Shown piece by piece: positions 1 through 64,000 of a stretch of DNA of 64,000 bases (position 1 is the stretch's first letter; each line of letters begins with the position of its first letter). Where the stretch lies: NCBI RefSeq assembly GCF_000243155.2, contig NC_018017.1, positions 1,116,001 to 1,180,000 of the forward strand, read 5' to 3'. The DNA comes from Desulfitobacterium dehalogenans ATCC 51507. Its GTDB lineage: Bacteria > Bacillota > Desulfitobacteriia > Desulfitobacteriales > Desulfitobacteriaceae. A program made the translations under genes and the position numbers. Below the pieces are notes generated by a model. The model saw nothing but the letters and a program-made list of their open reading frames with translations, was not told the DNA's origin and did no database searches.

Positions 1-416
1 GAATGCCTGGGGACGGGCTGACAGAAGCTCAGTACCAATCCACGCTATGGCTCCATGGTCAGCTCCTGGCAAAGTACCCGGCAATAAAGATGGACAGTGA
101 CCACGTTATAGGCCATTACAGAATTGACAGTGTCAACAGACCAAATTGCCCAGGGGCTAAGTTTCCCTGGGCTAAGTTATTTGCAGATTTGAAGGGAGAT
201 CATGAAGTGGATAACCTCGTAATCTACGCCGACGGGGACGTAGGAGCCGCGCTTTTGCTCAGCTTTAAGCTAAAATGCCCGATGGTCCATAAGGCCTTTG
301 CAGAGAAAATCCAGGCTAAGAATAAGCACTGGATTGGGGTACAGGGGACAAACGGCGACGGGAATTATTACTATGCCGGCAGTGACCGTATTGAGACGGC
401 GAAGTTAGGATTATAG
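1..416 (+). CDS. N-acetylmuramoyl-L-alanine amidase (phage-type endolysin), 5' end cut by window
   Basis: Only the C-terminal part is visible; the reading frame is open to the left edge. The fragment holds the end of an Amidase_2 fold: VIGHYRIDS followed by RPNCPGAKFPW, which match the second histidine and the Cys-Pro-Gly zinc-ligand segment of this family. About 70 further residues (VDNLVIYADGDVGAA onward) look like a small C-terminal cell-wall-binding region, which is an inference. Amidases of this family cut the bond between muramic acid and the stem peptide and serve as phage lysis enzymes. A holin-like gene starts 12 bases downstream, which fits a lysis cassette. Confidence 0.8.
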   Translation, partial: MPGDGLTEAQYQSTLWLHGQLLAKYPAIKMDSDHVIGHYRIDSVNRPNCPGAKFPWAKLFADLKGDHEVDNLVIYADGDVGAALLLSFKLKCPMVHKAFAEKIQAKNKHWIGVQGTNGDGNYYYAGSDRIETAKLGL

Positions 417-428
417 GAGGAATGAGTC

Positions 429-791
429 ATGGAAACTGCATTAGGATACGTCCAGAACTTCTGGGGGCTGCTGCTCGTTGTGGCAGTCTTTATTATTTAT
501 CTGATCAGTCAGGGGAGAGCGAAAGCGGGAAAGATTGTGCTCTCGCTGATGCTGAGGTTGGAGAAGCAAGCTGAAGAGTATGCGCTGCAGACCGGGGAAG
601 AGAAGTTTGGTTTTGTGGTGGAAAAGGGGTATCAGCTTTTACCGAAATATGTGAGGCTGATTATCAGCTATAAAATGTTCGCTGAACTGGCTGACCGGCT
701 CTATGATGAAGCCAAGAATTATTTGTTGAACCTCGATGAGAAGCCTATTCCCGCGCCGTTTAAGGAGCGCAAGGAATCGGATCCTGGATAA
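429..791 (+). CDS. Holin-like protein (LL-H type), 120 aa
   Basis: There is one N-terminal membrane segment (FWGLLLVVAVFIIYLIS, about residues 12-28) followed by a charged, probably helical cytoplasmic part ending in a Pro-rich tail. This size and layout match phage holins of the LL-H superfamily, which let the endolysin reach the wall. It starts 12 nt after the amidase stop behind GGAGGAATGAGTC. The holin function is inferred from layout and neighbour; no catalytic motif can confirm it. Confidence 0.65.
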   Translation: METALGYVQNFWGLLLVVAVFIIYLISQGRAKAGKIVLSLMLRLEKQAEEYALQTGEEKFGFVVEKGYQLLPKYVRLIISYKMFAELADRLYDEAKNYLLNLDEKPIPAPFKERKESDPG

Positions 792-805
792 GTATAGGAC
801 ATAGT

Positions 806-842
806 AAAAGCCCTTCCTGCAATGAAGCAAGAAGGGCTTTTT
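806..842 (+). terminator. Rho-independent terminator of lysis genes
   Basis: AAAAGCCCTTC pairs with GAAGGGCTTTT across a 14-nt loop, just after the holin-like gene. The hairpin is AT-capped on both sides and may work in both directions. Confidence 0.85.
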
Positions 843-941
843 GCATCTAAGACTCAAACAAGAACTTTAAAACATTCGACGATTTACAACATAATGCATT
901 GAGCCTGTGAAGTATAATCGTAGTTAAGAAGGAGGGTATCT

Positions 942-1511
942 ATGCGAATCAAAAGAGTGCTTGTTGTTATGTCAATCTTATCCTTAATGGCTATTTCTGG
1001 TTGCACTGGTACCGCTAATGCCGCTGGGGGCGCTAAAAATATAGATGATCCGGAGAAAGTGGCTCAGGAATTTTTGGAGGCGTTTCGAGCTTGTGACTTC
1101 ACTACTGTAGGAGAGTTAACCGGCAGGGACATTGGGCCAGTGGATATGGATGATCTGGGATACGCACCTCATTTTCTTTCGAAGATGACTTTTAGGCTTA
1201 GTGATCCTATGATTAAAGGTGACGAAGCAATTGTGCCGGTTAGAATAACTAAAGTAGACGAAGACAGACTGTATAAAACTATAATGACTGAGGGGTATTT
1301 GCTGCAGATTTCATTAGAAAACGCTGGTGAATTCAATCAGGAAGACTTTGATAAAAGGATGGATGCTTTAATACATCAAGAACTAGAGAAAAGTAATCTT
1401 GCAATGATTACTCTTGAAGCTGAGATAAACTTACAGAAACAAGAAGGTAATTGGGTTATTATAATAGATGAAGCATTGGTTAATGTTTTAATTGGCAGTC
1501 CAGACTGGTGA
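942..1511 (+). CDS. Predicted lipoprotein, unknown function, 189 aa
   Basis: The N-terminus is a lipoprotein signal: MRIKR, a hydrophobic stretch, then LMAISGC with the lipobox cysteine near residue 21. The mature part is acidic with alternating helices and strands and ends in a WVIII segment, a pattern seen in small NTF2-like or DUF5105-like lipoproteins (a weak inference). The ribosome site AGGAGGGT is well placed. It is flanked by terminators on both sides, so it is probably transcribed alone, perhaps as a prophage cargo gene. Confidence 0.7.
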   Translation: MRIKRVLVVMSILSLMAISGCTGTANAAGGAKNIDDPEKVAQEFLEAFRACDFTTVGELTGRDIGPVDMDDLGYAPHFLSKMTFRLSDPMIKGDEAIVPVRITKVDEDRLYKTIMTEGYLLQISLENAGEFNQEDFDKRMDALIHQELEKSNLAMITLEAEINLQKQEGNWVIIIDEALVNVLIGSPDW

Positions 1512-1537
1512 CAAATATTAACCTGACACATACATGG

Positions 1538-1578
1538 CAAAGCCCTCTCTCGCTTGGTGCGGGGGAGGGCTTTTTTTT
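1538..1578 (+). terminator. Terminator after lipoprotein gene
   Basis: AAAGCCCTCTC is complementary to GGGGAGGGC with a loop of about 12 nt and is followed by eight T residues. It may also serve the minus-strand gene ending at 1577. Confidence 0.8.
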
Positions 1579-1882
1579 ATACCTTATACTTATCATCGAA
1601 ATCCTTAAGATAATCCTCCGGGCTATCGTAATACGCAAATCCACCTTTAGTTTTATCCAATAACCAGTCTATTTCCGCATTTGTCACGTGTGGTCCAGAC
1701 ATGCAGTAAAGCAGATCCTGTTGCTTTTCGTCACGAACCCGGATAAGGTGCTTGTTCTGTTCGCTTACGATATAAAACTTGGCTTTGTATTTTTCCTTGC
1801 CTTCTTGATCATTTACCCATATAAACTGATTACCGCCAAACCAGTTGCCGCGATGGTCTTCTCTGTAGCCACTAAAAACCAT
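1577..1882 (-). CDS. Hypothetical protein, 101 aa
   Basis: I do not recognise this family. The start at 1882 (MVFSGYREDH) is chosen because GGGAGG lies 9 nt upstream; the longer open frame has no ribosome site. The protein is soluble, rich in aromatic and charged residues (NWFGGNQFIWV, GGFAYYDSPEDYL), and has no membrane segment. It sits at the end of a run of small minus-strand genes leading away from the XRE regulators, so it may be part of the prophage-like region. Confidence 0.55.
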   Translation of the reverse strand: MVFSGYREDHRGNWFGGNQFIWVNDQEGKEKYKAKFYIVSEQNKHLIRVRDEKQQDLLYCMSGPHVTNAEIDWLLDKTKGGFAYYDSPEDYLKDFDDKYKV

Positions 1883-1961
1883 AAAACAACCTCCCTTAGC
1901 GAAAATGATATCATATGTAATTGAGAAAGACCAAATAAATCTATGTAAAGGCCGGCCATGC

Positions 1962-2028
1962 ATGACCAGCTCGAAGCGGGATCCCGCGACTCCCCGGAGG
2001 GAGTTTCGACCGCGTCCCAGGCGGTCAT
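1962..2028. other. Compact nested hairpin structure (candidate structured RNA or DNA)
   Basis: An outer stem ATGACC/GGTCAT (1962-1967 with 2023-2028) encloses a stem TCGAA/TTCGA (1971-1975 with 2005-2009). Inside that are two perfect hairpins: GCGGGATCCCGC (1976-1987) and ACTCCC-CGGA-GGGAGT (1989-2004). A further hairpin, GACCGC-N7-GCGGTC (2008-2026), competes with the outer stem. The stretch is much richer in GC than its flanks and lies between two small minus-strand genes. An eight-base palindrome GGCCGGCC adjoins it at 1950-1957. No tRNA or known riboswitch pattern was recognised. Confidence 0.55.
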
Positions 2029-2030
2029 CG

Positions 2031-2273
2031 TCAGGCGGGGGTGTTAGGCTTGGATTGCAGCCGATAGCGTATCAAGTCCTTCATGATTTCGATGGCCTCT
2101 TTGCTACCGTCCTCTATCATGAGACCTAGCCATCCTCTTAGCCATAGCTCATAGCTACCGTCCTCAAATTGGTCGTAATATTCGCTGGCACATTCATGCT
2201 TGGTTAAGTAGGGGTCGTTTTTGTGGGCCAGCTCAGCGGCCTTACGGATTATTTCATTTCTCAACGTTTTCAT
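2031..2273 (-). CDS. Small hypothetical protein, 80 aa
   Basis: I do not recognise the family. The start at MKTLRNEIIRK (2273) is preferred over the ATG nine bases upstream, because AGAGAGG directly abuts that earlier ATG while it is about 9 nt from this one. The protein is soluble and mixed charge (EDGSYELWLRGWLGLMIEDG), with no domain I can name. It belongs to the run of small minus-strand genes that diverges from the XRE regulators, consistent with phage accessory genes. Confidence 0.5.
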   Translation of the reverse strand: MKTLRNEIIRKAAELAHKNDPYLTKHECASEYYDQFEDGSYELWLRGWLGLMIEDGSKEAIEIMKDLIRYRLQSKPNTPA

Positions 2274-2385
2274 CTTATCCATCCTCTCTTATGCTCCTCG
2301 GACTTGTGACCGGGACCGGCTCTGGCCGGTGTGCATTACCGCCGGTGGGGAAGCGGCGTCACTCTGCAGGGGTGGGGAGTTAGTG

Positions 2386-2700
2386 TTACATGCTCATATC
2401 TAATACGTCCCTGTCTACCGCTGCAGCTTTTAACGTCTCTATGACCGACCAGGGAGCCACTGGGGTGTATGCTGAGCCGGTTACTTGGGCTAAAGCTTGG
2501 TGTATCTCTTCGGCTCTTGACTCGCATGCCTCAGCTTCCTCAAGCGTTTTGCAGTAGTCGGCGGTTGAGTATCCCCACCCCTCGTCACTTCCTCCTGATT
2601 GCTTATTCCACCAAGCTTCAGACCGTGCCTCCCACTTTGCAGCCATGCGTTCTGCTTGTTCAAGGACTTGCCGGCTTATTCTGTAGAGTTTCATCTTCAT
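2386..2700 (-). CDS. Small hypothetical protein, 104 aa
   Basis: I do not recognise the family. The N-terminal half is Lys/Arg/Glu-rich and probably helical (RISRQVLEQAERMAAKWEA), followed by a Gly/Trp/Ser linker (SGGSDEGWGYST) and a second helix. AAAGG precedes the start, and a second ATG six bases in is also possible. It has the same leader style as the next minus-strand genes (CCTTTCT-type ribosome site overlapping ATGGATGAAG), so these genes probably form one prophage-like operon. Confidence 0.5.
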   Translation of the reverse strand: MKMKLYRISRQVLEQAERMAAKWEARSEAWWNKQSGGSDEGWGYSTADYCKTLEEAEACESRAEEIHQALAQVTGSAYTPVAPWSVIETLKAAAVDRDVLDMSM

Positions 2701-2749
2701 CCATCCTTTCTCTGAGCCGGGAGTTTAGCCGCCCGGCTTTCGGCTTTGA

Positions 2750-2908
2750 TTAGTCAACAAATGTGTTTCTGCTTACATCGAATATCCCAAAATATTCCTC
2801 GTTCAGCTCCACCTGGTACCGCTGATAACCGGCCGGGCTTATGCTGACGGTCCCCTTTACGCCGAGAGCTTTTAGGGCTGCAGTGATTTGAGTTTTTATT
2901 TTTTCCAT
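2750..2908 (-). CDS. Small hypothetical protein, 52 aa
   Basis: The start (MEKIKTQITAALKALG) is fixed by AAAGGAGG 9 nt upstream; the longer open frame above it is AT-rich promoter DNA. The product has an N-terminal helix and a Tyr/Phe-rich C-terminus (VSISPAGYQRYQVEL). No known domain was recognised. It is the first gene of the minus-strand run and faces the XRE gene at 3063 across about 150 bp. Confidence 0.5.
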   Translation of the reverse strand: MEKIKTQITAALKALGVKGTVSISPAGYQRYQVELNEEYFGIFDVSRNTFVD

Positions 2909-3062
2909 ATGGGTGGCCTCCTTTATAATCATTGTTTTGACGTTTTTTATCACCTTTATGATTATAATATACTCTATAATAATCATGGTGTCAATAGTTT
3001 TTATCACACTATTGATGTTTTTTATTATATTTGTTATTATGTTTTTAAGGAGTGTGGCAATC
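2909..3062. promoter_or_regulatory. AT-rich divergent control region between small genes and XRE regulators
   Basis: This stretch is almost entirely A/T and carries ATAATCAT and ATGATTAT motifs in both orientations near 2925-2987. It also has a perfect 7-bp inverted repeat CAATAGT-N9-ACTATTG (2992-3014). Such a region between a Cro/C1-type gene and a divergent operon is where phage-type operators lie. Which protein binds is an inference. Confidence 0.5.
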
Positions 3063-3275
3063 ATGATCGAAAACAGACTGAGCGAAATAATGGGCAGAAA
3101 AAGGCTTAAAATATCTGAGGTACTGGAAGGAACCGGCTTGGCCCGGAATACCGTAGCAGACCTTTACCACGGCAGGGCAAAAGGAGTACAATTTGAAACG
3201 CTGGATAAACTCTGTACCTACCTGGGCGTTGAAGTAGGGGAGTTGCTGGTACACGAAAAAAGCACCGAAGAATAA
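3063..3275 (+). CDS. XRE (Cro/C1-type) transcriptional regulator, 70 aa
   Basis: This is a single helix-turn-helix domain: KISEVLEGTGLARNTVADLY (recognition helices) followed by FETLDKLCTYLGVEVGELL, the standard end of the XRE fold. The ATG at 3063 is chosen because AAGGAG stands 10 nt upstream; the longer frame is low-complexity promoter DNA. It faces the small minus-strand operon and overlaps its control region, so it likely represses that operon or itself. Its last seven residues (HEKSTEE) are identical to those of the next XRE gene. Confidence 0.8.
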   Translation: MIENRLSEIMGRKRLKISEVLEGTGLARNTVADLYHGRAKGVQFETLDKLCTYLGVEVGELLVHEKSTEE

Positions 3276-3294
3276 TCCCGGTGCGGAGGTAGAC

Positions 3295-3573
3295 ATGATC
3301 AAAATTGACGCTGTCACAATTGGTAAAAACATAACTGCGCGCCGCGAACAGCTTAATATGAGCATAGAATATTTAGCACAGAAGACAGGGATCACGTTAA
3401 AGCGCATCAAGCAAATAGAAGCAGGGGAGAAGCGGCCAAATATTGCACCGTTGGCACGGATTGCCTGGGCCTTAGAAATTACAATAGAAGAGTTGCTGAC
3501 GGTAGAGCAAACCACGGCAACTAAAGTTTTGTATAACATAGCTCAAAGTCACGAAAAAAGCACCGAAGAATAA
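3295..3573 (+). CDS. XRE (Cro/C1-type) transcriptional regulator, 92 aa
   Basis: An HTH domain spans about residues 9-66: IGKNITARREQLNMSIEYLA, then TLKRIKQIEAGEKRPNIAPL and the closing ALEITIEELL. It lies 19 nt after the preceding XRE gene behind CGGAGG, so the two are co-transcribed. Both end with the same seven residues, encoded by an exact 26-bp DNA repeat (3252-3277 and 3550-3575). The two proteins are otherwise quite different, so only the tail was copied. Their phage-type role is inferred from neighbours. Confidence 0.8.
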   Translation: MIKIDAVTIGKNITARREQLNMSIEYLAQKTGITLKRIKQIEAGEKRPNIAPLARIAWALEITIEELLTVEQTTATKVLYNIAQSHEKSTEE

Positions 3574-3610
3574 TCGGTGCTTGTCACGTTTATGGGGATA
3601 GGGACATATA

Positions 3611-3661
3611 GTCAAAGCAGAAACCCGGTGCAAATATGATGCACTGGGCTTCTGCTTTGAC
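3611..3661. repeat. Long near-perfect hairpin (22-bp arms) after XRE operon
   Basis: GTCAAAGCAGAAACCCGGTGCA (3611-3632, positions given because the arm is 22 nt) pairs with 3640-3661 across a 7-nt loop, with one mismatch and one G-T pair. No T-run follows, so it is not a classical terminator. It directly precedes a 67-bp intergenic repeat copied at 56321. A second hairpin with a related AGAAACC stem precedes that other copy. Confidence 0.7.
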
Positions 3662-3693
3662 AGTCAAAATTCTTATAAGGTAGCTCCTATACT

Positions 3694-3760
3694 CTCTTGA
3701 TTCTTAACGGTAATATACATGAAAGATACAAAATTGGGCTCTAGCCCTTGAAATAAGCGA
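3694..3760 (+). repeat. 67-bp intergenic repeat, copy 1 (upstream of DedA gene)
   Basis: It aligns without gaps to 56321-56387 with 58 of 67 identical bases. The shared core includes GGTAATATACAT, AAAGATACAAAA, TGGGCTCTA and TTGAAATAAGCGA. Both copies follow a hairpin and precede the promoter region of a plus-strand gene. On the minus strand both copies open a short frame beginning MYIT-KNQE, so they may be relics of the same mobile-element end. This is inference. Confidence 0.7.
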
Positions 3761-3887
3761 CTCCTTTATTAATCTTTTCTTAAATCTCTTCACTTTATTT
3801 GATTTTTTTTCGATAAAAAGCTATGATGATTCGGAAGAGAATTAGCGGACGAAGTGTTTTTGATGATACAATCTAGGGGGTTAAACT

Positions 3888-4562
3888 TTGGAAGTTATAC
3901 AGACCGTGGTGGACTTTTTTATTCACTTGGACAGTCATATTGGTGAAATCATAGCTGCTTATGGGGTTTGGACTTATCTCATTCTCTTTTTGATTATCTT
4001 TGCTGAAACAGGGTTGGTTGTAACCCCTTTTCTGCCAGGAGATTCTTTGATTTTTGTAGTAGGTACTTTCGCAGCCGCCGGTGCTTTAGATGTGCGGATT
4101 TTATTTTTCTTGCTGCTGGGGGCTGCGGTTTTAGGGGATACGGTCAATTATGAGGTCGGCCGCTTCTTAGGGCCAAAAGTATTTTCCAAAGAGATGCGTT
4201 TTCTTAATCATGAGAACCTTATGAAGACACAAAGGTTTTATGAGAAGCATGGGGGCAAGACCATTATCATTGCCCGCTTCATTCCTATTATTCGAACCTT
4301 TGCCCCCTTCGTAGCAGGTGTCGGCACAATGAAATACCTGAGGTTCCTTGCCTATAATTTCGTAGGGGCCTTACTGTGGGTTACGATAGCTCTTTGCGCC
4401 GGTTATTTCTTTGGCGGTCTACCTTTCGTACGGGACAATTTCACCCTGGTGATTTTTGCCATTATTGGCATATCGGCTATGCCGGCGGTTTATGCCTATG
4501 TTAAGAGTTGGCTGGAGGAGAGAAACCAGCGGAAAGTAAGTACGAATAATGAATCAAATTAA
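3888..4562 (+). CDS. DedA-family membrane protein, 224 aa
   Basis: The DedA (SNARE-associated/VTT) motifs are clear: FAETGLVVTPFLPGDSLIF near residue 40, then GDTVNYEVGRFLGPKVF and ARFIPIIRTFAPFVAG, where the Arg-Phe-x-Pro segment is typical. About five membrane segments are visible. Members are implicated in lipid-carrier or phosphatidylethanolamine scrambling and membrane homeostasis. The start is TTG (3888) behind AGGGGG. A terminator follows, so it is probably a single-gene unit. Confidence 0.9.
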   Translation: MEVIQTVVDFFIHLDSHIGEIIAAYGVWTYLILFLIIFAETGLVVTPFLPGDSLIFVVGTFAAAGALDVRILFFLLLGAAVLGDTVNYEVGRFLGPKVFSKEMRFLNHENLMKTQRFYEKHGGKTIIIARFIPIIRTFAPFVAGVGTMKYLRFLAYNFVGALLWVTIALCAGYFFGGLPFVRDNFTLVIFAIIGISAMPAVYAYVKSWLEERNQRKVSTNNESN

Positions 4563-4589
4563 AAAGGGTTTTCTCGTTCTGGTATAGAA

Positions 4590-4632
4590 AAAGGAATTAA
4601 CACTGGTTAATAGTGTTAATTCCTTTATTTTT
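4590..4632 (+). terminator. Terminator after DedA gene
   Basis: AAAGGAATTAACACT pairs perfectly with AGTGTTAATTCCTTT (15 bp) across a 7-nt loop and is followed by ATTTTTT. Confidence 0.9.
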
Positions 4633-4658
4633 TGTAAGCAAGAAGAAAGGGGAGGAAT

Positions 4659-5546
4659 ATGATGCATAAGGCGAAACTAGCGCAATCCTTAGTGGTCATC
4701 CTGTTAATTTTTGTGGTTATAGCCGGTTCTATAGGATTATCTTCAGGAATGACCAAGGAAGAGCTGGAGTATCGCCCGTTGACCTTGAGTGAGGTCACGA
4801 AGCTTTTTAGTCAAAAAGGGTTTAAGCTTGAATCTGTGGGAAGAGAAGGATTTGAGAATACGGCACTGTTCGGCATTGAACCTGAAGTATTCCGCATCCA
4901 CAACTCTGAGGATTTAGTATTGATATACCCCTTTTCCTCCCATGGGGAACGGAAAAAGCTGGCCGGGCATTACTGGAGGCTTGACTCCGAAATGATGGAG
5001 ATGTTTTTACCTTACAGCCAGCTTTTTCAGATTCTGATGGCTAAGAATATGTTCATTGTTTACTGCCCTTTGCTGGATGAAGAAAGCTTTAAGGCTATGG
5101 GGCCGGCCTATACTTCCTATGTACAACGGTCAAAAGCAATTGCCGAATTGGTATTGAGGGACTTAAATGGTGGGAAGACCCTGATTTTCCGAGGGGAGGG
5201 TCACTATTGGCAGGTTGAGGTAGCACTTAACTACTTTAACCAATTTTATAAAGATGACCGTGGTGTGCTGGGTTATGACGGCTGGAGTGAAGAGAGTGCT
5301 AGAGCCAAATATAAGGGGAACCCTTCTCAAGTAGAATCGTTTAACTATATCCTTGAAGGTACGAGTGGCAGCTTCGGTGGAACACAGCATACCCTGCGTC
5401 CCGATGGCTTTGCCAATTTGGGCAGAGGGAGCGGTTTGGTGAATAAGGCCGAAGGCAGATATAGTTTCAGTATAAAATGGAACGGTCAAGGAGAAACCTT
5501 TGACCTGGAGGTGGATCCTTTCGGAATGATACGACTTCCTTATTAA
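4659..5546 (+). CDS. Exported protein of unknown function, 295 aa
   Basis: An N-terminal signal or anchor (KLAQSLVVILLIFVVIAGSI) precedes a globular exterior domain. I do not recognise the family. The middle is rich in aromatic and charged residues. The C-terminal part has a repeated beta-like pattern (GRYSFSIKWNGQGETFDLEV) that resembles the end of small extracytoplasmic beta domains. There is no lipobox. Two ATG codons in tandem follow GGGGAGGAAT. It stands alone between a terminator and the aroF promoter. Confidence 0.6.
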   Translation: MMHKAKLAQSLVVILLIFVVIAGSIGLSSGMTKEELEYRPLTLSEVTKLFSQKGFKLESVGREGFENTALFGIEPEVFRIHNSEDLVLIYPFSSHGERKKLAGHYWRLDSEMMEMFLPYSQLFQILMAKNMFIVYCPLLDEESFKAMGPAYTSYVQRSKAIAELVLRDLNGGKTLIFRGEGHYWQVEVALNYFNQFYKDDRGVLGYDGWSEESARAKYKGNPSQVESFNYILEGTSGSFGGTQHTLRPDGFANLGRGSGLVNKAEGRYSFSIKWNGQGETFDLEVDPFGMIRLPY

Positions 5547-5568
5547 AAGGAGATATCTTGAGGAGATC

Positions 5569-5598
5569 TTGTATTGGGAATAGCTTATGGGATATAAT
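5569..5598 (+). promoter_or_regulatory. Predicted sigma-A promoter of aroF
   Basis: TTGTAT (5569-5574), an 18-nt spacer and TATAAT (5593-5598) place the transcript start near 5605, leaving about 95 nt of leader before the aroF start. Confidence 0.6.
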
Positions 5599-5638
5599 AT
5601 AAAGAAATTTTTCTGCGAAGTGAGCGGTAAGACAGAAA

Positions 5639-5676
5639 GTCCACGGCTTTCATCCCAGGAAGAGGGCGCCGTGGAC
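5639..5676 (+). promoter_or_regulatory. Stem-loop in aroF leader
   Basis: GTCCACGGC (5639-5647) pairs perfectly with GCCGTGGAC (5668-5676) around a 20-nt loop that contains its own purine-rich AGGAAGAGGG run. No T-run follows and no T-box or known riboswitch motif is visible. It could influence stability or translation of the aroF message. Confidence 0.5.
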
Positions 5677-5699
5677 TATTATATCAGGGGGTTGGGGTT

Positions 5700-6527
5700 A
5701 TGAATTTGCCTTTAGTGGGATTAAAGGGTGAGCGAAGTATGATCAGGGTAGGGGATACGACCATTGGAGCCCAGGAGATCGTACTGATGGCCGGTCCCTG
5801 TGCTGTAGAGTCCAGAGAACAGATGCGGGCCGCTGCCCAAGGGGTCAAAGAAGCTGGCGGAAAGATTTTAAGAGGGGGAGTCTATAAGCCCCGTACTTCC
5901 CCCTATAGCTTCCAGGGTTTAGGGGAAGAAGGAATAGACTATCTGGCGGAGGCTGCTGCAGAATATGGGCTCCTTACCGTGACGGAGGTTATGGATGAAC
6001 GTAGCCTGGAAGTGCTGGTGAATAAGGTGGATATTCTGCAGGTAGGTTCTCGCAATATGCAAAATTTCCATCTTCTTAAGCTCTTGGGAGAGATAAATAC
6101 TCCTGTAATTCTTAAAAGGGGCCTGGCGGCCACGGTGGAGGAATGGCTCTCGGCTGCAGAATATATCCTAACCGGTGGGAATTCTCAAGTGATTCTCTGT
6201 GAGCGGGGGATTCGTACTTTTGAGCCCAGCACTCGTAATACCTTGGATCTCGGTGCGGTGAGCTTAGTGAAAGTGCTTTCTCATCTGCCTGTCATTGTGG
6301 ACCCCAGCCATGCGGCTGGGAGAGTGGATATCATTCCTTCCTTAGCCAAGGCTGCTATAGCGGTAGGAGCCGATGGGCTGCTTATTGAAGTCCATCCTAA
6401 TCCTGGGGAAGCCCAAAGCGACGGTATCCAATCTCTCACTCCGGAGCAGTTTGCCCGGCTCTCTGCAGAGCTCCGACCTATAGCACAAAGCGTCGGACGG
6501 AGTATGGAACATCCTCAAATAGTTTGA
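5700..6527 (+). CDS. aroF: 3-deoxy-7-phosphoheptulonate synthase (DAHP synthase)
   Basis: It catalyses the first step of aromatic amino acid synthesis: phosphoenolpyruvate plus erythrose-4-phosphate to DAHP. Family motifs seen are AGPCAVES (residues 31-38), [31 protein letters not shown] and DPSHAAGR, all of the type I-beta (KDO8P-synthase-like) class. At 275 aa it lacks the N-terminal ferredoxin-like regulatory domain present in the roughly 340-aa members, so direct allosteric control by Tyr or Phe through that domain is unlikely. The ATG at 5700 has AGGGGG 8 nt upstream; an internal ATG at 5739 is less likely. Confidence 0.9.
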
Positions 6528-6583
6528 TCCCATGGATAGCAAAAGGAAGCAAAAATCTGGCAAGTGAATCCTGAATATAAGGC

Positions 6584-6630
6584 AAGGGGGACCGGGAGCA
6601 GCTAAGGCGGCTCACGGTCCTCCTTTTGCA
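6584..6630 (+). terminator. Terminator after aroF
   Basis: A GC-rich hairpin pairs 6584-6599 (AAGGGGGACCGGGAGC) with 6610-6625 (GCTCACGGTCCTCCTT), with two mismatches, followed by a short T-run. Confidence 0.7.
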
Positions 6631-6642
6631 GCAGCGTACTTG

Positions 6643-6903
6643 TCATATCTTATATAAAAACCATTCGCAGGTATGGAGTTCATACTTGAGTTCATACATC
6701 TTAAGAAATCCGTTGATAATACTTTGACAGCGAAAAATAATTATGGGATTGCCGGCTATTTTTTCCTCGGATTTTAAGATGATTTTGTCAATGACAATGA
6801 CAAAAGGAATATCTTCGAAGCGAGCCTTGAATTTAACCGGCCGGGGAAAGCCGTATTCATTGAAATGGGCCATCATTTCAATGGGTTGCATGATAACCTT
6901 CAC
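6643..6903 (-). CDS. Conserved small protein downstream of the Y-family polymerase, 86 aa
   Basis: The GTG start at 6903 is chosen because AGGAG is 8 nt upstream; the ATG 30 bases earlier has no ribosome site. The sequence (MQPIEMMAHFNEYGFPRPVK, then KFKARFEDIPFVIVIDKII) resembles a small beta-rich protein and carries no enzyme motif. It lies about 60 nt downstream of the DinB-like gene on the same strand and would be co-induced with it. Small accessory genes often accompany such polymerases in Firmicutes (YolD beside UvrX), but I do not see YolD motifs here. Confidence 0.6.
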   Translation of the reverse strand: MKVIMQPIEMMAHFNEYGFPRPVKFKARFEDIPFVIVIDKIILKSEEKIAGNPIIIFRCQSIINGFLKMYELKYELHTCEWFLYKI

Positions 6904-6960
6904 TAAAAACACTCCTTTTTTTAGAGCTGTCATCCTGAAGGAACGGCTAAAGGATCTTTT

Positions 6961-8214
6961 TTAAAGCAGGCTGGTCATCGTCGGATACTCCTCTTCGGCG
7001 ATGACTCCCCCAGTCATGGATTTAAGGCCGGAGTGAAGATAAGAGGAGCGCATAATAGCCTGAGAGCCAAAGCGCTCGCGAATCCCATCAATAGCTTGAT
7101 CCACCTTTCGCTCCTTTTCATAATCCTTGGCGAAGAGGGAAAGCTGCAGGAAATCATTCTGACAAAGCTCGGAGACTCGAACCCCCAGGTGTCTCAGGGG
7201 CTGGCCCTTCCATAATTCGTCAAAGAGCCGACAGGCAATCTCCCAGATTTCATTGGTACAGTCTGTGGCCTGGGAGAGTTTTCGTTGATGAGAATAGGAG
7301 AGAAATTCGTTGGTCCGAAAAGAGATGGACACCAGCCGGGTGAAGTACTGACTATGCCTTAACCTGGCGCTGACGGTTTCAACAAGGGAGAGCAGAACCA
7401 GGTGAGCCTCCTTGCGATTATCAACATCGAAGGATAGGGTAGTGGAATTGCCCATGCCTTTGACCTCTACCCTTCCGCCGGGACGGACGGGAGAGTTTTC
7501 GATTCCGTGAGCATAATTCCAAATTAGAAGGCCATAGCTTTTCAAGATTGCTTTTAAGAGGCGGGGGTCAGTGTGTGCCAACTCTCCAATGGTTTTGATA
7601 TTGCGGGAGAGAAGTTTCCGGGTAGTTGCTCTTCCCACCATGAAAAGTTCTCCGATGGGCAAGGGCCACATTTTTTCAGGAATCTCTTCAGGAAATAAGG
7701 TGTGGACTTTGTCGGGCTTTTGGAGTTCCGAAGCCATCTTTGCTAACAGCTTATTGGTAGAGATGCCGATATTTACAGTAAAGCCCAGCTCCTTTTTAAC
7801 CCGATCTTTAATTTGATAAGCGATAGCCAGGGGGTCCCCAAAAAGAAGATCCATGGAAGTGAAGTCCAGAAAATATTCATCCACGGAAAATTGTTGGATT
7901 AAAGGAGAATACTCCCTTAAGATATCGCCTAGAGCTTTGCTGCACTGACGAAAGAGGAGATAATTGGGCTTGGCAATGATCAAGTCCGGACATTTGGAGA
8001 GGGCGGAATATAGGGTTTCCCCGGTTTTGATACCGTATTCTTTAGCTAAGATCGATTTGGCCAGGACGATCCCGTGCCGGGTCAAGGGATCCCCGCCGAC
8101 TACAGAAGGGACGGTTCTTAAATCCAGGGGATCTCCTTGCTGAAGGCGGTAGGTCGCCTCCCAAGAGAGATAGGCTGAGTTAACATCAATATGAAAAATG
8201 ATAGGTTTACCCAA
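6961..8214 (-). CDS. Y-family (DinB/UmuC-type) translesion DNA polymerase, 417 aa
   Basis: The palm motifs are present: FHIDVNSAYLSWEA (metal-binding Asp10) and SVDEYFLDFT (Asp112-Glu113). NIGISTNKLLAKMAS and the GVR segment of the little-finger domain follow. The catalytic motif has SVDEYFLD where Pol IV usually has SIDEAYLD, a variation typical of UvrX/YqjW-like Firmicute paralogues. It replicates past DNA damage at low fidelity. A LexA-type site lies about 65 bp upstream, so SOS induction is expected. There is no beta-clamp peptide I can name with certainty, though the stretch LQLSLFA fits the QLxLF pattern. Confidence 0.92.
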   Translation of the reverse strand: MGKPIIFHIDVNSAYLSWEATYRLQQGDPLDLRTVPSVVGGDPLTRHGIVLAKSILAKEYGIKTGETLYSALSKCPDLIIAKPNYLLFRQCSKALGDILREYSPLIQQFSVDEYFLDFTSMDLLFGDPLAIAYQIKDRVKKELGFTVNIGISTNKLLAKMASELQKPDKVHTLFPEEIPEKMWPLPIGELFMVGRATTRKLLSRNIKTIGELAHTDPRLLKAILKSYGLLIWNYAHGIENSPVRPGGRVEVKGMGNSTTLSFDVDNRKEAHLVLLSLVETVSARLRHSQYFTRLVSISFRTNEFLSYSHQRKLSQATDCTNEIWEIACRLFDELWKGQPLRHLGVRVSELCQNDFLQLSLFAKDYEKERKVDQAIDGIRERFGSQAIMRSSYLHSGLKSMTGGVIAEEEYPTMTSLL

Positions 8215-8277
8215 AATCTAATCACCACCTATGTAGAGAAACCTTAGGATTGTATGATCTGCTTCATATATTATATG

Positions 8278-8290
8278 CGAATATATGTTC
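8278..8290. promoter_or_regulatory. LexA (SOS) box upstream of Y-family polymerase
   Basis: CGAATATATGTTC fits the Gram-positive SOS consensus CGAAC-N4-GTTCG with one substitution in each half. Its place about 65 bp before the polymerase start supports DNA-damage control. Confidence 0.7.
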
Positions 8291-8496
8291 TGTATCAATA
8301 GAAACAAATATTCTATAATTGTTAAAATGTGTTTTGTTTTCCAAGTTTAAGGCGGTTTGAATAAAGAATTAAAGAATCCAAACGAAAAGTGGATATTTTA
8401 ATAAAATGTTCGGATTTAGGCTTGAATTATTAAAGAACATAAGGTATAGTTTACTAGGTTTGGCTATAGTTAAGTTTAACCGAGGAGGAATGAGCC

Positions 8497-9930
8497 TTGA
8501 AAAAGTATGATGTGATCATCGTTGGGGCAGGTCCCGCCGGAATTTTTGCTAGTTATGAATTGGCCACAAAAGCACCTGAAGCTGCTGTTCTTTTGATTGA
8601 AAAGGGACGGGATATCTATAAACGCAGTTGCCCTATTTTGAAAAAAACCCTTTCTAAATGTCCGCCGCCCAATAAGCAAAGGGAATTTGCCAGCTGTACT
8701 CCTGCATGCTCTATTACTAACGGTTTTGGGGGCGCTGGAGCCTATTCTGATGGAAAATTCAATATTACCACAGAGTTTGGGGGATGGCTTACCGAATATC
8801 TGCCTCCTTCTGAGGTTTTGAGTCTCATTAACTATGTGGATCAGATTAACTTAAACCATGGAGCCACCAGTTTACTGACGGATCCCAGTACTCCTGCGGT
8901 AAAGGAGATTGAGAGGAAGGCCTTAGGAGCCGGCCTGAAGCTCCTTCGGGCTCAAGTCCGGCATCTGGGAACAGAATTAAACCTGGAAATTCTCAAGGAT
9001 ATTTATGAGTACCTTAAAGGAAAAATCGATATGGTGTTCGAAACGGAAGTCGCTGATATTATGACCGATGAAGGAGAAGGACACCTGCGGGTTAAAGGAA
9101 TCCGTACCAATAAGGGAGAAGAGTACTATGCTCCTAAGGTGGTAGTGGTTCCTGGACGGGATGGTTCAGAGTGGTTTAAAGATGTCTTAAAGAAGTACAA
9201 TCTGGAAATGAGCAGCAACCAAGTGGATGTAGGAGTTCGTGTCGAAACCCTGGATACCATTATGGAAGATATCAACGAGAATTTGTACGAAGGAAAATTC
9301 CTCTACCGGACTTCCGTAGGTACCACCGTGAGAAGCTTTTGCAGCAATCCTTCCGGTCATGTGGTCATTGAGAATCATACCGGGGTCATGCTGGCCAATG
9401 GACATGCTTATCGGGATAAGAATCTGGGCAGCAATAATACCAACTTTGCTTTGCTGGTATCCCATAATTTCTCCTATCCCTTCAACAAGCCTACAGAGTA
9501 TGCCAAGAACATTTCCCGGCTGGCCAATGATTTATCCAACGGCAGTGTGTTGCTGCAGACCTTCGGGGATATTATGAAAGGCCGCCGCTCCACAGAGAAG
9601 CGTGTCAAGGAAAGCTTTGTGGAACCTACTTTAAAAGAGGCTGTTCCCGGCAACCTGGGGCTGGTGCTTCCTTACTCCACCATGAAGAGCATCATCGAGA
9701 TGATTGAGGCCTTGGATAAAGTAACGCCCGGTATAGCCTCCGAGCACACCCTGCTTTATGGAGTGGAAGCCAAGTTCTATTCTTCTCGTCCTAAGCTCAA
9801 AAATAACTTTGAGACTGAGATTGAAGGACTCTATGCTGGAGGAGACGGAGCGGGAGTGACGCGGGGCCTGGCTCAGGCGGAGGCATGCGGAGTGAAGATC
9901 GCGCGAAATATCATTGAGGAAAAAAAGTAA
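8497..9930 (+). CDS. FAD-dependent dehydrogenase (COG2509-type), 477 aa
   Basis: An N-terminal dinucleotide-binding motif VIIVGAGPAG (residues 6-15) and a C-terminal FAD motif LYAGGDGAGVTRGLAQAEACG mark a flavoprotein oxidoreductase. The central region has TNGFGGAGAYSDGKFN and a Cys-rich segment (SCPILKKTLSKCPP, CTPACS), characteristic of the large uncharacterised NAD(P)/FAD dehydrogenase family. The electron partner and substrate are unknown. The start is TTG-free: GAGGAGGAATGAGCC precedes TTGAAAAAG, with TTG at 8497 as the likely start. It ends in a bidirectional terminator shared with the convergent symporter gene. Confidence 0.85.
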   Translation: MKKYDVIIVGAGPAGIFASYELATKAPEAAVLLIEKGRDIYKRSCPILKKTLSKCPPPNKQREFASCTPACSITNGFGGAGAYSDGKFNITTEFGGWLTEYLPPSEVLSLINYVDQINLNHGATSLLTDPSTPAVKEIERKALGAGLKLLRAQVRHLGTELNLEILKDIYEYLKGKIDMVFETEVADIMTDEGEGHLRVKGIRTNKGEEYYAPKVVVVPGRDGSEWFKDVLKKYNLEMSSNQVDVGVRVETLDTIMEDINENLYEGKFLYRTSVGTTVRSFCSNPSGHVVIENHTGVMLANGHAYRDKNLGSNNTNFALLVSHNFSYPFNKPTEYAKNISRLANDLSNGSVLLQTFGDIMKGRRSTEKRVKESFVEPTLKEAVPGNLGLVLPYSTMKSIIEMIEALDKVTPGIASEHTLLYGVEAKFYSSRPKLKNNFETEIEGLYAGGDGAGVTRGLAQAEACGVKIARNIIEEKK

Positions 9931-9940
9931 TCGATATATA

Positions 9941-9997
9941 AAAAAGATTCGGTCGCCCCGAGTGGATTGGCACTTGGGAGCGAGCGAATCTTTTTTT
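9941..9997. terminator. Bidirectional terminator between FAD dehydrogenase and symporter genes
   Basis: AAAAAGATTCG (9941-9951) pairs with CGAATCTTTTT (9985-9995) around a long loop. A-rich and T-rich flanks allow termination from both convergent genes. Confidence 0.8.
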
Positions 9998-10055
9998 CGG
10001 GGCAGCCTGTATTCTTAAGGCTGCCCTTTCTCCGAACATATATTATTTTAGTAAA

Positions 10056-11516
10056 TCAGACATTTTTAGTCGCTGCTTCGGTTTTTTCGAACTCATCCTT
10101 AATCTCTTTTGAGGGTTCAGTGGTCAGCAGGCTGACGATAAGGATGGAAAGCAAGCCCACGATAAAGCCGGGTATCATTTCGTAGACTGCGTCGAAGGCA
10201 GGGAACTGTTCCCAGAGGATAACGGTGGCTGAGCCCATAATCATGCCGGCCAGGGCTCCCCATTTGTTCATCCGTTTCCAGTAGAGGCTTAAAAGAATAA
10301 CAGGACCAAAGGCGGAACCAAAACCGGCCCAGGCATAGCCTACCAGGTTGAGAATGGTATCATTTTGAGTCCAGGCCAGATAGGTGGCCAAAAGAGCAAC
10401 GAGCAGAACACAGAGACGGCTGACGAAAACCAGCTCCTTATCTTTAGCCTCACGACGGAAGAGAATCCGATAAATATCCTCAGTCAGGGAGCTGGAGGTT
10501 ACCAGAAGCTGAGAGGAAATAGTGCTCATAATAGCCGCAAGAATAGCGGAAATCAGGAAGCCGGTGACAATGGGATGGAAGAGAATTTTACCCAGCTCGA
10601 TAAATACCGTCTCAGGGTCAGCCAGAGCAGGGCCATGAGTGGCAAAGTAAGCGATACCTATGAGGCCGGTAAACATAGCTCCCACTTCAGAGAAGACCAT
10701 CCAGCTCATACCAATGCGGCGGGACTTTTTGATCTCGTTCACTGAAGAGATGGCCATAAAACGCACAATGATATGGGGTTGGCCGAAATAGCCTAAGCCC
10801 CAGGCCAAGAGGGAGATGATACCAATAACACTGGTTCCGGTGAAGATATTTAAGAGTGCTGGATCAATGGCTTGAATGGTGGCGAAGGAAGATCCAAGGC
10901 CCCCGCTATACCAAAGTGTAACAATCGGTACCATGATTAATGCGGTAACCATGATTAATCCCTGGACAAAGTCCGTAAAGCTAACGGCTAAGAATCCTCC
11001 AATCAGGGTATACCCTACAATAACCAGAAGAATTAACCAAAGCCCTGTATGGTAGCCGATACCAAAGGTTGTATTGAAGAGAACAGCGCCGGAAACCAAA
11101 CCGGAAGAGACATAGAAAGTAAAGAAAATAATAATGACGAGTGCGGAAACTAAACGAATGACATGGGAAGTATCATGAAAACGATGTCCAAGGAAAGAGG
11201 GAATGGTAATGGAATTACTGGCAATTTCCGTGTAAGAACGCAGGCGGGGAGCTACATAGAGCCAGTTAAAATAGGCACCAATGGTAAGTCCGACCACAAT
11301 CCACCCAGAGCTGATTCCTGAAGCGAACATGGCTCCTGGCAGTCCCATCATGAGCCAGCCGCTCATATCCGAGGCACCGGCGCTCAAAGCTGTGACCGCT
11401 GGGCCCAGAGTTCGTCCCCCAATCATGTAATCGGATAGATTCGTGGTTCTCTTGTAAGAATAATACCCGATGGCCAGCATCATGACCATGTAGAAGATAA
11501 CCGAAAAAGCAACCAC
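10056..11516 (-). CDS. putP: Sodium:proline symporter (SSS family, PutP-like)
   Basis: It is a Na+-coupled solute importer with about 13 membrane segments. The N-terminus has YKRTTNLSDYMIGGRTLGP and SAGASDMSGWLMMGLPGAMF, the signature of PutP; later GYFGQPHIIVRFMA and SSQLLVTSSSLTEDIYR are also PutP-specific. The start is GTG at 11516, because a stop codon lies directly upstream in frame and the ATG nearby is in another frame. Proline or a related osmolyte is the likely substrate. The adjacent Mrp antiporter would keep the Na+ gradient it uses. Confidence 0.9.
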   Translation of the reverse strand: MVAFSVIFYMVMMLAIGYYSYKRTTNLSDYMIGGRTLGPAVTALSAGASDMSGWLMMGLPGAMFASGISSGWIVVGLTIGAYFNWLYVAPRLRSYTEIASNSITIPSFLGHRFHDTSHVIRLVSALVIIIFFTFYVSSGLVSGAVLFNTTFGIGYHTGLWLILLVIVGYTLIGGFLAVSFTDFVQGLIMVTALIMVPIVTLWYSGGLGSSFATIQAIDPALLNIFTGTSVIGIISLLAWGLGYFGQPHIIVRFMAISSVNEIKKSRRIGMSWMVFSEVGAMFTGLIGIAYFATHGPALADPETVFIELGKILFHPIVTGFLISAILAAIMSTISSQLLVTSSSLTEDIYRILFRREAKDKELVFVSRLCVLLVALLATYLAWTQNDTILNLVGYAWAGFGSAFGPVILLSLYWKRMNKWGALAGMIMGSATVILWEQFPAFDAVYEMIPGFIVGLLSILIVSLLTTEPSKEIKDEFEKTEAATKNV

Positions 11517-11690
11517 TCAAACATCACTCTCCTTCTTTTTTGAAATTTTTATATATAAAAGCATCTATTATAGTACACATAATAATATCATAAGACCTAT
11601 AGATTTATAAGTGGGAAATGAATAAGTATACATTATTTTTTAATATTCTTTCATTTCATTAATTGCTTTCATTAAACTGCTTGAAAAAGA

Positions 11691-11737
11691 AAAAGCAACC
11701 TCAGACCATTAAAATTATCTGGTCCGAGGTTGTTTTT
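11691..11737. terminator. Bidirectional terminator after the mrp operon
   Basis: Positions 11691-11708 (AAAAGCAACCTCAGACCA) pair with 11720-11737 (TGGTCCGAGGTTGTTTTT), a strong 18-bp stem with poly-A/T flanks. It ends the minus-strand mrp operon before putP. Confidence 0.85.
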
Positions 11738-11752
11738 CAGCTGTGAAAAAGC

Positions 11753-12106
11753 TTAAGCCTTCTCCAATACTTCTTTTAAATCGTCACGTACGCTTTCCTT
11801 AGCCAAGGGGACTTGTGCGCGATAGGCAGAACGACAGATAACATGGGATGAAACAGGAGAGGTAAGAAACACAAAGAAAATGCCAAGGAATAACTTGATA
11901 CTGAAATAATCCTCCACAAACAGGAAAAAGAGGAAGGTCCCCAGCAGGACAAATAATACTCCTAATGTAGAGCTTTTGGAAAGAGCATGGGCGCGATTAT
12001 AGACATCCGGGAGCCGAATAAAGCCAATGGCACTGAGGAAACCCAATATAGTTCCGATTAAGATAATGATCCCTATACCTAACTCAATCAGCGTGTTCGC
12101 GTTCAA
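11753..12106 (-). CDS. mrpG: Mrp antiporter subunit G
   Basis: This is a small membrane subunit of the multi-protein Na+/H+ antiporter with about three membrane segments. AIGFIRLPDVYNRAHALSKSSTLG is the MnhG/PhaG signature (positions about 29-52). The open frame runs further upstream, but the TTG at 12106 is preferred: GAGGGGG lies 7 nt away and the product then begins in the first membrane segment. It overlaps the end of mrpF by about 23 bases, showing translational coupling. Confidence 0.85.
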   Translation of the reverse strand: MNANTLIELGIGIIILIGTILGFLSAIGFIRLPDVYNRAHALSKSSTLGVLFVLLGTFLFFLFVEDYFSIKLFLGIFFVFLTSPVSSHVICRSAYRAQVPLAKESVRDDLKEVLEKA

Positions 12107-12380
12107 TGACAATCCCCCTCTCGATAAATCGTGCAAAAGCGATGGTTCCGATAAAGGAGAGAATCCCAATCAATAGAATCACTTCAAAAAAAGCTGTAGT
12201 TCTGAGAAATACGGAAAAGATGGCTACCGCGGCAATAATATTAATGCCGAGGGCATCCAGGGCTTGAACACGTTCAGAGGCCGTGGGCCCTTTGACACAA
12301 CGGTAAATCGTTGCCAAGATGGAAAGAGTTGAAAAGCATAAGGATAAAAATATGACCCAAAATAAGATTCCCTCTATCAT
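12084..12380 (-). CDS. mrpF: Mrp antiporter subunit F
   Basis: This 98-residue, three-helix protein has the MnhF signature YRCVKGPTASERVQALDALG followed by a hydrophobic helix and FEVILLIGILSFIGTIAFAR. Subunit F is needed for assembly and activity of the antiporter complex. It overlaps mrpE by four bases and mrpG by about 23, as usual in this operon. Confidence 0.9.
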   Translation of the reverse strand: MIEGILFWVIFLSLCFSTLSILATIYRCVKGPTASERVQALDALGINIIAAVAIFSVFLRTTAFFEVILLIGILSFIGTIAFARFIERGIVIEREHAD

Positions 12381-12856
12381 AGCCTTGTCACCTTCTTAAT
12401 AGCATCTTCAAACTTTTCTTTAGAGCGGATGACTGAATCGCTCAGTTCGGGAATATCCATAGCGTGGATATAGAACATCCTCTTGTCCGGAGAGATCTCC
12501 ATCACTACGGATCCTGGGGTCAAAGTGATGAGAAGTGCCAGAAGAGTCACTTCCACATCGGATTCCAAACTGGTTTCCAAGGAAAAAATCCCCGGCTTAA
12601 TATCAATCTTCGGCTTGATGATTTCCCGAATCACCATGATGCTGGATGTAAAAAGTTCATAAATAAAGAGAAAAAAGAGCTCCGCAACAGCTTGTAAAGT
12701 GAAAAGGTAGAATTTGCTGTTCAGAAAACGCCGTAAAATGAAGAGAACCAGGATGCCAAACAGATATCCGCTTGAAAAGGTTAAGATGCTCCAATCATCC
12801 TGAAAAAACATCCATAAAACTCCGATAAATAAATTGATTAACACCTGCATTGGCAT
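12377..12856 (-). CDS. mrpE: Mrp antiporter subunit E
   Basis: It has the MnhE layout: two or three N-terminal membrane helices, then a soluble tail with TLTPGSVVMEIS and FYIHAMD, the conserved C-terminal signature (about residues 120-145). The start at 12856 (MPMQVLINLF) follows AGAGGTG; the upstream in-frame ATG codons lack a ribosome site. It sits between mrpD and mrpF. Confidence 0.9.
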   Translation of the reverse strand: MPMQVLINLFIGVLWMFFQDDWSILTFSSGYLFGILVLFILRRFLNSKFYLFTLQAVAELFFLFIYELFTSSIMVIREIIKPKIDIKPGIFSLETSLESDVEVTLLALLITLTPGSVVMEISPDKRMFYIHAMDIPELSDSVIRSKEKFEDAIKKVTRL

Positions 12857-12883
12857 CGAATCACCTCTTTCCCTCATGTGCAC

Positions 12884-14374
12884 TTACTGGAATCTCTCCT
12901 GGAGAACGGCATCAATATAGATCTGGGGCTCCAGCAATCCCGCCACCGCTAAATCTATGACTCCATGGAGTCCTTCTGCCCCTATGCCCAAGGCGACAGT
13001 ACAGGCTGTAAGTAGGGCGATGGGGAGCAGCAGTCCTTTTGTGGTTCCTTTTTCCGTTTCTTCCGTAAAGTTTGTGTATCCCCAGAACACATTCATGAAC
13101 AGCTTTAACATAGAATACAAGACCATCAGGCTGGTGAACAGACCGATGCCGCCGAGCCAAAAGTAATCGGCGCGAAAGGTCCCTTCAGTGACAAAGATTT
13201 TGCCGACGAAACCACTCAAGGGAGGGATGCCGGATAGGGATAAGGCCGCAATAAAGAACATCCAGCCTAATTGAGGATGTAAGCGAATCAGTCCGCTCAT
13301 TTCCTTAAGTTTGCCTGTACCTGTCAAATGAAGGATTGTTCCTCCTAAAAGGAAAAGGAGAGCTTTGACAATCATGTCATGGACCAGATAATAGATGGAT
13401 CCCCGCAGGCCTGTTTCAGTGAAGGAGGCAAAGCCTGCCAAAATAAAGCCGACCCCAACTACCACATTATAGGTCAGGATACTCTTGATATCCCCGAAAG
13501 CAACTGCTCCCATGGCTCCTAAAAGCATGGTCACGGCAGCGAGAACACCGATGAGAAGATGGGTGACTTCCGGTTCATGGTAAAAAACAAGAGAAAACAA
13601 ACGAATAATGGAGTAGATCCCAACCTTGGTTAACAAGGCCGCAAACAGAGCGGCTATAGCTGTAGGGGGGGTACTATAAGAACCTGGAAGCCAGAAGAAG
13701 AGAAACAGGCCGGCTTTCAGACTAAATACGATTAAGAACAAAAAGGCTACCGCAGTCATCAGTCCATCCTGTCCGATCTCCGCCACCCGAACAGATAAAT
13801 GGGCTAAGTTCAACGTTCCGGTCATTCGATAAAGAAAGGCCAGGGCAATCAGGAAGAGGAAAGATGACACCATATTAATCAGAATATAGTGAATGGATTC
13901 CTTTAGCTGTATCTTGGTTCCCCCTAAAGTGATCAGCACATAGGAGGCAACCAACATGACCTCAAAGCACACGAATAGGTTAAAAATATCCCCGGTAAGG
14001 AAGGAACCGTTTACACCTGCGATTAAGAATAAGGTTAAGGGATAAAAATAATGCCGCTCTCGCTCTATACCGATGGAGGAGAAAGCATAATACACGCAAC
14101 AAAAAGTGACGACTGCAGTGACTAAGACCAGCAAAATCGAAAGCATATCAGCTACTAAACTTATGCCGAAGGGAGCTTCCCACCCTCCCAGTTGAAGGGT
14201 TTGAATTCCTGTTTCTTGGATTTCCCTCATGATAAAAAGAGCCGCGATTCCCACCAGGGTGGTGGTGAGGAGGCTTAGGAGCCGATGGAGACGGATATGA
14301 TTGCGCAAAATAACCATGATCATTCCGGCAATAATCGGGAGGATGATCGGGAGTATCACTAAATTATTCATCAT
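12884..14374 (-). CDS. mrpD: Mrp antiporter subunit D
   Basis: It is a proton-channel-type subunit homologous to complex I NuoM/NuoN, 496 aa with about 14 membrane helices. Recognisable pieces are FNLFVCFEVMLVASYVLITL (the conserved glutamate helix), LFFWLPGSYSTPPTAIAALF and YLVHDMIVKALLFLLGG. It couples H+ uptake to Na+ efflux with MrpA. It overlaps mrpC by 11 bases. Confidence 0.93.
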   Translation of the reverse strand: MMNNLVILPIILPIIAGMIMVILRNHIRLHRLLSLLTTTLVGIAALFIMREIQETGIQTLQLGGWEAPFGISLVADMLSILLVLVTAVVTFCCVYYAFSSIGIERERHYFYPLTLFLIAGVNGSFLTGDIFNLFVCFEVMLVASYVLITLGGTKIQLKESIHYILINMVSSFLFLIALAFLYRMTGTLNLAHLSVRVAEIGQDGLMTAVAFLFLIVFSLKAGLFLFFWLPGSYSTPPTAIAALFAALLTKVGIYSIIRLFSLVFYHEPEVTHLLIGVLAAVTMLLGAMGAVAFGDIKSILTYNVVVGVGFILAGFASFTETGLRGSIYYLVHDMIVKALLFLLGGTILHLTGTGKLKEMSGLIRLHPQLGWMFFIAALSLSGIPPLSGFVGKIFVTEGTFRADYFWLGGIGLFTSLMVLYSMLKLFMNVFWGYTNFTEETEKGTTKGLLLPIALLTACTVALGIGAEGLHGVIDLAVAGLLEPQIYIDAVLQERFQ

Positions 14375-14702
14375 GATACCCCCTTAATTCTTCCAAATCG
14401 TCAGTCCCCAGGACGTTATAGGTTCGATAGCTCAATACTAAGAAGAGGGCCGTGGTGGCGAAGTTAATAACAATAGCCGTAAGTAAAAGAGCCTGGGGAA
14501 GGGGATCCGTGAAAAAGCTCTCCTTTAGGCCCAGAAGAGGTGGTCCGCCCTTTTTTAATCCTCCCATGGTTAGGATCAGCAGATTGACCCCGTGCCCGAT
14601 AATGGAGGTTCCTAAAATAACCCGGAGCAAAGTTTTAGAGAGGATCAAGTATGTGCCTATGGTAAATAAAATTCCGATCACTATTGCCATCAATGTTTCC
14701 AT
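14364..14702 (-). CDS. mrpC: Mrp antiporter subunit C
   Basis: This 112-residue protein is homologous to complex I NuoK, with three helices. GTSIIGHGVNLLILTMGGL carries the conserved glycine-histidine and asparagine positions, and DPLPQALLLTAIVINFATTA is the third helix signature of MnhC. It sits directly against mrpB (adjacent codons). Confidence 0.93.
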   Translation of the reverse strand: METLMAIVIGILFTIGTYLILSKTLLRVILGTSIIGHGVNLLILTMGGLKKGGPPLLGLKESFFTDPLPQALLLTAIVINFATTALFLVLSYRTYNVLGTDDLEELRGYHDE

Positions 14703-15128
14703 TTATCGATCATCACCTATACTCATAATAATGGTTAAAGACGTTCCAATAACAGCTAAGGCAACCCCTACATCGAACAATACGGCGGTGGCCATCTCCG
14801 TCCTTCCGAACAGCGGAAGATGAACATAACCGAAGGCTTGGGTTAAAAAAGGCTCTCCTATAAGCATTCCCCGTGCCCCTGTAAAGACAGAAATCAGCAC
14901 CCCGGCCCCGGCAAGGGCTTTAAAATCCACAGGGAAATTTTTGCGGACTTTTTCAATCCCATAGACTAAAAAGAGAAGGACGATGGCCGCGACAAATGCC
15001 AGTCCGCCGATAAATCCGCCCCCTGGGTTGTGATGACCGGAAACAAAAAGATTGACGGCGAAGGTCAGGATAATGACAACGGCCACTTTAGTTACTGTCC
15101 GCAGAATGACATCATTAGGATCTTTCAT
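14703..15128 (-). CDS. mrpB: Mrp antiporter subunit B
   Basis: This is a 141-residue, four-helix subunit with the MnhB signature SGHHNPGGGFIGGLAFVAA near residue 30. The second half (GRTEMATAVLFDVGVALAVIG) matches the conserved end. It overlaps the 3' end of mrpA by 14 bases. Confidence 0.93.
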   Translation of the reverse strand: MKDPNDVILRTVTKVAVVIILTFAVNLFVSGHHNPGGGFIGGLAFVAAIVLLFLVYGIEKVRKNFPVDFKALAGAGVLISVFTGARGMLIGEPFLTQAFGYVHLPLFGRTEMATAVLFDVGVALAVIGTSLTIIMSIGDDR

Positions 15129-17502
15129 TCTCTTTCCCTCCTGCCATACGCAGCTTTATTAATGTATATACTCCTAACCCCGCCATAGACAGGACCAGAA
15201 TTTCCAACATAGTATCAAATCCCCGAAAATCCACCAGAATGGCGTTGACGATATTTTTCGCGCCGGCAAGCTCATAGGCATTTTCGTAATAACCGGAAAT
15301 AGACTCAGGGAGGGGATTCCCGTTTGCAGACAGAGCAACCATAGTCATAACGATACCAATGGCCAGGGAGACCAAGCCATTGACCACTTTAGTGGGAAGG
15401 GGAGTGTTCTCTTTTTTTAACTTGGGTAAATGGTAAAAGCAAAGTAAAAATAATACTGTGGTGATGGTCTCTACCACGAGTTGGGTGAGGGCTAAATCCG
15501 GAGCGCGGAAGAGAACAAAGAAGAAGACCACAAGAAAGCCTAAGGATCCTACCGCAACAACGGAGGTCAGGCGTGTTTGGGCCAGGAGAACGGTGACGGC
15601 GGAAATGACCATGGCTGCCAGCAAAGCAAGCTCATAGATGCTGAAGGAAGCATCCAGAGAAGGGTCAAAAACGATCCCTTTTGAAAAGACCATTGCCCCT
15701 CCTACGGCCACAATAATAAAGGTTAAGATATAGATAAGATAATCCCGAAGGGAGCCTGTCATATACCGTTTGGTTAGAGACAGGGAAAGGGACTCCATCC
15801 TTTCCAGAGAGGTCTCATAGATATGGTTCAAGGTTAAAGCCTGAGGGTAAGTGCGGTAGAGCTTCTGCCACTTTTTCAAGGTCTTGTACAGAATAAGCCC
15901 AAAGACGATCACTCCAAGGGTCATCAGAAGTTCGGGAGTAACCCCATGCCATGGACTGACATGAACTGTTAAAAGTCCTTCCTGAGCAAGAGGGGGCAGG
16001 ACCGCGGCCCAGGCAGGGGCCAATACATACTGGACCAGGACATTGGGGAAGAAAAATAGGATCACCACTAAAGCCGCCAACACTATAGGGGGGATCAACA
16101 TTCCCAGAGGCGCTTCGTGGGCTTGTTTCCCCAGCTTGTGTTTCGGTTGACCTGTAAAGGTCCTGAAGACCATGATCATGCAGTAGACAAAGGTTAAGAT
16201 GCTGGCGATCCAGGCAAGGACAGGAATGAGAAGTGATATTTCCGAAGCGTTTAATACGGCGGTAAAGAAGAGCTCTTTGCTTAAAAACCCGTTAAAAGGA
16301 GGCAGCCCCGCCATAGATAAACTTCCGATGAGAGCCAGGGTAAAAGAAATAGGCATGATATGCATTAATCCGCCCAGTTTCCTGATATCCCGGGTGCCTG
16401 TTTCATGGTCGATGATCCCCACCACCATAAAGAGGCAGCCCTTAAAGGTGGAATGATTGACTAAATGAAAGAGTGCTGTAAAGATAGCGAGAGCATAGGC
16501 AGTTTTGGCATTTCCAGCGTCAAGTGCCAACGCAGCAGAGCCCAGCCCTAATAAGCTCATGATAAGCCCCAACTGGCTAATGGTAGAGTAAGCTAATAAA
16601 GCTTTTAAATCCGTCTGCCTTATAGCGTTGAAAGAACCGTAAAGCAGGGTAACAAGGCCAATACCTGAAACCAGCCAGAACCAGACCTCTCCCCCGCCAA
16701 AGACAGGAGTAAGGCGGGCAACTAAATAAATGCCTGCTTTCACCATCGTGGCCGAATGCAGATAGGCGCTCACAGGGGTTGGGGCCTCCATGGCATCAGG
16801 CAGCCATATACTAAAGGGAAATTGAGCAGATTTGGTGAAGGCGCCGATCAAGATCAATACCATCGCCGGCAGGAATAAGGAATGAGAGTGAATCTCCCCC
16901 AGACTATGGATCATCTCACGAATGCTATGGGTATCGGTCATCATGGTAAGGAGGATGAATCCTGCCAGCATAGCTAACCCGCCAAAAACCGTAATCAGCA
17001 AGGATTTACGGGCACCGGAGCGGGACTTCTCCCGTTCAAACCAGTAGGCTATCAATAAAAAAGAAGAAATGCTGGTCATTTCCCAAAAAACATATAAGGT
17101 AAAAATATTATCGGAAAGCACAACCCCCAGCATGGCTCCCATAAATAAGAGCAAATAGATATAAAAATTGTGTAAAGCTTCTTTGTGCTTGGAAAGATAA
17201 TAGATAGAATAGAGAATGACCAGAAATCCTACTCCGCTGATGAGCAGGCCGAAGATCAAGGATAAACCATCTATAAGAAGGGTGATATTAATATCATAGG
17301 AAGGAATCCAAGGAAGGCTTAGGGCAATGATTTCTCCTGAAGATAGGGTGGGAATCGTGGATAAAAAAGCGAAAAAGATCAACAAAGGGATCCAGAGGAC
17401 GAACCAGCCTGTATGAATCTTAGGAGTAAATTTCTTATGTAAAAGGGGAACTATGGGAGAAAATAGGAAAGGTATCCCTAAAACAAGATAGAGCCAAACC
17501 AT
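15115..17502 (-). CDS. mrpA: Mrp antiporter subunit A (fused A/MbhE-type)
   Basis: This is the large 795-aa subunit, homologous to NuoL, with about 20 membrane helices. Key stretches are FTLYVFWEMTSISSFLLIAY, FPFSIWLPDAMEAPTPVSAY and HLVNHSTFKGCLFMVVG. The C-terminal third carries the extra MrpA domains (ELALLAAMVISAV, RAPDLALTQLVVETITTVLF). It is the first gene of the operon and catalyses monovalent cation/H+ exchange together with MrpD. Its start lies 127 bp from the divergent stress-protein gene; AGGAGG precedes the ATG. Confidence 0.93.
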   Translation of the reverse strand: MVWLYLVLGIPFLFSPIVPLLHKKFTPKIHTGWFVLWIPLLIFFAFLSTIPTLSSGEIIALSLPWIPSYDINITLLIDGLSLIFGLLISGVGFLVILYSIYYLSKHKEALHNFYIYLLLFMGAMLGVVLSDNIFTLYVFWEMTSISSFLLIAYWFEREKSRSGARKSLLITVFGGLAMLAGFILLTMMTDTHSIREMIHSLGEIHSHSLFLPAMVLILIGAFTKSAQFPFSIWLPDAMEAPTPVSAYLHSATMVKAGIYLVARLTPVFGGGEVWFWLVSGIGLVTLLYGSFNAIRQTDLKALLAYSTISQLGLIMSLLGLGSAALALDAGNAKTAYALAIFTALFHLVNHSTFKGCLFMVVGIIDHETGTRDIRKLGGLMHIMPISFTLALIGSLSMAGLPPFNGFLSKELFFTAVLNASEISLLIPVLAWIASILTFVYCMIMVFRTFTGQPKHKLGKQAHEAPLGMLIPPIVLAALVVILFFFPNVLVQYVLAPAWAAVLPPLAQEGLLTVHVSPWHGVTPELLMTLGVIVFGLILYKTLKKWQKLYRTYPQALTLNHIYETSLERMESLSLSLTKRYMTGSLRDYLIYILTFIIVAVGGAMVFSKGIVFDPSLDASFSIYELALLAAMVISAVTVLLAQTRLTSVVAVGSLGFLVVFFFVLFRAPDLALTQLVVETITTVLFLLCFYHLPKLKKENTPLPTKVVNGLVSLAIGIVMTMVALSANGNPLPESISGYYENAYELAGAKNIVNAILVDFRGFDTMLEILVLSMAGLGVYTLIKLRMAGGKENERS

Positions 17503-17537
17503 CTATCCTCCTCCTTTTCTGTTCTATTCTTTAATAG

Positions 17538-17566
17538 TTGACTGATAAAGATTCATGAGCTATAGT
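17538..17566 (+). promoter_or_regulatory. Sigma-A promoter of the stress-protein gene
   Basis: TTGACT, a 17-nt spacer and TATAGT is close to consensus. The predicted start is near 17573, about 57 nt before the ATG. Confidence 0.7.
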
Positions 17567-17629
17567 CATATTTAAGTTAGTCGGTGTTTAAGCAAAATAC
17601 ACCTGTACAAGATTCTGAGGTGGGACAAA

Positions 17630-18313
17630 ATGTTTAAAAAGAAAAAGCATATGGACGAAGGGCTTCTTGTTTGTATTTATTATGGCCCTAACGGTGAGCG
17701 ACTCATACGGCGTGGCAGCAAGATTGCGAAAATGTTTGGCTGCCCACTCTATATATTGACCGTGGATTCCAAACCTTTTGATGAGTTGGATGCGGAAAAA
17801 TCCATCTATATTACCAAATGGAAAAAATTAGCTAACGAGCTTGATGCAGACGGGTTTATTTTGAAGGATAATGAGCAGCGTCCTGTCTACAAAGTGATTG
17901 CTGAAACAGCCCGGGAAAAAAGAGCTACCCAGATTATCATAGGTCAAACGGTCCAAAGCCGCTGGGAACAAATTACCAAGGAATCCATTGTTAATTTACT
18001 TTTAAGGGAAATCCCTTTCGTGGACCTTCACATCATATCAGTGGCCCGTTACCTTAGAGATCCGGACAGCAATTATGAAAAAGGTGTCCGGGCTTATCTA
18101 ATGACGGACGGGGAAAACTTCCGGCTGGTCTTTAAACATTCGAAAGAAATCGTTTATGAAGGTATTTTTTTCAAAGAATATGGTACCGACTTTAATAACG
18201 GGATTTTTAAGTTCATTAAGGATGGCGAAACATTACAGGTCCAGGTCATTGAAGATAGGGTTACGGAGTTGACCAATGTGGACATGGAACCCAATGAGAA
18301 TGATGAAGACTGA
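17630..18313 (+). CDS. Universal-stress-like protein (KdpD-C/USP fold), 227 aa
   Basis: The N-terminal 140 residues read as a USP-like alpha/beta domain: LLVCIYYGPNGERLIRRGSK, then LYILTVDS and a late ATQIIIGQTVQSRWE followed by LLREIPFVDLHIIS. These match the nucleotide-binding USP module found in KdpD sensor kinases, but no kinase domain follows. The C-terminal 80 residues are acidic and of unknown function. It diverges from mrpA, which suggests a link to cation stress, though this is an inference. Confidence 0.75.
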   Translation: MFKKKKHMDEGLLVCIYYGPNGERLIRRGSKIAKMFGCPLYILTVDSKPFDELDAEKSIYITKWKKLANELDADGFILKDNEQRPVYKVIAETAREKRATQIIIGQTVQSRWEQITKESIVNLLLREIPFVDLHIISVARYLRDPDSNYEKGVRAYLMTDGENFRLVFKHSKEIVYEGIFFKEYGTDFNNGIFKFIKDGETLQVQVIEDRVTELTNVDMEPNENDED

Positions 18314-18325
18314 GACTTTCTACAC

Positions 18326-18354
18326 GCTCCACTGAAGACAGTGGAGCTTTTGTT
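18326..18354 (+). terminator. Terminator after the stress-protein gene
   Basis: GCTCCACTG-AAGA-CAGTGGAGC is a perfect 9-bp stem with a tetraloop, followed by TTTTGTTTT. Confidence 0.9.
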
Positions 18355-18918
18355 TTATAAATTGACATTAACTTTTATGAATCGAGTTTCTTCTTTATCA
18401 ATACCGATATATTTTAAGGTTTCCGAAGGAGAATGATGGTGAAAGGTTTTCATCAAAATAGAAATTGCTATACCGGCTCTGAAAGCATGGTAGCCGAAAG
18501 TTTTTCTCAAAGTATGGGTGCCTATCTTCCCGGGAATGCCCACCTTTCGTGCAGCATCATTAATGATTCGGTAGGCTTGTTGGCGGGTAATAGGAAGGTT
18601 GTCTTTTTTGGATTTAAAGAGATAATCGCTATCACGCAAACGGGCAAGGGTTAAGTATTTAATTAACTCTTCTTGAATCCTGTTATTAATGTAGTAGGCC
18701 CTTTCTTCTTTGCTTTTTTCATCATGAATGAGTAGGAATTCTTTGATCCTGCCATCCTCCCACACGTCATTGAGCTTAAGAGTCAGTAAGTCACTGATTC
18801 TCAACCCGGTATTAATACCGAAGACAAAAAGTAAAAGATCCCGTTGAGAGTGATTGCTCAATAATTTCTTAATCGCGTTAATGCTCTCCACATCTTTAAT
18901 GGGATCAACGTATTCCAC
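18355..18918 (-). CDS. Tyrosine recombinase (phage integrase family), catalytic domain only, 187 aa
   Basis: The catalytic residues are visible: Arg in NTGLRISDLLTLKL, the HTLRKTFGYHAF box (His-x-x-Arg) and HHHSPSETLKYIGI with the tyrosine nucleophile. A Lys-containing beta segment precedes them. The protein lacks the N-terminal core-binding (SAM-like) domain of XerC/D, so it is a short recombinase of the type often found singly in Firmicutes. GGAGGG precedes the ATG. No flanking att-like repeats were noticed, so its target is unknown. Confidence 0.85.
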   Translation of the reverse strand: MEYVDPIKDVESINAIKKLLSNHSQRDLLLFVFGINTGLRISDLLTLKLNDVWEDGRIKEFLLIHDEKSKEERAYYINNRIQEELIKYLTLARLRDSDYLFKSKKDNLPITRQQAYRIINDAARKVGIPGKIGTHTLRKTFGYHAFRAGIAISILMKTFHHHSPSETLKYIGIDKEETRFIKVNVNL

Positions 18919-18932
18919 ATTGGACCCTCCTT

Positions 18933-18951
18933 AATGTGACATAATCACATT
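18933..18951. promoter_or_regulatory. Palindromic Crp/Fnr-like site between recombinase and cooS-like genes
   Basis: AATGTGA-CATAA-TCACATT is a perfect inverted repeat with half-site TGTGA, as read by CRP-type regulators. The central gap is 5 rather than the usual 6 bases. It lies just upstream of the recombinase start and about 135 bp before the cooS-like gene. The nearby regulator at 21165 has a CRP-like RET-x-x-R recognition helix. Confidence 0.5.
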
Positions 18952-19084
18952 TTAGCAAAATTTGAGTAACATTACAAACACAAATCATACCAAGTACATA
19001 GAAAAAGGGGAAATAGAGCAAACTCTTTGTTGAAGGATTATGCCGATGGAGAATGGATCATCCCATCGATAAGGAGTGAAGCCA

Positions 19085-20998
19085 ATGAGTGAAGCGGTTC
19101 TCGAGAAAATCGAAGGCCGAGTGAGTTATCACGATTCGGTAGAGGAGATGCTGGTCAGAATTCGCGAAGACGGAATGTCCAATGTCTTTGACCGCTATGA
19201 AGCCCAGGAAAAAATCCGCTGTAAATTTTGTTTGCAGGGTCTAAGTTGCCAGCAATGCTCTCAAGGTCCTTGCCGGATCAATGAAAAGGGGGAACAAGAT
19301 CGCGGGGTTTGCGGGATTGGTCCTGATGCCATGGCGATGCGGAAGCTGCTCTTGCAAAATATTATGGGAGCAGGTACATACAGTCATCATGCCTATGAAG
19401 CTTTTCGTACTTTGAAAGCTACCGGGGAAGGAAAAACACCCTTTAAGATTAAAGAGCCGGAGAAGCTTAAATGGATGTGTGAAAAATTAGGGATTGATAC
19501 CAATCAAGATATTAATAAGATGGCCATTCAATTGGCTGATTTATTGGAACATCAACAACAGATCGGAGTAGAAGAAAAAAACCTTATGGTGGAAGCTTTT
19601 GCGCCGAAAAAAAGGAAACAAGTATGGCGGGATTTAAATATTTACCCCGCGGGAACCGTTCATGAAGAGCAAAACTGTGTGGCAAGCTGTCTCACCAATG
19701 TGGACGGAAACTATGCCTCCCTTGCTTTAAAAGCACTGCGCTTAGGTCTGGCTACTATTTATAACTCACAAATTGGGCTGGAGATGGTTCAAGACATTCT
19801 CTTTGGCACTCCTCAACCTCATGAAGTGGATGTGGACCTAGGAATCATGTGTCCGGAACATATTAATATCGTCTTTAACGGACATCAACCCTGGATTGGC
19901 GCAGCAATGATTGAAAGAGCCCGCTCCTCTGATGTGCAGGAAAAGGCCAGGGCAGCGGGAGCTAAAGGCCTGCGTGTGGTGGGCTCCATCGAAACCGGAC
20001 AAGAGCTCCTGCAACGCTTTGAGATGGATGATGTTTTCGTGGGCCTGATGGGCAACTGGTTGACTATTGAGCCTCTGCTGGCCACAGGAACAGTGGATGT
20101 CTTAGCTATGGAAGAAAACTGCTCCCCTCCGGCTATCGATATGTATGCAGAGAAATACCAGGCCACCCTGGTCTCCATCAGCACCATCATCGATATTCCC
20201 GGCTTGCAGCATAAACTTCCTTATGATCCGTCCGAAACGGATAAAATTGTGGAAACTTTGATCGATTTAGCTATCGATAACTTCAAGAAAAGAAAAGGTA
20301 AAGTCACTCCTAAGGTTCCTCAGCATAAGACGAAAGCCATTGCCGGATTCTCCACAGAAGCTGTCCTCGGTGCCTTGGGGAACAAGCTGGATCCCTTGGT
20401 AGAAGTTATCGCTGCCGGTAAGATCAAAGGAGTTGTGGCTTTGGCCAACTGCTCTACCTTAAGGAATGGTCCCCAAGACTGGAATACGGTTAACCTGACG
20501 AAACAGCTGATCAAGAAGGACATCCTTGTAGTAGCCGGTGGATGTGGAAACCACGCTTTGGAAGTAGCCGGACTTTGTAATTTGGACTCCATTAAGGAAG
20601 CCGGTCCTGGGCTGCAAGAGATTTGCACTGCTTTAAAGATTCCTCCGGTTCTAAGCTTTGGAACCTGTACCGATACAGGACGAATCAGCATGTTGGTTAC
20701 CGCTCTGGCGGATCACCTGGATGTGGATATCCCCCAGCTTCCTATCGCTGTCACGGCTCCGGAGTGGATGGAGCAAAAGGCTACCATCGATGGTGTCTTT
20801 GCCGTAGCTTATGGAGCCTATACTCATCTTTCTCCCACACCATTTATAACGGGTGCTCCTCAATTAATTAAGCTCTTGACCGAGGATGTAGAAGGATTGA
20901 CCGGCGGAAAAGTGGCTGTAGGGGACGATCCCGTGGAAGTAGCCCAGGGTATTGAAGCTCATATTATGGCGAAACGAAAAGGGTTAGGTTTGCATTAG
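19085..20998 (+). CDS. CooS-like protein (CO dehydrogenase family) with altered active-site ligands, 637 aa
   Basis: The overall frame matches anaerobic CO dehydrogenase catalytic subunits. The B-cluster cysteines are present (C55, C58, C63, C76 in SCQQCSQGPCRI and the following CG). C-cluster ligands found are His267 (GHQP), Cys346 (ENCSPP), Cys456 (LANCST), Cys487 (GGCGNHAL) and Cys528 (GTCTDTGR), and the catalytic Lys565. However the segment that normally reads VVGICCTGNE here reads VVGSIETGQE (residues 298-307), so one C-cluster cysteine is missing. The D-cluster pair is also changed: C46 is kept, but its usual partner is Ser54, with an extra Cys49. Known CODH homologues lacking that cysteine (CooS-V of Carboxydothermus) hold an Fe-S-O hybrid cluster and do not oxidise CO; hydroxylamine is a slow substrate. 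The start at 19085 follows AAGGAG; an in-frame GTG nine bases upstream is less well placed. Confidence 0.85.
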   Translation: MSEAVLEKIEGRVSYHDSVEEMLVRIREDGMSNVFDRYEAQEKIRCKFCLQGLSCQQCSQGPCRINEKGEQDRGVCGIGPDAMAMRKLLLQNIMGAGTYSHHAYEAFRTLKATGEGKTPFKIKEPEKLKWMCEKLGIDTNQDINKMAIQLADLLEHQQQIGVEEKNLMVEAFAPKKRKQVWRDLNIYPAGTVHEEQNCVASCLTNVDGNYASLALKALRLGLATIYNSQIGLEMVQDILFGTPQPHEVDVDLGIMCPEHINIVFNGHQPWIGAAMIERARSSDVQEKARAAGAKGLRVVGSIETGQELLQRFEMDDVFVGLMGNWLTIEPLLATGTVDVLAMEENCSPPAIDMYAEKYQATLVSISTIIDIPGLQHKLPYDPSETDKIVETLIDLAIDNFKKRKGKVTPKVPQHKTKAIAGFSTEAVLGALGNKLDPLVEVIAAGKIKGVVALANCSTLRNGPQDWNTVNLTKQLIKKDILVVAGGCGNHALEVAGLCNLDSIKEAGPGLQEICTALKIPPVLSFGTCTDTGRISMLVTALADHLDVDIPQLPIAVTAPEWMEQKATIDGVFAVAYGAYTHLSPTPFITGAPQLIKLLTEDVEGLTGGKVAVGDDPVEVAQGIEAHIMAKRKGLGLH

Positions 20999-21164
20999 GA
21001 AGAAGGGTTAGGAGACGCCGGCCAAAAGGACCGGCGCTTCTTTTTTAAGTTTTTTTAGGTTGCTTAATCAACAGCAAAGGAAAGTCGAATGACTTTCTCG
21101 AATAATTAAAATCACCTGAGGAAGTATAGCTTTGAATCTAAATAGGAAGTTAAGGAGTATGTCC

Positions 21165-21884
21165 ATGAATTCTTGTACTGCTTGCCATAGTTGTGGATGT
21201 CATTCAGAAGGGCGATTCTGCGCTTCAAAGGTTCCTATATTTTCCATGCTTGCTGATGAACAGCTTGCGGTGATTACCGGCTTGATCACACGGCGACGTT
21301 ATAAAAAGGGTCAGGTCCTTTTTTTCGAAGGGGATGTATCAGATAAGTTCTACATCATTAATCACGGGAAAATTAAGACCTTTAAGCATACCAGGGAGGG
21401 TAAGGAACAAATCCTCTATATTCTTACTGAAGGCGATTTTATTGGTGACTTGAGCCTCCTGAAGAAGAGCGCATTTCAATATAATGCGGAGGCACTGGAG
21501 GATGTCGGTGTCTGTACTCTATCCAAAGATGATCTGGATAAAATCTTAAAAGAAAATCCAGAGATTTGTTTAAGAATCTTAGAAAGTGTCCATGATCGCC
21601 TTGTGGATCTTGAGAACTTAGTCCAGACCTTAAGCACCAAGGATGTGGAGGCAAGAATCGCCGGCCTGTTATTTAATTTCTCTAAGAATTTTGGCGAACA
21701 CAAAGACGGCAAAGTAATACTCAATATGGTCTTGACACGTGAGGAGATGGCTAATTTTATCGGAGTGACCCGAGAGACCATGAGTCGTAAGCTATCCGGT
21801 ATGCAGGATGAAGGAATCCTGGAACTCGTAGGAAATAAACGCATTATTATAAACAGGCTAAGAGATTTAGAAGAAATGATGTAA
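21165..21884 (+). CDS. Crp/Fnr-family regulator with Cys-rich N-terminus, 239 aa
   Basis: A cyclic-nucleotide-binding-type beta roll (RRRYKKGQVLFFEGDVSDKF to EGDFIGDLSLL) is followed by a long dimer helix and a C-terminal HTH, LTREEMANFIGVTRETMSRKL. The first 20 residues contain five cysteines and two histidines (CTACHSCGCHSEGRFC), suggesting an Fe-S or other redox-sensing cofactor as in FNR. The recognition helix carries the RE-x-x-x-R pattern of CRP, consistent with TGTGA half-sites such as the one at 18933. It lies 166 bp downstream of the CooS-like gene and probably senses the same stress. The start at 21165 has AAGGAG 7 nt upstream. Confidence 0.85.
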   Translation: MNSCTACHSCGCHSEGRFCASKVPIFSMLADEQLAVITGLITRRRYKKGQVLFFEGDVSDKFYIINHGKIKTFKHTREGKEQILYILTEGDFIGDLSLLKKSAFQYNAEALEDVGVCTLSKDDLDKILKENPEICLRILESVHDRLVDLENLVQTLSTKDVEARIAGLLFNFSKNFGEHKDGKVILNMVLTREEMANFIGVTRETMSRKLSGMQDEGILELVGNKRIIINRLRDLEEMM

Positions 21885-21925
21885 TCCAATGAATCTGAAG
21901 TCGAAAATAAGTGTTGAAATTGTGG

Positions 21926-21954
21926 TTGACAGCGGATTTTGCGAATTGTATACT
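21926..21954 (+). promoter_or_regulatory. Strong sigma-A promoter of the leader-peptide/MFS unit
   Basis: TTGACA, a 17-nt spacer and TATACT are nearly consensus. The predicted start is near 21961, about 58 nt before the leader peptide. Confidence 0.75.
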
Positions 21955-22018
21955 GAATACAGTTTCGCCTACATAGGAAAACTTGACTATTTGCACTGTC
22001 AGAAAGGAGGCCGTGACT

Positions 22019-22099
22019 ATGACTGTATCAATCATCCCAGCGAATGCTTATGTTAAAAATCCTGTAACTTCATCCTGCGGCCTGAGACTACCCATTTGA
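22019..22099 (+). CDS. Leader peptide (26 aa) upstream of MFS exporter
   Basis: ATG at 22019 stands 8 nt after a perfect AAAGGAGG. The predicted peptide is MTVSIIPANAYVKNPVTSSC followed by GLRLPI and a stop. The ribosome-binding region contains CCGTGACT (22011-22018), which is identical to the 3' arm of the downstream terminator-like hairpin. Ribosome position on this frame could therefore steer the alternative hairpins. Short coding leaders of this kind precede antibiotic-inducible resistance genes; the inducer here is unknown. Confidence 0.6.
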   Translation: MTVSIIPANAYVKNPVTSSCGLRLPI

Positions 22100-22136
22100 T
22101 CATTGTTTCTCATGAAAATTGAAAACGGATTAATGG

Positions 22137-22170
22137 AGTCACGGGCTAGATCCGTGACTTTACTTTTACT
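22137..22170 (+). terminator. Attenuator hairpin 1 in MFS leader
   Basis: AGTCACGG (22137-22144) pairs with CCGTGACT (22152-22159), followed by TTTACTTTTACT. The 5' arm can pair equally well with CCGTGACT at 22011-22018 in the leader-peptide ribosome site, giving mutually exclusive structures. Confidence 0.6.
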
Positions 22171-22180
22171 GTATTCAGCA

Positions 22181-22216
22181 AGCCACGGTATCTTCTATCA
22201 GGAGGAGTCCGTGGCT
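22181..22216 (+). promoter_or_regulatory. Attenuator hairpin 2 in MFS leader
   Basis: AGCCACGG (22181-22188) pairs with CCGTGGCT (22209-22216). The loop holds CAGGAGGAG. The arms differ from hairpin 1 at one position each, so cross-pairing between the two hairpins is possible. Confidence 0.55.
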
Positions 22217-22247
22217 TTGCGTATTTGATGGAAGAGAGAGAAGGAAG

Positions 22248-23501
22248 ATGTCAGTATTACGAACGATGCTTAATCCTTATCGAGGAATGCCCAAAGAAAT
22301 CTATGTCATTTTTATTGCCCGGATTATCAATGCTATCGGGGCTTTTGTAGGCCCGCTCATGACTATTATCATGACGCAAAGCATTGGGTTACCCGAGGGT
22401 AAAGCTGGTTTTTATCTCAGCCTCTCCGGGGGAGTCAGTCTAATGGCCGCTCTTTGCGGAGGGAAGCTTGTGGATCGCTTCGGAAGAAAAAGAATCATTC
22501 TTCTATTTTCAGGTTCGGCTGTTTTGGTTTTTTTTCGGATCGGGTTCATGGAGCCTTCTTTGGATATGATTCATCTTATTATATTAGCAGGTGCATTAAA
22601 CTCGACCACAAAACCTGCTTACGATTCATTGATTGCCGACCTTACGACTCCCGCCAATCGGAGCGGAGCCTATGCCCTGTCTTATATGGGCTGGAATATA
22701 GGTTTCGCCATTGGGCCTGTGTTAGGAGGATTTCTTTACCGGCACCACCTGCACTGGGTCTTTAGGGGAGAGAGTATGGCGATTTTTATGTCTCTGATCC
22801 TTATCGCTACCTTTATTAAAGAGACTCTGAATAAGGCTCATGAAGAGATTCAGGATGAAGAGCGTTATCTGGAGCGCAGGGTGGAAGGATCCATTTTCAA
22901 GGTTATTAGGCTGCGGCCTTTGCTCATTTTCTTTGCCTTGATTATGTTCGGTTATAATTTCACCTATTCCCAATGGTCGTTTATGCTGCCCATGCAGATC
23001 ATGAAGAATTACCCCGGCATAGGCTCACAGTACTTTGGGTTTCTAGCTGCCTTTAATGGTTTGATAGTCATCATCTTTACTCCGATTGTCACTCGGTTCG
23101 CCGGGCATCTATCCTATCTGCGCCGGGGAGTAATAGGTGGAATTCTCTATGCTGTTGGCTTTGGTATGATTGGAGCGCTGAACTCTCTGGAATTTTTATT
23201 CCTGTGGGCCTTTATATTTACCCTCGGCGAGGTCATTCTGGCCATTACGGTTGCTCCCTTTATTGCGGATAACACTCCTGCGTCCCACAGGGGGCGGATG
23301 ACTTCGACCATGGCTATTATTGCGGATTCCGGATATACCTTAGGCCCTCTGGGGATGGGGATAGCTTTGACCTATATCAGTATGGAAACAGGGTGGCTGG
23401 CCTTGGGGGTGTCAACGTTGATGTTCACCTTATTGATGAAATTATTGGAGCGCCGGGAAAAAACCATTGTTCAAAAAGCAATGAAGGCTATGGCAAAGTA
23501 G
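22248..23501 (+). CDS. MFS multidrug-type exporter, 417 aa
   Basis: Twelve membrane helices are readable. The loop 2-3 motif GGKLVDRFGRKRIILL (about residues 69-84) is the MFS signature A, and GWNIGFAIGPVLGGFL in helix 5 is the antiporter motif C of drug efflux MFS. The protein resembles MdtG/MdtH-type 12-helix exporters. Substrates cannot be read from sequence. The upstream leader peptide plus attenuator suggests expression is induced by a translation-affecting compound. A strong terminator follows. Confidence 0.88.
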   Translation: MSVLRTMLNPYRGMPKEIYVIFIARIINAIGAFVGPLMTIIMTQSIGLPEGKAGFYLSLSGGVSLMAALCGGKLVDRFGRKRIILLFSGSAVLVFFRIGFMEPSLDMIHLIILAGALNSTTKPAYDSLIADLTTPANRSGAYALSYMGWNIGFAIGPVLGGFLYRHHLHWVFRGESMAIFMSLILIATFIKETLNKAHEEIQDEERYLERRVEGSIFKVIRLRPLLIFFALIMFGYNFTYSQWSFMLPMQIMKNYPGIGSQYFGFLAAFNGLIVIIFTPIVTRFAGHLSYLRRGVIGGILYAVGFGMIGALNSLEFLFLWAFIFTLGEVILAITVAPFIADNTPASHRGRMTSTMAIIADSGYTLGPLGMGIALTYISMETGWLALGVSTLMFTLLMKLLERREKTIVQKAMKAMAK

Positions 23502-23520
23502 AAAATGATAGCTAAGCAGG

Positions 23521-23552
23521 AAAAACGCCAGAGATTCAAAGCTGGCGTTTTT
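23521..23552. terminator. Bidirectional terminator after MFS gene
   Basis: AAAAACGCCAG pairs with CTGGCGTTTTT (11 bp) across a 10-nt loop. It also serves the small minus-strand gene ending at 23563. Confidence 0.88.
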
Positions 23553-23562
23553 CTATAGGGAC

Positions 23563-23691
23563 TTAGGATTGCTCCAAGACGGTGGAATCTTTTTTCTTTT
23601 TCTCTTTTTGCTTGTCACTAGCGCTAAGGGATTCATATTTGGCACTGTTTCGTCCTTCGGTATGTTTTTGAATCTCGCCCGATCGTTTCAT
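23563..23691 (-). CDS. Small basic protein, 42 aa, unknown
   Basis: ATG at 23691 lies behind a perfect AGGAGGTATACC. The product begins MKRSGEIQKHTEGRNSAKYE and ends with a run DKQKEKKKKDSTVLEQS. It is highly charged with no hydrophobic core, so it is likely disordered or nucleic-acid-associated. I do not recognise it. Ribosome site, compact frame and downstream terminator argue that it is a real gene. Confidence 0.6.
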   Translation of the reverse strand: MKRSGEIQKHTEGRNSAKYESLSASDKQKEKKKKDSTVLEQS

Positions 23692-23884
23692 GGTATACCT
23701 CCTGATTGATGATAAAGGATAAAGGGATAGAAATTACCTTCCATAATAGTATGTGAAAATCTTCGGGCAGACATTCGAAATAATTTAAAAAGGGAATTTT
23801 TTGGAAATGCCTTGTTGGATGGGTAACGTTTTAGACCTTGACCCCATATCCTATGAGTAAATCAACCGAAAAGGACGGGTCATC

Positions 23885-24372
23885 ATGATCATGAACTATG
23901 TTTTTCCGGCCATCATGGAGCGCAATACCCTGTCGGGCCGGTATATCGTTATTTTCCCAGATCTGCCGGACCCCATCTGCCAGGGGGAAACCCCGGAAGC
24001 CTCCGATCCTGTAAGCCGGAAAAAGCGGGAGGATGCCGAGGTCATTGTGCTGGAGGCTGATCCGCCTGTTTGAGGAGTATGGGCCCCCACAGCCCACCTT
24101 ACCAGATTGGCAAGCGCTTGCCAAACTGAGCTACACCCAAGGGATTATTCTACTGGGCGTCCCGGAGGAGGAACGGGCTTAGTTTATCGAAGAGCTGGAT
24201 CCGGAAAGTCTATCGACCCGGGAATTGCAAAAGGCGGTTCAAGAGCGGAACCGGGCTGCGGAAGAACGGGACAACCTGATAACCAAAGTGGAAGAGCTGA
24301 ATCAAGCAAGAGCCGGACATATAAAGTCTATAAAGATAAGATCGTTAATTTTTTGGCTGAGGGCTTAAAAAT
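23885..24372 (+). pseudogene. Decayed chimeric gene: HicB-like N-terminus and DUF3102-like fragment
   Basis: The first frame (23885-24073) starts MIMNYVFPAIMERNTLSGRY then IVIFPDLPDPICQGETPE, which is typical of a HicB antitoxin N-terminus. After a frame change, the frame near 24060-24180 reads LIRLFEEYGPPQPTLPDWQA and then SYTQGIILLGVPEEERA. That frame stops at TAG (24179-24181) and continues in phase as FIEELDPESLSTRELQKAVQ and ERNRAAEERDNLITKVEEL. The second part resembles DUF3102 proteins. A frameshift plus an in-frame stop indicate a dead remnant, perhaps of a mobile element. Confidence 0.6.
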
Positions 24373-24409
24373 AAAAATGTAATTAATAATAGGATAGAAC
24401 AGAATGAAA

Positions 24410-24454
24410 GCCCCTTTATCCGAATGGTATACTGTTCGGATAAAGGGGCCTTTT
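24410..24454. terminator. Bidirectional terminator after tartronate semialdehyde reductase gene
   Basis: GCCCCTTTATCCGAA (24410-24424) pairs with TTCGGATAAAGGGGC (24435-24449), a 15-bp perfect stem with A and T flanks. Confidence 0.88.
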
Positions 24455-24560
24455 CACTAATCAGAAAGCATAAGTTGTTGGGGGGCATGGAGGGAGCAGC
24501 ACTGCTGCTTTAAATAAAGTAGCTTTGCGATACCTCCGGATAAGCATACTTTATACTAAT

Positions 24561-25451
24561 TTAATCCGCGTTTCTCACTTCAATTCCAGCAAGTTTTTCA
24601 TAATATTGAACTAAGGCGCTATGATCCTGGTGATCCAGTTCGTAGCTTTTTAAAGTCTGCATCATTTCCATGACGGTCGCCGTCAGCGGTAGGGGCGAGC
24701 CAATATCATGGCCGGTCTCCATGACATTGTTAAGGTCCTTGATGTGGAGATTAATGCGGAAACCTGGATCAAAGCGGCGCTCAAACATCATGGGTCCTTT
24801 GGCATCCAGCACCGTGCTTCCCGCCAATCCACCCCGAATGGCTTTGTAGACCGTCTCCGGATTAGCTCCGGCTTTGGTAGCCATGGTTAATGCCTCAGAC
24901 ACAGCAGCGATATTTACGGCAACGATAATCTGATTGGCCAGCTTCGTAACATTGCCGGCACCCACGCCCCCGCAGAGGACGGCTGAAGAACCCATGGCTT
25001 TTAATATAGGAAGAAATTCCTCAAAGTCCTCGGATTTTCCCCCGACCATAATGGAAAGGGTTCCATCGATGGCTTTAGGCTCCCCACCGCTCACCGGTGC
25101 ATCCATGAAGCGGACCTTTTTTTCGGCAAGCTTTTGGGCCACTTCCTGACTGGCACCGGGAGCAATAGAACTCATATCGATGACCATAGCGCCAGGCTGA
25201 GCGCCTTCCAGAACTCCGTTAGGTCCCAGGACGACTTCCTTCACCTGAGGAGAGTTGGGCAGCATGGTGATGATCAGTGAGCAGCGCTCGGCTACATCTT
25301 TAGGAGATGCTCCGGCTTCAGCGCCGGCTTGAACGCATTCCTGGACGGATTTTTGACTGCGATTATAAACCACCACTTCATGACCTGCCTTAAGCAAATT
25401 CAAGCTCATGGGTTTGCCCATAATACCGAGTCCGATGAATCCAATTTTCAT
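24561..25451 (-). CDS. garR: 2-hydroxy-3-oxopropionate (tartronate semialdehyde) reductase
   Basis: It reduces tartronate semialdehyde to D-glycerate with NAD(P)H, the last step of the glyoxylate branch here. Motifs: the N-terminal Rossmann MKIGFIGLGIMGKPMSLNLL, the substrate-binding DAPVSGGEPKAIDGTLSIMV and the catalytic-lysine helix GAGNVTKLANQIIVAVNIAA of the beta-hydroxyacid dehydrogenase family. The start is at 25451 behind CAGGAGG; the longer open frame enters the adjacent repeat element. It is cut off from hyi and gcl by about 650 bp of repeat DNA but shares their strand and pathway. Confidence 0.9.
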   Translation of the reverse strand: MKIGFIGLGIMGKPMSLNLLKAGHEVVVYNRSQKSVQECVQAGAEAGASPKDVAERCSLIITMLPNSPQVKEVVLGPNGVLEGAQPGAMVIDMSSIAPGASQEVAQKLAEKKVRFMDAPVSGGEPKAIDGTLSIMVGGKSEDFEEFLPILKAMGSSAVLCGGVGAGNVTKLANQIIVAVNIAAVSEALTMATKAGANPETVYKAIRGGLAGSTVLDAKGPMMFERRFDPGFRINLHIKDLNNVMETGHDIGSPLPLTATVMEMMQTLKSYELDHQDHSALVQYYEKLAGIEVRNAD

Positions 25452-25481
25452 GTGAATACCTCCTGTATAGAGTTTTTGGGA

Positions 25482-26047
25482 TGAAAAAGCTTGTCTGGGT
25501 CGTGTAGCTTTACGCACAACGCTCTCTCCATAGCTCCGGGGCTGGTCAACTCGCTTTCTTAACAGCTCCGCCAAACCCCGCTGCTTTCTGCATGTGAACC
25601 GGCGGCTCCGCTACGTTAAGAAAGCTTTGTTGACCCGACCGCCCCTCCACTAAATCCGTTCGCTTTTGTGCGTAAAGCTACGCTTACCGGTCTCTTTGGC
25701 TATTTATCAGGCCTTCTCCGGTTTTTTTCGGGGTAGTCGGGCATGCCGCAGGCGGCACCAGCCGATGATAAAAGCTGCTCGGGTGGGATAGCTTATCCCA
25801 CATCGTCACTGCTCACACCTGAAAGACAGCCCAAGGATTTTGCTTTAAGGCAGAGAACGAATTTAAGCGAGCAGGGTAGCAATCTTCGCGAAAAGACTGC
25901 AGCGGAGTCGGGTTGGAAACAGGACGTTTCCAACCGCCCATTGAGCAGGAGCGATTTGGGCGGCGTCCCGACGCAGCGGAGGTCTTGAGCGATTAGATTG
26001 CACCGCGCAGCTTATGGAGTGAACGCCGAAAGCAAAATCCTGGAGAA
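25482..26047 (-). repeat. Large hairpin-rich non-coding element, copy R1 (inverse of R2)
   Basis: Nearly all of this segment aligns, in inverse orientation, with 37254-38075. It carries perfect 16-bp terminal inverted repeats of a sub-element (GTAGCTTTACGCACAA at 25504-25519, inverse at 25666-25681). Nested inside are GGTCAA/TTGACC and GCTTTCTTAA/TTAAGAAAGC (25544-25562 with 25616-25635). Perfect hairpins follow: GTGGGATA-GCT-TATCCCAC (about 25782-25800), GGTTGGAAAC-N5-GTTTCCAACC (about 25913-25937) and CCGCCCA/TGGGCGG (25934-25940 with 25957-25963). No frame has a ribosome site or family signature. It lacks several modules present in R2. Confidence 0.85.
25504..25681. repeat. Sub-element with 16-bp terminal inverted repeats inside R1
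   Basis: The 178-bp unit is bounded by GTAGCTTTACGCACAA and its exact reverse complement. R2 contains a 433-bp unit with the same termini. The pattern resembles a miniature inverted-repeat element, but no target-site duplication was evident. Confidence 0.7.
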
Positions 26048-26103
26048 GTATCTTTCATGTCTTCTCAAGATAACTGTACGCCGCGGACGACGATACTATC
26101 GTC

Positions 26104-26892
26104 CTACTCAAAAGCCTTAATCCATTCTAATGAAGCAACAGTATCAGGCTGAGGGACATATTCCATAGAAACGGCATAGGGATAGCCGACTTCTGTTAAG
26201 GTCTTAAAGAAAGCGTGGTAATCAATCTCACCTGTACCTGGCTGATGACGTCCGGGGTTATCGGCTACTTGTATGTGGGCGATATGGGGGAGCTTTTCCC
26301 GCAGGATTTGTAAGAGATCTTCTCCTTCCCGGGCGGCATGATAGGTATCGTATTGGAGGAAAATATTCTCACTGCCTGCTTCGGCAATGACCTTCAGGAC
26401 ATCTTCGGTGGTATTAAGATAGAATCCTGGAGCATCAAAATGATTCAGAGGCTCGAGGAGCAGCTTAACCCCAACCTGCTGCAGTTGATCGGCAGCATAG
26501 CGGATATTGGAGATCAGAGTAGCCCGCTGTTCTTCTTGGGACTGATCCTCACGAATTTTTCCTACAAGGCAATTGATTTGCTTAACATGAAGGGCTTGGG
26601 CGATCTTAACGGCTTTCGCCACCCCTGCTTTAAATTCCTCCTGTCGGCTTGGGTCAAGGGCGATACCTCGCTCACCGGCTCCCCAATCTCCGGCAGGGAG
26701 GTTAAAGAGAACCAACTCTAATCTATGGGTTTCCAACTCTTGTTTCAACTCGGTAAGGTCCAAATCGTAAGGGAACATAAACTCGACCCGATTAAGTCCA
26801 GCTTTCCTGGCTGCGTTAAAACGCTCCATCATAGGCAGGTCACTAAAGAGAAAGGATAAATTGGCAACAAGCCGGTCCTTTTTTATAACCAT
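26104..26892 (-). CDS. hyi: Hydroxypyruvate isomerase
   Basis: It interconverts hydroxypyruvate and tartronate semialdehyde, next to glyoxylate carboligase in the pathway. This is an AP-endonuclease-2-type TIM barrel: KAGLNRVEFMFPYD, LLLEPLNHFDAPGFYLNTTE (metal-ligand Glu), FLQYDTYHAAREGEDL, and HIQVADNPGRHQPGTGEIDY with the typical HIQ.AD..GR.QPGTGEI block. The size of 262 aa is normal. It lies 20 nt after gcl and is co-transcribed with it. Confidence 0.9.
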   Translation of the reverse strand: MVIKKDRLVANLSFLFSDLPMMERFNAARKAGLNRVEFMFPYDLDLTELKQELETHRLELVLFNLPAGDWGAGERGIALDPSRQEEFKAGVAKAVKIAQALHVKQINCLVGKIREDQSQEEQRATLISNIRYAADQLQQVGVKLLLEPLNHFDAPGFYLNTTEDVLKVIAEAGSENIFLQYDTYHAAREGEDLLQILREKLPHIAHIQVADNPGRHQPGTGEIDYHAFFKTLTEVGYPYAVSMEYVPQPDTVASLEWIKAFE

Positions 26893-26912
26893 CTAAAATT
26901 CCTCCCAACGTA

Positions 26913-28688
26913 TTATTCAAGTTCCAGGACACCGGTTAGTGTTCCATCAAGAGAAACAGAGCATTGAGCTTGGGGATCGACGAGAACTTCAATTAAATAA
27001 GGGCGATTTTGGCTAAAAGCACGCTCCAGGGCTCCCTGAATTTGATCCGGTCCATCAATTAATTCTGCTTCCACCCCCATTCCTCGTGCCGTGGCAACAA
27101 AGTCCAAGCCACGGGAGTGACCTTGTATGTGGTTTTCATATTCAAGGTCTGTGGAAATCCAACGATGATCAAAGAGGAGATTTTGCTGCTGGCGGATCAG
27201 TCCGAATAAGGAGTTGTTGAGGACCACCACCACTACGGGAATAGTGTGTTTGGCGGCAGTAGCCAATTCCTGCAAAGACATCCCCAGGCTGGCATCTCCT
27301 AAGAGATTAACCACTTGACGATTGGGATAGGCAAGCTTGGCCCCAAGCGCCGCTCCCAATCCCCACCCCATAGTTCCCGCCCGCCCGGTAATTAAGAAGG
27401 AACGGGGAACATAGGCTTCAAAAAGCTGGGTAGTCCAGATCTGGCTTATCCCGCAATCCAAGGTTAGAATCGCATCCCGCTTAAGGGCCTCCCGCACTTC
27501 AGCAATGGCTTGCTGAGGTTTAAGGGGATTGGTATCGAACTTTTTGCGGCGAGCCAAGCGGATTCGATTCTCCTGCAAGGCGTGAATCCGGGTTTGAGCA
27601 TGAGGGGAGGGGGTGAAATCTTTATCCCGTAGAAACAAAATAAAGTGTTCCAGGAATTCTCTGATATCCGCCGCCAGAGCAAGCTCGGTAGGAACATGGC
27701 GTGAAAGCTCTTTTTCATCCAGATTCACATGGATGATTTTTCGTCCCGATTTGAACTGTTGGATATCACCTGTCCCTCGGCCATCGAACCGGCCGCCCAA
27801 ATTGATAATAAGATCGGACTCCAGGATGGTTCTATTGCCAAGAGGGGTTTGACACATAGTGCCCATTAATCCCCCATAGAGGGGATGATCATTAGGAAAG
27901 GCGTCCTTACCCATCAAGGTGGATACTACGGGAATGTGAAGGAGTTCAGCTGCCTCCCGCAACAGTTCGGTTGCGTTGCTGTGAACGACTCCGCCGCCGA
28001 CCAGCAAAGTAGGGGCCTTGGCTTCACAGAACATTGAAAATATAGTATTCAATTCATCTTTCGAAATTTCCTGCTTGTTTGAGGGCTGTTGGACAAAATT
28101 GAATTCATTCCAATCCACTTCTAAAAGGCCCTTTTGAACATCCAAGGGGAGATCTAGTAAAATGGGTCCTTTTTTTCCTGTAGTAGCTAACTCCCACCCT
28201 TCTTTGAGGATCTGGGGAAGATCCCCTGCATGTTTTACAAGATAAGCGGCCTTCGTCACCGGTCCTGCCATTTCAACGATAGGGGCCTCCTGGAAGGCGT
28301 CTTTGCCAATCAGGGAAGTGGGGACCTGGCCGGTCAAAGCCAGAAGAGGGACAGAATCACTGTAAGCACTGTATAAGCCCGTTAGAAAATTAGTAGCTCC
28401 TGGGCCGGAGGTAGCGGCACAGACTCCAACCTGACCTGTGGCCCGGGCATAACCGTCGGCCATAAAGATAGCTGTCTGTTCATGGCGGACGTTATAGGAT
28501 TGAATGTTACGCTCACGAATGGCGTCGTAGAAAGGCAGAATAGCCGCACCAGGAATCCCATAGATGTGTGCAATCCCCTTCTTTTCTAAAAAGGCAGCCA
28601 GGAATTGAGCCCCGGTCATTCTTACTCGACCGGACTCCAAAGGTGCAGTTGATGCTGTGTCATTGGTTTCGTTTCCCCATAGTGCCAT
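26913..28688 (-). CDS. gcl: Glyoxylate carboligase (tartronate-semialdehyde synthase)
   Basis: This ThDP enzyme joins two glyoxylates to tartronate semialdehyde and CO2. At 591 aa it has the three-domain acetolactate-synthase layout. HIYGIPGAAILPFYDAI (near residue 41) shows the Gcl hallmark: the usual cofactor-activating glutamate of ThDP enzymes is absent at this position. The ThDP motif runs from GDASLGMSLQELATAA to VVVVLNNSLFGLIRQQQ. The start at 28688 follows AAGGAGG; a longer frame without a ribosome site exists. An inverted-repeat operator overlaps its promoter region. Confidence 0.93.
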   Translation of the reverse strand: MALWGNETNDTASTAPLESGRVRMTGAQFLAAFLEKKGIAHIYGIPGAAILPFYDAIRERNIQSYNVRHEQTAIFMADGYARATGQVGVCAATSGPGATNFLTGLYSAYSDSVPLLALTGQVPTSLIGKDAFQEAPIVEMAGPVTKAAYLVKHAGDLPQILKEGWELATTGKKGPILLDLPLDVQKGLLEVDWNEFNFVQQPSNKQEISKDELNTIFSMFCEAKAPTLLVGGGVVHSNATELLREAAELLHIPVVSTLMGKDAFPNDHPLYGGLMGTMCQTPLGNRTILESDLIINLGGRFDGRGTGDIQQFKSGRKIIHVNLDEKELSRHVPTELALAADIREFLEHFILFLRDKDFTPSPHAQTRIHALQENRIRLARRKKFDTNPLKPQQAIAEVREALKRDAILTLDCGISQIWTTQLFEAYVPRSFLITGRAGTMGWGLGAALGAKLAYPNRQVVNLLGDASLGMSLQELATAAKHTIPVVVVVLNNSLFGLIRQQQNLLFDHRWISTDLEYENHIQGHSRGLDFVATARGMGVEAELIDGPDQIQGALERAFSQNRPYLIEVLVDPQAQCSVSLDGTLTGVLELE

Positions 28689-28714
28689 AGTTGCATCCTC
28701 CTTGTTTCGTATTA

Positions 28715-28729
28715 TAAAACGTCGTTTCA
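28715..28729. promoter_or_regulatory. Operator-like repeat, copy 1, in gcl leader
   Basis: TAAAACGTCGTTTCA reads as TGAAAC-GAC-GTTTTA on the minus strand, a near-perfect version of the copy at 28801. It lies within the gcl 5' leader. Confidence 0.5.
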
Positions 28730-28800
28730 CAGAATGGGTATTGAAAAGGCGGTTTGCCTAACCGCGGATTCATAAGAGCGATATGAATTTGTTCCATTAT

Positions 28801-28817
28801 ATGAAACTCGGTTTCAT
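28801..28817. promoter_or_regulatory. Operator-like palindrome, copy 2, at gcl promoter
   Basis: ATGAAAC-TCG-GTTTCAT is a perfect 17-bp palindrome. On the minus strand a TATAAT-like box (CATATAATGG) starts within a few bases, so a bound protein would block gcl transcription. The regulator (IclR or TetR type) is not in the window. Confidence 0.6.
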
Positions 28818-29070
28818 TGTTTGATATAATTATGCCCTATCTGCCCTTTAGGGTCTATGATTTTTCTTTCAATAGTCGAAATAAAGGGGTCACTGGTTGA
28901 ACTTAAAACGTCAGCAGTTTTTACAGGCTGTACTATTACAGGGTAAAACAATACATAAAGAAAACCCGGCTTCGCCGTGCTTTTTAAACATGCATCCAGA
29001 AAGGCGAAGTCGTTGGTTGCACTTATGCTGGAGGAAAGTATACAACGAAGTTATACTTTCTGACAGTATT

Positions 29071-29106
29071 AAAAAAACTGCTTCCGGCAATCTTGCCGAA
29101 AGCAGT
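29071..29106 (-). terminator. Terminator of allantoinase/permease operon
   Basis: On the minus strand ACTGCTTTCGGCAA and TTGCCGGAAGCAGT (one mismatch) form a hairpin followed by seven T residues. It ends the allB2-allB1-permease unit. Confidence 0.88.
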
Positions 29107-29134
29107 TTCATTCAAGTTAAGAGGCGGAACTTAT

Positions 29135-30526
29135 TTATTTTTCAAAGATAGTGCCCTCTTTGAACTTGGAGTCTTTAAAAGCGTATTTGGTGAGGAGGTA
29201 GTAGGATACGCCCCCAACGACGAGACCAATAATCCAAGCCAGGTCTACCAGCATAAAGGCTGCCGCGGCACCGAGGAGCATAGCTGTAATGGCAGCCGGA
29301 TTATATCCTGCGAAAGGACCATCTGCTCTGTAGAGGTCTACCACATTCACTTTTTGTTTTCTTAGAATATAGTATTCAACTAAAAGTATAGCAACGATGG
29401 GTCCTAAGAAAGCCGAGTAGATAAGAATAAACGTGGCCAGACCTGCGGAAGAGGAATCTTGAACCAGTACCCAAGGGAAGGAGCAAAGGCCAAGGAGACC
29501 TGTGATAACGACGGCCGGCTTGTATTTGATTTTAGTGAGCAATTGAATGACATAGGTTGGTGCAATAATGTTGGCAACCATGTTAACCGCGATGGCACCC
29601 ATGACGATAAAGGCGGAGACAAAGACGGTGATAAAGTCATTATTGAAAACAATAGCTAAGGCTTTGACAGGGTTGGAGTTGCCGGTAGCGGAAGCAAGCA
29701 TAGCACCAATGACAATGACTGCACCATAGGCGATGACGATGGGGGAGAAGTAGAGAAAGCCACGTTTTACATCGCCATATCCCGGTTTAAGCTCACGAGA
29801 GTAATCGGCTGCGCTGAGGAATATGGCGGCGTAATTACCCATCAAGACCATAATGAAAGCCCAGAATTCGAGGCCCCAAGTGCCTTGAGTATAGATCCAC
29901 TTTTGAGCAATAACATCACTATAATTCGCGATAAGAAGACCAAATACATATACAAAGGCGGCCATGAGGACTACCGAGATAAGAGTTTCTACCCATTTGA
30001 TGGCATGGAAGCCATACATGGAAAGGACAATCTGCACCAACTGAAGGACGACGAAGCAGATCGGAATGCTATCAAAGGACCCGCTGGTAAAGACTTTGAG
30101 AATTTCATTTAAAGCAGTAGCACCAACCCAGCTTTGGAATCCATACCAGACAATCGCCGGTATACCGCGTAAGAGAGAGGATATAATAGAACCTTTCTCC
30201 CCGAAAGACATCCGTAGCTGCATAACATAAGGAACACCGGTTCGATAACCCAGTCTGTCATTTAAAGTAAAAACAAGGGAAATGATTCCAATGGCTATGA
30301 TGGCTGCAGCAAAGGTTTGGAAGATATTCAAGGTAGCCACTCCGGCAATAATCATGCTGCCTCCGAGGGTCATATTACCCAGGTTAACTCCATCCCCAAT
30401 CCACATAAACATGTAGGGGATAGGTCCCATAGTGCGGTCTTTGGCTTTTTTAGGATAGAGTGTTTCTTCTACACCGGGGGCATGTTCAATATGCACATCG
30501 GTATGAGTGTCAGTGTTTAAGGACAT
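29135..30526 (-). CDS. NCS1-family nucleobase/allantoin permease
   Basis: Twelve membrane helices are readable. NCS1 signatures include DRTMGPIPYMFMWIGDGVNLGNMTLGG in the first helix region (residues about 31-57), RTGVPYVMQLRMSFG and NYAAIFLSAADYSREL. These match PucI/YbbW allantoin carriers, which import allantoin or related ureides with cations. It lies 49 nt after the allantoinase gene on the same strand. Start ATG at 30526 is behind AAGGAAG; an upstream GTG is less likely. Confidence 0.88.
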   Translation of the reverse strand: MSLNTDTHTDVHIEHAPGVEETLYPKKAKDRTMGPIPYMFMWIGDGVNLGNMTLGGSMIIAGVATLNIFQTFAAAIIAIGIISLVFTLNDRLGYRTGVPYVMQLRMSFGEKGSIISSLLRGIPAIVWYGFQSWVGATALNEILKVFTSGSFDSIPICFVVLQLVQIVLSMYGFHAIKWVETLISVVLMAAFVYVFGLLIANYSDVIAQKWIYTQGTWGLEFWAFIMVLMGNYAAIFLSAADYSRELKPGYGDVKRGFLYFSPIVIAYGAVIVIGAMLASATGNSNPVKALAIVFNNDFITVFVSAFIVMGAIAVNMVANIIAPTYVIQLLTKIKYKPAVVITGLLGLCSFPWVLVQDSSSAGLATFILIYSAFLGPIVAILLVEYYILRKQKVNVVDLYRADGPFAGYNPAAITAMLLGAAAAFMLVDLAWIIGLVVGGVSYYLLTKYAFKDSKFKEGTIFEK

Positions 30527-30575
30527 AGCCTTCACTTCCTTCTTTTGGTTTTTCCTTGGCAGGTTCTGCTTTTAA

Positions 30576-31925
30576 TCATTGATTGGGCTTTAAATGCTTA
30601 CCCACGGGTTTGGAGACAATTTTTCCGTCCTTATAAATTGTAGTCCCTCTGAGAATGGTCTGGGCGACGGTGCCGCGGAAACGATTCCCCACATAAGGAC
30701 TGACCTGATGTTTGTAGAAGAGATCCTCTGCCTGTAAGGTAAATTCATGATTCAGATCGACCAAGGCAAAATCAGCATCATAACCCACTTCGATTTTACC
30801 CTTGCCCTTGATATTAAAGATTTCATTGACGTTTTGGGCGGTTAACTGAGCAATCTTGACCAAGGGGAATTTCCGGTCATGATAAGCATGGGTGAGCAAA
30901 CCTTGCAAGGTGGTTTGGCAAGCTGAGATTCCGCCCCAGACACGCATAAATTCACCGTTTTTCAGCTTGGGATCACAGGGGGAGTGGTCGGAAGAAACGA
31001 AAGCGATCTTATCATTAAAGAGATGTCCCCACATTTGAATTTGGTTTTCTCCATCCCGGATGGGAGGGGAGCATTTGGCTACAGTGCCCAAGCGTTCCAC
31101 ATCGTCCCCGGTGAGGTACAGATAATGACCGATGGTTTCACAGCAGACATCGACCCCTCTGCTTCGGGCTTCAGCGACAAGTTCCACGGCTTTGGCAGTG
31201 CTGATGTGAGCGATAATCAATTGACAGCCTGTTTCTTCTGCAAAGGTAATCATCCGGGAAACATTTTCGATCTCCGTAATAGGCGGACGGGCTGCGAAAT
31301 AATCCCGTACTCCGGCACGATGTTGAGCCAGGGATAATTCGGTAAGCTCCTTGGTAATCTCAGCGTTTTCACAATGGACCATGAGAGGAAGGTTCAGTTT
31401 GGCCAACTTCTCCATACCTACTAAAGCAGTATAGTCATCCATGCGTGGAAATTCATCGATACCGCTATGGCAGGAGAAGGCCTTAAAGCCAATGACGCCG
31501 CATTCGGCCAGTTCCTCTAGTTTGTCTAAATTATTGGGGGTTAAACCACCCCAGAAACCGTAATCCACTAAAGAATCTTTTTGGGCAACAGCCAGCTTAT
31601 TGTTAAAGTTCACCGCATCCAGGGTGCACGGGTCACAGTTAAGGGGCATATCAAAGAAGGCAACTCCGCCTCCGGCAGCTATGGCGCTGGAACCTGTGGA
31701 CATGGTTTCCCAATGAGTTCTGCCGGGATCATTAAAGTGTACATGGCCATCGGTGATACCGGGAAAAACATGCTTTCCGGCGGCATCGATGGTTTCTTTA
31801 GCACCTCCGGGAATTTCTTCAGCAATGAGCACAATTTTGCCATCACTGACGGCTATATCGGCCTTTTTTACACCATCTGGAAACACCACATTTCCGTTGC
31901 GAAGGATTAGATCATAATGACTCAT
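30576..31925 (-). CDS. allB: Allantoinase
   Basis: This cyclic amidohydrolase opens allantoin to allantoate. Metal ligands are visible: DGHVHFNDPG (His61, His63), the carboxylated lysine in GFKAFSC (Lys148), LIIAHISTAKAVEL, ETIGHYLYLT and the catalytic Asp in VSSDHSPCDP. The length of 449 aa is normal. It sits between a paralogue (31952) and the permease and belongs to the operon read leftward from 33316. Activity on allantoin is strongly supported by the neighbourhood. Confidence 0.9.
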   Translation of the reverse strand: MSHYDLILRNGNVVFPDGVKKADIAVSDGKIVLIAEEIPGGAKETIDAAGKHVFPGITDGHVHFNDPGRTHWETMSTGSSAIAAGGGVAFFDMPLNCDPCTLDAVNFNNKLAVAQKDSLVDYGFWGGLTPNNLDKLEELAECGVIGFKAFSCHSGIDEFPRMDDYTALVGMEKLAKLNLPLMVHCENAEITKELTELSLAQHRAGVRDYFAARPPITEIENVSRMITFAEETGCQLIIAHISTAKAVELVAEARSRGVDVCCETIGHYLYLTGDDVERLGTVAKCSPPIRDGENQIQMWGHLFNDKIAFVSSDHSPCDPKLKNGEFMRVWGGISACQTTLQGLLTHAYHDRKFPLVKIAQLTAQNVNEIFNIKGKGKIEVGYDADFALVDLNHEFTLQAEDLFYKHQVSPYVGNRFRGTVAQTILRGTTIYKDGKIVSKPVGKHLKPNQ

Positions 31926-31951
31926 GGTTAGACCTCCTTTTTGTGCTTTCC

Positions 31952-33316
31952 TTACTTGATTTTTCTCACGTACATACCATGGCCTTTTTGTCCTACTAAT
32001 TGTCCGTCCTGGGCAACGACTTCACCGCGAACGAGAGTGCAGACAGGAAGTCCCTTGCCTTTTAAGCCCACAAAAGCTGATATTTGATTGACATAGTGTA
32101 AGGATTCGGGTGTGATCTCCCATTCTTTTTCCGGATCGAGGATCACGAGATCCGCGTCAAAGCCTACTTGAATGGCACCTTTTTTGCCGAAGATTCCGAA
32201 AGCTTTAGCGGGACCTTCGCTTAAGGAGCGGGCCAGCAGGGTGGGGGAATAGCCTCTCTTAACGACCCCTTCACTAAAGACTACCTGCATGACGTTTTGG
32301 ATTCCGCTGATTCCGCCCCAGGCCCCAAAGACACCGTGCTTTTCTTCACTTTTTTCACTGAGCTCACAGGGGGAGTGGTCGGAAGCAATGGCGGACAGAG
32401 TTCCGTTATTGACGTATTCCCACATACCTTCCACGGCTGCGGCATCACGTAAAGGGGGAGCACATTTGAAGAGACTGCCGTTTTTAACCACATCCTGATC
32501 CGTAAAGGTGAGGTAGTGCCCACAGGTCTCAGCGGTAACATCCACGCCTTCGATTTGGGCTTGGCGGATCATTTCTGCCACACGGGGATGGCTGACATGG
32601 CAGATATGCACTTTAGCTCCCACTTCTTTGGCGACATCGATAATATTTTGAGTGGCGATAAGTTCCGCGATCAGGGGACGGGAGTCCAGGAAATCCTGCC
32701 AATCGTTATGATCTTTGCGTTTTGCCCGTTCTTCTTCCCATTTGATAATGGAATAATCTTCGCAATGGAAACCTGCCCGGCCATCGAACTCTTTACAAAT
32801 CTCCATAGCCTCTTTGGCTTGACCGATGGAGAGGGACACATAATCCGGAGAAACAGGCCCGATGAAGGATTTAAAAGCGACACAGCCTTTTTCGTCCAAT
32901 TCTTTCAGCTGGTTAAGGTTATAATCGACTAAACCACCCCAGAAACAAAAATCTACATAGGCATTAGGAGAAACGATGTCCAGCTTTTTATCGAGAATTT
33001 TTCCATCGGTCATGGCCGGTTCATTTTGCAACGGCATGTCAATAATGGTGGTAAATCCTCCGATTCCTGCAGCTGCTGTACCGTGAGCGTAATCTTCTCT
33101 CCAGAGATAACCAGGATCATTTAAATGTGCATGAGTATCGATAGCTCCTGGAAAGACATAGTTACCTTTGGCATCGATGACTTTTTCGGCTGGGATCTCT
33201 GTTCCTGCTGTGATGATTGCGGCGATTTTTCCATTATTGATACCTAAACTGGCTTCAATAATTTTGTCCGCGGTCACAATCTTTCCGTTTTTAATGACGA
33301 GATTAAACACATTCAT
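31952..33316 (-). CDS. Allantoinase paralogue (cyclic amidohydrolase)
   Basis: It has the same fold and ligands as the neighbouring AllB: DTHAHLNDPG (His62, His64), VAFKSFIG (Lys149), VHICHVSHPRVAEM, ETCGHYLTFT and ASDHSPCE. It is more distant in substrate-loop segments (YLWREDYAHGT, PVSPDYVSLS). It could be a second allantoinase with different stereo-preference or act on another hydantoin or pyrimidine ring; this cannot be told from sequence. It is the first gene of the minus-strand operon, with a 21-bp palindrome 93 bp upstream. Confidence 0.82.
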   Translation of the reverse strand: MNVFNLVIKNGKIVTADKIIEASLGINNGKIAAIITAGTEIPAEKVIDAKGNYVFPGAIDTHAHLNDPGYLWREDYAHGTAAAGIGGFTTIIDMPLQNEPAMTDGKILDKKLDIVSPNAYVDFCFWGGLVDYNLNQLKELDEKGCVAFKSFIGPVSPDYVSLSIGQAKEAMEICKEFDGRAGFHCEDYSIIKWEEERAKRKDHNDWQDFLDSRPLIAELIATQNIIDVAKEVGAKVHICHVSHPRVAEMIRQAQIEGVDVTAETCGHYLTFTDQDVVKNGSLFKCAPPLRDAAAVEGMWEYVNNGTLSAIASDHSPCELSEKSEEKHGVFGAWGGISGIQNVMQVVFSEGVVKRGYSPTLLARSLSEGPAKAFGIFGKKGAIQVGFDADLVILDPEKEWEITPESLHYVNQISAFVGLKGKGLPVCTLVRGEVVAQDGQLVGQKGHGMYVRKIK

Positions 33317-33803
33317 GCCCCCTAACTAATCTGACTATGTGCAAGGTACCATAGGGTTTGTTTAATTGGCCAATTTACATTAAGAATATACTGAATATTT
33401 TCATTTGGCTTTATCATTTCGAGACAATCTATCAAGGTGAAGTTTATCCAATCAGACTAAAACAAGTATTTTTACGTACTTAGATTTCGTAAATTCCTTG
33501 CGGTTGACGGCTTTAGAGCATCAAGACTCAGTATGGCATAAGTTTCTAAAAGATAATGCCTTCAAATTTTTTAGTGAGTTTGGATAAGGCGTCCAAGCTG
33601 TGAGAGAGAAATTTTAACTAGGTGTGATAAGGATCCTGGGAAGTGTCTGCCTTGAATTGAACAAGGGTGAATAGTAAAAGGATAGAATTGCAAGGAGATA
33701 ATTATCCAAAGTTGCCAAAGACAATAAGCCCGAATTAATAAAAAATAGGGATAAGAATATTAAGACAATTCAATGTTTATCAGCTGTGAAGAGGTGGCAT
33801 TTT
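33317..33803. other. Divergent intergenic region between allantoinase and AllC-type genes
   Basis: The 487-bp AT-rich gap holds one operator-like palindrome (33409-33429) near the minus-strand start. I see no convincing gene or RNA structure in the rest. Confidence 0.5.
33409..33429. promoter_or_regulatory. TTTATC-N7-GATAAA-type site upstream of the allantoinase operon
   Basis: CTTTATC-ATTTCGA-GACAATC is a degenerate copy of the two perfect palindromes at 36251 and 36348. It stands 93 bp before the minus-strand start at 33316. Confidence 0.55.
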
Positions 33804-35033
33804 ATGATTAGTAGTGAACGGGTTAATCAGCGCTTACAGGAATTAGGAAAAATAGGTCGCAGAGAATCGGGTGGAGTGACTCGGCATGCCTTTACCCCCG
33901 AAGATCGAGCTGCTAAAGATTTAGTCACAACCTATATGAAAGAAGCCGGATTGATTGTAAGGGAAGATGCTGTGGGTAATCTGATTGGCCGTTGGGAAGG
34001 CCGGAATCCCAGTGCACCGGTGGTTCTTACAGGCTCTCATATTGATACGGTCTGTGATGGAGGAATCTTTGATGGGGGTCTTGGCATCATTGGAGCCATC
34101 GAAGTACTGCAGTCTTTCAGTGAGCAGGGAATTAGGACTGAGCATCCCATTGAAGTCTACGCCTTCAATGATGAAGAGGGATCCCGGTTTAGCTTCAGTA
34201 TGTTCGGAAGCCGCGGCGTGATTGGAGACCTTACCCAAAAAGATTTGGAAATGAAAGATAAAAACGGAATGACAGTGGCGCAGGCTATGAGCAATCAGGG
34301 CTATGACCCCAATAAAATAAAAGACGCCATTCGCAATCCGGAAGAACTTAAGGCTTTTATTGAGCTCCATATTGAGCAGGGTAAGGTTTTGGAATGCAAT
34401 AATCTTTCCGTGGGGATCGTTACGGGGATTGTTAATGAGTTATGGATGAAACTTATCGTTAAAGGGGAAGCGGGTCACGCGGGGGCTACTCCCATGAATC
34501 TCCGCCAGGATGCTTTAGTGGCTGCAGCGGAAATGATTCAGGTTATTGAGAGAGAAGCCAAAAAAACAGGAAGTACGGTAGCTACGGTCGGTCGGCTTAA
34601 TGTTTTTCCTGGAGGAATTAATATTATTCCTGGCCGTGTCGAATTTACTCTGGATCTTCGGGATACCTCACAAGAGGTCAGTGATGAAGTGGAGGCTGCA
34701 CTATTTAAGGAATTGGCCAGGATTTGTCAGGAAAGAGGAGTTCAGTTGGAGACAGAAATCCTGCAACGGATTCCGCCGGCTCCTTGTTCAAAGGAATTCC
34801 AAATGGCAGCTAAAGAAGCTTGTAAAAAAATCGGTTTGGAGTATTTTTGCCTTCCCAGCGGTGCCGGCCATGATGCCATGCAAATGGTCAATATCTGTCC
34901 TATCGGCATGATTTTCATTCGTTCTAAGGATGGGATCAGTCATAATCCTGCCGAATGGAGCAGCATGGAAGACTGCGCCGATGGGGTTAATGTACTGTAT
35001 CATATTCTGTTGGATACGGCAGTAAAGGTATAA
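33804..35033 (+). CDS. allC: Allantoate amidohydrolase / ureido-acid hydrolase (M20 family)
   Basis: This metal-dependent amidase hydrolyses allantoate or related N-carbamoyl compounds with release of ammonia and CO2. Motifs: TGSHIDTVCDGGIFDGGLGI (metal ligands His and Asp), NDEEGSRF (bridging Glu pair), ELHIEQG, the dimerisation-domain GEAGHAGATPMNLRQDAL and PSGAGHDAM with a metal His. The start at 33804 follows GAGGTGG; a GTG 18 bases earlier is possible. RidA follows 22 nt downstream. Its partner is allE, which deaminates ureidoglycine. Confidence 0.88.
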   Translation: MISSERVNQRLQELGKIGRRESGGVTRHAFTPEDRAAKDLVTTYMKEAGLIVREDAVGNLIGRWEGRNPSAPVVLTGSHIDTVCDGGIFDGGLGIIGAIEVLQSFSEQGIRTEHPIEVYAFNDEEGSRFSFSMFGSRGVIGDLTQKDLEMKDKNGMTVAQAMSNQGYDPNKIKDAIRNPEELKAFIELHIEQGKVLECNNLSVGIVTGIVNELWMKLIVKGEAGHAGATPMNLRQDALVAAAEMIQVIEREAKKTGSTVATVGRLNVFPGGINIIPGRVEFTLDLRDTSQEVSDEVEAALFKELARICQERGVQLETEILQRIPPAPCSKEFQMAAKEACKKIGLEYFCLPSGAGHDAMQMVNICPIGMIFIRSKDGISHNPAEWSSMEDCADGVNVLYHILLDTAVKV

Positions 35034-35055
35034 ACCATGAAAGGGTGAAAGCTTC

Positions 35056-35517
35056 ATGCTTGAGATTGAAGAGATCTTAATGCTAAGGTATGGTTTGGAG
35101 TTACCTGTTCCTTCCGAACCGGATGGCTATTATAGCAGGGTCATTCGCACGGGGAATTTGCTTTATGTCTGCGGTCATACCCCGAAACGCCAAGGAGAGT
35201 ATGTTTTCTTAGGTAAAGTCGGCGAGGATTTTTCAGTTGAGCAGGGGCAGGAAGCAGCCCGGATTGCCATGACCAACTGTCTGGCGGCATTGAAGGAGTA
35301 TCTGGGGGATTTGAGACTTATTAAGCAATTTGTCCAGGTTATTGGGTATGTCCGCAGTGCGGAACACTTTACCCAGCAGCCTTTAGTGATGAATGGGGCT
35401 TCCGAACTGCTTCTCACCTGTTTTGGGGAAAAGGGACGGCATACCCGCATGGCTTTGGGCACGAACCAACTCCCAGGGGGAGCTGCAGTCGAAATCATGT
35501 GCGTGGTTGAAGTCTAG
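35056..35517 (+). CDS. RidA (YjgF/YER057c) family protein, 153 aa
   Basis: RidA proteins hydrolyse reactive enamine/imine intermediates. The family pattern is present: YYSRVIRTGNLLYVCGHTP at the start, a central Asn-containing AMTNCLAALKEYLG, and GRHTRMALGTNQLPGGAAVEIM at the C-terminus with the conserved arginine. It belongs to the YjgH-like group with a larger N-terminus. It is co-transcribed with allC, where it could act on unstable ureidoglycine-type imines (inference). Confidence 0.85.
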   Translation: MLEIEEILMLRYGLELPVPSEPDGYYSRVIRTGNLLYVCGHTPKRQGEYVFLGKVGEDFSVEQGQEAARIAMTNCLAALKEYLGDLRLIKQFVQVIGYVRSAEHFTQQPLVMNGASELLLTCFGEKGRHTRMALGTNQLPGGAAVEIMCVVEV

Positions 35518-35544
35518 GGATTAGGAAAAGGATAAAATAAAGTA

Positions 35545-35588
35545 GAGCGTGAGATGATCCGGATGCGGATTGTCTCATGCTCATTTTA
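35545..35588 (+). terminator. Terminator after RidA gene
   Basis: GAGCGTGAGA pairs with TCTCATGCTC (one mismatch), with a further inner ATCC/GGAT stem, followed by ATTTTATAA. Confidence 0.7.
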
Positions 35589-35622
35589 TAAAAAAAAACA
35601 ACTGTTCGAAAGTGAACAGTTG
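35583..35622 (-). terminator. Terminator after allA
   Basis: On the minus strand CAACTGTTC and GAACAGTTG form a 9-bp hairpin with a 6-nt loop followed by nine or more T residues. Confidence 0.88.
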
Positions 35623-35637
35623 TCTTTAGAGGCGAAA

Positions 35638-36159
35638 TTAAAGCTGCAATTCAAAAGTTTCTCCTAATTCGCGGATTTGGACATCACCATCATAGAGAGG
35701 GGCGATGGATTCGTCTGAAGTCTCCTTGCGGGTAGCCAGGATATAGGCAAATTTCGGCTCAAGTGGAAGGATTCGACCATGCCATACCCCCCGATGGAGA
35801 ACAAAGCACATATCCCGCTCCCAAAGGAAGGCACGTACCGAGTCCAAAGAGGGCAAAGACTCGGGGTCATGGGGATCCGTAGCAGGCGCTACAGTAATAA
35901 TGGCCGGTCCCCCGGTCATCATAAAGAAGCCTTGGGTCATTTTAAGATGGCGCTCCAGATTGGAAAACGTAAATTCTTTGCGATCCAGCAAAGCATAGAC
36001 AAATTCAGACTGGCCTTCATCCACCTCAAAAGGCATCCGATCGGTAAAGACCGGAGGGGTATTTTTGAAAGGGGGGATGCCGGGGTTAGGACAGAGTAGA
36101 TAACCAAAGGGACTAAAGGCTTCTTTGGTCAAGGTTTCAACTTTAAGCAGTCGGCTCAT
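35638..36159 (-). CDS. allA: Ureidoglycolate lyase
   Basis: It splits ureidoglycolate to glyoxylate and urea. The bicupin-like AllA family is recognised from KVETLTKEAFSPFGYLL at the N-terminus, LERHLKMTQGFFMMTGGP, FLWERDMCFVLHRGVWHG (residues about 108-125) and the C-terminal strand. At 173 aa its length is typical. It is transcribed alone, diverging from allE across a 292-bp region with two perfect palindromes. Confidence 0.85.
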   Translation of the reverse strand: MSRLLKVETLTKEAFSPFGYLLCPNPGIPPFKNTPPVFTDRMPFEVDEGQSEFVYALLDRKEFTFSNLERHLKMTQGFFMMTGGPAIITVAPATDPHDPESLPSLDSVRAFLWERDMCFVLHRGVWHGRILPLEPKFAYILATRKETSDESIAPLYDGDVQIRELGETFELQL

Positions 36160-36250
36160 GGGCAGGTCATCTCCTTTGCAGGGTAATTGAGTTCATTATT
36201 CAGCAAATGACTCATTGTTTTTTGAATATTCGTGATGGGCTCTCATCTTC

Positions 36251-36271
36251 CTTTATCATTTTAAGATAAAG
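36251..36271. promoter_or_regulatory. Perfect 21-bp palindrome (TTTATC-N7-GATAAA) near allA
   Basis: CTTTATC-ATTTTAA-GATAAAG, 92 bp before the allA start on the minus strand. It is identical in arms to the site at 36348. Confidence 0.75.
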
Positions 36272-36347
36272 AAAGAAGCTGAATTTCTTAAGTTTTTCAT
36301 CTTTTTTAGGAAATGAGGGCAAGATAACTTCGTAATATAGGGAATCG

Positions 36348-36368
36348 CTTTATCATCTTAGGATAAAG
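36348..36368. promoter_or_regulatory. Perfect 21-bp palindrome (TTTATC-N7-GATAAA) near allE
   Basis: CTTTATC-ATCTTAG-GATAAAG lies 84 bp before the allE start. A TATAAT box near 36399-36404 follows, so the palindrome is upstream of the core promoter, a position expected for an activator. Confidence 0.75.
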
Positions 36369-36451
36369 GGGAACTTAACTTTATGGCGAACATTAAGAAT
36401 ATAATATCAATTTGAAAACTTCTTATGCTAAAATAGAAGGGAGAATTTAAA

Positions 36452-37213
36452 ATGGGTTATCCTAATGATCTCTTATCCACACGAGCTGTAGTCGAACATG
36501 GAAGGTATGCCTTGATCCCTCCTGAGGGGCGGGTGAAAAATGTGCTTCCCAATCTTGAGCAATGTCATGTAAGTATTATTGCCTCTCCTCATTATGGCCC
36601 ACAGTTCGCTATGTATACTGTGGAGGTGTTGCCTGGCGGCGGCACAGTGAAGCCCTTTATGGAAGAGGGAATCGAGACCTTTGTCTACTGCTTGAGCGGC
36701 CAAGGCAAGGTCTTGGTGGAAGGAAAAGAGTATAGCATTGATGAAAGCGGTTATGTCTTCGCTCCGGCATCCCTGGGGATGGAACTTCGCAATGATTCGG
36801 ATGCATCCTGGAAACTGCTTCTTTATAAACAGCGTTATCGTCCTGTAGAAGGATATTCAGCGAGGATTGTCGTGGGACGTCTCAACGATATGCCTTATGC
36901 ACCTTATGACGGGATGGAGAATGTACGGATTAAGGATTTACTCCCTACCGATTTAGGTTTTGATGTCAACTTCCACGTCTTAAGCTTTTTGCCGGGGGGA
37001 TGTCATCCCTTTATTGAGACTCATGTCCAGGAGCATGGACTTTACCTGTTGGAAGGGGAAGGGGTCTATCTTATCGATGACCAGTGGATTCCGGTGAAGA
37101 AGGAAGACTTCATTTGGTTTGGTCCTTATGTTCCTCAAGCTTGCTATGGTGTTGGGCGTACTCCTTTTACGTATATCTATACTAAGGATTGCAATCGGGA
37201 TATTAAGCTTTAA
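36452..37213 (+). CDS. allE: (S)-ureidoglycine aminohydrolase
   Basis: This bicupin Mn enzyme turns ureidoglycine into ureidoglycolate and ammonia. There are two cupin halves. The first contains EVLPGGGTVKPFMEEGIETF. The second contains FLPGGCHPFIETHVQEHGLY, whose His, Glu, His and Gln ligands are typical of UGlyAH/YlbA. The conserved end WFGPYVPQACYGVG is also seen. At 253 aa it is of normal length. GAAGGGAGAA precedes the ATG. It completes the route from allantoate to glyoxylate with allC and allA. Confidence 0.9.
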   Translation: MGYPNDLLSTRAVVEHGRYALIPPEGRVKNVLPNLEQCHVSIIASPHYGPQFAMYTVEVLPGGGTVKPFMEEGIETFVYCLSGQGKVLVEGKEYSIDESGYVFAPASLGMELRNDSDASWKLLLYKQRYRPVEGYSARIVVGRLNDMPYAPYDGMENVRIKDLLPTDLGFDVNFHVLSFLPGGCHPFIETHVQEHGLYLLEGEGVYLIDDQWIPVKKEDFIWFGPYVPQACYGVGRTPFTYIYTKDCNRDIKL

Positions 37214-37253
37214 GCGGGGTAGTTGAGTCGGGTTCTGAAGAAGAATCGAAAGC

Positions 37254-38075
37254 TGATTCTCCAGGATTTTGCTTTCGGCGTTCACTCCATAAGCTGCGCG
37301 GAGCAATCTAATCGCTCAAGACCTCCGCTGCGTCGGGTACCCGGCTAAATCGGCTCCTGCCTCATAGCCGGTTGGAAACGTCCTGTTTCCAACCCGACTC
37401 CGCTGCAGTCTTTTCGCGAAGATTGCTACCCTGCTCGCTTAAATTCGTTCTCTGCCTGAAAGCAAAATCCTTGGGCAACTCTTTTGGGTCTGAGTTACGC
37501 GGAGCTACCCGACCCGGACAGCTTTTCCATCATCGGCTGGTGCCGCTCCGCGGCATAGCCGATGATGGAAAAAAAGCCGGAGAAGGCCTCAAAAGAGAGC
37601 TGAAAAAGACCTACTAGCGTAGCTTTACGCACAAAAGCGAACGGATTTCACTGTGTATAAGGCAGCTAAGGCTTCTGCTTCGCTTCACTCACCATAAGCC
37701 AAGCTTTCTTTAAGCGGAGGAGCGGTCGGGTCAACAAAGCTTTCTTGACGTAGCGAAGCCACCGGTTCACATGCAGAAAGCAGCGGGGTTTGGCGACGAA
37801 AGTGTCCGGTGGACAGTTTCGCTCAAAGCGGCACACCCCAAAGGGTACTTATCCGCTGCAGATGCTGTTAAGAAAGCGAGTTGACCAGCCCCGGAGCTAT
37901 GGAGTACGTGAGCTCCGATGAAGAAAGCCTCCGGTGACGAAACCATCCAGTGAATGGTTTCGCCCAAGCCGCCCTGGCCACAAAGATGAACTAAGCGGCG
38001 CAGGTGGGTTTCAGGAGCTCACGCCCGAAGGTTCGTTGTGCGTAAAGCTACCCGACCCGAAGAGCTTTTTCTTCT
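37254..38075 (+). repeat. Large hairpin-rich non-coding element, copy R2 (inverse of R1)
   Basis: This 820-bp copy is colinear with the reverse complement of R1 but has three extra modules. Perfect GTAGCTTTACGCACAA terminal repeats bound an inner unit (37619-37634 and 38036-38051). The hairpin at 37341-37371 uses arms CCGGCTA/TAGCCGG where R1 has CCGCCCA/TGGGCGG, with a conserved loop, so base changes are compensated. The hairpin CCATCATCGGCT (about 37527-37569) is intact here and partly lost in R1. Two tandem modules are CGAAA-G-TGTCC-GGT-GGACA-G-TTTCG (37797-37821) and CGAAACCAT-N7-ATGGTTTCG (37938-37962). It lies between allE and pucR. Confidence 0.85.
37619..38051. repeat. Sub-element with 16-bp terminal inverted repeats inside R2
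   Basis: This 433-bp unit is bounded by GTAGCTTTACGCACAA and its reverse complement. The equivalent unit in R1 is 178 bp. The difference comes from whole hairpin modules present here. Confidence 0.7.
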
Positions 38076-38169
38076 ACTGTGCGTCCCCCAGCATGACGCG
38101 AATACTGGATGCCTCATAGAAGAGCCTTAGAGTCTGACAAGAAATAATACAGTGCAAGAGGTGGTAACA

Positions 38170-39837
38170 TTGGAGATTACAGTCAAGGATCTGCTGAAGG
38201 TGGGCCCCCTGAAGACCTCCCAAGTGGTTGCGGGCTATCAAAAACTTGATAATATAGTCAAGGGTGTTACTATCATCGAAGCGCCGGATATTGTCAACTG
38301 GCTATCGGGAGGAGAACTTCTGCTCACCAGCTTATACTCCGGCCCCGGTGAAGGGCTGGACTACCGGGAATTTATTCATAAAATGGCCACGAAAGAGGTT
38401 TCGGCCTTAGCTATAAAAGTACGACGGTTTGTCAATGATATTCCGGCTGAGATTATTGAGGCGGCCAACGAGTATGGATTGCCTGTCATTGAGCTGGATG
38501 GCAGTGTTCGTTTTGTGGATATCATGTATCCGGTTATGGAGCAGCTCTTTAACTCCCAGGTAGTAAAGCTTAAGTATTATAAAGATGTTCAGGAACGTTT
38601 TACAACCTTAGCCTTGCAGTGTGAGGGATTGGCAGCGATCTGCCAAACCCTTGAAGAATTGGTTGGCAATCCGGTCGTCGTCTACGATAAAAATTTTAAA
38701 TGTCTTCACAGCACCAATTCCCAAATAGAGCGGTTTGAGGAACCTGAAGAATTTGCCTTAAGGGAGAATCTGAATGACAAATTTTCCTATTACCGTCAAG
38801 CAGTATGCTACCCTGATCTTGACGGACCGTGTATTCCCCAGGTAGTCGTTCCTATTCAGGCTTTCAATCAGCTCAAAGGATATTTGACCATTGTGGAGCT
38901 TAATAAACCTATTGTGGAGATGGATTTCATTAGTATTGAACAGGCCGCCACCGTAACGACCTTGGATATGGTGAAGCGCTTTGCTGTTAAAGAAGTGGAG
39001 TATAAGTTTAAGAATGATTTAATTGAGCATATTCTTTCAGGAGAATTGAGTTCAACCAATGCGCAAGAACGCATCAATCTCATGGAATGGGACCTCAATC
39101 GTCCTTACTATGTGGTTCTTTTTGATTTAAAGAATCTTGATGCTTATCATGTGGAGCATCGCGCCCAACAAAAGATGGCTTTGCAGAGCATTAAATCTGA
39201 AATCACGTCAACTATTTCGGGAGTCATAAAAACTCGTACTCGGGACTTCATTATCGGCAATAAAGTGGATATTATTGTTTTGCTTTGGCCAGTTGGGACA
39301 AATCCTCAGGAAAATTCTTTGGAAAAGATCAAGAAAATTGCTAAGCAAGCACAAGAGCAGGTCAAGAAACGGATGAAGAAGCTGGTTGTTGAAGTAGGAA
39401 TCGGAGATTTGGCTCACGGAGCAGAGGAAATACCCCGCAGTTATAAAGAAGCCTTAGATGCTTTGAGCTATGGAGGTATGATCAATAATGAAAGCTCCAT
39501 TGTGGCTTTTTCGGAGTTAGGGGTCTTCCGTATTCTCTGTAAATTTGCCGAGAGAAACTCCTTGGAGGAATTTATTCCCAAAGCACTTCTGAAAATTCTC
39601 AGATATGATAAGGAAAATGAAGCTGAGCTCCTAAAAACCTTGGAAGTGTTTCTGGAGTGCAACGGAAATGCCAGTAAGGCTGCCAAAGAACTGTTCATCC
39701 ATTATAAAACCATCCTTTATCGCTTGGAGAGGATAAAGGAAGTTGGCCAATTGGATTTAGAAGACAGTAAAAATCGTCTTGAACTGGAGATGGGCCTGAA
39801 GATGCTTCATCTTATGGATGCTTCAAATCTGGGGTAA
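38170..39837 (+). CDS. pucR: PucR-family transcriptional regulator, 555 aa
   Basis: It regulates purine catabolism. The N-terminal PucR domain contains VVAGYQKLDNIVKGVTIIEA and WLSGGELLLTSLYS. A GAF-like middle region follows, and a C-terminal HTH_30 domain: FLECNGNASKAAKELFIHYK, then TILYRLERIKEVGQLDLED. The start is taken as TTG at 38170, 5 nt after GAGGTGG; a GTG at 38152 opens a longer frame. It directly follows R2. It is a candidate to bind the TTTATC-N7-GATAAA sites, although B. subtilis PucR uses a different motif. Confidence 0.88.
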   Translation: MEITVKDLLKVGPLKTSQVVAGYQKLDNIVKGVTIIEAPDIVNWLSGGELLLTSLYSGPGEGLDYREFIHKMATKEVSALAIKVRRFVNDIPAEIIEAANEYGLPVIELDGSVRFVDIMYPVMEQLFNSQVVKLKYYKDVQERFTTLALQCEGLAAICQTLEELVGNPVVVYDKNFKCLHSTNSQIERFEEPEEFALRENLNDKFSYYRQAVCYPDLDGPCIPQVVVPIQAFNQLKGYLTIVELNKPIVEMDFISIEQAATVTTLDMVKRFAVKEVEYKFKNDLIEHILSGELSSTNAQERINLMEWDLNRPYYVVLFDLKNLDAYHVEHRAQQKMALQSIKSEITSTISGVIKTRTRDFIIGNKVDIIVLLWPVGTNPQENSLEKIKKIAKQAQEQVKKRMKKLVVEVGIGDLAHGAEEIPRSYKEALDALSYGGMINNESSIVAFSELGVFRILCKFAERNSLEEFIPKALLKILRYDKENEAELLKTLEVFLECNGNASKAAKELFIHYKTILYRLERIKEVGQLDLEDSKNRLELEMGLKMLHLMDASNLG

Positions 39838-39899
39838 GTATGATAAAACTACCTCAGTACAAAATTCTGTGAATTTTAGTAAGCCTATGCTAATTATGA

Positions 39900-39938
39900 T
39901 ATAATAAAACTACAGGTGGAGTGAATCTCCACCTGTAG
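39900..39938 (+). promoter_or_regulatory. TATAAT box and 5'-end hairpin of nitroreductase transcript
   Basis: TATAAT at 39900-39905 predicts a start near 39912. A perfect 12-bp hairpin CTACAGGTGGAG-N5-CTCCACCTGTAG (39910-39938) would then sit at the very 5' end of the message, where such stems protect RNA from decay. Confidence 0.5.
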
Positions 39939-39975
39939 TGCTAGACAAGATAAAAGCAAGAGAGGAATGATAGCT

Positions 39976-40503
39976 ATGGATATGAAAGAGCTTTTACAAA
40001 AGCGCCGGAGTATTCGCAAATACACGGATGCCCCCATTGAGAAGGAAAAAGTGGAGCAATTGATTCGTGCAGCTTTACTCTCCCCCACATCGCGCAATAC
40101 AAGAGCCTGGGAATTTATCTTGGTGGAGGATCGGGAAGTCTTGGAAAAGCTGTCAATGGCTAAAGTTGGAGCTCAACCCATTAAAGGTGCCACGATGGGG
40201 ATTGTCGTCTGTGCAGACCCTCAAAAAAGCGATGTATGGGTTGAAGACGCTTCGATTGCCACCATCATTCTCCAGTTGCAAGCTCAGGATTTAGGGCTGG
40301 GATCCTGCTGGATCCAGATTAGAGAACGGAACTATCAGGACGGCACTCCTGCCGGGGAGTATGTAAAAAAGCTTCTGGATATTCCGGACAATCTTCAGGT
40401 GGAATCTATCGTATCCTTGGGCTATCCCGCTGAAACCCGGGGAGAGCACACCGAGGATGAACTCCTAAGGGAAAAAATCCATTGGCATACCTATAAGGGT
40501 TAA
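39976..40503 (+). CDS. Nitroreductase-family flavoprotein, 175 aa
   Basis: This FMN-dependent oxidoreductase has [20 protein letters not shown] at the N-terminus (FMN-binding Arg-Ser-x-Arg) and [22 protein letters not shown] late [18 protein letters not shown] segment and IVSLGYPAE complete the fold. The ATG at 39976 has GAGAGG 9 nt upstream; an ATG nine bases earlier overlaps the ribosome site. The substrate is unknown. It overlaps the YnfA gene by one base (TAATG). Confidence 0.88.
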
Positions 40504-40835
40504 TGCCTATGATTCAGGCTGCCAGCTTATTTATTCTTGCCGGATTGGCCGAAATAGGCGGAGGTTACCTGGTCTGGCTTTGGCTGAGAGAAGCAAGACC
40601 TTATTGGTACGGTGTGATTGGAGCCATCATTTTGGTATTTTACGGGATTATCCCTACCCTGCAGAAATTCCCCAGCTTTGGCAGAGTCTATGCCGCCTAC
40701 GGGGGTGTTTTCGTTATTCTCGCCGTGTTATGGGGATGGGCTGTGGACAAGAAGATGCCGGATACCTATGATTGGGTCGGGGCAGCGATTTGTCTGGTCG
40801 GAGTGTCTGTGATGCTGTGGGCACCCCGTCAATAG
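40503..40835 (+). CDS. ynfA: YnfA-family (UPF0060) small membrane protein
   Basis: Four membrane helices are visible, with the family signature [20 protein letters not shown], then [21 protein letters not shown] and [20 protein letters not shown]. YnfA belongs to the DMT superfamily and is linked to small multidrug-type efflux. It overlaps the nitroreductase stop codon, so the two are coupled. Length 110 aa is standard. Confidence 0.9.
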
Positions 40836-40837
40836 CT

Positions 40838-41212
40838 TTAGAATAACCAGCGTGCCAGGACGACCCCTAAAGAAACCCCGCATAATCCAACCAGAATACT
40901 TAACAGAACATAGGAGAGGGCAGTAGTATACTGCCCTTTTTCTAATAGAGTAAAAACCTCAAAGCCAAAGGTGGAAAAGGTGGTAAACGCACCGAGATAG
41001 CCTACACCGATACCCAAACGCCAATGGGGGGATAGGTTTAATTTATCGATAAAAAGGATGTTAAGAAAACCTAGCAGGAAAGCTCCGCTTATATTGATGA
41101 TAAATGTCGGCAGGGGAAAAGGATGATTCCAGCGGTTGGTAATCCAAAGACCTAGTTCATAGCGGGAGAGTGCTCCGAGAGCACCGCCTATGGCAATAAG
41201 GATTGAGGTCAT
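40838..41212 (-). CDS. crcB: Fluoride exporter CrcB/FluC
   Basis: This four-helix dual-topology fluoride channel shows GGALGALSRYELGLWI, the pore segment TFIINISGAFLLGFL (Asn) and GYLGAFTTFSTFGFEVF with the stacked phenylalanine and Thr/Ser track. It is a single short gene, so a homodimer is expected. No fluoride riboswitch motif is recognisable upstream. It converges with ynfA, leaving only two bases between them. Confidence 0.92.
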   Translation of the reverse strand: MTSILIAIGGALGALSRYELGLWITNRWNHPFPLPTFIINISGAFLLGFLNILFIDKLNLSPHWRLGIGVGYLGAFTTFSTFGFEVFTLLEKGQYTTALSYVLLSILVGLCGVSLGVVLARWLF

Positions 41213-41279
41213 TTCGATACTCCTTGCAATTTAGGGTATTTCAATAACGGATATTAGCCTTTTAAAACCATAGTAATAG

Positions 41280-41331
41280 TATAATGTTGATTTAAGATAT
41301 CTACAAGGAGGTTCCCCCTTGTAGATTTTTT
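41280..41331 (+). promoter_or_regulatory. TATAAT box with immediate terminator-like hairpin before the deacetylase gene
   Basis: TATAAT (41280-41285) is followed within about 14 nt by ATCTACAAGG-N8-CCTTGTAGAT (41299-41326) and TTTTT. A transcript from this promoter would meet a terminator-like stem at once. No clear -35 box is visible. Confidence 0.55.
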
Positions 41332-41402
41332 ATTTTAGAGAATTGTATTTGGAAAAGGGTTTAGTGCATATGTTTAAACATGGGCTAAGAGGGGGAGTGG
41401 AT

Positions 41403-42137
41403 TTGCGTGTCATAATCTTTACCCGCAAGGGTATACGGTTGAGCGCTATGGTTCTGGGGCTCGTGCTGCTGGGGATTGGTGTCCGCACTATGGATTTGAC
41501 TTTTCCGACCATTACGAAAAATCCGGAAACCTATTATTTAGTTCATACGGAAGAAAAAGTGATGGCCATAACCTTTGATGATGGACCGGATCCTCTCTAT
41601 ACGGGATATATTCTCGATGTACTCAAGGAGAAGGATGTGAAAGCCACTTTCTTTGTCTTAGGGGAGAATGCAAAAAATAATCCGGATTTATTAAAACGGA
41701 TTCGTGAAGAGGGACACGAGATTGCCAATCATGGCTATTCCCACAGTTATACGACGAGTAAATTTGTTCAGGAGCTCGTACGCACTGACGAGGTTTTGTA
41801 TGAGCTGCTTCAGGAACGCACGACCTTTTACCGGCCTCCGGGGGGAGTTGTCTCAAGCGCGGTGGTGGCAGGAGTAAAGTCACAAGGGCATGTTTTAACT
41901 CTTTGGAGTATAGACAGTAAAGATTGGACGAATCCGGGACCGGCACGGATTGTTCAGAACGTGGTAAATGCCAGCTTTCCTGGGGGAATCATCCTGCTTC
42001 ATGATGGAGGCGAGAAACGGGAGCAAACCATCCGGGCTTTAGGGCCGATCATTGATCGGCTGAGGGAGCAGGGATATCGCTTTGTCCCCGTTTCCGAACT
42101 TAGGAATTTTGAAAGCGTGAAACAAGTACAAAAGTAA
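41403..42137 (+). CDS. Polysaccharide deacetylase (NodB domain), 244 aa
   Basis: An N-terminal membrane anchor (LSAMVLGLVLLGIGVRTM) is followed by the NodB fold. Its motifs are MAITFDDGPDPLYTGYIL (catalytic Asp and metal Asp), EIANHGYSHSY (metal His pair), FYRPPGG and LLHDGGEKREQT. It removes acetyl groups from a wall or spore-cortex polymer outside the membrane. TTG at 41403 follows GGGGGAG and is preferred; the frame is open to 41343. It lies behind an attenuator-like hairpin. Confidence 0.88.
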   Translation: MRVIIFTRKGIRLSAMVLGLVLLGIGVRTMDLTFPTITKNPETYYLVHTEEKVMAITFDDGPDPLYTGYILDVLKEKDVKATFFVLGENAKNNPDLLKRIREEGHEIANHGYSHSYTTSKFVQELVRTDEVLYELLQERTTFYRPPGGVVSSAVVAGVKSQGHVLTLWSIDSKDWTNPGPARIVQNVVNASFPGGIILLHDGGEKREQTIRALGPIIDRLREQGYRFVPVSELRNFESVKQVQK

Positions 42138-42275
42138 AAAAAACGGATTGAGAGTCGCTGGATAATGACCGAATTGTCCACTATAAAATGTGTAATTTCT
42201 GCCAAAAGCAGTAACTTAGCCCTTTCTGAGGAATATAATACCATATAAAGTACGGACGGGAAGGGCGGATGATTA

Positions 42276-42929
42276 GTGTATGGTGGACCTTTAGGAGATT
42301 ATTCATCTCGCTCAGATTCTTATTTCTCAAGTTATCCAAGACCTAGTTTCCTCGGTCATACTAAGCGGGTTACTCCGATTCTTTCCCCGGAAGCAGAGCA
42401 ACCTAATGAGAAAATAGCTGCAAGCTTAGCTGCAAGATCAAATGTCTGGCTACTGGTTCCGGCCATGGCAGGGACGGTGGCATATTATTTGTTTACTTCG
42501 ATATTCAGGGGGGTAAGAAGAGAAGAGAAAGAGGGTAAATCTGCATCGGGTAAGATTGGCAGCGTTGTATTTACCAGTATTGTGACACTTGGACTCGCTT
42601 CTTATATTTATTCAGTTCTTGTCTTAGCCGATGGACATCTTATGGATGTATACTGGTCTATTACCGGTACGATTGCTGTCCAAATGTTATATTTTGCAGC
42701 AGTGTATACTTGGCTTTACCGTTTGGATGAGAGCAGCTTTGATGTGAAAGTGGAAGATGACCCTATTGAGGAGTTTATTACGTTTCTCTATTTTAGTATT
42801 ACGACATTTGCTACTACAGGCAGCTCTGTTTTCCCGGAATCCATCACAGCAAGGATATTAGTCGCTATCCAGGTTCTGTTTCTGGTCTTTTCATTTTCTA
42901 TGGGGCTGGTTTTCTTTACAAGTCCCTAA
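42276..42929 (+). CDS. Membrane protein resembling a two-helix K+ channel with altered filter, 217 aa
   Basis: Two hydrophobic helices near residues 57-75 and 93-115 precede a third. A C-terminal helix-pore-helix unit follows: FITFLYFSITTFATTGSSVF (residues about 170-189), then ITARILVAIQVLFLVF. The spacing matches Ion_trans_2 channels, but the selectivity filter position reads TTGSS instead of TVGYGD. K+ selectivity is therefore doubtful. GTG at 42276 is the start; an ATG nearby is out of frame. The N-terminal 50 residues look disordered. Confidence 0.65.
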   Translation: MYGGPLGDYSSRSDSYFSSYPRPSFLGHTKRVTPILSPEAEQPNEKIAASLAARSNVWLLVPAMAGTVAYYLFTSIFRGVRREEKEGKSASGKIGSVVFTSIVTLGLASYIYSVLVLADGHLMDVYWSITGTIAVQMLYFAAVYTWLYRLDESSFDVKVEDDPIEEFITFLYFSITTFATTGSSVFPESITARILVAIQVLFLVFSFSMGLVFFTSP

Positions 42930-43113
42930 ATCATACGACTTGTTAGTGATAGATATAAACCTTATCAATGAGAAATGCTTCAGGTGGAGTTTTACTCTAG
43001 CTGGAGCTTACTTATTAAAAAGGATCAATAACTCATTTCGAATATGCCTGAAATCCTTGCATTTTTGGACAATCTATATTACATTAGTTTCAAAAAGACA
43101 AAGGAGAATGTAT

Positions 43114-44304
43114 ATGTCCTTTAAAATCAATGAGACCATTACATATGTAGGTAAAATCGACTGGGAGCTGCGCCATTTCCATGGAGAAGAGTATTCTACT
43201 CAACGGGGCTCATCTTATAACTCTTATCTCATTCGTGATGAAAAAACCGTATTGATTGATACTGTTTGGGAACCCTTCGGGCGTGAGTTTGTAGACAAAT
43301 TAAAGCAGGAAATTGATTTAAAAGAAATTGATTATATTATCATGAACCATAATGAAGTGGATCACAGCGGAGCCCTTCCCTTTCTTATGGAGGAGATTCC
43401 CAATACTCCGATTTATTGTACTGCCAACGGAAAAAAGATTCTTCAAGGGAGCTATCACAAGGATTGGAATTTCGTTGAGGTCAAGACCGGGGACCGCCTG
43501 AATATCGGAAGCCGGGAGCTCGTCTTCATTGAAGCCAGAATGCTTCACTGGCCTGATACTATGTTTTGCTATTTAACCGGGGATAATATTCTCTTTAGTA
43601 ATGATGGTTTTGGCCAGCACTTTGCTTCCGAACATATGTATAACGACTTAGTGGACACCGGCGAGCTTTACGCTGAAGCCCTCAAATATTATGCCAACAT
43701 CCTGAACCCCTTCAGCAAAATGGTCACCGCCAAAATTCAAGAGATCGTAAAGATGGAACTGCCAATAAACATGATATGCCCCAGTCATGGGGTCATTTGG
43801 CGGGACAATCCTCTCCAGATTGTGCATAAATACTTAGAGTGGGCTGATGAATATCAAGAGGATCAAATTACGATTCTTTACGATACCATGTGGAATTCCA
43901 CACGCAAAATGGCGGAGTCCATTGCTCAGGGAATTCGTGCGGCTAACCCCAATACTACAGTCAAGCTTTATAATGTAGCTCGTTCCGATCACACTGATGT
44001 CATCGCTCAGATATTCCGCTCCAAGGCTATTGCAGTAGGTTCTCCGACGGTCAACAATGGTTACCTCTCTTCGATAGCGGCGATTTTGGAAGAGATGAAA
44101 GGGATGAAATTTAGGAATAAGAAAGCGGTTCCCTTCGGCAGCTATGGTTGGAGCGGCGAAGTGATCAAGCAACTGAATGAAGAGCTCAAGAAAGCTGGGT
44201 TTGAGGTTATCGACGATGGTGTCCGTATTCTTTGGACCCCCAGCGAAGAGAATCTTCTTGAATGCGTGGAGTTAGGTAAGCGTCTGGCTGAAAATCTCGA
44301 ATAG
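43114..44304 (+). CDS. A-type flavoprotein / flavodiiron protein (O2 or NO reductase)
   Basis: A metallo-beta-lactamase-like diiron domain is fused to a flavodoxin domain. Diiron ligands His79, Glu81, Asp83 and His84 (MNHNEVDHSG), His145 (MLHWPD), Asp164 (SNDG) and His225 (CPSHG) are all present. The flavodoxin part starts near ITILYDTMWNSTRKMAESIA. The enzyme reduces O2 to water or NO to N2O in anaerobes. ATG at 43114 is behind AAGGAG; the open frame extends 58 codons further without a ribosome site. It is followed by a terminator. Confidence 0.92.
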   Translation: MSFKINETITYVGKIDWELRHFHGEEYSTQRGSSYNSYLIRDEKTVLIDTVWEPFGREFVDKLKQEIDLKEIDYIIMNHNEVDHSGALPFLMEEIPNTPIYCTANGKKILQGSYHKDWNFVEVKTGDRLNIGSRELVFIEARMLHWPDTMFCYLTGDNILFSNDGFGQHFASEHMYNDLVDTGELYAEALKYYANILNPFSKMVTAKIQEIVKMELPINMICPSHGVIWRDNPLQIVHKYLEWADEYQEDQITILYDTMWNSTRKMAESIAQGIRAANPNTTVKLYNVARSDHTDVIAQIFRSKAIAVGSPTVNNGYLSSIAAILEEMKGMKFRNKKAVPFGSYGWSGEVIKQLNEELKKAGFEVIDDGVRILWTPSEENLLECVELGKRLAENLE

Positions 44305-44335
44305 GCAAGTCTCAATAAGTTTTTCGGAAAGAGTA

Positions 44336-44372
44336 ATCCCCCTGGGTTTAAGTATGCCCAGGGGGATTTTTA
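44336..44372. terminator. Terminator after flavodiiron gene
   Basis: ATCCCCCTGGG (44336-44346) pairs with CCCAGGGGGAT (44357-44367), followed by TTTTT. Confidence 0.88.
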
Positions 44373-44389
44373 GGCCTATAGAGTTAATA

Positions 44390-45034
44390 TCAGCTTGCCA
44401 TGGGGACAAAATAAATCAGGATCATGAGAAAGTGAATCAGAGTCCCGGTGGCAATAAAGATATGAAAGATTTCGTGAAAGCCAAGGTGCAGACGGGGTAT
44501 CCGAAGGATTTTGGCAGCGTAGATAATAGCCCCTAAAGTATACATTACCCCACCAGCCACCATCATGATGAGGGCACCCAAAGGGAGGTTATGGACCAAT
44601 TGCACAATGGGGACCAGGGCGATCCAGCCCAAGGTTACATAAAAGGCTGTGGACACATAGCGCGGGGCGTTAATAAGCCATATCTTCAGAACGATACCGA
44701 TCAAAGCAAGGATCCAGACGGCGATGAGCATGACCCAACGCCAGGCTCCGTTCAAACCATAGTAAAACACGGGTGTATAGGAGCCGCCAATAAGTACATA
44801 GATCATCATATGGTCGATTTTACGTAAAGTAAGCTCTTTTTTGGGGGTGGTTCTCAGGGCATGATACAGCGAACTGGTCCCATACAAAGCGATAATACTT
44901 GCTCCGTAGATGGTCATGGTAATAGTTTTGGAGAGGCTTCCGTAGGATAGGAGTATTAAGGAAACAAGTCCAAACCAAGCGGCAATAAAGGGGATAAAAT
45001 GAGTCAAGGTATTCATCGGTTCTTTAATTTTCAT
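44390..45034 (-). CDS. Hemolysin III / PAQR-family membrane protein
   Basis: Seven membrane helices are visible. Family signatures are NTLTHFIPFIAAWFG, YGTSSLYHALRTTP (Ser/His motif), LRKIDHMMIYVLIGGSYTP and the C-terminal HLGFHEIFHIFIATGTLIHF with the histidines that bind a metal. It corresponds to YqfA/HlyIII, whose true function is unsettled despite the name. GGAGG precedes the start. A single-gene unit. Confidence 0.9.
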   Translation of the reverse strand: MKIKEPMNTLTHFIPFIAAWFGLVSLILLSYGSLSKTITMTIYGASIIALYGTSSLYHALRTTPKKELTLRKIDHMMIYVLIGGSYTPVFYYGLNGAWRWVMLIAVWILALIGIVLKIWLINAPRYVSTAFYVTLGWIALVPIVQLVHNLPLGALIMMVAGGVMYTLGAIIYAAKILRIPRLHLGFHEIFHIFIATGTLIHFLMILIYFVPMAS

Positions 45035-45237
45035 AGGGGGCCTCCTTCTCTAAGAGCGGCACGGATTAAAATGGTTTATATTTAAATTTTAATCATATTT
45101 TTATAGGAACGCAATAGCTGTAGCAGAACAGTGGACATTCTTCTTAAATAAAAAGTTTTTAAGAACGGACTGAAACAATTGCGAATCATCTTACGTAATA
45201 AGGATGTAAATGATAAATAAGCTTCGGAGGGATGATC

Positions 45238-45696
45238 ATGACAGATAAATTATACCGCTCAGAAACAGACAAAAAATTGGGTGGGGTCTGTGGGGGGCTT
45301 GCAGATTACTTTGATATCGATTCCACCTTAATCCGACTGGTGGTGCTGCTTACCTTCTTCATGGGGGGAGTGGGCTTTTTCCTTTATATCATTGCCTGGG
45401 TTGTGATTCCTGTGAATCCGGGGTACAGATCAGGAGTATCCTATCACCCTAGTGGAAATGTGGTGGATGAGATGAAAGAAAGTGTTCAGGATATCGGCAA
45501 TTCTGCGCAAAGTTTTGCCCAGGATTTAAGGGCAGCCAACCCATCCCAGAGAAAACGGTATATAGGAATTGGGCTGATGATTCTGGGAGTCATATTTTTA
45601 TTGGATCAGTGGTTCCCCTATGTCTTCAATTGGGGAAAAATGTGGCCCCTCATTTTGATCGTCATCGGTATTGGGATTATTTTGAGGAGGGACTAA
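45238..45696 (+). CDS. PspC-domain membrane protein, 152 aa
   Basis: The N-terminal PspC domain is clear: [20 protein letters not shown], then [15 protein letters not shown] and a membrane helix. Two C-terminal helices ([19 protein letters not shown] and [12 protein letters not shown]) form a LiaI/DUF5668-like unit. ATG at 45238 lies 6 nt after GGAGGGATG. It abuts the next gene by one base, so the pair forms an envelope-stress module. Confidence 0.88.
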
Positions 45697-45697
45697 G

Positions 45698-46672
45698 ATG
45701 CGCCAAACAGTGGATTCTGTGTTTAGAGGGATCTTTTTGATTCTGCTGGGGATTGTCTTTTTTGCCAATATGTATGGCTTTTTGCCTTGGAACTTCTGGA
45801 TTAATGTTTTTGACCTTTGGCCTTTACTCTTGATTTTCGCGGGACTTGCCTTGTTCTTTAATAAGCGTATTCCTTTCAGTGCTGTTCTCGTGGCCTTTCT
45901 TATCGGGCTTGTAGGGTACTCGGTTATTTGGGGAAATCCCTCACTGGATAAACCGATCCCGGGTCCTCACGGAACAGGGAATGTTCTGGGACTATACGCT
46001 CCCTTAGATCCTCATGTTGAAAAGGCCACTGTCGCCCTGAATTTGGGGGGAGTGAATATGAGTGTCCGGGGAGTGGACGGAAGATACGATACGAATCGAT
46101 TGGTTGAAGGAACTTATGAATGGAGTGGACGCGCAAATTTCGGTGCGCCTGAGTTTAACTATAAAACCAATGGGGATACCACGAAACTACAATTCAATTC
46201 GGAAAAAAGAGCCGGTTCAGGTGAGGATAAGCTTCTGCTCAATCTTTCCGATCAAGTATACTATACTAAAGTGGAGCTCAATGCAGGCGCTGTCAAAGGA
46301 GCTATGGACTTTAGCCGGTTGCAGATCGAAAACTTGGAAGTCAGCACCGGTGCCAGCGATATAGAGTTGAGATTCGGTGATACCGGGGGACGGACTAAGC
46401 TGGATCTAAGTACAGGCGCTGCCAAGCTTAATCTTGTCGTGCCGGAGAGTGTAGGATTAAAGATCAAGATCAGTGGGTTTGCCAGTGAAACAAATTTTGC
46501 CGGAAAGGGCCTGATCTTGAGTTCAGAAGATTGGGTAAGTCCGAACTATGAAGAGGCCAGGACCAAGATAGAAATGGATATCTCCATGGCTGCAGGGAAG
46601 ATTAACCTGGAGCGCATTGCCACTCCCCTGAACTCTGATGAAAAGGCAGAATCTTTACAAGCTAAACTATGA
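45698..46672 (+). CDS. LiaF-like / toast-rack-domain envelope protein, 324 aa
   Basis: The N-terminus has three or four membrane helices with a repeated pattern (GIFLILLGIVFFANMYGFLP; WPLLLIFAGLALFF). A beta-rich C-terminal domain (from about residue 105) resembles DUF2154/LiaF, with alternating strands such as VELNAGAVKGAMDFSRLQIE, NLEVSTGASDIELRFGD and TKLDLSTGAAKLNLVVPE. LiaF-type proteins modulate cell-envelope stress signalling. It is translated right after the PspC gene (GAGGAGGG). Confidence 0.82.
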   Translation: MRQTVDSVFRGIFLILLGIVFFANMYGFLPWNFWINVFDLWPLLLIFAGLALFFNKRIPFSAVLVAFLIGLVGYSVIWGNPSLDKPIPGPHGTGNVLGLYAPLDPHVEKATVALNLGGVNMSVRGVDGRYDTNRLVEGTYEWSGRANFGAPEFNYKTNGDTTKLQFNSEKRAGSGEDKLLLNLSDQVYYTKVELNAGAVKGAMDFSRLQIENLEVSTGASDIELRFGDTGGRTKLDLSTGAAKLNLVVPESVGLKIKISGFASETNFAGKGLILSSEDWVSPNYEEARTKIEMDISMAAGKINLERIATPLNSDEKAESLQAKL

Positions 46673-46680
46673 TAAAAGTT

Positions 46681-46730
46681 ATCGAAAACAATACCCTGCT
46701 CCAGAATTGGAGCAGGGTATTGTTTTCGAT
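46681..46730. terminator. Perfect 23-bp bidirectional terminator
   Basis: Positions 46681-46703 pair exactly with 46708-46730 around a GAAT loop; the stem core is ATACCCTGCTCCA. The A-rich and T-rich ends suit both the LiaF-like gene and the convergent speD. Confidence 0.88.
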
Positions 46731-46753
46731 CGGACCTCTGACGATGAAGCATT

Positions 46754-47584
46754 CTAGATTCTTGGCATATTTTTTCCGTAGAATATTTCAGCCATTTCTT
46801 TCTTAAGCCGCTGCTTGATTTTTCGTTTATCACTGATGGAAAGCTCTTTTTTAGCCGTACCAAAGAGATAATTGTCCAGGTCGAAGTCTTTGAGTATCAT
46901 TTTCGTGTGGAAAATATTTTCCTGGAAGACCGTCACATCGATCATCTGGTATAGATCTCGGTATTTTCGATCGACATAGTTTTGAATAGAATTGATCTTA
47001 TGGTCAATGAAGACTTTTTTGCCATCCACATCCCGCGTGAAGCCACGTACGCGATAATCGGCCACCACAATATCCGGAGCGAAGCTTTCGATAAGGAAGT
47101 TAAGGGCTTTCAATGGAGAAATCTGCCCACAGGTGGAGACATCAATATCCGCCCGGAAGGTGGAGATCCCACCGTGGGGATGACTTTCCGGATAGGTGTG
47201 CACGGTAATATGGCTCTTATCCAAATGAGCGACCACTGCATCGGGCAGAGGCCCCTCTTTATCGGTATACATGGGATCAAAGGGATTATCGTTCGGGCTC
47301 TCCGGGTCCAAATGTTCTTCGGCAATGAGCATGGTTACACTGGCCCCTTGGGGATCATAATCTTGTTTGGCAATATTTAAAATGTTGGCTCCAACGATAC
47401 GAGCCACCTCTGTCACGATACTGGTCAGTCTTTGAGCGTTGTACTCTTCGTCAATGTATTGTATATACGCATCCCGGTGTTCCGGAGTTTTGGCATAGCA
47501 TATATCATACATATTGAAACTCAGGGTTTTGGTAAGATTGTTAAACCCATAGAGTTTTAGTTTTTTTAGCGGTTTTACTTCCAA
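46754..47584 (-). CDS. speD: S-adenosylmethionine decarboxylase proenzyme
   Basis: This enzyme makes decarboxylated SAM for spermidine synthesis. It matches the longer E. coli-type SpeD (276 aa) with [20 protein letters not shown]; self-cleavage at Ser124 in DKSHITVH would give the pyruvoyl cofactor. The later block [20 protein letters not shown] is also typical. No spermidine synthase gene is next to it. TGGGAGGAAAA precedes the start. Confidence 0.93.
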
Positions 47585-47854
47585 TTCTGTTTTCCTCCCA
47601 GCAGTATAATTTAGGTCAATCTCTTGCTGTCGATATAAAAAATTGTGGATAATCCATCCTTTAATGAAGAATGAAGGAGGAGAAAAGCTCCTGGTAAAGA
47701 ATACTAAAGTATGTTGGTAAGGGACTCTTTGTATATAAGGATACTATAATACAAGTTTTTCCCCTAGTATAGCATTATTATTTAATATTTCCAGTGAAAT
47801 TGAAGATAATAGCATCAGAGTTAACTGGAAAATAATATATAAGGAGGAAAGGAT

Positions 47855-48451
47855 ATGCCATATCAATTGCCGGAACTACCCTATGCTTACGACGCTTTGG
47901 AGCCCCATTATGACGAAGCTACAGTGCGACTTCACCACGATATCCACCACAAAGGCTATGTGGATGGACTGAACAATGCAGAGGCTAAGCTTGCTGAAGC
48001 CCGCGAAAAGGGAGATTTTGGTCTGGTCAAGCACTGGGAAAGGGAATTAGCTTTCCATGGCTCCGGACATTTATTGCACACCTTATTCTGGATGAACATG
48101 ACCCCCAATGGAGGCGGGACTCCATCCGGCTCTTTAGGAGAAAGAATCAGCCAGGACTTTGGCTCTTTTGAAGGGTTTAAGAAACAATTCTCTGCTGCCG
48201 CCGTGGCTGTTGAAGGGTCCGGCTGGGCAGTATTGGTCTGGAATCCTGAGTTTGGAAAACTGGAAATACTTCAAGCCGAAAAACATCAGAATCTCACTCA
48301 ATGGGGTGCTGTACCACTGCTTACGGTAGATGTCTGGGAGCATGCCTATTACCTGAAATACCAAAATAAGCGGGCAGCCTGGGTAGAGACTTGGTGGAAC
48401 CTCGTCAATTGGTCTGATGTAGCAGAGCGATTTGAAAAGTGTAAAGCTTGA
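47855..48451 (+). CDS. sodA: Superoxide dismutase (Fe/Mn family)
   Basis: It dismutates superoxide. Metal ligands His27 (LHHDIHHKGYVDGLN), His in FHGSGHLLHTLFW, and Asp/His in VDVWEHAYYLKYQNKR are present. Glycine-rich NMTPNGGGTPSG is the standard loop. The Mn or Fe preference cannot be told. AAGGAGGAAAGG precedes the ATG, and a TATAAT lies about 110 bp upstream. Confidence 0.93.
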   Translation: MPYQLPELPYAYDALEPHYDEATVRLHHDIHHKGYVDGLNNAEAKLAEAREKGDFGLVKHWERELAFHGSGHLLHTLFWMNMTPNGGGTPSGSLGERISQDFGSFEGFKKQFSAAAVAVEGSGWAVLVWNPEFGKLEILQAEKHQNLTQWGAVPLLTVDVWEHAYYLKYQNKRAAWVETWWNLVNWSDVAERFEKCKA

Positions 48452-48485
48452 CACCAAAGACTAGACATGAGTGTCTGAATTTAAG

Positions 48486-48530
48486 AAGGACTTAACCCTC
48501 TCAGAGCAATGAAGGGGTTAAGTCCTTTAT
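48486..48530. terminator. Bidirectional terminator after sodA
   Basis: AAGGACTTAACCC (48486-48498) pairs with GGGTTAAGTCCTT around about 16 nt, serving sodA and the convergent signalling gene. Confidence 0.85.
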
Positions 48531-50704
48531 GCTTTCTTATAGTCTTTAAGAATAAGATAGTTCCCTTTATGGTACTTAGCTTCCTTTTTTAATACCGCTA
48601 ATTCTTCTGAGATCATAGTTGCCGTCAAAGGAGCACTGGAATTTGCATCCACGACCAGTCCGGCTAAGGCCAGGCTTAAATCCTTAGCTCCATAAATCGA
48701 TTCAATCCGTTGCTGAAAATGGCTTAAGAGATGCTCTCCTAAAAATCTGATATTCGAGTCATTGGAAAGTATCACAAAATCGTCCCCGCCCACATGACCG
48801 GTGAAAGCATGAGGGTCGATTTTCTGAGATTCTTGGACCAGAAGTTCTCCAAGAATTTTAATAATAGAATCTCCATGCTGAAAGCCGTAGGTATCATTGA
48901 ACAGCTTAAATTGATTCAGATCAGCGTAAATAATACCAAAGGTTTTATTGCCGGCCAGACGTAATTTCAATTGCTGTTCAATAGCGATATTTCCGGGAAG
49001 CCCGGTTAGTGGACTTGCTCCCCGGGCGATTTGAATCTGAGTATCGGACATGGCTTTGATCAGGGAAGCTACCCGAATCATGCCGATGGGTTTTTGCTGC
49101 TGAACGACGACGATACCATCATAGAGATGGGCGTCGGAGCGGGCCATGGCTAAACTGGAGGCAACCTCGATGGGGGTGGTTTCTTCAATGAGCAGGTGCT
49201 TGTTGTTCATAAGACTTGTAATGGGCCGTTGACTATAAAGACTGACCCCATAAGGTGTGGCTAGGGCTGTATATAATTTGTCACGCTGGACCACTCCCAG
49301 CAGCACTCCCTGATCCGCAACACCGACTAACCAAACCTTGGAATGTACTTCAAAATAATTTTTGACAACATTGACAGTGGTCTGAGGGGCAACCAGGGGC
49401 AGGGGTTCTAGAATATTCAAAACGGTCTTCTCAGAATTAAAGCTAAGCCTTTGGTGTGAATTCACAATTCGGGAGACTTGATCCTTAAGTTCAGGACGGG
49501 TAAAGGAGGGTTTAGCGATAAAATAACCTTGTACGTAGTCTACCCCCAGCTGGACCACGGTCTGCATTTCCTCCGGGGTCTCCACTCCTTCAGCGAGAAT
49601 CCGGCAGCCAATCCGCCGGGAAAAGGTTACGAAAGTTTCTAAGAGTGCCCATTTCGTAGGATCCAGATGAATTCCCTGAATTAAGGAGCGGTCTATTTTA
49701 AGAAAATCGGGATGCAGTTCTGCAATGGATTGGAGAGAAGAGTATCCTGCCCCTACATCATCCAAGGCAATAAGATACCCTTGTTTTCGGTAATGCTCTA
49801 AAGCTTCACGAAAGGTCTCGTAATTTTCTATGGCACTGCGTTCCGTAATTTCCAGGACAACATCTGAGGGGGTTAAACCCTGGGCATCAAGAAGTTTTCG
49901 TGTTTGCCCTGAAGAAAACTCAGGGTCGGTAATCACTTGTGGTTCTACATTAAGAAAAAGAAACTCATTGGAGCGAAGAATTTGCGAGGAATTAGCAATA
50001 GCCGTTCGACGGCAAATCGTTTCCACAGGATAGAGTTTGCCAATCTTATCGGCAAAAGGAAAAAGGTCAGCGATGCTTGTGAAAGAGCTGGGCTGTTTCA
50101 GACGGGCTAAAGCTTCAAAGCCGAAGAATTCACCGCTGATGACATCTAAGATAGGCTGAAAGGCAGAGTGCACATAGTGATCGGGATCTTCCAGAATCCG
50201 ATCGACTTCCTTGCGCTGAGGAAAGTATAAAGGATCGGGCTCAGATTTATTCAAGAGAAAGGCTTCTTTTAAAGCTCCATAGAGTAAGTAATCCACACTG
50301 CGTCCTGGTTGAGAGTTGCATTCCACTAACCCTGCATGAAGAGTCAAGGCTTCCTGAACAAATCGTTGGATTCTTTTATTGATTCGTGATTCTAAAGGGG
50401 GGACAAATTCCGAAACCAGCTCGGATATGGACCAGGGAGTGTCTTCAGTGGGAGAAAAATAAAAGATAAAGTCATCTCCCCCTTGATAATCCAGGAGGAT
50501 GGTATGAAATAGATGGAGATGATTATGAAGGGTATGGTTCATCTCTTTGACCACTTCATCCAAAATCTGAGCGCAGACTCGATAGCCTTGCCGAAATTCG
50601 ACTTCGTGAAACTTGGCGATATCTAAATAGAGTATCCACAGAGAATAACCACCCTGAAGAAGATGAGATAGTTCTTCCTTATGAGCACTTGAGGTTCTGA
50701 TCAT
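48527..50704 (-). CDS. Cyclic-di-GMP signalling protein: degenerate GGDEF, EAL, CBS pair, GGDEF, 725 aa
   Basis: Domain order: an N-terminal GGDEF-like domain with YQGGDDFIFYF (residues about 70-80). Next is an EAL domain (FEALARLKQP; NVEPQVITDPE; VLEITERSAIENY; ALDDVGAGYSSLQSI; KIDRSLIQGI; AEGVET) in which the catalytic set looks complete. A CBS pair follows (residues about 420-560), then a C-terminal GGDEF with HVGGDDFVILSND and DLNQFKLFNDTYGFQHGD. It is probably a phosphodiesterase with nucleotide-sensing CBS input; whether the C-terminal GGDEF (GGDDF) synthesises c-di-GMP is open. It has its own transcript. Confidence 0.88.
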   Translation of the reverse strand: MIRTSSAHKEELSHLLQGGYSLWILYLDIAKFHEVEFRQGYRVCAQILDEVVKEMNHTLHNHLHLFHTILLDYQGGDDFIFYFSPTEDTPWSISELVSEFVPPLESRINKRIQRFVQEALTLHAGLVECNSQPGRSVDYLLYGALKEAFLLNKSEPDPLYFPQRKEVDRILEDPDHYVHSAFQPILDVISGEFFGFEALARLKQPSSFTSIADLFPFADKIGKLYPVETICRRTAIANSSQILRSNEFLFLNVEPQVITDPEFSSGQTRKLLDAQGLTPSDVVLEITERSAIENYETFREALEHYRKQGYLIALDDVGAGYSSLQSIAELHPDFLKIDRSLIQGIHLDPTKWALLETFVTFSRRIGCRILAEGVETPEEMQTVVQLGVDYVQGYFIAKPSFTRPELKDQVSRIVNSHQRLSFNSEKTVLNILEPLPLVAPQTTVNVVKNYFEVHSKVWLVGVADQGVLLGVVQRDKLYTALATPYGVSLYSQRPITSLMNNKHLLIEETTPIEVASSLAMARSDAHLYDGIVVVQQQKPIGMIRVASLIKAMSDTQIQIARGASPLTGLPGNIAIEQQLKLRLAGNKTFGIIYADLNQFKLFNDTYGFQHGDSIIKILGELLVQESQKIDPHAFTGHVGGDDFVILSNDSNIRFLGEHLLSHFQQRIESIYGAKDLSLALAGLVVDANSSAPLTATMISEELAVLKKEAKYHKGNYLILKDYKKA

Positions 50705-50956
50705 AGGTAAGAATCCTTTCTGATCGATTTGTTAAATAGTTCATATTAACATAGATTCTATCGGTAGAACCTCAAATTAGAGTTAATAGTGTGTAAAGGA
50801 ACGATAAATTTATAGTAGCGAAAGTGTGTTGGTAATCGTGGGGTTCATATAACCTACATCTTCACAACTGTATCACGCCTTAATATTTACCATATTGTGG
50901 CAATTCCGATAGAGACATCATAAGCTATAGTATCTTCGGGTAAAGGAGGAATTCAA

Positions 50957-51076
50957 ATGACACTCGGTGGTTTTGACGGAGCTGCTTGCGGAACAGGAAC
51001 AGGACGCTTAGGCGCAGGAATTGCAATCGTAGTTGTAATCATTCTTCTGCTCATTGCTATGGGTATCGTATTCTAA
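50957..51076 (+). CDS. Small membrane protein (YjcZ-like), 39 aa
   Basis: ATG at 50957 follows AAAGGAGG by 7 nt. The peptide starts MTLGGFDGAACGTGTGRLGA and ends in one membrane helix (IAIVVVIILLLIAMGIVF). Such Gly-rich one-helix peptides belong to the YjcZ sporulation-peptide family. A near copy is on the minus strand at 55984-56091 with an identical helix. A CATAAGCTATAG box about 35 bp upstream could be a sporulation sigma-factor -10 (inference). Confidence 0.7.
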   Translation: MTLGGFDGAACGTGTGRLGAGIAIVVVIILLLIAMGIVF

Positions 51077-51109
51077 GCTTAAATTAAAAAGTTGGAAGGA
51101 GGTCACGTT

Positions 51110-51238
51110 ATGTACGGAATGGGTTACGGCGGAATGGGCGGAGCATGTTGTCCTGGCGGCGGATTTGGTAGTTTTGTAGGAGTTGGGATCATTGCTATTG
51201 CGATTCTTATCTTGATTGCTCTTGGTGTAATTTTCTAA
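51110..51238 (+). CDS. Small Gly-rich membrane protein (YjcZ-like), 42 aa
   Basis: ATG at 51110 follows GAAGGAGG. The peptide begins MYGMGYGGMGGACCPGGGFG, then SFVGVGIIAIAILILIALGV and ends IF. It is Gly- and Cys-rich with one membrane helix, as in YjcZ family members. It lies 33 nt after the preceding tiny gene and shares its promoter. An inverted near copy (MYGMGSFGMGGACC start) is at 55823-55951. Confidence 0.72.
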   Translation: MYGMGYGGMGGACCPGGGFGSFVGVGIIAIAILILIALGVIF

Positions 51239-51248
51239 AACAATAAAA

Positions 51249-51280
51249 GGAAGGCCAGGCGAATTGCCTGGCCTTTTTGT
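51249..51280 (+). terminator. Terminator after the tiny gene pair (left arm)
   Basis: GGCCAGGC (51253-51260)-GAATT-GCCTGGCC (51266-51273) followed by TTTTTGTT. A matching inverted copy with GGCCAGGCAAATTGCC lies near 55668. Confidence 0.85.
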
Positions 51281-51445
51281 TGTCATAAGCGGCCAGTCTA
51301 TAGTTTGCCTAGCCGCTTTAAATGGAAAAGAGGGAACAGTAATACGTTTAGGATGAAGGCAGACAAACCGGACCTGATATAATCTATGCCTGTCACAAGG
51401 ACAAGGTGACAATTTTCCATGATAGTAGTAAAAAAACACAAAACC

Positions 51446-51499
51446 TTTACATAAAGCTAACGCATTCTTAATTTTGGCTTAACAAGAAATCATTATGAT
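51446..51499 (+). promoter_or_regulatory. Pho-box array and promoter of the PhoB/PhoP-type regulator
   Basis: Four 11-bp-spaced units run from 51446 to 51489: TTTACATAAAG, CTAACGCATTC, TTAATTTTGGC and TTAACAAGAAA. A TATGAT -10 follows at 51494-51499. This matches the TT(A/T)ACA repeat pattern bound by Gram-positive PhoP and suggests autoregulation. Confidence 0.7.
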
Positions 51500-51558
51500 A
51501 AATAAGAAGAATAAACTAAGTTTGTTTTGATAGGTAATGGATTGTCTTGGAGGATATT

Positions 51559-52263
51559 ATGGTTAAGATTTTGCTCGTTGAAGATGATGTAATCATTCAA
51601 GAGCTTGTAACCTACAATCTGCAACGTGAGGGCTATACTGTAATTATTGCCGAAGAAGGGAATTGTGCATTACAGTTATTAAGCAAGGAGAAACCGGATC
51701 TTGTACTTTTGGATGTTATGCTTCCAGAATTAGATGGTCTGGAAGTGTGCAAAAAAATCCGAGGGAACCAGGAGACAGCAAGCCTGCCTATCATTATGCT
51801 CAGTGCCCGGGATGAGGTGGCTGATCGGGTCATTGGTTTGGAACTCGGTGCTGATGATTATGTCACAAAACCTTTCAGCCCTCGGGAGTTATTAGCGCGG
51901 ATTAAGGCTCGATTGAGAGAAGAAAAACGTAATTCAACTCCCCAGCCCACTTCTATTACTTGGGGGGATTTAGAGATCTGGCCGGAGAGCTATATGGTCA
52001 CGGTAAAAGGAGAGTATGTCACCCTTACAGGCAAGGAATTTGATCTATTGCATATTTTTATGAAACGTCCCAACCAGGTCTTCAGCAGAGAGTACCTCTT
52101 ACAAAAAGTTTGGGGATATACCATAAGCGGGGATACAAGAACTGTCGATGTCCATATAAGTAACCTGAGGAGTAAACTTAAATCTATTTCCCCAATTATT
52201 GAATCAGTGCGGGGTGTCGGTTACCGTTTGGCTATAAACTATAGCAAGTCCAAAGATTTTTAA
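51559..52263 (+). CDS. OmpR-family response regulator of the Pho system (PhoB/PhoP-like)
   Basis: The N-terminal receiver domain starts MVKILLVEDDVIIQELV; Asp9/Asp10, phosphoacceptor Asp52 (LVLLDVMLPELDG) and Lys104 (VTKPFS) are present. The C-terminal winged helix contains LTGKEFDLLHIFMKRPNQVF and DTRTVDVHISNLRSKL. ATG at 51559 follows TTGGAGG. It is preceded by Pho boxes and followed by phoU. No sensor kinase gene adjoins it; the PAS kinase at 60645 or a gene outside the window may serve. Confidence 0.85.
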   Translation: MVKILLVEDDVIIQELVTYNLQREGYTVIIAEEGNCALQLLSKEKPDLVLLDVMLPELDGLEVCKKIRGNQETASLPIIMLSARDEVADRVIGLELGADDYVTKPFSPRELLARIKARLREEKRNSTPQPTSITWGDLEIWPESYMVTVKGEYVTLTGKEFDLLHIFMKRPNQVFSREYLLQKVWGYTISGDTRTVDVHISNLRSKLKSISPIIESVRGVGYRLAINYSKSKDF

Positions 52264-52442
52264 GAGTCTATAGGAATTAAAGAGCAACACTAGTGTTGTG
52301 TTTATGAAGTTAAGATATATGGTATAATAAATATATTTCTTAACTAAGAAATAATTATGGTATTTGAGATGCGTTCAGCATCTACTATAGGTAGATTGAG
52401 CATAGGTTTGAGACAATGAGTTGAAAAAGGAGGCTTTATAAT

Positions 52443-53102
52443 TTGGCTAACCGGCAAATGTTTGACAAATCATTAGAAGAACTTAATGAGAAAGTTTTTG
52501 AATTGGGGAGAAAAGTAAATTCCCGGGTAGATGCTGCCGTAAAATCTCTGGCTAATCAAGATTTCGAGCTGGCCAATAAAGTAGTGACAGGGGATTTGGA
52601 GATCAATGAGCTTCAAGCAGACATTGAAGAGACATGCATGCTTTTAATTGCCCAACAGCAGCCTTTCGCTAAGGATTTGCGCAAAATCGTGGCGGCCTTC
52701 AAAATTTCTATCAACCTTGAAAGAATAGGAGATTTATCAGTTGATGTGGCGAAACATACCCTTCGCACAGGTGGACAGAAATTGCTGAAACCCCTGGTGG
52801 ATTTACCGAGAATGTCCGACATAGTTCAGCAAATGGTTCTCAAGGGAATCGAAGCGTATAAGGCGGAAGATGCTGAAGCGGCCCAAGCGATGGCCCTAAT
52901 GGATGATGAAGTGGATCATCTCTATGCACAAGTCTTTCGTGAACTGCTCGTGTTCATGATGGAAGAGCCCAAAACGATTAATCAAGCCACCTACCTTATT
53001 TTTGTGGGAAGATTTCTGGAGCGTATGGGGGATTATTGCACGAACATTGCTGAAGAAGTCGTCTATGTGGAAACTGGAAAAAGATCCGATCTCAATCTCT
53101 AA
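52443..53102 (+). CDS. phoU: Phosphate transport regulator PhoU
   Basis: This 219-residue, two-repeat helical-bundle protein links Pst activity to the PhoR kinase. Repeat motifs contain the metal-binding helices: VVTGDLEINELQADIEETC and ISINLERIGDLSVDVAKHTL, then DDEVDHLYAQVFREL and GRFLERMGDYCTNIAEEVVY. TTG at 52443 is the start, 9 nt after AAAGGAGG. It lies upstream of the chemoreceptor rather than beside pstB, where it is found in many Firmicutes. Confidence 0.92.
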   Translation: MANRQMFDKSLEELNEKVFELGRKVNSRVDAAVKSLANQDFELANKVVTGDLEINELQADIEETCMLLIAQQQPFAKDLRKIVAAFKISINLERIGDLSVDVAKHTLRTGGQKLLKPLVDLPRMSDIVQQMVLKGIEAYKAEDAEAAQAMALMDDEVDHLYAQVFRELLVFMMEEPKTINQATYLIFVGRFLERMGDYCTNIAEEVVYVETGKRSDLNL

Positions 53103-53117
53103 ATAAAGAGTCTAGCA

Positions 53118-53240
53118 GATTACGTAATCGTAAATAAGCGGAAAAAGAGAGCTGCGATTCCTGAAAAGGAGTATAAGCTCTCTTTTTATTTCTCGGAAAA
53201 AATATGGATAAAAAAATACCGCTATAAATAAAGCGGTAGC
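53118..53240 (+). terminator. Terminator and small inverted repeats after phoU
   Basis: AAAGAGAGCT (53144-53153) pairs with AGCTCTCTTT (53176-53185) followed by TTATTT, a clear terminator. A 12-bp palindrome GATTACGTAATC stands just before (53118-53129) and a hairpin ACCGCT-N8-AGCGGT (53218-53237) just after. The remaining spacer to 53392 shows nothing further. Confidence 0.75.
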
Positions 53241-53392
53241 GGTGCGAGGAAGATTCCTCATCTATATGAAAAGTAAGAAGGATGTTGTTGTCATTACTAT
53301 ATCAGCCAATTGTTAAATCTAAATGTTAAAAATATAAAAATTATGTAAATATAAAATCCTGCAAAGTCAATGCCCAGATTATCGCCATATAG

Positions 53393-53433
53393 TTTACACA
53401 AACTTTACATGAAAGAAACGAAGCCCATACAAT
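53393..53433 (+). promoter_or_regulatory. Pho boxes and promoter of the chemoreceptor gene
   Basis: TTTACACAAAC and TTTACATGAAA are adjacent 11-bp units (53393-53414), with a weaker GAAACGAAGCC next. TACAAT (53428-53433) is at the same distance as in the two other Pho-type promoters. Confidence 0.6.
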
Positions 53434-53480
53434 CCAATGCTACACTGACCCTGAGGATAGTTTAGGGTTGGGGGTTCAAA

Positions 53481-55598
53481 ATGAAAAAAATAGGTTCAAA
53501 AGCTGAGGGTATTCATTTAGATAATTTAAAAATTCATAACAAATTAATACTTATGGTACTGCTTACTGTACTTATCCCCCTAATGGTCTTAAGCCTGATA
53601 TTTATGAATAATGCCAGTAATAAAATCAAGGAACAGATCATCAATGCCAATGAGTTGTATGCCACCTTAACCAAGGAAAGAATGAATGATTATTTTTACA
53701 ACCGGGAAGCCGATGCCCGGATTTTAGCCGGCTCAAAGGTTATCGGTGAAGGAATTGCCAAACTTAATGGTTTCAATTATACCAAACTTGAATTGGAAGA
53801 GTTAAACCAGAATTTTAAGGAGTTCCTCAATGTCGCTTTAGAAAGTCATGATTATACGGATATCGTTATTACAAATAAGTACGGAGAGATAGTTTTTAGC
53901 AATAACTATGAAAAAAATGACATAGCCCCCGTCATCTTCTCCGGGGATTTTAATCAGAAAGCAATGAAGGGAGAGCAAAATTGGTCGCCAATATTCAGGA
54001 ACACCTTCATTGATGATAATCTCATTGTTTTGGCTACTCCTATCTATTTAAATCCGAATGAGACAACCCCCAGCGGTGTTCTTAATATTGTTTTAAATCA
54101 AGCCAAAATCAACGAAATAGTTCAAAATGGCATCGATAAGCTGGGGATATCAGGAGAATCCTATTTAATTGATGCTAAAGGATTACTTCTCACCAATACG
54201 ATGAAAGAGCAAGCTTCCGTACATATTCCTCTAAAAGATTCAATTGCAACTGAAGCAGTAAATAGTCTCACTGAACCACTCCTCAATGAAACGGCGGATT
54301 TCAACAAAACCACTACTTATAAAAGTTATTCGGGAAAATCGGTTATCGGCACTCTATCCGTAGCTAGGATTGGCGATTATCCCGCAGGTTTAGTTATTGA
54401 GGTCGAAGAGGGGGAGGCCTATAGCAGTATAGCCGACCTGAGAAGAAGCCTGGGGATAATGGTTGCATTCATTATATTAGTGGCCATTAGTTTAGCCATT
54501 TATTTGGCACGATCCATAAGTAAGCCCATCGGTCGGGTTATTGGAGTCACCAATGAAATTGCCAACTATCAATTGAAAAGCGCCAATATAGATGAGGTGG
54601 AGATAGCCCGCAAAGATGAGATAGGGGACTTGGAGAGAGCAATTACAAAAATCAGAGATAACTTAAAAAGTATTATTGAAGAGGTTGAGAAATCAGCCGG
54701 CGAAGTCGCCTCTTCATCTCAGGAGCTTAAGCTGAATGCCCAGCAATCTTCTCAGGCAATAGAGCAGGTCGTTAAGAATACTACAACAATAAGCGAAAGA
54801 ACTCTGGAACAGGCTCAAGTTGTTCGCGAAAGCTCCGAGAAATCCAGGGAATTAAGCAATGTCATCATGGAGGATATTGGGAATTTGGAGGAAATGACTA
54901 AAGCCACGAATGATGTAAATCAACAAATAAACTCCGGACTTTTAATAATTGAAGTTTTATCAACTATTACAAATGAATCCAGTGAAGCAAACAATGAAGT
55001 CTATTCAAGTATTACCCAATCCAATGAAAGTTCTAAAAAGATCGAAAAAGCTAGTCAGCTGATCACGAGTATTGCTGAGCAGACCCATTTACTGGCTTTA
55101 AATGCGGCCATTGAGGCAGTAAGGGCCGGTCAACATGGCAGAGGATTTGGGGTGGTTGCTGATGAGATCAGAAAGCTGGCTGAGCAATCGAAGGAATCCA
55201 CAAACATTATTGATAGAATCGTGAGGGAATTGAAAAGGGATAATGCTCAAGCTGTGCAAACGATGGCGAAATTAGTGAACATTAATCATGAACAAGTGGA
55301 GAGTGTGAGAGTCACTAAAGAGAAGTACTTAGAAATCGCCAAAGCTATCAAAAAAGTTGAGGAGAGAGTGCGGATCTTGAATGAATCCAGTCTGGATATG
55401 GATAGTATGCGTTTTGAAGTTGAAGAGAAACTTAAGCAATCCGTTCATATGACAGAAGAGAATTCCGCAGGCATAGGTAAAGTATCGGAATCAATGGAAG
55501 AACAAGCGGCATCGATACAGATGATTACAAGTGCTTCGGAAATATTGGATGAGTGTGCGCAACATCTTCAGGTTTTGGTGAGCCAATTTAAACTGTAG
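53481..55598 (+). CDS. Methyl-accepting chemotaxis protein with dCache-type sensor, 705 aa
   Basis: TM1 lies near residues 22-44, with a large extracytoplasmic dCache-like domain (about 45-320) containing [17 protein letters not shown] and [19 protein letters not shown]2 ([19 protein letters not shown]) is followed by HAMP. The cytoplasmic signalling tip reads [20 protein letters not shown] then [19 protein letters not shown], with Gln where many receptors have Glu. It reports ligand to the CheA kinase. Because Pho-box-like units precede it and it sits between phoU and pst, it may mediate taxis during phosphate limitation (inference). Confidence 0.9.
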
Positions 55599-55706
55599 AG
55601 TACATTTCCTTTCCTCTTCTCAAGCGGCTAGGTGAACTATAGACTAGTCGCTTTTGACAAAGAAAAGGCCAGGCAAATTGCCCTGGCCGTGCACGTTTAT
55701 CACACG

Positions 55707-55774
55707 AAAAATGGGAAGAATGGAAAAAATGGAAAAAACGGGAAGAAAAATGGGAAGAAAAACGGGGAAAATCT
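55707..55774. repeat. Short purine-rich minisatellite
   Basis: Imperfect tandem units of AATGGGAAGAA/AATGGAAAA/ACGGGAAGAA fill this stretch. An open frame through it would give a (KNG)n-rich peptide, but it has no ribosome site. It splits the right arm of the inverted duplication. Confidence 0.7.
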
Positions 55775-55822
55775 GGAACGTCTAAATCCGACCATAAGGA
55801 CCTTCTCCTTTCTTTTATTGAT

Positions 55823-55951
55823 TTAGAAGATTACACCAAGAGCAATCAGGATAAGAATCGCAATAGCAATGATCCCAACGCCGACAAAACTGCCAAATCC
55901 GCCGCCAGGACAACATGCTCCGCCCATTCCGAAAGAACCCATTCCGTACAT
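55823..55951 (-). CDS. Small Gly-rich membrane protein (YjcZ-like), 42 aa, copy
   Basis: ATG at 55951 follows GAAAGGAGG. The product starts MYGMGSFGMGGACCPGGGFG and ends with the same helix (IIAIAILILIALGVIF) as the protein at 51110; only two or three residues differ. It is the second gene of the right-arm pair. The near identity with silent differences suggests a recent duplication under selection. Confidence 0.72.
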   Translation of the reverse strand: MYGMGSFGMGGACCPGGGFGSFVGVGIIAIAILILIALGVIF

Positions 55952-55983
55952 AAAGTGACCTCCTTTCAATCTTTAATTTAAGC

Positions 55984-56091
55984 TTAGAATACGATACCCA
56001 TAGCAATGAGCAAAAGAATGATTACAACTACGATTGCAATTCCTGCAAATTTCTCACCATGGTGACCTGCTCCGTCAAAACCAAATGCCAT
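55984..56091 (-). CDS. Small membrane protein (YjcZ-like), 35 aa, copy
   Basis: ATG at 56091 follows AAAGGAGG. The peptide begins MAFGFDGAGHHGEKFAG and ends with IAIVVVIILLLIAMGIVF, which equals the helix of the protein at 50957. The hydrophilic N-terminus has diverged (His/Glu instead of Cys/Gly). A CATATTATAC box lies about 40 bp upstream, beside the shared TTACCATATTGTGGCAA. Confidence 0.7.
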   Translation of the reverse strand: MAFGFDGAGHHGEKFAGIAIVVVIILLLIAMGIVF

Positions 56092-56248
56092 CAAAATAAC
56101 CTCCTTTGCCGTTAGATAGTGTATAATATGCTTTGTCTATAGGGTTTGCCACAATATGGTAATTATGCCAGTGCTTGTAACACTCTCCCGGACATGGCAT
56201 ATAATTATAGTGGGTGCCGAAACCATAGCCATTGCCTCATCATAAATA

Positions 56249-56284
56249 GAAACCTGGCCTGCCGAAGCCAGGTTTCTGCTTTTA
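56249..56284 (+). terminator. Hairpin before the second 67-bp repeat
   Basis: AGAAACCTGGC and GCCAGGTTTCT form a perfect 11-bp hairpin followed by GCTTTT. Like the hairpin at 3611, it directly precedes a copy of the 67-bp repeat. Confidence 0.7.
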
Positions 56285-56320
56285 TATGGAAAAAACTTTG
56301 TCAAAAATAGCTTCTGAATT

Positions 56321-56387
56321 CTCTTGGTTTTTATGGGTAATATACATAAAAGATACAAAAATGGGCTCTAACCTTTGAAATAAGCGA
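56321..56387 (+). repeat. 67-bp intergenic repeat, copy 2 (upstream of pstS)
   Basis: It has 58 of 67 bases identical to 3694-3760 without gaps. It ends 8 bases before the pst Pho-box array. On the minus strand it opens MYITHKNQENSEAIFDKVFS. Confidence 0.7.
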
Positions 56388-56395
56388 TTTAAATC

Positions 56396-56449
56396 TTAAC
56401 TTAAACTTAACAAAGCGTTAACTTCAAGAAAACATTGACTTGCTATACT
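56396..56449 (+). promoter_or_regulatory. Pho-box array and promoter of pstSCAB
   Basis: Three perfect 11-bp-spaced TTAAC units (TTAACTTAAAC, TTAACAAAGCG, TTAACTTCAAG; 56396-56428) are followed by TATACT at 56444-56449. No good -35 is present, as expected for a promoter driven by a phosphate-starvation regulator. Confidence 0.8.
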
Positions 56450-56556
56450 TGGATTAGCAAATGAGGAAAATACCATTTGCTGAAGATGAGAGTGCAAAAT
56501 TTCGAAGGCACCTTCGCAAAGGAAAAGAACGATTTGAAAACAGGAGGTTTTAATTG

Positions 56557-57564
56557 ATGTTTAAAAAGAAAGTTCTGGCAGCAATAGTAGGAATGGGTAT
56601 GGTTTTCTCTTTAGCCGGCTGCGGTCAAACCAATGAACAAACCAACCAACCCTCGGGAGCCAATAACAATCAAGCCCAAGTTGAAAAATTAAGCGGTGGC
56701 GTCATCATTGATGGTTCAGGTACGGTTTATCCTTTAATGGCTCATATCGCTGAAGAATACATGACCAATGTTCAATCCAATGTCAGTGTACAAGTCGGAC
56801 GTGCCGGATCCAGTGCTGGTTTTAAAAAGTTCATTCCGGGAGAAACGGATTTTGCCGATGCTTCAAGAAAAATCAAGAATGCTGAAGTTGAAGAACTGAA
56901 GGGTAAAGGAATGGAAATGGACAAGAACGTCATGGAGATTAAACTCGCTTACGACGGATTGACCATTGTCATCAATAAAAACAACGACTGGGCAAAAGAG
57001 ATGACCGATGACGAAATCATCAAAATGTTTACTTCTAAAGCGGTTAAAGCGGACGACAAAGTCCTTTGGTCTGATATTCGCTCCGAATGGCCTAAGGAAG
57101 AAATCAAATTCTATGGACCCAATGAAAACCATGGAACCTACGAGTTCTTCTATGAAACTATCCTGGAGAAAAAAGACTTAGTGTCCACCGTAAACCTGCA
57201 ACAAGAATATTCTACTTTGGTGGACTTGGTTTCCCAAGATAAAAATGCCATTGCCTTCTTCGGATATGGATACTATGCATCGAACACCAATAAATTAGCC
57301 GCTGTTAAAGTAGATTTTGGCAAAGGACCTGTTGAGCCAGCCCTGAATACGATTGGTGAAGATCTTGACTATGCCGGATTTACCCGACTTGTCTACACCT
57401 ATCTGAACCTTAACTATGCTAAAGAAAAGCCACAGGTATTGGATTTTGCCAAATATGTGGTATCTCCCGAAGGTGCGGGTAAATTAGCAGCAGATAACGG
57501 TTTTGCTCCCCTGCCTGACTCAGTTTATGCAGAGTATGCTTCAGCCTTAAAAGCACTTAAGTAA
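56557..57564 (+). CDS. pstS: Phosphate ABC transporter substrate-binding lipoprotein
   Basis: The signal MFKKKVLAAIVGMGMVFSLA ends in a lipobox AGCG. The mature protein has the phosphate-binding GSGTVYPLMAHIAEEY, then GRAGSSAGFKKFIPGETDFADASR, and a C-terminal FAKYVVSPEGAGKLAADNGF. It delivers phosphate to PstCA. It is slightly different from E. coli PstS in the Ser-rich loop but the family is clear. ATG at 56557 lies 9 nt after AGGAGG; a TTG three bases earlier is possible. Confidence 0.93.
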   Translation: MFKKKVLAAIVGMGMVFSLAGCGQTNEQTNQPSGANNNQAQVEKLSGGVIIDGSGTVYPLMAHIAEEYMTNVQSNVSVQVGRAGSSAGFKKFIPGETDFADASRKIKNAEVEELKGKGMEMDKNVMEIKLAYDGLTIVINKNNDWAKEMTDDEIIKMFTSKAVKADDKVLWSDIRSEWPKEEIKFYGPNENHGTYEFFYETILEKKDLVSTVNLQQEYSTLVDLVSQDKNAIAFFGYGYYASNTNKLAAVKVDFGKGPVEPALNTIGEDLDYAGFTRLVYTYLNLNYAKEKPQVLDFAKYVVSPEGAGKLAADNGFAPLPDSVYAEYASALKALK

Positions 57565-57657
57565 TCGAGCCGTCACATAATTTTAGGGTGGGAAGTTTCT
57601 CGAATTTCTCATCCTAGAATTTTTGTGTTTCATAATGAACAGAGCTAGAGGTGAATT

Positions 57658-58578
57658 ATGGAGGATACACAAGTAAGAGATACGATTCGAGGCAATATTG
57701 CTAATAAGAAACATACCTCCGATAAGGTTATGCCGGGCTTCTTCTTACTCATGGCATCCATATCCGTGCTTACAACCCTGGGTATCGTCATTATCTTAGT
57801 AACGGATGCCAGCAAATTTTTTAGTGCGGTTCCCTTAAAGGAAGTATTCAGTACTCAATTAGCACCTTTAAGAGAAACCCCTTCTTTCGGGATGCTGCCG
57901 TTGATCAGCGGTACCCTGATGACCACGCTCATTGCCATGTTGGTAGCAGTGCCGATAGGTCTGGCGGCGGCGATTTTTTTAAGTCAATTTGCTTCAGACA
58001 AATTGAGAAGACTGCTTAAGCCTTTGATGGAAATCCTGGCGGGTATCCCCACCATCGTGTACGGATTTTTTGCTTATTCTTTTGTTACTCCGTTGCTCAT
58101 GAACATCATTCCTTCACTACAGGCTAAAAACGCATTGAGTCCTGGAATTGTTATGGGAATTATGATTATACCCATGGTGGCTTCCTTATCGGAGGATGCT
58201 ATGAACTCAGTGCCGGAAATCATTAGGGAGGGCTCTTTAGGCTTAGGTGCTACGAGGCTGGAAACCACCTTCAAGGTCATTATTCCCGGGGCGATTTCCG
58301 GAATCATGGCTTCCATTGTCTTAGCAATATCCAGAGCCATAGGCGAGACCATGATTGTAACCATCGCCAGCGGCAGCTCTAAGAATTTCACTCTTGATAT
58401 AACTCAGTCCATGCAGACCATGACTGCTTATATCGTGGAATTTACCAGTGGGGATGCCGGAAGCGGAACCTTAGGCTATTACAGTCTCTACGCGGTAGGT
58501 TTGCTGCTCTTTATCTTTACTTTGGGGATCAACCTTCTTGCCCAGTATATTTCCCGTAAGTACAGGGAGGTGTATTGA
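57658..58578 (+). CDS. pstC: Phosphate ABC transporter permease PstC
   Basis: Six membrane helices, with the ABC-permease EAA loop VPEIIREGSLGLGATRLETT followed by KVIIPGAISGIMASIVLAIS. Other PstC marks are LMEILAGIPTIVYGFFAYSF and RAIGETMIVTIASG. It forms the membrane channel with PstA and overlaps the next frame by a few bases. Confidence 0.93.
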   Translation: MEDTQVRDTIRGNIANKKHTSDKVMPGFFLLMASISVLTTLGIVIILVTDASKFFSAVPLKEVFSTQLAPLRETPSFGMLPLISGTLMTTLIAMLVAVPIGLAAAIFLSQFASDKLRRLLKPLMEILAGIPTIVYGFFAYSFVTPLLMNIIPSLQAKNALSPGIVMGIMIIPMVASLSEDAMNSVPEIIREGSLGLGATRLETTFKVIIPGAISGIMASIVLAISRAIGETMIVTIASGSSKNFTLDITQSMQTMTAYIVEFTSGDAGSGTLGYYSLYAVGLLLFIFTLGINLLAQYISRKYREVY

Positions 58579-58580
58579 CC

Positions 58581-59531
58581 ATGAGCATAAGTCATGAAAG
58601 CCCGTTGTCACAAGCAGAAAGCACAGAGTTGGAAAACGACGAACTTAGCAATCGCCCTAAGTTCATGATCGACAGTAAACGTATTGGAAACAGAATAAGA
58701 CTGAACAATATTTTGAAGCATGTATTCTCCTTTTCTACAGTGTTCTCCATTTTAGTATTAGGCGTTCTCCTTTATCAAGTCGGGTTGGATAGTGTTGGCT
58801 GGCTTGATCTTCAATTCCTGACGAGCAATCTTTCCATATTTCCTCACAAGGCTGGAATTTACGGAGCTATCATTGGAACCGTACTGATGATGCTGATTGT
58901 CATACCTGTCACCACGATTCTCGGTGTCTCCACGGCTATTTATCTGGAAGAATACGCGAAAAAGGGCAGGCTTCACTATTTGATTAATGTCAATATATCG
59001 AATTTAGCCAGTGTACCTTCTGTTATCTTCGGACTATTGGGTTTGACGGTGTTCGGAAGACTGATGAATCTGGGATCAAGCATTTTAGCCGGGGGCCTTA
59101 CAATGTCTCTGCTGGTGCTCCCTATTGTGGTAGTAGCCGCACAGGAAGCCATCCGGGCCGTACCGGATTTTTTGAGAGAGGCATCTTATGCCATGGGTGC
59201 CAACAAATGGACCACAGTGAGAAAGGTTGTTCTCCCAGTGGCGATTCCAGGTATTTTGACCGGTACAATTTTAGCTATATCCAGAGCAATTGGGGAAACG
59301 GCACCTTTGGTTGTGTTAGGAATTCCTACACTTATCATGAAGATTCCATCCTCAGTGCTGGATGATTTCACCGTATTACCGATCCAAATCTATTATTGGA
59401 CCTTGGATTCTGTGTTAAAACCCGAGTATGCTAATCTGGCTGCGGCAACGATTATTGTCTTGCTTATCATATTATTTTTAATGAACTCTGTGGCAATTAT
59501 CATACGGAACAAGTTCCAACAACGCTTCTAA
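58581..59531 (+). CDS. pstA: Phosphate ABC transporter permease PstA
   Basis: An N-terminal soluble stretch of about 45 residues precedes six helices. Signatures: [18 protein letters not shown], the EAA loop [20 protein letters not shown] and [20 protein letters not shown], then [17 protein letters not shown] at 58581 is 12 nt after GGGAGG. It pairs with PstC. Confidence 0.92.
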
Positions 59532-59544
59532 CAGGAGGAAATTA

Positions 59545-60324
59545 ATGACGAAAGTTATAAGTAAGAATGAGAATGTTGTTTTTGATGTTAAAGGGCTGAA
59601 TCTATGGTATGGAAACGATCAAGCCCTGAAAAACATCACGATGCAGATTAAAAAGAATAAGGTCACAGCGATTATCGGTCCTTCCGGGTGCGGGAAGTCA
59701 ACCTTTATCAAAACCCTTAACAGAATGATCGAAAATATACCTATCGTCAGAACCACCGGAGAAATTATTTATCAAGGACAAAATATTTTTGATAATTCAG
59801 TTCGGGTGGAGGAGTTGCGCACAAAAGTCGGCATGGTTTTTCAAAAACCCAATCCATTCCCGAAATCTATTTTTGCCAATGTGGTCTATGGACCTCGTAT
59901 CCATGGGATCAGGGATAAAAAGCTTTTGATGGATATTGCAGAGACCAGCTTGAGAAATGCGGCATTATGGGATGAAGTAAAAGATAGGCTCCACGATAAT
60001 GCTTACGGTCTTTCAGGAGGTCAGCAGCAGCGCTTATGTATCGCAAGATGTTTGGCAGTGCAGCCTGATGTCATTTTGATGGATGAGCCTACTTCGGCCT
60101 TAGATCCCATAGCCACCTATAAGATCGAGGAACTGATGGAGAGCTTGAAAAAGCACTATACCATCGCCATCGTAACCCACTCCATGCAACAGGCTGCCCG
60201 GATATCCGATGATACGGCTTTTTTCCTTATGGGAGACCTTATTGAGTTTGATAAAACGACGGAGATATTCTCTAACCCGAAAGATAAGCGGACGGAAGAT
60301 TATATCACTGGCAGAATAGGGTAG
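59545..60324 (+). CDS. pstB: Phosphate ABC transporter ATPase PstB
   Basis: Walker [10 protein letters not shown] (residues 45-53), signature [16 protein letters not shown], Walker [14 protein letters not shown] and switch His in [13 protein letters not shown] are all present. PstB energises phosphate uptake. Length 259 aa is standard. AGGAGG lies 5 nt before the ATG. It is the last gene of the pst operon. Confidence 0.95.
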
Positions 60325-60644
60325 GGCCTGCTCAGCGCAGATGAGAAGATTGCCTAAATATGAAACAGCTCTAATAAAATATCCTTAAAAGTACCCATGA
60401 ACCCATGAAGAAGAAGAAACATACTCTTTATGGGTTTTTTGCTGTGTTATCTCTTAGGCAGCTCTCAGACCAGAATTGTATTAAGGGGACCAATTGACTG
60501 GTAAAAAAGTACCAATTAGGACAAGGAAAATAGTGCAAAAGTATGGTAAATGTTGTATTTTAGAAGTAATGTTCTTACACACCATGAAATGTCGGAAACT
60601 AGTCTAAAAGCTCAGCATAGCTGAGGGAGGGAGAGAGACGACTA
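60325..60644. other. Spacer after pst operon with terminator
   Basis: AACCCAT (60400-60406) pairs with ATGGGTT (60430-60436) followed by T residues to 60440, a terminator for pstSCAB. Nothing else recognisable is in the spacer apart from a purine-rich ribosome site before 60645. Confidence 0.65.
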
Positions 60645-62354
60645 ATGCGCACAAAATTGCCTGAAGACTATGAGGTTGTCTTCGATTTTGCAGCAATTGG
60701 TATGGCATTATTGTCCTTGGATGAAGAATTTTTAAAGGTTAATACTAATTTTCATGAGTTTTTTGGCTATAATGGCAATGAATTTGCTGAAATGACATTT
60801 ACGGAGCTGGTCCATCACGAAGATAGCTCGATGGTCATCGAAGAAATTAAAAAGCTTCTGTCAGGGCAAATACCTACATTCCATTTGGAAAGTCGATTTC
60901 TTCATAAATCGGGCGAGATAAAATGGGGATTATTCAGCTTCTCTCTTGTTCGTGATGGGAAAGGAGATCCTCTCTATGCAATAGTACAGATTCAGGATAT
61001 AACGTCCAGAAAGCGCATGGAGGACGATCTAAGCTATCGGGTAGAGTTTGAAAGATTTGTTACGACGATGTCGACGAGGTTTATCAATTGCCCGGTAGAC
61101 AAAATCGATGAAGAAATAATCAGCGCTTTAGAAAAGATTGGTCAGTTCTTAAAGGCAGGCCGCATATTCATTGATCATCCGTCGGGGATAACTCCATCCT
61201 CAACTCAGGAATTAGCGGAGCCCTTTTCTGATGAAGATAGTCGCCTCATAAAAATAGTGGGGGAAGTAATATTCAACGCTATCCAGAGGAAACAAACAGA
61301 GATCGCGCGTCAGAACTCTGAGCAGTTGATATCAGCTGCTTTTGCAGGGAGTCCTGCTCTGATGATGATACTATCTATAGAAGGAAGAGGAGTAATCGAT
61401 GTCAATAAAACCTTTATTGAAGCTCTAGGCTACGACCGAAATGAATTGCTTAATATAAACATTGATGAACTTTCAAGCTTGGTTCGACCAAGTGACTATG
61501 AACGTATCTATGAATGTTTAAGTCAGTATGGTAGTGTACTTAATCGTGAGATTGAGATGATTACCAAATCCGGGGCGAAAAGAAAGGGCCTTTTTTCAGC
61601 TGAAAAGATAATGATCGGGAATCAAATGTGTCTATTGCTGGTCAGCCAGGATATTACGGAAAAGAAGCGTTTAGAAAAGGAAATGGTACGCCTAGAGCGT
61701 CTTAACCTAATCGGTCAAATGGCAGCGGGCATCGGCCATGAGATCCGCAATCCCATGACGACTGTAAGAGGTTATTTGCAATATCTTTCTAAAAAGGACA
61801 AATACTCCGACCAAGTAGAGACCTTCCAGTTGATGATTGAAGAACTTGACCGGGCTAATGAAATCATCACGGAATATTTATTTCTAAGCCAGGACAGAGT
61901 GGTCGATTTCAAGCGCCTGAATCTAAACACCATTATCCATCATTTATATCCCTTGTTATCCGTTCATACGAAGATAGAAGATATGAATATCAAACTGAAT
62001 TTAGGTTCCATACCCGATTTATATCTGGATGAGAAGGAGCTTCGTCAGCTCATCCTGAACCTGGCCCGCAATGGTCTGGAAGCCATGTCGGCCAAAGGCA
62101 CCCTTACTATAGCTACCTATTCTCAACAAGGGAATGTTATACTTGAAGTAGAAGATCAAGGGACAGGAATACCCAATGACATAAAAGATAAGATCGGAAC
62201 CCCTTTTTTTACCACAAAACTCAATGGTACCGGTCTCGGTATGGCCATATGCTACAGCATAGCTGCCCGGCATAATGCCACGATTGGCTTTCAATCCAGC
62301 CCCCAGGGGACGAAGGTAAGGGTGAAGTTTCAGGGGTGTAGGGGAGTGTCGTAA
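60645..62354 (+). CDS. PAS-domain sensor histidine kinase, 569 aa
   Basis: Two PAS domains (residues about 10-125, ending QDITSRKRMEDDL, and about 230-345, ending QDITEKKRLEKE) are separated by a GAF-like stretch. HisKA carries AAGIGHEIRNPMTTVRGYLQ with the phosphoacceptor His365. The ATPase domain has LNLARNGLEAM, DQGTGIPND and FFTTKLNGTGLGMAI. It has no membrane segment, as in cytoplasmic sporulation kinases (KinA/KinE type). No response regulator gene is adjacent, so it may feed Spo0F or the Pho-type regulator (inference). Confidence 0.9.
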   Translation: MRTKLPEDYEVVFDFAAIGMALLSLDEEFLKVNTNFHEFFGYNGNEFAEMTFTELVHHEDSSMVIEEIKKLLSGQIPTFHLESRFLHKSGEIKWGLFSFSLVRDGKGDPLYAIVQIQDITSRKRMEDDLSYRVEFERFVTTMSTRFINCPVDKIDEEIISALEKIGQFLKAGRIFIDHPSGITPSSTQELAEPFSDEDSRLIKIVGEVIFNAIQRKQTEIARQNSEQLISAAFAGSPALMMILSIEGRGVIDVNKTFIEALGYDRNELLNINIDELSSLVRPSDYERIYECLSQYGSVLNREIEMITKSGAKRKGLFSAEKIMIGNQMCLLLVSQDITEKKRLEKEMVRLERLNLIGQMAAGIGHEIRNPMTTVRGYLQYLSKKDKYSDQVETFQLMIEELDRANEIITEYLFLSQDRVVDFKRLNLNTIIHHLYPLLSVHTKIEDMNIKLNLGSIPDLYLDEKELRQLILNLARNGLEAMSAKGTLTIATYSQQGNVILEVEDQGTGIPNDIKDKIGTPFFTTKLNGTGLGMAICYSIAARHNATIGFQSSPQGTKVRVKFQGCRGVS

Positions 62355-62360
62355 AATACA

Positions 62361-63155
62361 ATGGAAACTATTTTATGGGAATTGATGATTTTAACGTTTA
62401 TTATCCACCTTATTGACACCCTTTCCTACTCGGTCAGACTTAACTCGGTCAAAAGTGGACAGTTCGCCTTGTCGTTTTCCTTATTCAACCTGTTTGTGCT
62501 TGTTTCCCGTACGGCTAATATGTTTCAAGCCCCTTTAATCGGATGGATCATTGGGGAAAGCCTTTCAACAGGAATTGACCCTATGAACGACATACGGAAG
62601 GTAATTTTCGCTTCGACAATAGGAACATTGTTTGGAATTCTATTGATCCCAACATTTTTGAGACTATTTGAGGTCGCTGTAAAACGGCTGGAGACAACCG
62701 GTTCGGTTCCACTGTTAGTGATCGAAGCCTTGCATATTAATAATGTGAAGCGCATCTTAAAAAGAGCTACCCGGCCCAACAAAACGATGTTAGAAAGGCT
62801 CAGATATCGGGAAATTCCGAAGAGACTGCTTATCATAAATTCATTGGTAACAGGAATTTATACAGTCGGGGTTCTTGCGGCTAACTATTCGGCATTATTA
62901 GTGGCAGAACAGTACAGAATCGCGGCAGTAGGTTCCTCGGGGATGATTAATGGCTTTGCGACAATTTTGCTGACATTGTTTATTGACCCGAAATCCGCTG
63001 TAATTACGGATCAAGCGTTAAGGGGAGACAGGCCGTATGGTGATGTGAAAGCCCTGGTCATTTTGCTGATCGCCTCTAAGTTAATTGGCACAATGCTGGG
63101 ACAAGCGATATTTCTGCCGGCAGCAAAAATTATTGCCAGTTTCTATGGGATGTGA
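62361..63155 (+). CDS. amj: Lipid II flippase Amj (DUF2837/YdaH family)
   Basis: This 264-residue membrane protein has about six helices and family segments IHLIDTLSYSVRLNSVKSGQ, FNLFVLVSRTANMFQAPLIG and AAVGSSGMINGFATILLTLF, DPKSAVITDQALRG. Amj is the alternate lipid II flippase to MurJ and is induced by wall stress in B. subtilis. It starts 6 nt after the kinase stop. Confidence 0.88.
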   Translation: METILWELMILTFIIHLIDTLSYSVRLNSVKSGQFALSFSLFNLFVLVSRTANMFQAPLIGWIIGESLSTGIDPMNDIRKVIFASTIGTLFGILLIPTFLRLFEVAVKRLETTGSVPLLVIEALHINNVKRILKRATRPNKTMLERLRYREIPKRLLIINSLVTGIYTVGVLAANYSALLVAEQYRIAAVGSSGMINGFATILLTLFIDPKSAVITDQALRGDRPYGDVKALVILLIASKLIGTMLGQAIFLPAAKIIASFYGM

Positions 63156-63173
63156 GGAAGGAGGGCATTTGCG

Positions 63174-63461
63174 TTGAACTGCCAATATCAATCCGCTAGG
63201 CCGGTGCCCCGTTTAAGATTACGCACATTTTCAGGTAAGCTATATTTCACCTGGCGGCGGTATTTACAGTGGCTATTAAACCGAGCCACCCGATATGCTT
63301 TAACCTCAAGAGAGAGTGATTTTTCTAATGTTGTGGCGGCCCACAAAGCACCCTTATACAGACGATTACGCAATGTTGATATGTGGCTGCAGGAAAATAA
63401 AGTAACGAACTTGAAGCTGGCATGTGGAAAGCTTAATGAGGTGATACTAAAGCTATTATGA
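63174..63461 (+). pseudogene. Truncated VanW-like gene fragment, 95 aa
   Basis: The fragment begins MNCQYQSARPVPRLRLRTFS and contains HKAPLYRRLRNVDMWLQENK then VTNLKLACGKLNEVILKLL, the N-terminal half of VanW proteins. The normal continuation (a conserved Pro-Gly-Glu-x-Phe-Ser block) is absent; the frame ends at TGA 63459-63461. TTG at 63174 follows AAGGAGGGC, so it might still be translated. Probably decayed. Confidence 0.6.
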
Positions 63462-63530
63462 TGGTTGAGCCGTTGCTTGAAGAGGGAAGAGAGTAGCTAT
63501 CAAACCAAATGAAATGCAGGAGGAGCGTTT

Positions 63531-64000
63531 TTGGCAAATAAACGTATATCACGCAGAACATTTATCATCGGTGGGATAGGATTGCTATCCTACCTGTACT
63601 TTAATGTCCATTCCGTTGCCGTAAAACACTATACTATTGTCATTAATGATCTGCCCAAAGAGTTTGAGGGCTTTACAATTCTTCATTTGACGGATTTACA
63701 TGCCAAAAAGTATGGTGATAAGCAGGATAAGCTTATCAATATGATTAATCGCCAGAAATTCGATATGGTAGCGATGACCGGCGATTTTATAGATAAAGAT
63801 AATCCTGATGTTGAACCTACTTTGGATCTGATTCGTGGATTAGAATCCAAGCCTATTTTCTTTGTACCGGGGAATCACGAGTGGAGGCATGATTTTAGAA
63901 TTAAGCCTATTTTAGAGGGTCATGGGGTAAAGATTTTAGACAACAGGAACTATAAATGTGCAAAGGGGAACTCCTATCTTTGGATAGCAGGTGTCGATGA
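63531..64000 (+). CDS. Metallophosphoesterase with Tat-type signal, 3' end cut by window
   Basis: The TTG start at 63531 follows GGAGGAGCG. The N-terminus MANKRISRRTFIIGGIGLLS contains a twin-arginine motif (SRRTFI). The catalytic domain starts with LHLTDLHAKKYGDKQDKL (metal Asp and His), then AMTGDFIDKD and VPGNHEWRHD with the conserved Gly-Asn-His. It resembles YkuE/YaeI-type phosphoesterases that act outside the membrane on lipid or nucleotide phosphates. The last part lies beyond base 64000. Confidence 0.82.
   Translation, partial: MANKRISRRTFIIGGIGLLSYLYFNVHSVAVKHYTIVINDLPKEFEGFTILHLTDLHAKKYGDKQDKLINMINRQKFDMVAMTGDFIDKDNPDVEPTLDLIRGLESKPIFFVPGNHEWRHDFRIKPILEGHGVKILDNRNYKCAKGNSYLWIAGVD

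Follow-up and report, generated by a model that had tools for sequence, protein, structure and literature searches.

A leader preceding a putative MFS drug exporter gene of Desulfitobacterium dehalogenans is a likely ribosome-mediated transcription attenuator

The exporter locus and the parts of its leader

The stretch of Desulfitobacterium dehalogenans ATCC 51507 DNA analysed here (64,000 nucleotides, hereafter the window, in which positions are counted unless otherwise stated) belongs to a genome of 4.32 Mb in a single contig, the nearest named relatives of which are Desulfosporosinus and other Desulfitobacteriia. A gene for a CO dehydrogenase (Prismane/CODH family, 19076-20998) is followed by one for a Crp/Fnr-type regulator (21165-21884), directly downstream of which lies the leader of a gene encoding a 417-residue MFS transporter. 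This protein is likely to be a drug exporter, because its assignment to MFS_1 is accompanied by a resemblance to the Tet(A/B/C/D) family, its best neighbour in NCBIfam, and by structural neighbours in the PDB that include LmrP, NorA and EmrB; drugs are its presumed substrates, and a score of 61 bits, far under the NCBIfam cut-off of 475, led to rejection of its identification as a Tet(A)-type tetracycline exporter. Farther downstream, at 23885-24382, two consecutive short frames (62 and 91 residues) in different reading frames resemble one interrupted gene, and neither has a Pfam match.

The initial annotation had described a promoter, a 26-codon frame (the upstream frame, or uORF), a repeated octamer and two hairpins before the exporter gene, and all of these are present. 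The parts of the leader are as follows:

21926..21954, + strand: putative sigma-70 promoter TTGACA-17-TATACT, by consensus match (11 of 12 positions), a similar pair (10-11 of 12) being found at comparable distance in most orthologous leaders
22005..22018, + strand: segment S (strand 1), the Shine-Dalgarno sequence of the uORF (AAAGGAGG) with its spacer, AGGAGGCCGTGACT, which covaries with segment A; core pairing AGGCCGTG at 22008-22015
22019..22099, + strand: uORF of 26 codons, MTVSIIPANAYVKNPVTSSCGLRLPI, from the ATG at 22019 to the TGA ending at 22099
22076..22102, + strand: segment A (strand 2), late in the uORF, recognised by complementarity, covariation and folding; the core TGCGGCCT (22076-22083) pairs with S, and the extended segment CGGCCTGAGACTACCCATTTGATCA pairs with L
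22128..22148, + strand: segment L (strand 3), GATTAATGGAGTCACGGGCTA, the 5' arm of terminator T1 plus upstream and loop bases, putative antiterminator target of A
22135..22169, + strand: terminator T1 with a T-rich tail, by terminator search, its stem kept with compensatory changes; 5' arm AGTCACGG at 22137-22144, 3' arm (strand 4) CCGTGACT at 22152-22159
22181..22219, + strand: second hairpin T2, AGCCACGG ... CCGTGGCT TTG (hairpin 22181-22216)
22237..22245, + strand: ribosome site of the MFS gene, purine-rich around AGAAGGAAG, by sequence
22248..23501, + strand: MFS exporter gene (MFS_1, 417 residues), by family match

As judged from the sequence, the leader frame is translatable from its own ribosome site, and a predicted intrinsic terminator lies between this frame and the gene, T1 being the sole terminator-like site detected in 21700-22400. 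The pattern AGYCAYGG..CCRTGRCT occurs at three places in the whole genome, namely T1, T2 and one chance match within a coding region. The folding z of the window leader taken alone (-2.0) is weak evidence, and it is conservation that carries the case.

Distribution and conservation of the leader

Orthologues of the MFS gene were gathered from whole genomes and a species collection, and their upstream regions were read directly. Within the class, the leader lies directly upstream in 14 of 15 orthologues with at least 52% identity. Desulfitobacteriia, Tepidibacillus decaturensis and a genome with the label Calditrichales together have fifteen distinct complete leaders of this layout, and a contig end truncates one more. 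The leader is missing from the orthologues in Clostridium and Caloramator, some of which carry different ones. In the Caloramator orthologues L023 and L026, the different leader combines the Shine-Dalgarno sequence AAGGAAAGGGGTTTT with a hairpin around GATGGCTGTATCATC that resembles a terminator; it also has a 7-codon frame (MLEVVLN) in L023 and is possibly an independent attenuator. The hairpin GCCCACGAGATAGACTC..GACTATCTCATGGGC, a strong one, precedes a 32% identical MFS gene in L043 and has no sequence relationship to the present leader.

A covariance model covering S to T1 found one copy only in the genome of D. dehalogenans itself, and every strong match in 83 genomes of the class sits at this MFS gene. 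A search of 398 genomes of the phylum, together with the class of one match, yielded further leaders preceding one more MFS orthologue (L063), DrrA-like ABC exporters (L066, L080), MsbA/LmrA-like ABC exporters (L077, L078) and GNAT acetyltransferases (L067, L076, L081), the gene of L067 being assigned by its sequence similarity, by eye, to those of L076 and L081. Eight weak matches (L061, L062, L064, L065, L073-L075 and L079) were judged from context to be due to chance. A second copy of the leader in the genome of L025 (L071, G466:C8:119971-120182) precedes short frames and not an exporter gene; the 82-residue frame behind it has no Pfam match. A genome congeneric with that of L005 carries a remnant of the T1/T2 hairpins, GCCACGGAGCCGTGAGGTTTCCGTGGC (L060, 1501-1620; G005:C58:63807-63926), which has neither a uORF nor an MFS gene behind it and is probably the scar of a gene loss.

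The searches together gave 24 full leaders, which are not independent of one another, from about 16 lineages grouped by hand. They share a layout of strong promoter, S, a frame of 22-56 codons, A inside this frame (beginning at its codon 15 to 37), T1 and mostly also T2. The initial annotation had made its proposal depend on conservation of the frame and the hairpins, and this was borne out: T1 is conserved and T2 is present in most leaders, and the first in-frame stop lies past A in 24 of 24, a count that is partly by construction, unlike its contrast with the other two frames, which reach A without a stop in 0 and 5 of the 24. Wherever GGAGG is present, its spacing from the start codon is held at 8-9 nt.

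Conservation of the peptide, which was also to be checked, was not found: the leader peptides are unconserved except where segment A forces GLR or NDL, and CGLRLPI, the end of the window peptide, corresponds to the translation of the RNA of segment A (CTGCGGCCTGAGACTACCC). The congener L002 has lost one base ahead of A and gained one behind it, which changes CGLRLPI to AAWDYPI but leaves the RNA and the stop intact. Because this frameshift is compensated and the peptides are otherwise unconserved, selection appears from the sequences to act on the RNA and the open frame, not on an arrest peptide. An arrest-peptide attenuator of the erm/msr type was therefore rejected, the window peptide also having no R/K-X-R/K motif. 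Such motifs, known from macrolide stalling (PMC6851288), are present early in the peptides of L063, L066, L077 and L078, which are ABC- and MFS-linked leaders, and so the inducers may differ among members.

Alternative pairings and a proposed switch

S (AGGYCGT) is complementary to A (ACGRCCT), which is also complementary to L (often GGTCGT). S and A covary, GGYCGT/RCGRCC giving way to GGTAGGG/CCCTGCC, and in four ABC- or GNAT-linked leaders both strands are altered together (S, AGGTAGGG; A, CCCTGCCT). With S and A blocks hand-aligned around the complementarity, 94.8% of cells are paired among 22 distinct S:A pairs compared with 87.0% in shuffles (0 of 500 as high), 12 cells are doubly changed compared with 3.8 (0 of 500 as high), and slid controls are 20-52% paired. 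When both S/A types were placed in one alignment, A came out misaligned, and this alignment was left out of model building.

Contiguous complementarity, scored against dinucleotide shuffles and averaged by lineage (16 groups), gave t values of 6.9 for S:A and 4.6 for A:L, compared with 0.5 and 0.0 for controls early in the uORF. The contiguous A:L match is 13 bp in L025 and 12 bp in L010, and L038 has 10 bp of S:A and 9 bp of A:L; L011, L032 and L063 have little A:L, and in the window it spans no more than 6 bp (p = 0.34 by itself), the strength of A:L there being provided by a longer interrupted duplex. Thus, an antiterminator (A:L) and an anti-antiterminator (S:A) that exclude each other are predicted from sequence, the former being weak in a few members. 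Together with the conservation of the leader, these pairings support the initial annotation's view of a leader-peptide transcription attenuator with alternative stems before an exporter gene.

The transcript of each of the 24 leaders was folded at the decision point, ending before the 3' arm of T1, with a ribosome placed at set codons. Without a ribosome, a mean of 8.7 A:L pairs was expected; this rose to 13.3 and 13.6 for a ribosome on codon 1 and codon 3, respectively, returned to 8.5 for codon 8 and fell to 2.6 when the ribosome covered A. The same series for the window leader was 8.7, 14.5, 14.5, 10.2 and 1.6. Shuffled leader bodies gave 4.6 with no ribosome, 5.7 at codon 1 and 2.8 over A. 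When folding at equilibrium was carried through the complete T1, some leaders shifted in the expected direction, but T1 dominated and remained the favoured structure in most of them even when a ribosome occupied the start (mean 0.92 to 0.76); any switching would therefore need to take place co-transcriptionally.

The leader is accordingly read, with a probability of roughly 0.7, as a ribosome-mediated transcription attenuator that senses stalling near the start of its uORF, likely caused by drugs. In the proposed mechanism, the strands are the ribosome site of the uORF (S), A, the 5' half of T1 (L) and the 3' arm of T1, and T2 comes after them. On a ribosome-free leader, S would pair with A, T1 would form and the exporter gene would be off, the uORF being closed as well; during normal translation the ribosome would pass over A, which could then not pair, and T1 would again form. 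A ribosome held at or near the start of the uORF would mask S and leave A free to capture L ahead of the synthesis of the T1 3' arm, whereupon T1 would fail and the exporter would be transcribed. The signal would be the position of the ribosome, not the peptide, and the inducers are probably drugs that arrest ribosomes on the start codon or immediately past it (tetracyclines, pleuromutilins, lincosamides and similar), which the exporter may pump out. Induction is predicted for a stall at codons 1-3, and none for a stall at CGLRLPI.

The same RNA switch might instead respond to a general slowing of translation, such as shortage of amino acids or initiator tRNA or ribosome hibernation. The unconserved peptide agrees with this explanation, and the geometry of S:A would read any slowing near the start, but the downstream genes are for exporters and GNATs rather than biosynthesis, and no shared hungry codons were found among the peptides, so that a signal other than a drug appears unlikely.

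Less probable still is the mechanism of the initial annotation, in which a drug stalls the ribosome near the peptide end, at CGLRLPI, and pairing of the Shine-Dalgarno octamer CCGTGACT with the 5' arm of T1 decides the fold. The octamer repeat is real and rare: counting both strands, the 64 kb window contains three copies, all of them inside the leader (22011-22018, in the Shine-Dalgarno region; 22152-22159; and, as AGTCACGG, 22137-22144), compared with 0.54 expected, and 1 of 100 shuffles had a count as high. Its pairing with the 5' arm of T1 is strong in L001 and L003 (-18.2), but it is confined to close relatives, with a clear signal limited to the window and a single congener, and fails as a general rule, as S:L complementarity is not above chance across the 16 lineages (t = 1.3). 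The frameshifted and otherwise unconserved peptide end also argues against it, and according to the folding a ribosome held on CGLRLPI would cover A and favour T1, which is the opposite of induction. The initial annotation was thus most likely right about the kind of element and wrong about the deciding pairing and the position of the stall.

Equally improbable is a leader that binds a metabolite or a regulatory protein, the uORF being incidental. The conserved stems, with AGYCAYGG conserved in both T1 and T2, would suit a riboswitch or an RNA-binding regulator, but Rfam covariance models had no match in 21000-23600 at E up to 1, there is no aptamer-like conserved core beyond the Shine-Dalgarno sequence, A and the terminators, and both the spacing of the ribosome site and the frame are preserved. 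Least likely of all are unregulated tandem terminators that insulate the exporter gene, with a small frame present by chance, since despite the terminator-like T1 and the resemblance of T2 to it, a dedicated strong promoter is immediately upstream and S covaries with A.

For the drug-sensing attenuator, a further step may involve T2, which follows T1 in most leaders and is terminator-like in most relatives, mostly with a good T-tract; the T-tract is weak in the window, and L076 and L081 lack an evident complete T2 hairpin. Pairing is possible between the T1 3' arm and the T2 5' arm (-13.4 kcal/mol compared with about -5 in shuffles), and the opening of T1 may thereby help to open T2. Swapped partners pair as well as cognate ones, and therefore the complementarity may merely reflect two similar hairpins. 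A domino of this kind, as described for vmlR of Bacillus subtilis, where one refolding also opens a second hairpin (PMC9226507), is possible by analogy.

Related systems and implications

The general design of the leader is known, and this version of it was not found in the databases and papers searched, in which coverage of the literature was incomplete. The ermK gene is preceded by two terminators, with stems 1:2, 3:4 and 5:6 versus 2:3 and 4:5. The ermD/ermK class resembles the present leader in combining a leader peptide with transcription attenuation (PMC4335068), but has a macrolide-specific arrest peptide and a methylase gene. In the vmlR leader, a drug-held ribosome at the start of the uORF leads to readthrough through an anti-antiterminator (1:2), an antiterminator (2:3) and a terminator (3:4), whereas its uORF has 3 codons, its Shine-Dalgarno sequence is single-stranded, its second hairpin hides the Shine-Dalgarno sequence of vmlR instead of forming a tandem terminator, and the gene encodes an ABCF factor (PMC9226507). 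The cplR leader of Clostridioides difficile likewise has start-proximal stalling and an off-state hairpin that sequesters the uORF, and an anti-Shine-Dalgarno element has been discussed for it, but it has a 3-codon uORF (MRI), a terminator that also sequesters the Shine-Dalgarno sequence of the gene, and an ABCF gene (PMC10201436).

The bmrB-bmrCD system of B. subtilis shares a long leader frame (53 codons), with several inducers and three alternative stems, and a multidrug exporter under transcription attenuation; it differs in that the terminator lies within the leader frame, the exporter is of another gene family, and no involvement of the leader's own ribosome site in the stems has been demonstrated, unlike S here (PMC4191407). 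In toiL-topAI of Escherichia coli, one uORF senses several drug classes, tetracycline and retapamulin holding ribosomes at its start codon, but control is by Rho and translation with no intrinsic terminator switch, and the operon is a toxin-antitoxin one (PMC12121999). By analogy, tetracycline stalling at start codons would fit a Tet-like exporter, though it is no proof. Particular to the present leader are a first strand that is the uORF's own ribosome site with its partner inside the same frame, a peptide free to drift, and terminators usually in tandem.

It is possible, though rather less likely than the attenuator reading itself, that the leader is a movable, peptide-independent sensor module placed before unrelated genes of resistance type (for MFS and two types of ABC exporter, and for GNATs) in several bacterial classes, with domino-like tandem terminators. 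If so, readthrough would follow from arrest of a ribosome at the start by whatever drug. The proposed switch makes a clean prediction, namely opposite outcomes for a stall early in the frame and one late in it. The leader offers a peptide-independent signature by which drug-responsive leaders may be searched for, and which can point to uncharacterised resistance genes, such as those for exporters and GNATs, in little-known anaerobic Firmicutes.
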